33,733 nucleotides of DNA, from assembly GCA_015489595.1 (NCBI GenBank), contig WFZK01000017.1, positions 1 to 33,733 of the forward strand, in the 5' to 3' direction. Numbering within the stretch: the stretch's first letter is position 1; each line of letters opens with the position of its first letter. Origin of the DNA: Candidatus Dojkabacteria bacterium. Lineage in GTDB: Bacteria; Patescibacteriota; Dojkabacteria; GCA-002793355. The notes under the pieces were generated by a model, which had not been told where the DNA came from, searched no databases, and saw only the letters and a program-made list of their open reading frames with translations. Shown here piece by piece: positions 1 through 33,733 of this stretch. The position numbers and the translations under genes were made by a program.

Positions 1-582
1 AACTATGGCATCTCTAACCTCTCTAAGTATCTGTTCACTAGATCTGTACGCTTCTCTACCCCGAGTATAGGGTACTACGCAATATGTACAAAACTGACTA
101 CACCCAGTCATTATTGGAATGTAGGCAAAAATATCTGAAGAATAGGTAGGCGAGGTATCAAGATAAGTAGGGTCTTGCCTTTTAAGAGCAAACTCGAAGG
201 GATCCCCCTGAGAGGTTAATATAGAAGGAAGATGGCCGATATTAGTTATGTCCACAAAAACATCAACCCAAGGCATTCGCTTCTTAAGAACTTTAAGCCA
301 TTTTAAAGTGTCTTCCGCATGCTCAGGCAGATGGTCGCGTCTTACCATACATCCCGTTAAAACAACTTTAGGCTTAGAGGAGAGTTTAGCTATTCTCTGG
401 CCCCAGGCGAGGACCTTATGCTCAGCCTTCTCTCTTACACTACAGGTCACAAGAATTATCACGTCCGCTAAGGTATAGTCTAATGTACGAATAAATCCAG
501 CATTACGCAATACAGTATCTATTCGCTCCGCATCAGCATAATTAAACAAACAGCCGTATATTTTGATATAGTACTTAAGCAT
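1..582 (-). CDS. miaB: tRNA-2-methylthio-N6-dimethylallyladenosine synthase (MiaB-type radical SAM), 5' portion, truncated by window edge
   Basis: Minus-strand translation from ATG at 582: MLKYYIKIYGCLFNYADAERI...VTCSVREKAEHK...LTGCMVRRDHLPE...YIPIMTGCSQFCTYCVVPYTRGREAYRSSEQILREVRDA; three N-terminal Cys plus the CxxxCxxC radical SAM motif. Not in the supplied ORF list because it runs off the edge. Confidence 0.93.
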   Translation of the reverse strand, partial: MLKYYIKIYGCLFNYADAERIDTVLRNAGFIRTLDYTLADVIILVTCSVREKAEHKVLAWGQRIAKLSSKPKVVLTGCMVRRDHLPEHAEDTLKWLKVLKKRMPWVDVFVDITNIGHLPSILTSQGDPFEFALKRQDPTYLDTSPTYSSDIFAYIPIMTGCSQFCTYCVVPYTRGREAYRSSEQILREVRDAIV

Positions 583-590
583 TCCTGTAG

Positions 591-596
591 TATAAT
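591..596 (+). promoter_or_regulatory. -10 hexamer (TATAAT) for rnpB
   Basis: TATAAT ends 5 nt before the first base of the P1 helix at 602; no convincing -35. Confidence 0.55.
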
Positions 597-601
597 TACT
601 T

Positions 602-838
602 ACCCTGTGGTTGTCCACTAGGGCGCGCCGAAAGGCGAGGAAAGTCCGGCCTCCTTAAAAAGCGCACAGGGGAAACCCTGGTAGGCGAAAGCTTACGGAT
701 AGAGCCACAGAAACCAGACGGGGTAATACCCGGTGAAACGCCGAAAGGCTATAGGCAATCCCTGCGCGGAGAAAGGCTTCGAGCCGCTAAGATAAATGCC
801 CTAGAAACAGAAGCCGGCTTACAAGACAACCACAGGGT
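602..838 (+). ncRNA. rnpB: RNase P RNA (compact bacterial type)
   Basis: P1 ACCCTGTGGTTGTC/GACAACCACAGGGT; P2 CTAGGGC/GCCCTAG; GAGGAAAGTCCGGC; ACAGAAA; GGTGAAA; AGATAAATG; ACAGAAGCCGGCTTA (P4 strands). Confidence 0.93.
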
Positions 839-855
839 GTATTACAAAACATCTT

Positions 856-1920
856 ATGGAAATAATAGAAACATACAACTACAACCTGCCAAAATACGCT
901 ATAGCTAGATACCCTCCTCCCCGCAGGGGAACTACCAACCTAATGGTCTACTTTACAGCAACTGACAATATTGTTTTTACCAAGTACCACCAGCTATACA
1001 GATTTCTCCCTCAAAATTCTATCCTAGTAAGAAACGTAACAAAGGTGATTAAGGCTAGACTGCTTCTCCCCATCAAAAACAGCTCCAAACCTCTAGAAAT
1101 TCTCCTCTTGCCAGATGAATGGCTTTTCCCCCTTAAAACTCTGAAGTTTAAAGCACTTGTAAGATACCCAAACAAGAGAAGTAAACACCAGAATGTATTT
1201 AAACTCGGGAACTGGAGAATCGTAATTAACAAAATTCCGCAAACAAGATTCTTCTTTGTAGAATTTGTCCCTAAATGCCCCAAAAATATAGAAAAGAACT
1301 TCCTTAACCTCCTTGAAGAGTACGGTAAGGTCCCAATTCCCCCTTACCTGCGACGGGAAGCTCAAAAATTAGATGCTGTTCGTTATAATCCCGTCTTTAG
1401 TAAAACCCCGGGAGCTGTAGCTGCACCCACGGCTTCTTTAAATTTTACTCAAGGACTAGAAAATAGACTCAATCGGAAGGGTATAAATTTTGTAGACATC
1501 ATCTTACACGTGGGCTTTGGGACCTTTGCTCCAATTACAACCGAGAACATAATTAAAAATAAGCTACATAGAGAGACAGTCCACATTAATTCTACAGCCA
1601 CAAAACAACTAGAGACTGCAAAAATAAATAACATTCCTATCACCGCTGTCGGGACCACAGTAGTAAGGGCTCTAGAGAGTCTACCAAAATTTAACACTGA
1701 GCAATTTCAAACCGAACTGTTCATTAGACCACCTTTTGAATTTCAAATGATAGATATCCTTTTAACTAACTTCCACATGCCCAAATCCTCCTTACTCATG
1801 TTGGTAGATGCATTTCTGCAGTACAAAAAATCTGCAAAATCCTGGAGAGAATTATACGAATTAGCCCTCCACAAAAAATTTAGATTCCTAAGCTATGGGG
1901 ATTCTATGTTAATCATCTGA
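856..1920 (+). CDS. queA: S-adenosylmethionine:tRNA ribosyltransferase-isomerase
   Basis: Motifs FSKTPGAVAAPTASLNFT, DIILHVGFGTFAPI, LHRETVHI, AVGTTVVRALESL, LLTNFHMPKSSLLMLVDAF. Confidence 0.95.
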   Translation: MEIIETYNYNLPKYAIARYPPPRRGTTNLMVYFTATDNIVFTKYHQLYRFLPQNSILVRNVTKVIKARLLLPIKNSSKPLEILLLPDEWLFPLKTLKFKALVRYPNKRSKHQNVFKLGNWRIVINKIPQTRFFFVEFVPKCPKNIEKNFLNLLEEYGKVPIPPYLRREAQKLDAVRYNPVFSKTPGAVAAPTASLNFTQGLENRLNRKGINFVDIILHVGFGTFAPITTENIIKNKLHRETVHINSTATKQLETAKINNIPITAVGTTVVRALESLPKFNTEQFQTELFIRPPFEFQMIDILLTNFHMPKSSLLMLVDAFLQYKKSAKSWRELYELALHKKFRFLSYGDSMLII

Positions 1921-1921
1921 A

Positions 1922-2524
1922 CTATTCTCCGAAAACCTTTTCGTGGTTACCGATTAAGATCACAAAGGGCTTCTTGAGAATACCCCAGACGAAAGGGTCG
2001 CGAGACTCCCTCCTTTTCACAAACTCAGAACGATCAAGTACTGTGTACGTAATTGGATACTCCAACTTGACCTCAATGTTATTAATAAGCGTAGTCAATC
2101 TCTCTAGATCAGGCTTGCCCACAATAAAAAGATCCACATCGTATTTACCTTTAGGCTCCTTTAAAAGATAAAACGAGGTAAGGAGCATAAGTTCTATTTT
2201 GTCCAAGAGGCGAATATTATGCAAAAGCATCCCTCCTAGACCATAAGCTTTGTGAAAAAGACCCATTAAATCAGGATAAAAGGAGTGTTCTCGATTAAGA
2301 TGATATATGTGCTTAGTTGGACTTTGATCCACAATAAGCAGCCCCGCTTGTTTTAGAAATTTAACCTCCCTTAAAACTGCATTAGGATGCTTAGAGATAA
2401 GCCTTGCAATTTCTCGAAGTCCATAAGCCTGATTAGGATCTCTATAAAACACCCAGAGGATCTCTCGCCGTGTTTCAGATCTTATAATTCCCTCAAGTGT
2501 TAAGGCATTATTCAATCTGTTCAT
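1922..2524 (-). CDS. Winged-HTH transcriptional regulator with C-terminal nucleotidyltransferase-like domain
   Basis: N-terminal wHTH (RREILWVFYRDPNQAYGLREIARLISKHPNAVLREVKFLKQAGLL) plus NTase-like TSFYLLKEPKGKYDVDLFIVG with atypical GS motif. Confidence 0.75.
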   Translation of the reverse strand: MNRLNNALTLEGIIRSETRREILWVFYRDPNQAYGLREIARLISKHPNAVLREVKFLKQAGLLIVDQSPTKHIYHLNREHSFYPDLMGLFHKAYGLGGMLLHNIRLLDKIELMLLTSFYLLKEPKGKYDVDLFIVGKPDLERLTTLINNIEVKLEYPITYTVLDRSEFVKRRESRDPFVWGILKKPFVILIGNHEKVFGE

Positions 2525-2529
2525 GTTTT

Positions 2530-2558
2530 ATTATACAGTAAAGTTGATACAATGTGAA
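2530..2558 (-). promoter_or_regulatory. Promoter of the wHTH regulator: -35 TTCACA (2553-2558), 17-nt spacer, -10 TATAAT (2530-2535); probably leaderless
   Basis: Minus strand TTCACA-N17-TATAAT-AAAAC-ATG; -10 ends 5 nt before the start codon. Confidence 0.6.
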
Positions 2559-2566
2559 CAGTAAAG
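2535..2566. promoter_or_regulatory. Direct repeat CTTTACTGT x2 (candidate operator)
   Basis: ACAGTAAAG at 2535-2543 and 2558-2566 (+ strand), 23 nt start-to-start, overlapping the -10 and -35. Confidence 0.5.
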
Positions 2567-2793
2567 CAAAGGTGTCTACAATTTTATAGCGGTATACAGC
2601 CAAACTTTGGACAGAAACTTTTCTAGCCTCATTTTTAATTTTTGAAGGTTAAAGGTAAAACCAAATACATTCTATCGCAGGCTCAACAGTCTTCTTGACT
2701 CCAAAAGCAAGACGAAAAAGTTCCTACAAAGATACCAAAATTACAAACAACTAAAAAGTCCCTGTAGAATATTCTCTTCTTATAATTCCTACA

Positions 2794-3756
2794 ATGATAC
2801 CTAGCCTCTTATGGGAAAAAGGTCGACTCCCTCGGGAAATCCGCATAAAAACTTATATCCGCCAAGGGGAACCCCGCTTTAATTTCATAGGGGTGAAAGC
2901 GTCTCCTCAGCTTAAGTCATCCCTAGCAAAAGTCCGCTTTGCCTTACAGAAACTTAAATTTAAACTCCGATTCAAACAATTCTACATAGAATTTATTGGC
3001 GTACCCGATCGAGTCGTTCTTACCTCTCAATACTACTTAAGCCCTATCCTGGCCAGTATAATTTATCGAAATCATCCAGAAACAGAAAACTTCCCTCTAA
3101 CCATAGGTGATATAGAAATAAAACGATCTGCTGCGCTGTGGAACGTCATAGAAGCTGACGAAATAACGACACTTCAATCTATAGCTGAGGTGTTAGGTAT
3201 CCCTAAACTTATGCAACCTAACCAAAGAGTAGATGAAGATAAAGTGGTAGACGTAAAACCTCACCAAGCCCCAAAAAGCCAGATTAAAATCAAAAAACTG
3301 ATCGTCATTGCTACTCTTAGAAAGTGTAATCTGACTAAATTAATCTCATATGATTGTAACCAATTCTACCGTAAATGGGCCATGATACACCGACACTTTC
3401 TGCAGCTAGAAACCGATAGATGCTTCCTTGTGGTTAAAAATTCAGAGATTCCAGATGAAGTTAAAATCCCTATACTTTTTTACCCGGAATACCCCCCACA
3501 ACCTCAACAACTCCCAAATATCACAGAGAGACTTAGAGATCCTCAGGTCTCATTTGTTGCTCTGTTAAAGCCGTGCGCCTGCGGCGCACGGCTTTCTAGC
3601 GAGATCCCGTGTATCTGTTCTTACGGAACCATACGGAAAGCGAGCATGACCATTTTCAAAATAGCCCAAATCGCAAAAGAAATTTACATCCTAAAAAGGC
3701 CGTGCAGATTAGAGAAAACTCCTGTAGATAAACTCCAACAGATACTAACGCTTTGA
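2794..3756 (+). CDS. Degenerate ComM/YifB-like (Mg-chelatase-like) protein lacking recognisable AAA+ motifs
   Basis: N-term GEPRFNFIGVKASPQLKSSLAKVRFALQKLKFKLRFKQFYIEF resembles ComM G.PGFTIVGLPD..VKESRERVRAAI..SGF; DVKPHQAPKSQIKI resembles DVIGQEQAKRALEI; KPCACGARLSSEIPCICSYGTIRK resembles [24 protein letters not shown]. No Walker A GPPGSGKT or Walker B LFLDE. Confidence 0.55.
   Translation: MIPSLLWEKGRLPREIRIKTYIRQGEPRFNFIGVKASPQLKSSLAKVRFALQKLKFKLRFKQFYIEFIGVPDRVVLTSQYYLSPILASIIYRNHPETENFPLTIGDIEIKRSAALWNVIEADEITTLQSIAEVLGIPKLMQPNQRVDEDKVVDVKPHQAPKSQIKIKKLIVIATLRKCNLTKLISYDCNQFYRKWAMIHRHFLQLETDRCFLVVKNSEIPDEVKIPILFYPEYPPQPQQLPNITERLRDPQVSFVALLKPCACGARLSSEIPCICSYGTIRKASMTIFKIAQIAKEIYILKRPCRLEKTPVDKLQQILTL
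3568..3594. repeat. Perfect 12-bp GC-rich hairpin inside the ComM-like coding sequence
   Basis: AAGCCGTGCGCC-TGC-GGCGCACGGCTT. Confidence 0.85.
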
Positions 3757-4146
3757 GAAACGTGGAGCTTTCCTTGCTTTCTTTAAACCGACTTTCTTGC
3801 GCTCTACCGCTCGTGGATCCCTAGTCAAATAACCTGCCTTACGTAAAACAGGCTTAAAGCTTTCGTCATATCTAACCAATGCTCTAGAGAGTCCAAGTCT
3901 GATTGCATCTTTCCACCCTGTTTTTCCTCCCCCCTTTACCTTTACTGTTATCCTGAACCTACCAAAAACGCCAACCTTTTTTAATGGATCTAAAATATAA
4001 TCCACGGTTAACTTATCGAAAAATTCTCTTATATCTTTATCATTAACTATATATCTGGGTTTGTTATCGTCTTTTATCTCGTAGATCCTTACCCTTGCGG
4101 TAGAGGTTTTCCTACGCCCTATGCCTTCCCAATACCTAACGTCCAT
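3745..4146 (-). CDS. rpsI: 30S ribosomal protein S9
   Basis: YWEGIGRRKTSTARVRI...RKKVGLKKARKAPRFSKR. Confidence 0.97.
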   Translation of the reverse strand: MDVRYWEGIGRRKTSTARVRIYEIKDDNKPRYIVNDKDIREFFDKLTVDYILDPLKKVGVFGRFRITVKVKGGGKTGWKDAIRLGLSRALVRYDESFKPVLRKAGYLTRDPRAVERKKVGLKKARKAPRFSKR

Positions 4147-4155
4147 AACTTAAAT

Positions 4156-4593
4156 CTATAATTTTATCTCTTCTGGCTGCTGAGCCTGATGCTTGTGCTC
4201 AGGGCCTACATACAACTTAAGCCTGTTTAAAAAGTTCTGTGTCAGCTTATTCTTAGGGAGCATCCCTTTTATAGCATGAAGAAGAACCTTCTTCGGATTG
4301 GTCTTGAATAGATCCTTAACTCTTCTACGCTTAAGACCGCTAGGATATCCTGAGTAGGAAACCAACTCTTTATACTCCATCTTTCTTCCGGAAAGCACAA
4401 CCTTCTCAATGTTAACTATCACAACAAAATTACCCAAATCCATATTAGGGACATAATCAGCACGATTCTTCCCAGCTAAATATACAGCAGCTACACTGGC
4501 AACTCGACCTAGGGGCTTCCCAGCAGCATCAATAAGATACCACTTTCTATCTACCCCAGTGTCTCCTAGCTTCCAAGTGGTCTTATTAAACAT
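4156..4593 (-). CDS. rplM: 50S ribosomal protein L13 (ATG start at 4593; supplied ORF begins at an upstream TTG)
   Basis: KWYLIDAAGKPLGRVASVAAVYLAGK...GMLPKNKL...LKLYVGPEHKHQAQQPE. Confidence 0.95.
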   Translation of the reverse strand: MFNKTTWKLGDTGVDRKWYLIDAAGKPLGRVASVAAVYLAGKNRADYVPNMDLGNFVVIVNIEKVVLSGRKMEYKELVSYSGYPSGLKRRRVKDLFKTNPKKVLLHAIKGMLPKNKLTQNFLNRLKLYVGPEHKHQAQQPEEIKL

Positions 4594-4960
4594 TCTTCTT
4601 AGGCTCAAAATTTAGAATCCTAACCTCAGCCATTAACGCACCGTCTCCAGCCCTAAACCTGGTCCTCTTAAGACTTAATCTAAAATCACCCTTTACCCGC
4701 TCTAGGTTCTCCAGAGCCTTTTTGAAAAATTTTCGCGTAGTAATGTTCTGTTTAAGCCACGTTTTCTTTACCAATACAGGGAGGTCTCTATTGTAATAGC
4801 TTATCTGTCTTAGAGCGAACCTTTTTAGCTCCTTAGCTCGCTTAATAGTAGTCTCAACCTTACCGTGAAGCAAAAGGCTCGTGAACAGGTTACGCAGCAT
4901 AAGCTGTCCATGCGCCTTATCACTTGTATTTAAATTAAACTTCTTTACCCTTTTGTACAT
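4586..4960 (-). CDS. rplQ: 50S ribosomal protein L17
   Basis: KAHGQLMLRNLFTSLLLHGKVETTIKRAKELKRFA... Confidence 0.95.
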   Translation of the reverse strand: MYKRVKKFNLNTSDKAHGQLMLRNLFTSLLLHGKVETTIKRAKELKRFALRQISYYNRDLPVLVKKTWLKQNITTRKFFKKALENLERVKGDFRLSLKRTRFRAGDGALMAEVRILNFEPKKNV

Positions 4961-4965
4961 CTGGC

Positions 4966-5913
4966 CTACTCATTCACATTATTTAAGGCCTTCTTAATCT
5001 TTTCTATAGCCTTCTGCCCAATCCCAGGAATTTTGGCTATTTCATCGAGTGAAACACGCTTTAGATCTTTAATGGTCCCTAGTCCAGCTGTCTTTAATTT
5101 ATCCGTTATAGATTTACCTAGCCCTAAAACCTCTATATCAGCCTCTTCGATAGAAGGTGTCTCTTGCCCCTTAACTTCTAATTCCTCTGCACCCTCCTCT
5201 TGCTCACCCTTAAGTACAGGCGTCTGTTTTAAGGTGTCGAAGAAATTAGAGAGTATAGATATTGCCTCAACTAGTGCTTTCTCTGGAGTTATTCCTCCAT
5301 CGGTCTGAATCTTTAAGATAACTTTGTCATAGTCTGCACTTCCTCCTTTCCGTGACGGAACCACCTCATAAGAGACAAGTTTAACAGGAGAAAAAATTGC
5401 ATCAACAGGAATTCTACCGATCTCATCCCTTAACTTATCATCTGCCTGTCTATATCCTATCCCCTTCTCTAGCGTTGCCTCCATTTGGAAATTAGCTGAA
5501 TCATCGGTGATATGAGCAATAACATAATCTTTATTAACTACCTCCACCTCTCCAGGAAGCATCAGTTCCTTTGCTTTGAATGGACCTTTCTTGCCACTCA
5601 CGTTCGCTGTGATGACATAAAGCTCATCTTCACCCTTAACTCTAAAACGAATATTCTTAAGCCTAAGCACAATATCAAGGACATTCTCTTTAACACCTGG
5701 AATAGTCGTAAATTCATGGGCGAGGTCATTAATTCTAATACTCGTAATTGAATACCCGGGGATAGAGGAAAGCAACACACGTCTTAAGCTATTAGCCAGA
5801 GTATAACCATATCCTTGAGGTACAGGACCAATGCTAAACACTCCATAAAGTGCACCGTCTTTTAATGCCTCGGACTTTGTCCTCTCTATTTGAATATCAC
5901 TAAAACTTATCAT
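4966..5913 (-). CDS. rpoA: DNA-directed RNA polymerase subunit alpha
   Basis: GYGYTLANSLRRVLLSSIPGYSITSIRI..HEFTTIPGVKENVLDIVLRLK; C-terminal HhH alpha-CTD. Confidence 0.97.
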   Translation of the reverse strand: MISFSDIQIERTKSEALKDGALYGVFSIGPVPQGYGYTLANSLRRVLLSSIPGYSITSIRINDLAHEFTTIPGVKENVLDIVLRLKNIRFRVKGEDELYVITANVSGKKGPFKAKELMLPGEVEVVNKDYVIAHITDDSANFQMEATLEKGIGYRQADDKLRDEIGRIPVDAIFSPVKLVSYEVVPSRKGGSADYDKVILKIQTDGGITPEKALVEAISILSNFFDTLKQTPVLKGEQEEGAEELEVKGQETPSIEEADIEVLGLGKSITDKLKTAGLGTIKDLKRVSLDEIAKIPGIGQKAIEKIKKALNNVNE

Positions 5914-5930
5914 CGACCTAAATTTACAAA

Positions 5931-6542
5931 TTATCTTGAATAGAGCTCTACTATTAGTGATTCCTTAATATCTGGACTTATCTCTTCCCTCGTGGGGAAT
6001 CTAACAACTTTACAGGTATTACCTGAGGTCTCAATCCATTGAGCAACCAGCGGAAAATCATAATCTGGCTTATACTTGTCAAAGACCTTCTCTGAAATAG
6101 TGATGGTGTCTCCGATCTCCACCAGATAAGAAGGTCTATCCACTCTCCTCCCGTTAACCTTCACATGGCCGTGTGATACTAGCTGACGAGCCGCACTTTT
6201 TGATTTGGCAAGCCCTGCTTTATATATCACGTTATCAAGCCTTCTCTCTAACAATTGCAGGAATACAAAACCTTTGTCTTGACCAGTATTCTTAGCAATC
6301 CTTACCGCGTTTTCATAAAAACGTCTGAACTGCTTCTCCCTCATCATGTACATTCTCTTTACCTTCTGTTTCTCTCTAAGCTGCCTTCCGTAAGGGGAGA
6401 GTCTGACAGGCTTATGGCCATGTTGCCCTGGACGAGTAGGCCTTCTCTTTATACCAGCCTTTGGTGAAAAGCTTCGCGCGCCTTTTAAATAAAGGTTTAT
6501 TCCCTCTCGTCTGCTTAATTTTTCCTTTGCTCTATACACCAT
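5931..6542 (-). CDS. rpsD: 30S ribosomal protein S4
   Basis: LERRLDNVIYKAGLAKSKSAARQLVSHGHVKVNGRRVDRPSYLV. Confidence 0.97.
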   Translation of the reverse strand: MVYRAKEKLSRREGINLYLKGARSFSPKAGIKRRPTRPGQHGHKPVRLSPYGRQLREKQKVKRMYMMREKQFRRFYENAVRIAKNTGQDKGFVFLQLLERRLDNVIYKAGLAKSKSAARQLVSHGHVKVNGRRVDRPSYLVEIGDTITISEKVFDKYKPDYDFPLVAQWIETSGNTCKVVRFPTREEISPDIKESLIVELYSR

Positions 6543-6561
6543 AGAACCGTGTAATTATAAC

Positions 6562-6948
6562 TTACTTGCGAGGCTTTTTCTTAGGCCTACATCCATTGTG
6601 CGGAGTTCTTGTCACATCTGCCAGCAGAGTAATTCTTAATCCAGCGCTAGCAAGGCCTTTAATAGCCGCGTTTCTTCCCATCCCAGCGCCCTTAACATAG
6701 ACCTTTACCTCTCTTAAACCATATTTATCCATCGCCGCTGCAGCAGCATTAAGGGCCGCTTGAGTAGCCGCATATGCGGTTCTTTTCTTAGCATGTTTGA
6801 ACCCAACTCGCGGAGGAGAGTAAGAGACAAGAGTATTCCCGTCTTCATCAGTAATAGTCACAATGGTGTTATTAAATGTGGCTAAAATATGAGCAATCCC
6901 GCTCGTCACCTTGCGCTTAGCCTTCTTCTTTTTCTTGGGCTTAACCAT
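6562..6948 (-). CDS. rpsK: 30S ribosomal protein S11
   Basis: [22 protein letters not shown]...[13 protein letters not shown]...[17 protein letters not shown]. Confidence 0.97.
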
Positions 6949-6951
6949 AAT

Positions 6952-7335
6952 TTACTTCTTGCTAACTTTAGGATTTAATCCGCCAACTGGAATCGCCTTA
7001 CCTTTCCACGTCCTTGCATTCCGCCTGGTTCTCTGACCCCTTACAGGCAAACCAATAATGTGACGTATGCCTCTGTAACATCTAATCTCTTTCAAACGAT
7101 TAATATTGTCTTTTATCTCTTGTCGTAATGCCCCTTCGACCTTGTAATTAGCCTCTATAAAACTTCTGATTTTAGCAAGCTCTTCCTCTGTTAAATCTTT
7201 AGTCCTTTTTTCTGGATCTATCTTAGTAGCTTCCAGAATGTCCATGGCTCTTTTTCTTCCAATTCCGAAGATGTATGTCAATGAGATCTTCACCTTCTTC
7301 TCATCTGGGATATTTACTCCAAACAATCGCGCCAT
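6952..7335 (-). CDS. rpsM: 30S ribosomal protein S13
   Basis: [30 protein letters not shown]...[24 protein letters not shown]. Confidence 0.97.
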
Positions 7336-7353
7336 GCCCGTATTATATCAAAC

Positions 7354-7512
7354 TTAACCTTGTTTCTGCTTATGCCTTGGGTTAGCTTTGCAATATACGT
7401 AAACCACCTTTTTATAATACGTTTTCTTACTCCCTTTTCGAGTCGCCTTTTTACGCCTTACCACTATATAGCAATGGGGGCACCTTTTCTTAACTGAAGC
7501 TTTAACCTTCAT
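7354..7512 (-). CDS. rpmJ: 50S ribosomal protein L36 with internal insertion (52 aa)
   Basis: Own translation: [52 protein letters not shown]; not in ORF list (short). Confidence 0.92.
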
Positions 7513-7721
7513 CTGTATCTGTATATAATCTTACCTTTTTCAGGGTCATAAGGTGAGACCTCAATTTTGACCCTATCTCCTTCCGTAATAATTATATGAT
7601 TTACCCTTATTTTACCTGACACATAACATATGAAGTCTTTCGTCTTTCCTTTGTACTCTACACGTACTACATACTTACCATCTGGCAATGCCTCAACCAC
7701 CTTCCCTGTGAGTGTTATCAT
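7509..7721 (-). CDS. infA: Translation initiation factor IF-1 (ATG at 7721; supplied start is an upstream GTG)
   Basis: [70 protein letters not shown]. Confidence 0.94.
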
Positions 7722-8532
7722 CACGCGATATTATATCAAATTGCCAGGTTGGGTGTATTTTATATTCTGGCCCTTTGCTTGTCAAATTACTCACCGCTAC
7801 AGAAAAGTATCCCTCTAAAACAACATCTATAGAGGTGGCAAGCTTAACACTACAATCTCTAGGCAATCTTGCCAATGTTATATGAGGCAAAAAACGAGGA
7901 GGATACGAATCACTAAGTAAGTTATTTAATCGTTTATCTTGTAAAACGATCTTTCGAAGTCCACCGTAATATCTAAAAACCTGTCTGTTAAACTCAGTAA
8001 GCCAAATGTATTTTTTATAACTTATAAGCTTAGTGGGAGTAAGCACCACTGGGTTGCCATACTTATCCATGGCCGCTTCAGCTACCCTAACCATGTTAGG
8101 GTACAACAAGGCTGGAAAACGGGGATGGAAAAAAAGAGTCATATGAATGTTCTCTACAGGAGTCCAGCTGGCACAAGAGTATTTTTTCGAATACTTAGCT
8201 AAGATGCTCTTAAGTTCTGCTATGCTCTGATCTTTTCTAAAAAATATTCCCAAAAATAACCTAAAAAATGTCTGCTCCTTTAGCTTTTTAAGACGCCACA
8301 GAAAGGTAGCGGCTCTGCTCCCTGAAGGGCTGAGCATAGCAAAAGAGTAGGCCGCCATTAAAATGGGCCTAAATTCATACTTAGCCAGCTTTATATAAAA
8401 AGATCTTCTCTCACAATCCTGAAGTTTAGTAGCTATAAACAGACCTAACTCCTGGAAATCATACAGCCTAAACCTTCTTTTTGTAGTTTTAGGGACCTTA
8501 AGTTGGGAGAATAGCTTGTCAATCTTGTCCAT
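7693..8532 (-). CDS. 2H phosphoesterase / 2'-5' RNA ligase (LigT/ThpR-like) family protein; true start at 8532, not 8664
   Basis: HMTLFFHP and HITLARLP motifs about 100 aa apart. The 44 residues upstream of MDKIDKLF in the supplied ORF are translated from the tRNA-Glu gene. Confidence 0.75.
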   Translation of the reverse strand: MDKIDKLFSQLKVPKTTKRRFRLYDFQELGLFIATKLQDCERRSFYIKLAKYEFRPILMAAYSFAMLSPSGSRAATFLWRLKKLKEQTFFRLFLGIFFRKDQSIAELKSILAKYSKKYSCASWTPVENIHMTLFFHPRFPALLYPNMVRVAEAAMDKYGNPVVLTPTKLISYKKYIWLTEFNRQVFRYYGGLRKIVLQDKRLNNLLSDSYPPRFLPHITLARLPRDCSVKLATSIDVVLEGYFSVAVSNLTSKGPEYKIHPTWQFDIISRDDNTHREGG

Positions 8533-8538
8533 GTTACA

Positions 8539-8611
8539 TGCCGCCATGGGGAATCGAACCCCAGTTTCCGGGTTGAGAACCCGGTGTCCTAGTCCACTAG
8601 ACGATGGCGGC
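8539..8611 (-). tRNA. tRNA-Glu (anticodon CUC), 3' CCA not encoded
   Basis: GCCGCCATCGTCTAGTGGACTAGGACACCGGGTTCTCAACCCGGAAACTGGGGTTCGATTCCCCATGGCGGCA; loop TTCTCAA. Confidence 0.95.
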
Positions 8612-8650
8612 GTGTAGGTATTATATGGGGAAATTAGGGGCAGGTCAAAC

Positions 8651-8697
8651 GGGGCCTTACGCAAAAATCGAAAAAGTCGATTTTTGCGTAAGGCCCC
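8651..8697. repeat. Palindromic hairpin element H1 (21-bp perfect stem, 5-nt loop)
   Basis: GGGGCCTTACGCAAAAATCGA-AAAAG-TCGATTTTTGCGTAAGGCCCC; 31 nt past the ldt stop. Confidence 0.95.
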
Positions 8698-8727
8698 AAC
8701 CTACTAAGAACCTCTGCCTAATTCTTC

Positions 8728-9321
8728 CTAAGGGATCGTCGCAACTAGATCCCCTACTTTTAATAAATCATATATACCTAAGATATCTCTGTTATGAAAA
8801 TAAATACAGCCCAAACTACGCGGCTCCCCCAATATCTCCGGCTGATTAGTGCCGTGCAAAGCTATAAAGGTCTTAACAAAAATCCCGGAAGGAGTTCTTC
8901 TGTCTAACATCAACAGTCTAGGGCCATACAGTGGTGTAAGTCCTTGATCTCTCTTAGAGGCCACTCTCCAGACCGTGTAACTCATTGCTCTACCCTTGCG
9001 GGGATCCCCCGTAGCTATTGTAAATATCTCACACCCATTTTTTCGTTGCAGATAAGCAGTCTGCTCAGAGACGTCAACCACCAGCTTTGGCCTCACCCCA
9101 TACCTGGAATACGCATCCTGGTACTTCTTTTTACTAATAACACAAACAAGTCGCGACCAATCGAGTACTTCAGATAGAGTTAACCTTTCTAGCTGATTTG
9201 TCAAATTTATCCTTGAAAATCGCAATACTATCATGCTAGAATAAACATTCATTGCGAGTACGATAATAACTATACAAAACAATAAGCTTTCTAATATTAC
9301 AAGTCTCCAAAGATGGCGCAT
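8728..9321 (-). CDS. Membrane-anchored L,D-transpeptidase (YkuD) domain protein
   Basis: N-terminal TM; ALHGTNQPEILGEPRSLGCIYFHNRDILGIYDLLKVGDLVATIP matches HGT...SxGC...D...LxxGxxV. Confidence 0.82.
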   Translation of the reverse strand: MRHLWRLVILESLLFCIVIIVLAMNVYSSMIVLRFSRINLTNQLERLTLSEVLDWSRLVCVISKKKYQDAYSRYGVRPKLVVDVSEQTAYLQRKNGCEIFTIATGDPRKGRAMSYTVWRVASKRDQGLTPLYGPRLLMLDRRTPSGIFVKTFIALHGTNQPEILGEPRSLGCIYFHNRDILGIYDLLKVGDLVATIP

Positions 9322-9771
9322 GTTATCACAGCGGACGGCTTAACTCAGATAAAAAAACGTATTAAAGAGCTTGAACAAAAAATTATACCCAAAATAAAGG
9401 AACGTTTCAAAAGAGCCAAAGCAGAAGGCGACTTAAGAGAGAATAATCCTTACCATGATGCTAAGCAAGAGCTAGGAGAAGCTTTGGCTGAGCTTGCGTA
9501 CCTTAAAGATATAGCAAGACAGGCAAAGGTAGCAAAATCCACCGCAAACGGCGCTATCCAGATAGGAAACACAGTAAAAGTAAAAATTAATGATCAAATC
9601 AAGGAGATTCAAATCACCTCCCCTGTTGAGGCAAATCCTTTAGAAAACAAGATATCCTACGAATCTCCAATAGGCAAAGCAATTCTTAATAAAAAACCCG
9701 GATACAAGATAACTCTCAGACTCGAAGGTGGGGCACAGATAAAGATCGAAGTGATAGAGATCTTAAAATAA
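9313..9771 (+). CDS. greA: Transcription elongation factor GreA
   Basis: RFKRAKAEGDLRENNPYHDAKQELG coiled-coil tip; C-terminal ISYESPIGKAILNKKPGY. Confidence 0.93.
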   Translation: MAHVITADGLTQIKKRIKELEQKIIPKIKERFKRAKAEGDLRENNPYHDAKQELGEALAELAYLKDIARQAKVAKSTANGAIQIGNTVKVKINDQIKEIQITSPVEANPLENKISYESPIGKAILNKKPGYKITLRLEGGAQIKIEVIEILK

Positions 9772-10491
9772 CGCTATCCTCAAATAGCTTACTAGAAGTA
9801 AAATAATAAGGAGTCTTAAAACCCACGGATGTTTCTCGCCAAGAACATACTTTTTATAAACCTCGGGGAAGAGGAGATCCAAGCCAAGCACAAAAGCGCT
9901 TAACATAGATATCCCATAATAGACTGGTAAAGAATAGACTCCACGGTGACCAAATAGGGTTAGAACAGAAAAAAGCCCCAGACCGAAAATTAAATATCTA
10001 AAACGAACCAACATTAGTGTGTATAGTCCCAACAAAAAAAGTACTATAGCAGCCCATGCATACCGATCTGATAAGTCTCCCCTCACAGCCAAGTAAAAAA
10101 AGATTTTATTTACAAAGAAAGCCCATATTATGCTTAAAAATACAAAAAGTTCCAGAAATTGAAAATCTAAGGAACCCCTTAATTTTAAACTCACATTAAA
10201 AATAACAAAAAGTACCCCCCACAACATTAGAGCGGCAACAAAAACCAATATGAGATTCTCAAAGGATGGCAAAAAGATATACGCCAAGCTCCAAAGCACC
10301 CAGCTTACCAAAAAAATCAACCAAAATCTCCTAAGCAAAAAGAAAAAGTCGCGCAACACTAACAACCATACTCCAAGCAAAAACACCACTCCCACCAACC
10401 TAACAACAAGTGGTAGGGGTAAGAGCACACCACTTAAAACCCAGGTTAAAAACAACAGGCCTTTATATTTAAACCGCAATCCAGCCACCAT
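9763..10491 (-). CDS. Polytopic membrane protein, function unknown
   Basis: Multiple hydrophobic segments; no family recognised. Confidence 0.6.
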   Translation of the reverse strand: MVAGLRFKYKGLLFLTWVLSGVLLPLPLVVRLVGVVFLLGVWLLVLRDFFFLLRRFWLIFLVSWVLWSLAYIFLPSFENLILVFVAALMLWGVLFVIFNVSLKLRGSLDFQFLELFVFLSIIWAFFVNKIFFYLAVRGDLSDRYAWAAIVLFLLGLYTLMLVRFRYLIFGLGLFSVLTLFGHRGVYSLPVYYGISMLSAFVLGLDLLFPEVYKKYVLGEKHPWVLRLLIILLLVSYLRIALF

Positions 10492-11719
10492 TTACCTCAA
10501 GCATCAAAACTAAAAAAACAACGAGAGATGAGAAAAGTTCTATTAGAGCGTGATAGTCCTTCTTTACTAAGACATACAACAAGCCTCCTATGGAGGAGAT
10601 GATAAATCCCAAAGCGCTCCCAAGAAAAACAAGAGGCGAGGAGCTTAAGCCTTTAACCGACAGGCCACCTGTAGCGTGAGCCCTATTGCTAGATGGACGC
10701 GAGATCTGCTTTACAAAACTTATTACGGTTCCATCTTTAGAAGTAGCCACGAAACTTACCCTCTCAACATCGCGCTTTTTTATAAATCTGGCATGATCAG
10801 AAGTAACTACCTGAACACTTCCCCCATATTCTATTTGCAACGAAGCGACGTTAAATCTTTTATAAAAGTCCGAAGGCAATCTTACCTCAACAAAATCCCC
10901 CTTATAGTAGGCATCTACTACAGATGTAATTCTATTTATATCTATCTCCTGATCAATCACCCTATATGTCACAGAGTCATACAATGGTTCGTTTCTTAAA
11001 CCACGTGCCCTAATAGTAAGTTTGTGCGTACCTAATCCGGGGTAAAGCCTAGTTTCCACATAATTGTCTTTAAGCCTAAAGGATTCGATAAATTTCTCAT
11101 CTGAAAAGAGATTTACTCTATTGTTCTTTAAATTCTTGCCCTTTACCCGAACGCTAACCACCGCGCTTTTAAGGATCTGGCCCTCATGAGGATTAATAAT
11201 GGCCACCACTGGAATCCTAGGAGTAGCAAAACTCACAGAAGAATCATTTCCAAAAAGAGCTACTACAAGATAAACCTCTTCACCCTTCAACGTCCCTTTT
11301 ACCACAGCTATCCCCACATCTTTGAAATTCTTATCTAAAATGTTCTCCCTATGTGAAGGGCTAGCCATCCATGCATCTACTACGTCCTTGGCATCTGCAA
11401 AACCCTTAGCTAAATTCTCTCCAGCATAAGTGTAATCATAACCGGCTTTAAGGATAAATTGCCAAGGTGTTTCTCCTGACGGCCCAAAATGCGCCCAATA
11501 TTGTTTGGAAAACATACTGTAAGCTTTATCATAAGCGGCTTTCGTGAGCCTCTGATTAAGAGCAAGTGGCGCCAGACCATAAGATATGCGTTCTTTATTT
11601 ATTATCTCCGCAATATGGAGATTTGAAAGATCTAAGGCAGCAACCTGTCTTATGCCGCTTCCTCCTAAAATGAACAGAAGAACAGTAACAATCAGAAAAA
11701 ACGTATAGAGATATCTCAT
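10469..11719 (-). CDS. Secreted/membrane CAP (SCP/PR1-like) domain protein
   Basis: Signal-like N-term; INKERISYGLAPLALNQRLTKAAYDKAYSM..YWAHFGPSGETPWQFI..AGENLAKGF..VVDAWMASPSHRENILDKNFKDVGIAV; C-terminal TM segments. Confidence 0.85.
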   Translation of the reverse strand: MRYLYTFFLIVTVLLFILGGSGIRQVAALDLSNLHIAEIINKERISYGLAPLALNQRLTKAAYDKAYSMFSKQYWAHFGPSGETPWQFILKAGYDYTYAGENLAKGFADAKDVVDAWMASPSHRENILDKNFKDVGIAVVKGTLKGEEVYLVVALFGNDSSVSFATPRIPVVAIINPHEGQILKSAVVSVRVKGKNLKNNRVNLFSDEKFIESFRLKDNYVETRLYPGLGTHKLTIRARGLRNEPLYDSVTYRVIDQEIDINRITSVVDAYYKGDFVEVRLPSDFYKRFNVASLQIEYGGSVQVVTSDHARFIKKRDVERVSFVATSKDGTVISFVKQISRPSSNRAHATGGLSVKGLSSSPLVFLGSALGFIISSIGGLLYVLVKKDYHALIELFSSLVVFLVLMLEVNGGWIAV

Positions 11720-11811
11720 TTTCTATTATACACAAACAACGCTTAAGTTCTTCAAACCCAAAGGCCCAGTAGACTCTCAAAAGACTTTAAATCCTGCTAT
11801 GCAAATAAAAA

Positions 11812-11838
11812 AGCGCCGCGCGCTTCGCGCGCGGCGCT
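11812..11838 (-). terminator. Rho-independent terminator of hup
   Basis: AGCGCCGCGCGC-GAA-GCGCGCGGCGCT followed on the minus strand by TTTTTATTTGC. Confidence 0.92.
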
Positions 11839-11863
11839 CGCCTACACAACAATGCCTGTGCGA

Positions 11864-12136
11864 TTAAGCAACCGCCTCTTTAAACTGGCGAGCCGGTCGG
11901 AAAGCAGGCACGTATCTGTCAGGGACGTTCACAACGCGATCAGTACCAGGAACGCGGCGCTGACCACCCTTGCGCATCCTCCTGACAAACTTACCTAAAC
12001 GTGCCAAGCGGACCTCCTCGCCGTTCTTTACTGCCTCGACGATAACATCCACCAATGCATCGATAAACTCAGCAACTGCCCTCTGGCTCATGCCAGTACG
12101 AGCAGCCATTACCTTGATAAGCTCTGCCTTTGTCAT
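11864..12136 (-). CDS. hup: DNA-binding protein HU (ATG at 12136)
   Basis: MTKAELIKVMAARTGMSQRAVAEFIDALVDVIVEAVKNGEEVRLARLGKFVRRMRKG; AAGGAGGT SD 9 nt upstream of the ATG. Confidence 0.93.
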   Translation of the reverse strand: MTKAELIKVMAARTGMSQRAVAEFIDALVDVIVEAVKNGEEVRLARLGKFVRRMRKGGQRRVPGTDRVVNVPDRYVPAFRPARQFKEAVA

Positions 12137-12167
12137 GGCCAATTACCTCCTTGTATATTTTTGGTTA

Positions 12168-12197
12168 TTTATACGACAATTTTGGGTCTGTTGTCAA
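12168..12197 (-). promoter_or_regulatory. hup promoter: -35 TTGACA (12192-12197), 18-nt spacer, -10 TATAAA (12168-12173)
   Basis: Near-consensus sigma70 hexamers upstream of hup. Confidence 0.75.
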
Positions 12198-12255
12198 GAA
12201 GTGTGGGGGCGTAGGACAAAATGTGTCAATACTCAACCCCCCTGCCCCTAAACCA

Positions 12256-12336
12256 AGCCGGCTTTTTCATAGTAGCTGAAGATCTCCTACCGGCAGGATA
12301 ATCTAAGAGAGTCGGAGGAAGGGCAAGCTAGGAAGA
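12256..12336. repeat. Flank F of element H2 (dispersed repeat member B)
   Basis: Reverse strand GCCCTTCCTCCGACTCTCTTAGATTATCCTGCCGGTAGGAGATCTTC resembles 28187-28230 and 29491-29532; CTTTTTCATAG (12262-12272) recurs exactly at 28074-28084. Confidence 0.55.
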
Positions 12337-12389
12337 CTGGGGCCTGTGGGCAAAAATCAGCTTTTATGATTTTTGCCCACAGGCCCCAG
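12337..12389. repeat. Palindromic hairpin element H2 (23-bp perfect stem, 7-nt loop)
   Basis: CTGGGGCCTGTGGGCAAAAATCA-GCTTTTA-TGATTTTTGCCCACAGGCCCCAG; 38 nt past the rny stop. Confidence 0.95.
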
Positions 12390-12427
12390 CATAAGCCTCT
12401 AGAACACTCCAAAACCGCCTTGCTCTT

Positions 12428-13957
12428 CTATTTCTCCTTTCTGCTCGGCTTGCCCGCCTTTGCTTGTGCCCTAACTTCACGAATCACAACCACCTCAACT
12501 TCGCCCGGAAACACACCTGACTCTTGAATTGCCTTGGCTATATCCCTTGCCAACAGCACAGCTTCTTGATCTGAAACCTGACTTGGCTTTACTATAACTC
12601 TTAGCTCCCTACCGGCCTTAACCGCATATATCTCTTCTGCCTTATCCCCTGCAACCTCTAGCGCCTTCTTCTCTAAACTCTCGACCCTTTCGATGTAGCT
12701 GTCCAGGTTCTCTTTTCTTGCTCCTGGTCTAGCTCCCGAGACCGCATCTGCGATCTTTAAAATCTCGGCAATAATTGATTTAGGCTCCACATCTCCATGA
12801 TGAGCCTCTATAGCATTAATAATAATCTCATCAAGTCCATATTTCCTAGCCAGATCAGCACTAATGAAGTGATGTTGCTTCTTAATCTTTCCTGTAAACA
12901 CCTTACCAATATCGTGTAGTAAAGCCGCAATCTTTAGCTTTTTAATATCCTCTTCCTTAAGCTTAAGCTCTCTAGCTATAAATTCAGCGATCCTCATAAC
13001 CTCCAAAGTATGCTTGTACAGATTTTGGCCTAAGCTTCGTCTAAACTTCATCCTTCCTAAAAGAGGATAAAGCTCTTTAGGTGCATCATACCAGCCTGCT
13101 TCTTCTACCATCTTTCTGCCTGCTTTCTCTAATTCTTCAGCCACTAATTTTTTAGCTCTGGCTACCTGCTCTTCAATTGTCCCCGGATGAACCCTCTTCC
13201 CCTTAAGAAGATTCTCCAAGGCAATTCTAGCTATCTCTCTTCTTACTGGGTCAAAAGATGAAAGACCTATAGTATTCGGAGCCTCATCAATAATTACATC
13301 CACCCCGGTTGCCCTCTCTAGAGCTCTTATATTCCTCCCGTCTTTCCCTATGATTCTACCCTTTACCTTCTCATCAGGGATCTCAACCCTGGTGACAGTA
13401 GCTTCATCTATATAGTCCGTAACGATACTTTGCAAAGTATCAACAATTAACTTCTGAGCGTACTCTTGAACCTGCTGTTCTACCTTCTTCTTTGCCTGAT
13501 TTAAACGCTCAGCTTCAAACTCTCTGACCTCCTGCTCGACCTTGGCAAGAAGCTCCTTCTTAGCCTCCTCTCGAGACAAACCAGAGATCTCTTCAAGCTT
13601 TTCCAATAAAGAAGCTCGGGTACGATCTAGTCTTTTTAGCTTTTCAAACAGCTCTTCTTCCTTGGCTATAAGCTCCTTTTCTCGAGCTTTTAACATCTCC
13701 TCTCGTTCTTTAAGTTGGGCAAGCTGTGCATTGTACTGAGATTTGACTCGTTCATAGAATCTTTTTGCACTCTCGCGAAGCTCTCTGGCTTCTTTCTCTG
13801 CATCTGCAAAATGTTTTTTAGCGATCTGCTCAGCAAGTTCCTGAGCCTTACGTTCTATAGACGTCTCCCTGCTCTTAGAAACTATAAACCTATCATATAA
13901 GCCATAGCCAATAGCTCCTACAGCAAGACCTATTCCTAGTGATAATAGATCAATCAT
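12428..13957 (-). CDS. rny: Ribonuclease Y (ATG at 13957; supplied start is an upstream TTG)
   Basis: N-terminal TM, long coiled coil, KH domain (VKGRIIGKDGRNIRALERATGVDVIIDEAPNTIGLSSFDPVRREIAR), HD domain (ALLHDIGKVF). Confidence 0.95.
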   Translation of the reverse strand: MIDLLSLGIGLAVGAIGYGLYDRFIVSKSRETSIERKAQELAEQIAKKHFADAEKEARELRESAKRFYERVKSQYNAQLAQLKEREEMLKAREKELIAKEEELFEKLKRLDRTRASLLEKLEEISGLSREEAKKELLAKVEQEVREFEAERLNQAKKKVEQQVQEYAQKLIVDTLQSIVTDYIDEATVTRVEIPDEKVKGRIIGKDGRNIRALERATGVDVIIDEAPNTIGLSSFDPVRREIARIALENLLKGKRVHPGTIEEQVARAKKLVAEELEKAGRKMVEEAGWYDAPKELYPLLGRMKFRRSLGQNLYKHTLEVMRIAEFIARELKLKEEDIKKLKIAALLHDIGKVFTGKIKKQHHFISADLARKYGLDEIIINAIEAHHGDVEPKSIIAEILKIADAVSGARPGARKENLDSYIERVESLEKKALEVAGDKAEEIYAVKAGRELRVIVKPSQVSDQEAVLLARDIAKAIQESGVFPGEVEVVVIREVRAQAKAGKPSRKEK

Positions 13958-13983
13958 ATTAGCATACTCCAAATTTAACTACA

Positions 13984-14096
13984 AAAGGAAAGACAGCCTT
14001 TACCACGAAGGTGACGACTCTGCCACCTTTTTCAAATTTTGGCTAAAATACGGATTCATTTTTCTAGCTCTTATTATCTAAGACCGTCTTTCCTTT
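13984..14096 (-). ncRNA. Candidate structured RNA / cis-regulatory 5' leader of rny
   Basis: Minus-strand closing helix AAAGGAAAGACGGTCTT/AAGGCTGTCTTTCCTTT (17 pairs, 2 G-U); inner helices GGTGGC/GTCACC and an A/U-rich GCTA...TAGC hairpin. Confidence 0.6.
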
Positions 14097-14107
14097 AAGC
14101 TGTAAGT

Positions 14108-14113
14108 ATTATA
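14108..14113 (-). promoter_or_regulatory. -10 (TATAAT) for the rny leader transcript
   Basis: TATAAT on the minus strand 11 nt upstream of the 5' strand of the leader helix; weak -35. Confidence 0.5.
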
Positions 14114-14126
14114 CTATATTATTACG

Positions 14127-14753
14127 ATGGAAGTTGTAGGGTTTATAGGCCCACCAGGAGCGGGAAAAGACACGCAAGCAGAAATTCTTGCAACAATGGC
14201 CCAGCATATTAAAGCGATATCTATCGGCGAACTCCTCAGAAAAGAAGCTCATTCAAACTCATATCTAAGAGAACTCATTAAGAAAGGGCTCTTAGTACCC
14301 GATTCGATTATCCTTAAACTGATGAGGCAAGCAGTAAAAATGTACAAGAAAGATTACTCCACGCTTATAATCACAGGAGTGCCGCGAACGGTTACCCAGG
14401 CAGAATGGATATGCAATAGTGACTCATTTAGGCAGGTTATCTTCTTTAGGCTTTCGGAAGAAGAAGCTATCCAACGGCTAACCAATAGACTAGTATGCCC
14501 CACGTGTGGAAAGATATATCACCCTGTTCTTAATCCACCTAAACACGACACCCTATGTGACCTTGATGGCACTCCGCTCGTGCGCAGGGAAGACGACAAG
14601 CCAGGCGCTATAAAACAAAGATTTCATACCTATAAAAGAACCATGCAAGATGTGCTCAGACGGCTTGAAGAATGCACCAAGCTTAAAGAAATAGATGCAG
14701 GCAAAAGCATCCCGGAGGTTACTCAGCAGTTAAAAGTACTCCTTGGGCTCTGA
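14127..14753 (+). CDS. adk: Adenylate kinase family protein
   Basis: GFIGPPGAGKDTQAEILA, TGVPRTVTQAE, RLVCPTCGKIYHPVLNPPK, RREDDKPGAIKQRFHTYKR. Confidence 0.9.
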   Translation: MEVVGFIGPPGAGKDTQAEILATMAQHIKAISIGELLRKEAHSNSYLRELIKKGLLVPDSIILKLMRQAVKMYKKDYSTLIITGVPRTVTQAEWICNSDSFRQVIFFRLSEEEAIQRLTNRLVCPTCGKIYHPVLNPPKHDTLCDLDGTPLVRREDDKPGAIKQRFHTYKRTMQDVLRRLEECTKLKEIDAGKSIPEVTQQLKVLLGL

Positions 14754-16022
14754 AACAGTAGAATATATTGCCTCTACTTGTCTTAAGGTGTCGATAATTA
14801 CTGAAGCAACTATCAAGACCCCAGTACCTGTGACCACTAAAGTCGGTAACTTAAGCGAAACTACAAGAATATTCGGTAAAAGCACTAAAATACCCAAAAG
14901 AAGTGCTCCCCAGAAAACAGTGTAGATTAAGACCTTCTTAAGGTACTCCTCGGTAGCCTTTCCGGGTCTTACCCCACGAACAAATGCTCCTTGCTTGGCT
15001 AGGTTTTCTGCCACCTCCTTGGGTCTAAACACCAAGAAAGCCGAAAATACTGTAAACCCGACGGTTACCACCAACATCAAAAGGTTGTTGACCCAAAAGT
15101 TGTTCATCCAAGTGGAAACCACGCTAGCTATGTGAGCTATGGTAGGCCATCTGTTTTGTTTAGCCAAAAAATTAGCAACCACCACTGGCATTCTAACTAC
15201 AGAGATAGCAAAAATTACAGGCATAACTCCTGCAGGATTAATAGGAACAGGAATAAAGTTTTCCTGGCCAGCGAACCCTGTAGCTCTCACCCTTTGAGCA
15301 TACACTACTGCTATTTTGTATACAGACAGCGCAATGACTATAGCAAGGATCAATATCACTAAAAGCACTAAGATTAGAGTTAGCTTCTGCCAATCATAGA
15401 TTAAAACCCTCCAAGCATAACTTAAACTTGTGGGTATAGAGACTAAAATTCCAGCAAGAATGATAATCGAGGAGCCACCACCTAAACCAGCCTCAGAAAC
15501 TAGCTCTCCTAGCCACATTGTAAAGGTAGCCCCAAATACAAAAATAGAGATTACTGCTGCTACATCCACAGGTCCATTTACTGATAAGATACTTACAGGT
15601 AAACCGAATTGTTTACTAAAGCTAGTCAAACCGAAATAAACCACAAAAGCCTGAATTATGGCTAGAGGTACGGAAAGAAGTCTAGTATACATAGTCAAAG
15701 TTCTACGTTCAATAGGCCCACCAGAGTATAACTCTTTAATTGAAGGGACAACTGCACTTAAGAGCTGAAAGATATAAGAAGCATTAATGTAAGGACCTAA
15801 CCCCACCGTAAGGATACTCAAACTCGCAAAAGCACCGCCTGAGAACATGTTAAATATCTGCAAAATATCACTCTGCTGCACTATCGCCTTAAACACCTGC
15901 AAATTTACGCCAGGTATAGTCACTGCAGAAAGCAGTCGAAAGACCAAAAGAATAAAAAGCGTAAACAAAAGCTTAGATCTAATCTCACGAATTTTTAAAG
16001 CATCTTTAATCTTTCTTAGCAT
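14730..16022 (-). CDS. secY: Preprotein translocase subunit SecY
   Basis: Polytopic; LGLGPYINASYIFQLL, ATGFAGQENFIPVPINPAGVMPVIFA, RPGKATEEYLKKV. Confidence 0.96.
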   Translation of the reverse strand: MLRKIKDALKIREIRSKLLFTLFILLVFRLLSAVTIPGVNLQVFKAIVQQSDILQIFNMFSGGAFASLSILTVGLGPYINASYIFQLLSAVVPSIKELYSGGPIERRTLTMYTRLLSVPLAIIQAFVVYFGLTSFSKQFGLPVSILSVNGPVDVAAVISIFVFGATFTMWLGELVSEAGLGGGSSIIILAGILVSIPTSLSYAWRVLIYDWQKLTLILVLLVILILAIVIALSVYKIAVVYAQRVRATGFAGQENFIPVPINPAGVMPVIFAISVVRMPVVVANFLAKQNRWPTIAHIASVVSTWMNNFWVNNLLMLVVTVGFTVFSAFLVFRPKEVAENLAKQGAFVRGVRPGKATEEYLKKVLIYTVFWGALLLGILVLLPNILVVSLKLPTLVVTGTGVLIVASVIIDTLRQVEAIYSTVSEPKEYF

Positions 16023-16437
16023 TCTCGATAGACTCTCTTGCCCCCTGTGTTAAATAGATACCTTTTACTTCAAAAGGGACTTTTAGCTCTGCCTTTCCAT
16101 AAATTCTAACCTTTTTACCTTGAGGGATTCTAACACCGAGTTGCTTTAAAAACGGAATATCTACCACCACATCAGGCTCGGTAATTCTCTCAGCCAGCCA
16201 TTTTATATTCACGCTTACCCACCTATCTAAGCCCTTAAATCCCCTACCTCTATACTTAGGTATTCTTCTATGAAAAGGAGTGTTTCCACCTTCAAAATAC
16301 GGCCTTACCTCTCCTTTACCCCTAACCTTCTGACCTTTTTGACCGAATCCTACAGTATGCCCACCTTTGCCGCTACCGTAACCCCTACCTCGACGCTTTG
16401 TTAGCTTCTTAAGCTTTTTTAGAAGGTTTTGAAACAT
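16006..16437 (-). CDS. rplO: 50S ribosomal protein L15
   Basis: RRGRGYGSGKGGHTVGFGQKGQKVRGKGEVRPYFEGGNTPFHRRIPK. Confidence 0.95.
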   Translation of the reverse strand: MFQNLLKKLKKLTKRRGRGYGSGKGGHTVGFGQKGQKVRGKGEVRPYFEGGNTPFHRRIPKYRGRGFKGLDRWVSVNIKWLAERITEPDVVVDIPFLKQLGVRIPQGKKVRIYGKAELKVPFEVKGIYLTQGARESIENAKKD

Positions 16438-16891
16438 TTAATGCTTCTTCTCTTAATTTATTAAGCAAAACAAAAGTACAGTAGGCATTAGCTATAGGAT
16501 TTGAAGATCCCAATCTCTTAGCTACTACATTCTCATATCCTGCCACTTCTAACACCTTTCTTACTGCTCCACCAGCTACAACTCCTGTACCCACGCGGGC
16601 TGGTTTTATGATCACCTCAGCTGCTTTGAACTTGCCCTCGATCCTATGAGGTACTGTCTTCCGCTCCTGATCTATTGGGACCTTTACCATTTTGTTTTTC
16701 GCCTTATCAATAGCCTTGCGAATAGCCTCGGGTGCATCAGCACCGTGTGCTAAAGCAATTCCCACCTTCCCGTTTTTATCTCCAACCACAACCACAGCTG
16801 TAAATCGAAGCCTTTTTGCACCAGCTGTAACCTTTGCTACCCTTTTTAAACTTATAAGCTCATTAACCAGATTTTCTTCTGCCACTTTCAT
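16409..16891 (-). CDS. rpsE: 30S ribosomal protein S5
   Basis: RVAKVTAGAKRLRFTAVVVVGDKNGKVGIALAHGADAPEAIRKA... Confidence 0.96.
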   Translation of the reverse strand: MKVAEENLVNELISLKRVAKVTAGAKRLRFTAVVVVGDKNGKVGIALAHGADAPEAIRKAIDKAKNKMVKVPIDQERKTVPHRIEGKFKAAEVIIKPARVGTGVVAGGAVRKVLEVAGYENVVAKRLGSSNPIANAYCTFVLLNKLREEALNVSKPSKKA

Positions 16892-16894
16892 CAA

Positions 16895-17242
16895 CTAAAA
16901 ATTTAAACCGGCTTCTCTTAAACCTTCGGCAAGTGCCTTTATTTTACCATGATACTTGTATCCGGATCTATCAAACACTATTTCTTTTATCTTCTGATTA
17001 AGAATCATCTTCCCCAAGATTCTCCCTACCTCTAAAGCTTGCTCTACCGGCTTCTTCTCCGCAAGTTTTGGATTCTCCTTAAGAAGCTTCTTAGTACTGT
17101 AGGCGGCAAGAACCTGCCCTGAGTTTTGATCTATAAGCTGAGCATATAGGTATCTATTAGACTTATGCACAGAAAGCCTGGGTCTATTCGTAATGTACTT
17201 AAGTCTCGCTCTAATTCTTTTTCTTCTACTTACAAGATCCAT
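16895..17242 (-). CDS. rplR: 50S ribosomal protein L18
   Basis: RPRLSVHKSNRYLYAQLIDQNSGQVLAAYST...FDRSGYKYHGKIKALAEGLREAGLNF. Confidence 0.95.
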   Translation of the reverse strand: MDLVSRRKRIRARLKYITNRPRLSVHKSNRYLYAQLIDQNSGQVLAAYSTKKLLKENPKLAEKKPVEQALEVGRILGKMILNQKIKEIVFDRSGYKYHGKIKALAEGLREAGLNF

Positions 17243-17243
17243 A

Positions 17244-17783
17244 CTAAGCAACTATTGTTTTAACTACTTTCTTTCTAATCTGCTCTCCTTTGTATCTAAT
17301 GCCCTTCCCCTTGTAGGGCTCCGGCGGTCTAAGCTGCCTTATATAAGCTGCGAATTGACCAACCTTCTGCTTATCTATCCCACTTATCTTTATCTCAGTC
17401 TGGCTAGGTACCTCAACTTTAAGATCTGAAGGGATTTCAACCTCAATAGGGTGTTTATAGCCTATATTTAACACCAACTTATTACCACTTAACGCCACAC
17501 GGTAACCCACGCCGTGCAACTCTAACTCCTTGGTATAACCCTCAGTTACCCCTATAACCATATTGTTAATAAGCGACCTGATAGTACCATGCATCATTTT
17601 AAACTGCCGCTTATCCCCCTTTCTTGTCACAATCACTTTATCATCCTCTATCTTTACCTCTACTAACGACGGTATATCAAGCTCCAGTGTACCCAATGGA
17701 CCAGAAACTATTATCTTATTATCTTTAATTTCAACCTTCACCTTCTCTGGTATTGGTACTGGCTGATTGCCAATTCTAGACAT
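17244..17783 (-). CDS. rplF: 50S ribosomal protein L6
   Basis: MSRIGNQPVPIPEKVKVEI...GPLGTLELDIP...PEPYKGKGIRYKGEQIRKKVVK. Confidence 0.97.
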   Translation of the reverse strand: MSRIGNQPVPIPEKVKVEIKDNKIIVSGPLGTLELDIPSLVEVKIEDDKVIVTRKGDKRQFKMMHGTIRSLINNMVIGVTEGYTKELELHGVGYRVALSGNKLVLNIGYKHPIEVEIPSDLKVEVPSQTEIKISGIDKQKVGQFAAYIRQLRPPEPYKGKGIRYKGEQIRKKVVKTIVA

Positions 17784-17786
17784 TGT

Positions 17787-18179
17787 TTACCATATCTCAC
17801 ATATAATTTCACCACCTACATTCTCTTTCTTTGCCTCATTAGAGGTCAAAATTCCCTTCGGTGTTGATATAAGGACAACGCCAACTCCGGATCTTACGGG
17901 AGTAATCTCTTTAACTTTTACGTACAATCTTCTGCCAGGCTTAGAGAAAAATTTAACATGGCCCACATAGGGCGTGTACTTATCTCTGTACTTTAATCTT
18001 ACCCTTAGCTGCTTCTTATCTTCTGTCTCTTCATAGTTCTCTATAAACCCGGCCCTTTTTAAAGCATCAAGTGCAGCCCTGATGATTTTGAAATTATTCA
18101 ATAGAACCTCTTTTTTAAACACTGCCGAGGCATTCTTAATTTTTATTAAAGCATCACCCAATGTATAGTTTACAGACAT
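17787..18179 (-). CDS. rpsH: 30S ribosomal protein S8 (ATG at 18179)
   Basis: DALIKIKNASAVFKKEV...SGVGVVLISTPKGILTSNEAKKENVGGEIICEIW. Confidence 0.95.
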   Translation of the reverse strand: MSVNYTLGDALIKIKNASAVFKKEVLLNNFKIIRAALDALKRAGFIENYEETEDKKQLRVRLKYRDKYTPYVGHVKFFSKPGRRLYVKVKEITPVRSGVGVVLISTPKGILTSNEAKKENVGGEIICEIW

Positions 18180-18184
18180 ACTTA

Positions 18185-18391
18185 CTACCAACTCGACTTA
18201 GTTACCCCAGGAATCTCTCCTTTATGGGCTAATTCTCTAAAGCAGATCCTACACAAACCGAACTGCCTTAAATATCCACGACGTCTACCACAACGCGAAC
18301 ACTGGTTAAAAAGTTTTGTCTTATGCTTTTTGCCCCTTTTCACCTTCTCCACTAATTTTTGATACTTGGCCTTTTTGGTCCTTCTTGACAT
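18185..18391 (-). CDS. rpsN: 30S ribosomal protein S14 (zinc-binding type)
   Basis: [40 protein letters not shown]. Confidence 0.95.
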
Positions 18392-18394
18392 AGC

Positions 18395-18946
18395 TTAATC
18401 TTCTTTAAAAATAAATCCTAGTTTCTCCATTATGAACTTACTTTTCTGTGGCTCTGAATTCTTAAAATGAATGGCTATTGATAGCCCTTTGACCACATCT
18501 ACTTTCGCCGGATTTATCTCCGGAAACACTAAGTATTCTACCAAACCCAGGGTATAATTACCATCTTTATCAAAAGCTTTCGGATTAATACCACGAAAAT
18601 CTTTAACTCGTGGCAATGCTAACTTTACCAATTTATCTAGAAAATCCCACATCCTCCTTCCCCGCAAGGTTACTTTAATGCCTATGACATCTCCTTTACG
18701 AACATTAAACTCTGCAACGCTTTTTCTGGCCCTTGTAAATACAGGCCTCTGGCCTACTATGGCCATAAGATTGTTAAAAACCTCTTCCATAGCCTTCTCA
18801 TCTTTGGCCTGATCGCCAATGCCGATGTTTATTACAACCTTCGTCGGCATAGGGACGGCGTATTTGTTCTTAACACCGAACTCTTTCATAAACGCAGGAA
18901 CCACCTCTTTTTCATAAATCTCTTTAAGATGTAGACTTTTCTGCAT
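18395..18946 (-). CDS. rplE: 50S ribosomal protein L5
   Basis: YAVPMPTKVVINIGIGD...GQRPVFTRARKSVAEFNVRKGDVIGIKVTLRG...RDFRGI. Confidence 0.96.
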   Translation of the reverse strand: MQKSLHLKEIYEKEVVPAFMKEFGVKNKYAVPMPTKVVINIGIGDQAKDEKAMEEVFNNLMAIVGQRPVFTRARKSVAEFNVRKGDVIGIKVTLRGRRMWDFLDKLVKLALPRVKDFRGINPKAFDKDGNYTLGLVEYLVFPEINPAKVDVVKGLSIAIHFKNSEPQKSKFIMEKLGFIFKED

Positions 18947-19286
18947 TCTTCTTACCCTTTACTTTAGCTTTTTTATCAATCGGCTTGCCACACTTTTTAC
19001 ATACCCTCATTTTCTTACCATCTATTACAGCTATCTCCACTCTCGTTGGCTTACCACAATGAGGGCACACCAGCATTACATTCGATATATGTATAGGCGC
19101 TTCAATTTCGAATATTCCGCCTTTTTGATTTTTCCCCAAAACACCTTTTTTAATATGCTTCTTCATCTTATTTACCCCCTCAACAAGAATCCTGTCGTTA
19201 CCAATGAGCCTCTTAACAACTCCGATCTTCCCTTTATCGTCTCCTGTTATAACCTGAACTTTATCTCCTATTCTCAGTCGCCTCAT
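18924..19286 (-). CDS. rplX: 50S ribosomal protein L24 with CxxC zinc-ribbon-like C-terminus
   Basis: LRIGDKVQVITGDDKGKIGVVKRL...PIHISNVMLVCPHCGKPTRV...VCKKCGKPID. Confidence 0.95.
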   Translation of the reverse strand: MRRLRIGDKVQVITGDDKGKIGVVKRLIGNDRILVEGVNKMKKHIKKGVLGKNQKGGIFEIEAPIHISNVMLVCPHCGKPTRVEIAVIDGKKMRVCKKCGKPIDKKAKVKGKKNAEKSTS

Positions 19287-19654
19287 AACACTTCCGGTGC
19301 CAATTGAGTTATCTTATCAAAGCCATAGGCCTTAAGTTCTCTTGCAACAGGACCAAAGATTCGAGTTCCCTTTGGGAACTTTGTATCAGCATCCAATATT
19401 ACCACAGCGTTATCATCAAATCTAATGTATGTACCATCGTCTCTCCTATACTCTTTTTTTACCCTCACTACCACAGCTCTGTGCATCTCGTGCTCTTTAA
19501 CACTCCCGTCGGGACGGGCTTTTTTAATAGTTACTCTTACTACCCTCCCCACAGAGACAGATTTAGTAGCGCTGCCCCCGTAGATACCTATAATTTGAGC
19601 CTCAAGAGCACCTGTATTATCCGCTACTTTTACGTATGATCCTATTCTAAGCAT
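19283..19654 (-). CDS. rplN: 50S ribosomal protein L14
   Basis: GSYVKVADNTGALEAQIIGI...GTRIFGPVARELK...ITQLAPEVL. Confidence 0.97.
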   Translation of the reverse strand: MLRIGSYVKVADNTGALEAQIIGIYGGSATKSVSVGRVVRVTIKKARPDGSVKEHEMHRAVVVRVKKEYRRDDGTYIRFDDNAVVILDADTKFPKGTRIFGPVARELKAYGFDKITQLAPEVL

Positions 19655-19904
19655 TGCTTCTAATTTTTTCTATTTTATCTTCAGGAACTACTACAAAATG
19701 CTTCAACTTAGAAAACCGTCGTGAGGCCATTATGTAAACATCCTGGCCTATTTGTAAATCCTCTTCAGAGTGGACCAAAAAGTGTTTACGAACCGTGATG
19801 ACCTTTTTATATCGAGGATGAATCATGGTTCTTTCTACCAAAACCTTGAACGTTTTATCACCGCTCTTTTTTACGACCTTTCCCTTAAGTATCTTTCTTG
19901 CCAT
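19647..19904 (-). CDS. rpsQ: 30S ribosomal protein S17
   Basis: LKGKVVKKSGDKTFKVLVERTMIHPRYKKVITVRKHFLVHSE. Confidence 0.95.
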   Translation of the reverse strand: MARKILKGKVVKKSGDKTFKVLVERTMIHPRYKKVITVRKHFLVHSEEDLQIGQDVYIMASRRFSKLKHFVVVPEDKIEKIRSNA

Positions 19905-20070
19905 GCTTTAGCTGGTTTATCTTAGTAAGAATTCTCGCTATCTCTTTCCTAGTCTCCTTAATAAGGTGTGTTTTTTCTAACTTACCTTCAAGTTTCTTCT
20001 TATACAGCTGCTTTAATTTTTGCCGCAGCTTATACAGCTGACTCTGAAGCTCTCCCTCCTTAGACGACAT
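19885..20070 (-). CDS. rpmC: 50S ribosomal protein L29
   Basis: Short coiled protein between rplP and rpsQ: ...LRQKLKQLYKKKLEGKLEKTHLIKETRKEIARILTKINQ. Confidence 0.9.
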   Translation of the reverse strand: MSSKEGELQSQLYKLRQKLKQLYKKKLEGKLEKTHLIKETRKEIARILTKINQLKHGKKDT

Positions 20071-20476
20071 TTTCTCGCGTTATGAACTTAACCCTAACCG
20101 GAAGTTTATGTTTGGCCCTTCTGAATGCTTCCACCGCTGTATCATAATCTACACCTCCTAACTCGAAGATAATAGCACCCTTTTTAACGATCGCTGCGTA
20201 GTGATCCACATCTCCTTTCCCTTTACCCATCTTTACCTCGGCTGGTTTTTTGGTTACAGGTCTATCTGGGAAAACACGAATCCATAGCTTTCCCTTCCTC
20301 TTAACATACCCTATTATCGCCTTCCTGGCTGCGTCTAGTTGTCTTGCTGTCAGTAAAACATTGTCCATCACCATCAAACCGTATAGGCCAAAATTTAAGC
20401 GATCACGAACAGGTGCCTTCTTATCAGGCACTATTTTAAAAGGTTTTCTATACTTTACCCTCTTTACTTCAAACAT
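20060..20476 (-). CDS. rplP: 50S ribosomal protein L16
   Basis: GLMVMDNVLLTARQLDAARKAI...KLWIRVFPDRPVTKKPAEVKMGKGKGDVDHYAAIVKKG. Confidence 0.96.
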   Translation of the reverse strand: MFEVKRVKYRKPFKIVPDKKAPVRDRLNFGLYGLMVMDNVLLTARQLDAARKAIIGYVKRKGKLWIRVFPDRPVTKKPAEVKMGKGKGDVDHYAAIVKKGAIIFELGGVDYDTAVEAFRRAKHKLPVRVKFITRENVV

Positions 20477-20497
20477 GCCCTTAATTATATCACTTAA

Positions 20498-21133
20498 TTA
20501 GTAAATATCACCTTTATAAATCCAAACTTTAACGCTTAAAACACCTGCGTTAGCAGTTTCCGCTCTTTCGTACGCGTAATCAATATCAGCTCTTAGTGTG
20601 TGGGTTGGAACCCTTCCGAACCCCTTTTTATACAGATTTGCATGCTCACCTCCAGTTAAACGACCTGAGACCCAGATTTTGGCACCCTTCACTCCCCCTT
20701 TCCTAATAGATTCTAATGCTCTTTTTACCAACGTTCTGACGGGACGGCGTTTCTCAATCCCTCGCGCTATCTGTTGAGCTACAAGAGCTGCAGAGATATT
20801 CACTTGTTTCACATCGCGAATCTTTACCTCTATTGCATCAAACTTTAACTTCCTCTTAAGCTCCTTTTTCACCTCTTCAATTAACTGACCGCCTCTACCG
20901 ATTGCCAGGCCTGGCCTAGCAACATAGACAATGATCTCTAACTTTAATGGAGTTCTGTTTATCTCAATTTTCTCCACACCTGCAGAAGTGAACCTATCAC
21001 GCAAAAATTCACGAATAAAGATATCCTGCTCTAACGTTTTAGCAAAACCTCGTTTACTCTTATCAAACCAATTAGAAAGCCAACTCTTAATCACTCCTAA
21101 TCTAAACCCATACGGGTGTATCTTATGCCCCAT
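20498..21133 (-). CDS. rpsC: 30S ribosomal protein S3
   Basis: MGHKIHPYGFRLGVIKSWLSNW...ARPGLAIGRGGQLIEEV...KGAKIWVSGRLTGGEHA. Confidence 0.97.
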   Translation of the reverse strand: MGHKIHPYGFRLGVIKSWLSNWFDKSKRGFAKTLEQDIFIREFLRDRFTSAGVEKIEINRTPLKLEIIVYVARPGLAIGRGGQLIEEVKKELKRKLKFDAIEVKIRDVKQVNISAALVAQQIARGIEKRRPVRTLVKRALESIRKGGVKGAKIWVSGRLTGGEHANLYKKGFGRVPTHTLRADIDYAYERAETANAGVLSVKVWIYKGDIY

Positions 21134-21473
21134 ACCTTAACTCAACGAATATATTAGCTCTATAGTTTCTAATAATCCTGATCCTACCATGGGCTCCGCC
21201 ATGGCCTCTTTTCTTTAATCGTTTAGTACCATCGGTTGCCCAAATCCTATAGATGGTAAGCTTAGATGGGTCTAGCTTAAAATTATTCTCTGCATTTGCG
21301 ATCGCAGATCTTATGACCTTAGCTGCATAATGAGCTGCCTTTTTATTTACCAGCTTTAGCTCCTGAAGTGCGTACTGTGCATTATGGCCTCTAATTAGGT
21401 CAAGCACAGGCGCAATCTTTTTAACTGAAAGTGGTATATTTTTCACGTTCGCTCTGATAATTATATCTGCCAT
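21123..21473 (-). CDS. rplV: 50S ribosomal protein L22
   Basis: KNIPLSVKKIAPVLDLIRGHNAQYALQEL...RIIRNYRANIFVELRYGA. Confidence 0.94.
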   Translation of the reverse strand: MADIIIRANVKNIPLSVKKIAPVLDLIRGHNAQYALQELKLVNKKAAHYAAKVIRSAIANAENNFKLDPSKLTIYRIWATDGTKRLKKRGHGGAHGRIRIIRNYRANIFVELRYGA

Positions 21474-21476
21474 ACT

Positions 21477-21791
21477 TTAATCTTCCTTCAAATAACGACC
21501 TGTAAACGCATAAACTTTAGAAATCTTACCTTTCTTAGCATGTCCCTTAAAGTTACGAGTCATAGCGAACTCTCCAAGCCGGTGTCCTACCATCGATTCT
21601 GTGATATAGATTGTTTTAAAATCTTTACCTGTATGAACCGCAATTTTTAGCCCTACCATCTCAGGGAATATAGTGCAAGCGCGATCCCATACCTTAAGTA
21701 CAACATCTTTTTTACCCTCTTTTACAAGCTTTAGGACCTTCTTGTAGATCTTTGGATTTATGTATGGTCCTTTCTTCAGTGATCTAGACAT
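21477..21791 (-). CDS. rpsS: 30S ribosomal protein S19
   Basis: MSRSLKKGPYINPKIYKKV...FPEMVGLKIAVHTGKDFKTIYITESMVGHRLGEFAMTRNFKGHAKK. Confidence 0.97.
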   Translation of the reverse strand: MSRSLKKGPYINPKIYKKVLKLVKEGKKDVVLKVWDRACTIFPEMVGLKIAVHTGKDFKTIYITESMVGHRLGEFAMTRNFKGHAKKGKISKVYAFTGRYLKED

Positions 21792-21809
21792 ACCGGTATT
21801 TTACCAAAT

Positions 21810-22640
21810 TTATGCTTTATATCTAGGCTTAATTATAAACTTATCTGTACGCTTGTTCTTTCTTGTGCGAGTACCTATTCTATGACCCCACGGATCCTTC
21901 GCCGGCCTTCCTGTTCCTGTTCTTCCTTCACCACCTCCATGTGGATGCGCTTGAGCATGCATTGCCACCCCACGGACAGTAGGTCTTATTCCCATATGCC
22001 TTTTTACTCCTGCTTTCCCTAGCTTCTCATGCATATGCTCCTCGTTACCTACTATACCTATAGTCGCCATACAATTACCATGAATTAACCTGATCTCCTT
22101 CGAAGGCATTCTAACCTGAACATATTTGCCCACAACACCTTGCACTTGAATCCCAACGCCTGCAGCTCTACCTAAGACCCCTCCTCTACCTGGATACAGC
22201 TCTACGTTATGAACATAAACCCCTGAAGGGATATTTTTAAGCAACGTAGCATTACCTACCTCTAACGGGACCTCTTCTTTGCTGGATATAACCTCATCTC
22301 CGACCTTAAGTCCAGCAGGCGCTAAAATGTACCGCTTCTCCCCATCTGCATACTGAAGAAGAGCTATGTTTGCAGTTCGGTTGGGGTCATACTCTATAGA
22401 TATAACCTTGGCCGGAATGTCAAACTTGTCTCTCTTAAAATCTATTATTCTATATTTTCTACGAACTCCGCCTCCCCGATGGCGCACAGTAATACGACCC
22501 TGATTGTTCCTACCCGCTGCCTTCTTAATAACCTTAAACAAAGAGGCGGGTCCCTTCGGCTTCTTAGCTAAACCAGACCTATCAACTCTTACCATTCCAC
22601 GCCTTCCTGGAGTTGTAGGTTTATAGTGCTTTAACGCCAT
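21810..22640 (-). CDS. rplB: 50S ribosomal protein L2
   Basis: MALKHYKPTTPGRRGMVRVDRSGL...GRNNQGRITVRHRGGGVRRKYRIIDFKR...HAQAHPHGGGEGRTGTGRPAKDPWGHRIGTRTRKNKRTDKFI. Confidence 0.98.
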   Translation of the reverse strand: MALKHYKPTTPGRRGMVRVDRSGLAKKPKGPASLFKVIKKAAGRNNQGRITVRHRGGGVRRKYRIIDFKRDKFDIPAKVISIEYDPNRTANIALLQYADGEKRYILAPAGLKVGDEVISSKEEVPLEVGNATLLKNIPSGVYVHNVELYPGRGGVLGRAAGVGIQVQGVVGKYVQVRMPSKEIRLIHGNCMATIGIVGNEEHMHEKLGKAGVKRHMGIRPTVRGVAMHAQAHPHGGGEGRTGTGRPAKDPWGHRIGTRTRKNKRTDKFIIKPRYKA

Positions 22641-22642
22641 CT

Positions 22643-22924
22643 CTATTTAATATTAAACTTAGCAAACTCAACTTTCTCTGCAAACTCTATGTAGAATTTT
22701 TTATAACCTTTCTTAACATATTTTTTTCGAGTCAACAGATTCTGTTTAACCTTAGGAGGTATTCTAACAGATCTTACTCTAACCACAGTATAGCCATAGA
22801 TCTCCTTAAAGAATCTCTTTATGTCATCTTTGGTGGTGCGTACAGGAGCCTTAAAGGTATAAACCCCTTGATTCTTAGCTAGATTCATACTTTTTTCTGT
22901 AATCACAGGTTCTATTTTAAGCAT
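22643..22924 (-). CDS. rplW: 50S ribosomal protein L23
   Basis: [50 protein letters not shown]. Confidence 0.95.
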
Positions 22925-23546
22925 ATTTAGCCAAACGTTTATTTAATATATCTAAAGCTTTCTTTGTAACTAACAGATGCTGATTTCTATAGAGATCGAA
23001 TGGTGACAAAAGCTGAGCCCTTCTTACTCGAACCTTCTCTATATTGCGAAACGATCTGGCAAGATCCTCTTCTCTAAGGTCAAGTACAAGAGCCACTTTA
23101 AAAGGATGCAGCTTTACGGTCTTTAACCACTTGTAAGCTTGCTTAGTAGAAAGGGGCTCCTTAGGCTCTGCAATGCCAACTATACGCTGCCCTCTTGCAT
23201 ACTGAGTTAGCATAAATGAAAGGACTCTTATTCTTTGCTTTTTATTAGCATGCAATCTTACCTTATGTGGTTTAGGACCGTGAGCTACTCCACCGCCTAC
23301 CCAAATAGGTGAGTTTACTGATCCTGCTCTTGCCCTACCTGTGTGCTTCTGAGGCCAAGGTTTCCTATCAGGATGTGACACTTCTCCCCTAGTTTTTGTG
23401 CTCTTTGTACCCTGATGAATGTTTGTTAAATAAACTCGCATCAGTTGAGAAAATTCATCCTCAGAGATATCTTCAATTGGTAGATTAAGTTCTACTTCTT
23501 CTACCTTTTCTCCTTCTAAATTGTAAAACGGAATCTTAACCTTCAT
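22917..23546 (-). CDS. rplD: 50S ribosomal protein L4
   Basis: [44 protein letters not shown]. Confidence 0.96.
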
Positions 23547-24150
23547 TTATCTTTAAGATAACAATTGAGCCATATTTGCCAGGCACCGCGCCTTTAATAA
23601 GTACATATGTTCTTCCATCCAGTTCTAACTTGTCAACCACCTCGAGATTTTTAACAGTAACGCGTTCATTGCCCATTCTACCTGCCATCTTTTTCCCCTT
23701 TAAGACCCTACCTGGAGTCTGAGCTCCGATTGCACCGGGGTGCCTTTCTCTATCTGACTGACCATGGGTCTTAGGCTGTCTGCTAAATCCCCACCTTTTG
23801 ATGACACCTGCGAAGCCCTTCCCCTTACTTATTCCAGTAACATCCACCTTCTCCCCTTGTTCTATCTTATCTACCAACTTATCTCCTATCTTAGCGGACT
23901 TAAACTGCTCTTCATCTACAATCACCTGCACCACTTTTTGAGGCACATACCCTAACTCTTTAAACTGCCCAGACTCAGGCTTAGTGGGACGCTTCTTAGT
24001 CCCATAACCTACAAGGAGAGCAAAACGTCCATCTTCTAGTTGTCTTTTGCCCGCAACTACAGCTTCTGTAATATCAACAACGGTAACTGGTGTCACCCTG
24101 TACTTTCGAATCACCTCAGTCATCAATTTTTTAACCCCTAGAAGTATCAT
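23536..24150 (-). CDS. rplC: 50S ribosomal protein L3
   Basis: [59 protein letters not shown]. Confidence 0.96.
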
Positions 24151-24161
24151 GGTACTGCATA

Positions 24162-24476
24162 CTACTTTAATACTACAGATACTCCAGCTGGCACCTGTAG
24201 ATTCTTAAGCAAATCAATTGTCTGTGTATTAGGATCTGTGATAACCAAGAGCCTGCGATGAATCCTCATCTCAAAGTGCTCTTGCGAGGTCTTGTATATA
24301 TGAGGAGACCTATTTACAGCCCAAACACGTCTTTTGGTTGGCAACATAATCGGGCCATTTACACTGGCTCCACTCTTCTTTACTGCATCGATTATGTTGC
24401 GAACCGTTGTATCTAAAACCTTTACATCATAGGCCTCTAGCCTTACCCTGATTTTAAGTCCCCCACTTTCAGCCAT
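24162..24476 (-). CDS. rpsJ: 30S ribosomal protein S10
   Basis: KIRVRLEAYDVKVLDTTVRNIIDAVKKSGASVNGPIMLPTKRRVWAVNRSPHIYKTSQEHFEMRIHRRLL. Confidence 0.97.
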   Translation of the reverse strand: MAESGGLKIRVRLEAYDVKVLDTTVRNIIDAVKKSGASVNGPIMLPTKRRVWAVNRSPHIYKTSQEHFEMRIHRRLLVITDPNTQTIDLLKNLQVPAGVSVVLK

Positions 24477-24499
24477 CTTTTGTTAAGTTACAAATTAAA

Positions 24500-24528
24500 A
24501 AGGCGGCGGCGCGAAGCGCCGCCGCCTT
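24500..24528 (-). terminator. Intrinsic-terminator-like hairpin between tuf and rpsJ
   Basis: Minus strand AAGGCGGCGGCGC-TTC-GCGCCGCCGCCTT followed by TTTAATTTG (uninterrupted T5 at the helix edge). Confidence 0.9.
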
Positions 24529-24532
24529 GCCC

Positions 24533-25699
24533 TTACTTGAGGATCTTGGTGACTACACCAGCCCCAACTGTAATACCACCCTCACGGATGGCGAACCTCA
24601 TCCCTTCCTCAATCACAACCGGTACTATAAGCTTTACGGTAAGGTTTACGTTATCGCCTGGCATAACCATCTCAACTCCCTCAGGTAACACGATCTCACC
24701 CGTAACGTCCGCAGTTCTGATATAGAACTGTGGTCTGTAGCCACTCACAAATGGCTTATGCCTACCACCCTCCTCTTTCTTAAGCACATAAACCTCAGCC
24801 TCAAACTCCTGATGCGGAGTCACAGTACCAGGCTTTGCTACTACCATTCCTCTTTCAACCTGATCTCTCTCTACTCCTCTTAGCAAGATACCAATGTTAT
24901 CACCAGCAACAACCTCGTCAAGAGGCTTTCTAAACATCTCCAAGCCTGTAGCCACGGTCTTTATAGGCTTATGCCCCAAACCTAAAACCTCTACCTCTTC
25001 ATTAACCTTGAGCCTACCTCTTTCTACCCTTCCGGTCACTACTGTACCTCGACCAGTAATTGAGAATACATCCTCAATCGGCATAAGGAATGGCTTATCT
25101 TCCTCTCTGGGTGGAAGCTTAAAGTACTCATCGATCTGAGCCATGAAATCCCTTATCTTCTGAAGCTCTTCCTCGTTGCCCTCAGCAGCCTTAAAGGCAT
25201 TTACTCTAAGCACTGGGCAATTCGTATCGTACTCATACTTTGCTAAAAGCTCCTTAGCCTCTTCCTCAATAAGATCAAGGAGCTCTGGATCATTAGCATC
25301 CTCAAAAATATTGATCACAATAGCCATCTGAGGCACACCCACCTGACGAGCAAGCAACACGTGCTCACGAGTCTGAGGCATTGGACCATCAGCAGAGCTG
25401 ATAACCAAAAGTGCACCATCCATCTGTGCAGCACCTGTAATCATGTTCTTAATGTAGTCTTTATGCCCTGGCGCATCGATTAATGCATAATGTCTATTTG
25501 GTGTCTCGAACTCTACGTGAGCAATCTGAATTGTAATACTCTTCTGTCTTGACTCAGGAGGTTTGTCCAAAGACTCTGCAAGCTCCTGCCACTTGTCAGG
25601 ATGAAAAGCCCTAAGAAGTCCCCTTACAAAGGTGGTTTTACCGTGGTCAATATGACCTAAAGTTCCGATGTTAAAGTGTGGTTTTGCTCTCTCTGCCAT
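24533..25699 (-). CDS. tuf: Elongation factor Tu
   Basis: [60 protein letters not shown]. Confidence 0.98.
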
Positions 25700-25767
25700 T
25701 TTGTTTTGATTAATAACTTATATATGGCTTAGTTATATTACCAAATTTTACTCACCTATGCAAACTG

Positions 25768-25819
25768 ATCTGGGCTGGTGCCAAAATCGAGCTATTACGA
25801 TTTTGGCACCAGCCCAGAT
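25768..25819. repeat. Palindromic hairpin element H3 (22-bp perfect stem, 8-nt loop)
   Basis: ATCTGGGCTGGTGCCAAAATCG-AGCTATTA-CGATTTTGGCACCAGCCCAGAT; between fusA stop and tuf start. Confidence 0.95.
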
Positions 25820-25877
25820 TCAGAATTGCACATTCATACGACCTCATTATCAACCCTCACAGACTCCTACCTTTAAG

Positions 25878-27992
25878 CTACGACTGCGACTTACCACTCT
25901 CTAGTATCTTCTCGAGCACTTGAGCAGGCACCTTCTCATAGTGGGAGAACTCCATGTATTGGTCACCCCTACCTGAGGTGGCTGCTCTTAGCTTGTTGGC
26001 AAAATCGAATGTTTCTGATAGGGGTATTAAAGCCTTAATTACCTGAAGGCCCGCTCTCTCCTCCGTACCCGTAATCTGAGCTCTTTTACTGTGAAGCAAG
26101 CCTGTAACCTCACCCAAGTAGTCTTCTGGTACAACCACCTCAATCTTCATTATAGGTTCAAGAAGATAAGGGTTAGCCTTCTTAGCTGCCTCTTTAAAAG
26201 CTAATGAACCTGCTATCTTAAATGCCGCTTCTGAGGAGTCTACCTCATGGTACGAACCATCAAACACAGTTACTTTTACATCAACCACAGGATATCCTGC
26301 CACAACGCCTGATTGCATAGCCTCTTTGACTCCCTTCTCAACCGCAGGAATAAATTCATTCGGAATAGCTCCTCCTTTAATAGCATTAACAAACTCAAAT
26401 CCGGAACCACGAGGCAAGGGCTCTACCTTCAAGATCACATGCCCATACTGACCTCTACCACCGGTTTGCTTGATAAATTTCCCCTCCCCTTCAGCCTCTG
26501 AAGAGATAGTTTCTCTGTAAGCAACCTTAGGCTCACCTAGCTGAAACTTAACCCCGTATTCACGAGCGATTCTCTCTTTCCAGATCTGAAGATGGAACTG
26601 CCCCATGCCACCGATTATTGTCTGGCCGGTCTCATTATCCACCTTAAAACTAATTGTAGGATCCTCTAGCATAACTTTCTGAATAACATCTCCAAGCTTC
26701 TCTGCATCAGCTTTAGTTTCTGGAGTCACCGAAGCAAAAACCACTGGTTCAGCAAACTGAATCGACTCAAGCACAATAGGATGTTCAGGATCAGAAAGAG
26801 TATCGCCCGTTACACTATTTTTAAGCCCTACCAAACCGCCAATCTCACCTGCTCTAAGCTCCGGGGCCTCTTCTCTATGATCCGCGTGCATTAGAACCAC
26901 CCTACTTAATCTCTCTTTAATATTCTTAGTAGAATTCCACACATACGTGCCTGGCTTTATGACGCCAGAGTACACCCTTACGTAAGAAAGGGTACCTACG
27001 TGTACATCATTTACCACCTTAAAAATCAAAGCAGAGAAAGGCTCTGAGTCTAAAGGCTTGCGCTCAACCTCCTCCCCTGTCTTAGGATTTACGCCCTTTA
27101 CAGGCGGCAGATCAAGCGGAGAAGGTAGATACTCAACGATCATATCAAGCAGTAGCCTTACAACCGCAGTACGAGAGTCACCCCCAGCGATTGGGAAAAG
27201 CTTCCCTTCGATGACTGCTTTTCGCAGAACCCTTTTTAGCTCTTTAACTGGTATGTCCCGCCCTTCCAGAAAATCCTCCAAAAGCTTATCGTCGTGCTCC
27301 ACGATCTTCTCTACCAAAATATTGCGGTACTCTTCTACCTTATCTTTCATATCCTCTGGGATTTCACCCTCCGTAAGAGTAAGCTTCTCCTCTGGATCGT
27401 AAAAATAAGCCTTTCGGGTAAGAAGATCTACCACGCCGTGCAGATCGTGCTCTAAGCCAATAGGAAGTGTCACAGCCACCGCATTAGGACTTAACCTCTC
27501 TTTTATTGATTCTAAGCTTTTATAAAAATCACCACCGATCAAATTTAGCTTATTAACAAAACCGATCCTGGGGACATTATACTTATCAGCCTGCCTCCAT
27601 ACTGTCTCTGTTTGGGCCTGAACACCTACCTTACCATCAAAAATCACCACTGCTCCGTCTAAAACCCTCAAGGACCTTTCAACCTCTGCAGTAAAGTCAA
27701 CATGGCCTGGAGTATCGATAAGGTTGATCCTGTATTTTTCGCCCTCGTAATCCCAGAAACAGGTAGTAGCAGCAGCTACAATTGTAACACCCCTTTGCCT
27801 CTCTTCTGGCAGGTAATCCATGGTAGTGTTACCCTCGTCAACGTCTCCAACTTTATGTTGACGACCTGTAAAATAAAGAATTCGTTCTGTAGTGGTGGTT
27901 TTGCCCGCATCTATGTGGGCTATAATCCCAATATTTCGAAGCCTTTTTACGGGCACATGTGTGTAAGCAACCGTGTTTTTATCACCTGGCAT
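25878..27992 (-). CDS. fusA: Elongation factor G
   Basis: RNIGIIAHIDAGKTTTTERILYFTGRQHKVGDVDEGNTTMDYLPEERQRGVTIVAAATT. Confidence 0.98.
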   Translation of the reverse strand: MPGDKNTVAYTHVPVKRLRNIGIIAHIDAGKTTTTERILYFTGRQHKVGDVDEGNTTMDYLPEERQRGVTIVAAATTCFWDYEGEKYRINLIDTPGHVDFTAEVERSLRVLDGAVVIFDGKVGVQAQTETVWRQADKYNVPRIGFVNKLNLIGGDFYKSLESIKERLSPNAVAVTLPIGLEHDLHGVVDLLTRKAYFYDPEEKLTLTEGEIPEDMKDKVEEYRNILVEKIVEHDDKLLEDFLEGRDIPVKELKRVLRKAVIEGKLFPIAGGDSRTAVVRLLLDMIVEYLPSPLDLPPVKGVNPKTGEEVERKPLDSEPFSALIFKVVNDVHVGTLSYVRVYSGVIKPGTYVWNSTKNIKERLSRVVLMHADHREEAPELRAGEIGGLVGLKNSVTGDTLSDPEHPIVLESIQFAEPVVFASVTPETKADAEKLGDVIQKVMLEDPTISFKVDNETGQTIIGGMGQFHLQIWKERIAREYGVKFQLGEPKVAYRETISSEAEGEGKFIKQTGGRGQYGHVILKVEPLPRGSGFEFVNAIKGGAIPNEFIPAVEKGVKEAMQSGVVAGYPVVDVKVTVFDGSYHEVDSSEAAFKIAGSLAFKEAAKKANPYLLEPIMKIEVVVPEDYLGEVTGLLHSKRAQITGTEERAGLQVIKALIPLSETFDFANKLRAATSGRGDQYMEFSHYEKVPAQVLEKILESGKSQS

Positions 27993-28026
27993 CGCTATTT
28001 ATGGTAAGAATTTAAGCGTCACAGGG

Positions 28027-28055
28027 ATAATATCATAGAGGATGGTTAAACTCAA
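28027..28055 (-). promoter_or_regulatory. fusA promoter: -35 TTGAGT (28050-28055), 17-nt spacer, -10 TATTAT (28027-28032)
   Basis: Near-consensus hexamers about 35 nt upstream of the fusA ATG. Confidence 0.65.
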
Positions 28056-28137
28056 TGTTTTGGGGGGTGGGCTCTTTTTCATAGCGGAGCGAAGTCGCCT
28101 ATCTGCAGGGTCATTCGAATCAGCTCAGAGGGATGAA

Positions 28138-28181
28138 GGGGGCCGGGCAATATCCAAGAAATCGATTTTGCCCCTGCCCCC
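28138..28181. repeat. Imperfect hairpin element H6 (degenerate member of the H family)
   Basis: GGGGGCCGGGCAATATC...GATTTTGCCCCTGCCCCC; same architecture with two mismatches and a 1-nt gap. Confidence 0.6.
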
Positions 28182-28240
28182 TAATTGCCATTCTCCCGAC
28201 CGTTAATTATCCCACCAGCGGATAATCTTCCAAGACCGTG
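28181..28240. repeat. Flank F of element H6 (member A)
   Basis: CATTCTCCCGACCGTTAATTATCC matches CATTCTTCTGGCCGTTTTAAATCC at 29491 (17/24). Confidence 0.5.
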
Positions 28241-28301
28241 AAAGTGAAGTCTACATTGGAACATGATAGAAAGCGCAGCGTCCGCCCACTTTGCCCATGC
28301 C

Positions 28302-29375
28302 CTACCTTGACCACTTAGTCCTAAAATTAAACTTCACCTCGGGCATACAGTGATCCAAAAGATAAACATCCACATACCGAGCCCTCCAAGTTCCATGTCT
28401 TATATCATCAAAAGCTAAATCGATCTTTTTGCCTTTAATCGCTCCGCCTGTATCTTCTGCCTGACCAAATCCGTATCCTGGAACATATAGTGTAGTATGA
28501 AGTGGAATAACTTTAGGGTCGACTGCGATTATCCCACGAGTTAAATACTTCCCCGTAGCAGTCCAATGACTGCAGCCTTTACAGGTATGATCATATGAAG
28601 TGGCCCAAACCCTTAGCTTAGCGTAGTACTTAATCTTACGCCCGCCAATTACAACTTCTTTACAGACACGCTTTGTCCCTTTGTGAATAATTCTATCCTG
28701 CGGTTTTTTAACTATCTTCTCTGAGACTAACTTTGTGGACACTAATTCCCCATCTAAATAAAGTTTTCTGTAAACCAACTCCTTTAGCCCTTCTGAACCT
28801 GGCAAGACCACCTTAGTAGCACCGAATTCTAAATTAGGATCGTTAACTATCCTCTCATTATACGGAATCTTCTGATGTTTTGTTTCCACTACAATCTTCT
28901 TTAAAACCAACCTAATCACCATTCCATCAAGCAGATGTTCCTCAGGATCTGGATAAACGACGTAGTTACTCAAGTCAAACCCTAGACCGTAGGAGAGAAG
29001 ATCTTTTATATATCTAAAATTAGTAACGACCTTTCTCCGGGAGTTGACAGATACCACTTCTACACGCTTTAGCATAATGTCACGTTCTATAGGCTCTGGT
29101 CTAGAGATGTTAAGTTTCAACAATTCTTGCAATGAATACAAACGTACCGCCAAAAAAGCGCGATCTGAAGCTTTCTCCTGCTTGGCAAGTACCTTAACGA
29201 AGTCAAAATTAACTGAGGGTAATCTCCCTAAGATTATGAAAATTAAAAGCGCTATGAATATTATTAGCCCGACTCCTATTTTTATCACTGTCTTTGCCCT
29301 GCTTTCCTTCCCTTTGAACAGCTCTAGCCTAACTTTGCGTTCTCCCACACAAAACCGTACTATCTTATGGGGCAT
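28302..29375 (-). CDS. Membrane-anchored DUF348/G5/3D-domain protein (YabE-like cell wall protein)
   Basis: N-terminal TM; VEVVSVNSRRKVVTNFRYIKDLL; G5-like ...VSEKIVKKPQDRIIHKGTK; 3D domain VWATSYDHTCKG...TATGKYLTRGIIAVDPKVIPLHTTLYVPGYGFGQAEDTGGAIKGKKIDLAFDD. Confidence 0.85.
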   Translation of the reverse strand: MPHKIVRFCVGERKVRLELFKGKESRAKTVIKIGVGLIIFIALLIFIILGRLPSVNFDFVKVLAKQEKASDRAFLAVRLYSLQELLKLNISRPEPIERDIMLKRVEVVSVNSRRKVVTNFRYIKDLLSYGLGFDLSNYVVYPDPEEHLLDGMVIRLVLKKIVVETKHQKIPYNERIVNDPNLEFGATKVVLPGSEGLKELVYRKLYLDGELVSTKLVSEKIVKKPQDRIIHKGTKRVCKEVVIGGRKIKYYAKLRVWATSYDHTCKGCSHWTATGKYLTRGIIAVDPKVIPLHTTLYVPGYGFGQAEDTGGAIKGKKIDLAFDDIRHGTWRARYVDVYLLDHCMPEVKFNFRTKWSR

Positions 29376-29435
29376 AACGCCCCGTCCGTGTTTCTATTTT
29401 AACATATCAGAACACCAGAGCAAACTTGGCTAGTT

Positions 29436-29480
29436 GGGCCTGTGGCAAAAATCGGAAAAGTCGATTTTTGCCACAGGCCC
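29436..29480. repeat. Palindromic hairpin element H4 (19-bp perfect stem, 7-nt loop)
   Basis: GGGCCTGTGGCAAAAATCG-GAAAAGT-CGATTTTTGCCACAGGCCC. Confidence 0.95.
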
Positions 29481-29545
29481 CTAAGATTATCATTCTTCTG
29501 GCCGTTTTAAATCCTCCTGTTGACGAACGACTTCTCGCTACTCTG
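29481..29545. repeat. Flank F of element H4 (member C)
   Basis: CATTCTTCTGGCCGTTTTAAATCCTCC...ACTTC similar to 28189-28230. Confidence 0.5.
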
Positions 29546-29564
29546 AGTAGGATAACTTACTTTA

Positions 29565-29609
29565 GGGTGTGGGGCAAAATGCAGGATTAGCGCGTTTTGC
29601 CCCACACCC
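29565..29609. repeat. Palindromic hairpin element H5 (18 bp incl. one G-T, 9-nt loop)
   Basis: GGGTGTGGGGCAAAATGC-AGGATTAGC-GCGTTTTGCCCCACACCC. Confidence 0.9.
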
Positions 29610-29615
29610 CTAGTT

Positions 29616-29639
29616 AGGGCCCAAAACTAATTTTGCCCT
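29616..29639. repeat. Short degenerate hairpin related to the H family
   Basis: AGGGCCCAAAACTAATTTTGCCCT. Confidence 0.4.
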
Positions 29640-29723
29640 CTAATCTACTCAACGCTCCAGCCAACCAGAGGTTAATTGCCTGACACAAAAATAAACTACT
29701 TCCCCAGAAGCAAAACATCCTCT

Positions 29724-31694
29724 CTAGCCTATCCTTTCGATTAAATCCTCATCTATATCTTCGATGTAATTGGATGGCATTGAGGGGCTCCCATTTCGCA
29801 TAGTCGAATAGGTAATGTATAGATGTCGTTTAGCACGAGTAATTGCAACGTAAAAAAGTCTTCGCTCTTCTTGCATCTGAGCTGGATCATCAAAAGACCT
29901 GCTGTGAGGGAAAAGCCCCTCCTCTGCTCCCACAATAAACACAGTCTTAAACTCCAAACCCTTAGCTGCATGTACCGTCATTAGGTTTACCCTGCCTTTG
30001 CTATCTTCCCCGGCCTCTTTACTTGCCTGCTCCATCAGCGACACATCCTCTAAAAAGGCCTGCAATCCTTCCCGACCCTGGTACTTTTCTTTATCTGCTA
30101 CAGCTAAAAGCTCTTTTATGTTATCCAGTCTAGAATCAGCTTCTTCCTGGCTAGAAGATACCTTTCGTATCCAGTCGCTGTAACCTATTAGCTTAATTAA
30201 ATTTGTTATTAAAGTCTTTACGTCTTCATTATAAGTAGCTGCGATAAGTTTGCCTAACTTTTCAAAAAAGCTTCTGTACTTACCAAGCCACTTATCCTCA
30301 AGCATATTATCTAATATCCCCCTAAATTCCTTGCTTACAAACGTTAAAAGCAGATCAGGATCGTATGCATCAAGACTTAGGTACCAGATAAACTCTCCGA
30401 GCGAAAGATGAGCATTCTGCGCATATTCCCTAAACTTTTCAATCGTCTTGGCCCCTATCTTGCGCGCAGGTGTATTAATAACTCTGAGCAAACTTACCTC
30501 ATCTTTCAAATTGTTTAAAAACTTAAGATAAGCTAGGATATCTTTAATCTCCATACGCTGGTAAAATCCCACCCCACCAACTAATCTGTAAGGCACACCG
30601 AATCTTACAAAAACTTCCTCGAAAACCCGGGACAAAGCGTTCACTCTATAAAGAATCGCCACACTATCTAAGTCGTCTTTATAAGCCTCCAGCTGTTTTA
30701 GAACGAACAGAGCCTCTTCATAAGGAGACGAGGCTTCCACTACTTTTATCTTGTCCCCACCCTTAAGATCGGTCCAGAGGCGTTTCTCTATCCTGTTAGG
30801 ATTCTTAGAAATGACCTGATTTGCTGCCTCTAAAATTACCTCTGTGGATCTATAATTTCTTTCTAGCTTAATAATCTCATGCTCAGGAAAATCCTTTAAA
30901 AATCTCTGAATGTTCTCTATAGTGGCTCCCCTCCATGAATAAATTGACTGATCTTCGTCACCTACTACACAGATGTTTCTGTGCTCTCTTACGATCTTAT
31001 AAACGATCTGATACTGTAGAGTATTGGTATCTTGATACTCATCAACCAGGACGTATCTAAACCTATTGCTCACACCAGAGAGTACATAAGGATGCTGCTC
31101 AAAAAGCTGGAGGGTAAGCAGCAAAAGGTCTGAAAAATCCACTGCATTTAACGCCTTTAACCTCCGCTGATATTCCCGGTATACCTTCGAAACTATCTCG
31201 TCAAAATAATCTCCATACGAGTTCCTAAAATACGAATCCGGACCATAACCTGCAAGCTTCGCCTGAGTGATCTTCGATAGCACCGCCGAAGGTCTCACGG
31301 TCTGATCTACAAGGCCATCTTTGATAATGGCTTTAATAAGATTCTGCTGATCTTCAGCATCATAGATAGAAAAATTCCTATCTAACCCTATGTAGTGCCC
31401 ATATTTACGAAGAAGATATGCACCAAAAGCATGGAAAGTACCAACGAACATCCCTGATAGATCAACTCCTACAAGCTTTTTGATTCTCTCAGTCATCTCA
31501 GTTGCCGCTTTTTTGGTAAACGTTAGAGCTAAAATTTGATTCGGTTTGTAAAGATTCTGTTCTAAGAGATAGGCCACCTTATAGGTAATAACCCGAGTCT
31601 TTCCTGAACCTGCACCGGCTAATATAAGAAGGGGCCTATCAACCAGCTTTACAGCCTTAAGCTGCCGATCGTTAAGATGAGCTAAATCTAACAT
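29724..31694 (-). CDS. UvrD/PcrA-type ATP-dependent DNA helicase
   Basis: LNDRQLKAVKLVDRPLLILAGAGSGKTRVITYKVAYLL; VDEYQDTNTLQYQIV; VGDEDQSIYSWRGA; VNLMTVHAAKGLEFKTVFIVGAEEGLFPH; EERRLFYVAITRAKRHLYI. Confidence 0.97.
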   Translation of the reverse strand: MLDLAHLNDRQLKAVKLVDRPLLILAGAGSGKTRVITYKVAYLLEQNLYKPNQILALTFTKKAATEMTERIKKLVGVDLSGMFVGTFHAFGAYLLRKYGHYIGLDRNFSIYDAEDQQNLIKAIIKDGLVDQTVRPSAVLSKITQAKLAGYGPDSYFRNSYGDYFDEIVSKVYREYQRRLKALNAVDFSDLLLLTLQLFEQHPYVLSGVSNRFRYVLVDEYQDTNTLQYQIVYKIVREHRNICVVGDEDQSIYSWRGATIENIQRFLKDFPEHEIIKLERNYRSTEVILEAANQVISKNPNRIEKRLWTDLKGGDKIKVVEASSPYEEALFVLKQLEAYKDDLDSVAILYRVNALSRVFEEVFVRFGVPYRLVGGVGFYQRMEIKDILAYLKFLNNLKDEVSLLRVINTPARKIGAKTIEKFREYAQNAHLSLGEFIWYLSLDAYDPDLLLTFVSKEFRGILDNMLEDKWLGKYRSFFEKLGKLIAATYNEDVKTLITNLIKLIGYSDWIRKVSSSQEEADSRLDNIKELLAVADKEKYQGREGLQAFLEDVSLMEQASKEAGEDSKGRVNLMTVHAAKGLEFKTVFIVGAEEGLFPHSRSFDDPAQMQEERRLFYVAITRAKRHLYITYSTMRNGSPSMPSNYIEDIDEDLIERIG

Positions 31695-31713
31695 ACAAAA
31701 CTATACTGAAGAA

Positions 31714-32835
31714 CTACCTTATTCTACGAACAAACGGTCTATATACCCAACCCTTGTGACCATCCTTTGTCTCTATATATACCCACGCTCCTTCTTGCTT
31801 GTGCCACACCACTGTTTCTCCTGCATCTACTCTGAAGAGAACCTCACCTCTTAGCCCTGGAGTTTTACGCACGTTTGCATAATCTCCAACCTTAGGAACT
31901 ATACGAGCTAGTTTGTATCCATTATCCTTAACTTTAAATTTCACAGAAAATTCGCTTATCTGCCTCTCCCCTATCCTAATGGTAAATTTCGCAGAGTAGT
32001 CGCCAGGGACCAAGAACCTTCCTAGCTTAAAAGAAAAATCAAAAGTCTCGTCTTTAAAAACATAATGATCAGGGTTTGCCCAGCCTATGGTCTTTTCTGA
32101 AATCCAAGAAGAATCGTAAATATCGCCGCCACCTTTAGTTTTCACCACTGCAATCTTTACAAACTTACGGGAAGGCAAAGGAATCTCAGAAATATTCCTA
32201 ATCTTTAAGCTCACAACCTGGGGTTTGAGCTGATCAACCTGCTTCGCAAAAGAGACCTTCTCTAGTTTAAGCTGATATGGTCTCGCCTCAAGTCCTTTAT
32301 CAAAGGTTTTCAAGTCCTTACACTCATCACAGACAGTAACATTTACTAACTGGAACGTTCCATCAGAATTAAACTTAAGAGACGCCTTATACACCTTTGC
32401 GATGTAATACTTATCTATAAGCTCCTGAAGAAAAAGATCATTGCGAGCAAAGTAGCCCAATACAAAACCGCCATAACCATTAGGGAAAGATACATAAGGC
32501 AGAGTGTAATCTATGGTATCGCACGTGTGGTAGAAAAGCTTTTGGTTATAAACGCCATTAAACGGAGAATACTTAACTTTACGAATATACAGAAGCTCGT
32601 AAAGGATCTCTTTATTAGCCACATCGGCAGATACAGGTACTTGTGCTCTCTTATAGATATCAGACATATCTATTAATATTAGACCATAGTAAGGCCTAAA
32701 CAGCGACTTATTGGGCTGGCACTTCTTAAAATAATCGGCTACTTTCATGTATGTAAGGGCCTCTACTGGTTTAATAGTAGCAGCAAAAAATCCAAAGCCA
32801 AAAAACAACAGCACTGATAAAATAGCTCTCTTCAT
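31714..32835 (-). CDS. Secreted protein with C-terminal SH3-like domain
   Basis: Signal peptide-like N-term; C-term ARIVPKVGDYANVRKTPGLRGEVLFRVDAGETVVWHKQEGAWVYIETKDGHKGWVYRPFVRRIR. Confidence 0.75.
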   Translation of the reverse strand: MKRAILSVLLFFGFGFFAATIKPVEALTYMKVADYFKKCQPNKSLFRPYYGLILIDMSDIYKRAQVPVSADVANKEILYELLYIRKVKYSPFNGVYNQKLFYHTCDTIDYTLPYVSFPNGYGGFVLGYFARNDLFLQELIDKYYIAKVYKASLKFNSDGTFQLVNVTVCDECKDLKTFDKGLEARPYQLKLEKVSFAKQVDQLKPQVVSLKIRNISEIPLPSRKFVKIAVVKTKGGGDIYDSSWISEKTIGWANPDHYVFKDETFDFSFKLGRFLVPGDYSAKFTIRIGERQISEFSVKFKVKDNGYKLARIVPKVGDYANVRKTPGLRGEVLFRVDAGETVVWHKQEGAWVYIETKDGHKGWVYRPFVRRIR

Positions 32836-32844
32836 ATCTAAATG

Positions 32845-33726
32845 TTACCAGATCTTTGCAGCCACAACAAACAGGTATACCCTAACCGTAGCGGGTACTT
32901 TCTCTCCAATAGCATTAATGTAGACCTTGCTTCCAGAAAGCTCTGCTAAATATACGGGAACCAGATATTGCTCACCTTCTTTTATAACAGGAGCATATTT
33001 TAGCTTAAGCGCAAGAAGCTGTAGATTATCAGGCAGGGAACTAACATTTACAGTAGAAGCGCTAGGACACCCCTCCCGACTGCAAGAGAAGTTAAATCTT
33101 ACCCAACCTCCCCAATTAAGCCCACTGTTTAAGGCATAAGAGTATGCTTGAGAAGCTGAGAGTGCTTTATACAGAGCATAATCCTTCACCGCATACTTAA
33201 CTAGCACTCCAGTAACGCGATAAGTTTTACCCAAGCTTTCTTCAAAAAGCTGGATTTGTCCTGAGTTGGGAAAAATGATCTCTGGGTTTAAGGAGTCATC
33301 TTTGAAGATAACCTGCCTTACACGATCTTTGTTTATACTCTTCCCTGTTAATGAAAATGTATTTAGCTTAGGATTAAATGTAAGTGACATGTCTTGTGTA
33401 GGGCTTACATAATAGTAAGGGGTCTTCTTGGTAAGCCCGAAAGCTTTTACAACATCTTCAACAGAAACAGAGCGCCTTTCCACCTTATAGACTCGATAAT
33501 ACTCTGGGCTAGGATACTTTCTTATGGATAAGCCCCGCAATGCTGCCCTTAGAATCTGATCGGAAAAAAGCTTAATATATTCGTCTTTGTAAAAGCTAAT
33601 AGGTTGGAATTTGCCATAGGTATTTACTTTTTTATGGGTGAAAATAAATATCAGAACAATCGAAAGTACCAAAACTCCTATGAGCAGGGCTATTTTTTTG
33701 ATTCTACCTTTTCCCATCATGGGCAT
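32845..33726 (-). CDS. Single-TM N-terminally anchored extracytoplasmic protein, unknown function
   Basis: KKIALLIGVLVLSIVLIFIFTH then polar domain; no family recognised. Confidence 0.6.
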   Translation of the reverse strand: MPMMGKGRIKKIALLIGVLVLSIVLIFIFTHKKVNTYGKFQPISFYKDEYIKLFSDQILRAALRGLSIRKYPSPEYYRVYKVERRSVSVEDVVKAFGLTKKTPYYYVSPTQDMSLTFNPKLNTFSLTGKSINKDRVRQVIFKDDSLNPEIIFPNSGQIQLFEESLGKTYRVTGVLVKYAVKDYALYKALSASQAYSYALNSGLNWGGWVRFNFSCSREGCPSASTVNVSSLPDNLQLLALKLKYAPVIKEGEQYLVPVYLAELSGSKVYINAIGEKVPATVRVYLFVVAAKIW

Positions 33727-33733
33727 TTGCTTG

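Follow-up and report, generated by a model that had tools for sequence, protein, structure and literature searches.

The 5' leader of rny in the window (the whole stretch of 33,733 nucleotides that was analysed) looks like an undescribed switch for the amount of RNase Y made. Comparison with related genomes points to a genuine leader that evolves fast, is structured and is probably coding. We propose that it acts as a translation-gated cis-regulator of rny, a reading that we consider evenly poised. As a more tentative extension, translation of a mini-ORF with an unconstrained peptide would open a covarying helix throughout the class, and the level of RNase Y would be set by ribosome activity and by RNase Y itself. 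A leader of this kind was not found in the literature searched.

The leader RNA and its fold

Folding of the minus-strand RNA from 14096 to 13984 gave a closing helix of 17 pairs (14096-14080 with 14000-13984) enclosing two hairpins, at exactly the place given by the earlier note, which had read it as a structured 5' leader of rny; both the fold and its position support that reading. The fold energy is -38.5 kcal/mol (z -5.98), a value equalled by 0 of 200 shuffles. Two G-U pairs of the closing helix are possible only in the minus-strand RNA, as had been noted, and the plus strand folds more weakly (-27.8, z -3.80) because these pairs are lost. In the fold of the full leader of the window, AGCU at the RNA 5' end also pairs with AGUU, which lies at one edge of the TTAAATTT box before rny. 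The features of the locus are:

14108..14113, minus strand: TATAAT -10 box, presumed rny promoter (sequence; extended -10 at the matching place in family f5)
14080..14096, minus strand: 5' arm of the closing helix, AAAGGAAAGACGGUCUU (fold, sequence)
14042..14068, minus strand: A/U-rich hairpin 1 (GCUA...UAGC), holding the start codon of the small ORF (fold, sequence)
14000..14059, minus strand: small upstream ORF (uORF), 19 codons plus TAA, MNPYFSQNLKKVAESSPSW (sequence; such an ORF is conserved in rny leaders)
14009..14028, minus strand: hairpin 2, AGGUGGC AGAGUC GUCACCU, within the small ORF (fold; the family f5 equivalent covaries)
13984..14000, minus strand: 3' arm of the closing helix, AAGGCUGUCUUUCCUUU (fold, sequence, helix geometry)
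13969..13978, minus strand: the lineage's ribosome box, TTAAATTTGG, about 20 nt before the rny start codon (sequence; partly pairs with AGCU at the 5' end)
12428..13957, minus strand: rny, RNase Y, 509 aa from the ATG at 13957 (TIGR03319, E 5.3e-134)

The element had been said to belong to no known RNA class, and Rfam 15 indeed gave no family match at the gathering threshold, nor at E<=10 over 13940-14130; the rny leaders of relatives were likewise without a match. The downstream gene aligns over its full length with the TIGR03319 RNase_Y model at 447.5 bits, the curated cut-off of 454.35 lying just above this score. Its mechanical ORF begins at TTG 13972.

Promoter and start signals

The TATAAT reported at 14108-14113 is present on the minus strand. 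Given a -10 box at this place, the RNA would be expected to start near 14101, about 5 nt before the helix. A consensus scan recognised no -35 element upstream of the leader; in relatives of family f5 an extended -10, TGRTATNAT, is conserved at the place matching the TATAAT of the window. There is no intrinsic terminator between the leader helix and rny, and attenuation by such a terminator was rejected on this ground.

A Shine-Dalgarno (SD) sequence and an ATG had been placed just downstream of the helix. The ATG is there, and in place of a usual SD we found the TTAAATTT box, which is common before many genes of the lineage; a reading of the box as an rny-specific signal was dropped for this reason. 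This box, TAA[AGT]TT near -20, serves the lineage as a general start signal: it peaks sharply at -22..-19 before start codons, in 55 of the 352 genes of one relative (G026, L101-L120), where SD-like motifs gave no peak, and it stands at -23..-20 in 10 of the 34 genes of the window. It seems to be a ribosome signal of the class that is not of the SD type; an SD does precede several rny genes in other classes of the phylum. The 3' end of the 16S rRNA in the genome of the window (L100, about 3035-3062) reads GGCGGAATTACCTCCTTA, with CCTCC retained and the usual GGATCA replaced by GGAATTA, an alteration that might be related to the unusual start signal.

On its other side the leader is flanked by adk, divergent from rny. 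In the adk/secY pair (14127-14753, plus strand, and 14730-16022, minus strand) adk is inverted with respect to secY and the 3' ends overlap; the same adk-rny arrangement is found in the sister genus (G004).

Conservation of the closing helix

With a threshold of E<=1e-60, RNase Y was found in 82 of 89 genomes from the class, and the comparison of leaders covered the 74 rny leaders of the class that were readable. In most relatives rny is separated by about 100-350 nt from the gene before it, and the upstream genes differ. The order of the window is represented by eight genomes, among which only the leader of G004 closely resembles that of the window. A nucleotide search of the relatives with the leader returned the window alone and one promoter-like stretch of 26 nt, and a protein scan of the genome contigs led to a single distant locus. 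MAFFT/RNAalifold applied to the whole of family f5 together gave no structure, since the sequences turn over too rapidly; we worked instead with genus-level groups, with tests of arm pairing and with a curated alignment of eight leaders. The genus-level alignments of f5 have a conserved extended -10, closing helix, hairpin and in-frame mini-ORF of 18-28 codons.

For the arm-pairing test, the region -185..-105 was paired with -80..-10 in each leader. The leaders' own arms beat dinucleotide shuffles in family f5 (combined p 1.5e-13), in family f1 (p 0.0012) and in all other families (p 0.0096). Own arms also paired more strongly than arms exchanged between genomes (-23.4 vs -17.3 kcal/mol in f5, -27.6 vs -20.6 kcal/mol in f1), which indicates covariation at the level of the arms. 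A control set of 74 long leaders of other genes from one relative had no arm-pairing excess (p 0.47; own -17.68, swapped -17.69). For the window leader alone, with wide arms, the closing-helix test gave p 0.15 beside its strong own fold. For whole leaders the fold z-scores are no more than moderate, and those of the antisense strand are much the same (mean -1.49 vs -1.22).

In the curated eight-leader alignment, 84% of the cells are paired, falling to at most 53% when the alignment is slid, and its covariation score of 0.242 compares with 0.182 +/- 0.018 for shuffled alignments (1/500); the f5 equivalent of hairpin 2 covaries here too. By eye, the arms AAAGACAGGAUAAUUUA/UAAAUAAUCCUGUCUUU of G004 correspond to AAAGACGGUCUU/AAGGCUGUCUUU of the window and differ from them by one one-sided and two two-sided compensatory changes, the helix being preserved through changes of U-G to G-C and of C-G to A-U. 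The earlier note had staked its proposal on compensatory substitutions in related rny leaders, and they were found in the genus-level alignments of f5, in the arm tests, in the eight-leader alignment and in the comparison with G004. A structure is conserved upstream of rny and maintained by compensatory change, as befits a cis-regulatory leader.

A helix of this length on the mRNA of a ribonuclease recalls the pnp and rnc leaders of E. coli, long leader stems that are processed by RNase III. The 17 continuous pairs and an RNase III encoded in the genome would agree with cleavage of the helix to give a processed form of the rny mRNA, as happens in E. coli. However, the closing helix has 8-15 pairs and is often interrupted in many relatives, and, unlike those of pnp and rnc, it varies in length and is tied to a small ORF, which RNase III processing leaves unexplained; we regard this reading as very unlikely. 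Still less likely is a separate gene for a small RNA or small protein that merely happens to lie before rny. It would account for the promoter box and the compact fold, but no terminator follows the helix, the arrangement accompanies rny throughout the class even as the genes upstream change, and Rfam offers no match. The 6S RNA (RF00013) was rejected as a candidate, with no covariance-model match at rny; only 2 of 56 relatives (G021 and G046; L054, L055) have one, elsewhere.

A small ORF within the leader

A purely non-coding reading of the leader proved incomplete, because a conserved small ORF of 19 codons (14059-14000), which the earlier note had overlooked, lies inside the structure with its stop at the 3' arm. 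Its TAA (14002-14000) shares a base with that arm, namely the first one, the start codon lies in hairpin 1, and hairpin 2 falls inside the coding part. There is no obvious SD before the uORF start, and the lineage's TAA box precedes only 16 of 37 uORFs (background 27%; genes 49%).

A sense frame of 15-45 codons opening with ATG occurs in 52 of the 74 rny leaders, compared with 22 of 74 in antisense and a shuffle expectation of 26.2 +/- 4.0. For family f5 the count is 25 of 28 leaders against 10.0 expected. Control leaders of other genes have such an ORF in 21 of 74 cases in either orientation, and rny leaders exceed them in sense ORFs (Fisher 5.7e-7). Among 20 sister pairs, aligned start and stop were retained by 12 of 21 sense ORFs and by 0 of 3 antisense ORFs. 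When the same substitutions are distributed randomly, the chance that a diverged pair retains its ORF is about 1-4%; the product over pairs, 10^-11.7, overstates the retention because the test was run on kept pairs only. In 28 of 30 leaders no more than 25 nt separate the stop codon from the 3' arm of the closing helix; in the window and in G004 it is at or inside that arm.

The peptides behave differently. In amino-acid similarity they do not clearly exceed the neutral level (combined p 0.10), strong selection on the peptide is not supported, and start and stop persist in sister genomes in which the peptide has largely changed. Conservation of start, frame and stop, the mark of control by a translated uORF, is found among the rny leaders, and with the peptide hardly retained it seems that translation of the mini-ORF, not its product, is under selection. 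The ORF of the window is out of register with that of G004 in the nucleotide alignment, and a short FS.N.K stretch is all that the two peptides have in common; the membership of the window ORF in this group therefore rests on position and architecture.

These results bear on a leader peptide in the narrow sense, in which a specific nascent peptide or codon run would sense a ligand or amino acid, stall the ribosome and reshape the leader. A short ORF does sit in a foldable leader, and C-termini are alike within subgroups of f5, one group reading MK.F...RNLV-stop with an invariant GAATTAATGAAA start and another ...SAVSF.K.V-stop. However, the peptides seem nearly unconstrained and differ between families, the likeness of their C-termini partly overlies a conserved hairpin, and no intrinsic terminator follows the helix. 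We consider such a peptide improbable. The leader resembles translation attenuation of the ermC type in having a short ORF in a foldable leader, where, as proposed here, the position of the ribosome opens a helix and so affects the next start; it differs in that its peptide seems unconstrained and has no known stalling motif or inducer.

A chance origin of the helix and the ORFs is unlikely. Chance alone does produce ORFs in about one in three A/T-rich leaders, but a fortuitous inverted repeat with short ORFs in an A/T-rich intergenic region is opposed by the ORF, sister-pair, arm-pairing, control-leader and covariation controls, and we give it hardly any credence. At 18 rny loci of other classes of the phylum, 7 had such an ORF in sense and 5 in antisense, no clear excess with start codons roughly called; as far as seen, the leader may be restricted to this class.

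A possible link between translation and RNase Y synthesis

In the mechanism that we propose, the RNA would begin a few nucleotides before the closing helix, which would tie the 5' end to the region before the ribosome box of rny. Inside the helix, evolution would have retained the translation of the short ORF and not the sequence of its peptide. Since a ribosome at termination occupies about a dozen nucleotides past the stop, one finishing the mini-ORF would cover the 3' arm and would have to open the closing helix. When closed, the helix would tuck away the 5' end and crowd or partly pair the TTAAATTT box, and output of rny would be low; when open, it would free the box and the A/U-rich interior. 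In this way RNase Y synthesis would be tied to ribosome activity, and negative feedback would come from RNase Y, for which the exposed interior is a natural target. The transcription start, translation of the uORF, the direction of control, the signal and the feedback are inferred parts of this model.

Cleavage by RNase Y is a plausible component. The enzyme of B. subtilis autoregulates by cutting its own mRNA in the 5' UTR, within the first ~50 nt, and in the early ORF, with trimming by RNase J1 (PMC10303841), and both RNase J and RNase III are encoded in the genome of the window (G000). B. subtilis RNase Y is a better precedent than E. coli rne, the analogy drawn in the earlier note. The gene is the same, a 5' UTR controls RNase Y synthesis and output is tied to translation; unlike here, the abstract of that study describes neither a conserved helix nor a small upstream ORF (PMC10303841).

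The 5' UTR of E. coli rne (Rfam rne5) is likewise the structured leader of a main decay endonuclease, autoregulatory there, but it belongs to another enzyme and has another structure, and the leader studied here matches no Rfam family. We know of no upstream ORF in the rne5 element.

Autoregulation, the possibility raised in the earlier note, could also operate with no role for the small ORF, RNase Y cutting A/U-rich single strands beside the hairpins, RNase J degrading the rest and the helix protecting the 5' end. The B. subtilis precedent (PMC10303841), the RNase J gene of G000 and a 5' end within about 5 nt of the 17-pair helix all fit this reading. It leaves unexplained, however, why the small ORF is strand-specific and conserved in frame and why its stop codon lies at the 3' arm, and we judge it unlikely, though less so than the other alternatives.

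To our knowledge, control of the level of the main mRNA-decay enzyme has been described in only a few model bacteria. An RNase Y leader retained through covariation and a frame-conserved mini-ORF in a whole class of small-genome bacteria predicts a link between translation and mRNA-decay capacity; if true, the cell's capacity to translate would be directly coupled to its capacity to degrade mRNA. The rny leader also carries a caution, in that a structured leader RNA may be coding.

Other RNAs of the class

Since 6S RNA was detected in just the two relatives mentioned above, the class may be without it or may possess a form that escapes recognition. The window also carries a class A RNase P RNA at 607-837 (plus strand), which is reduced, with only 231 nt compared with the 367 positions of the model.
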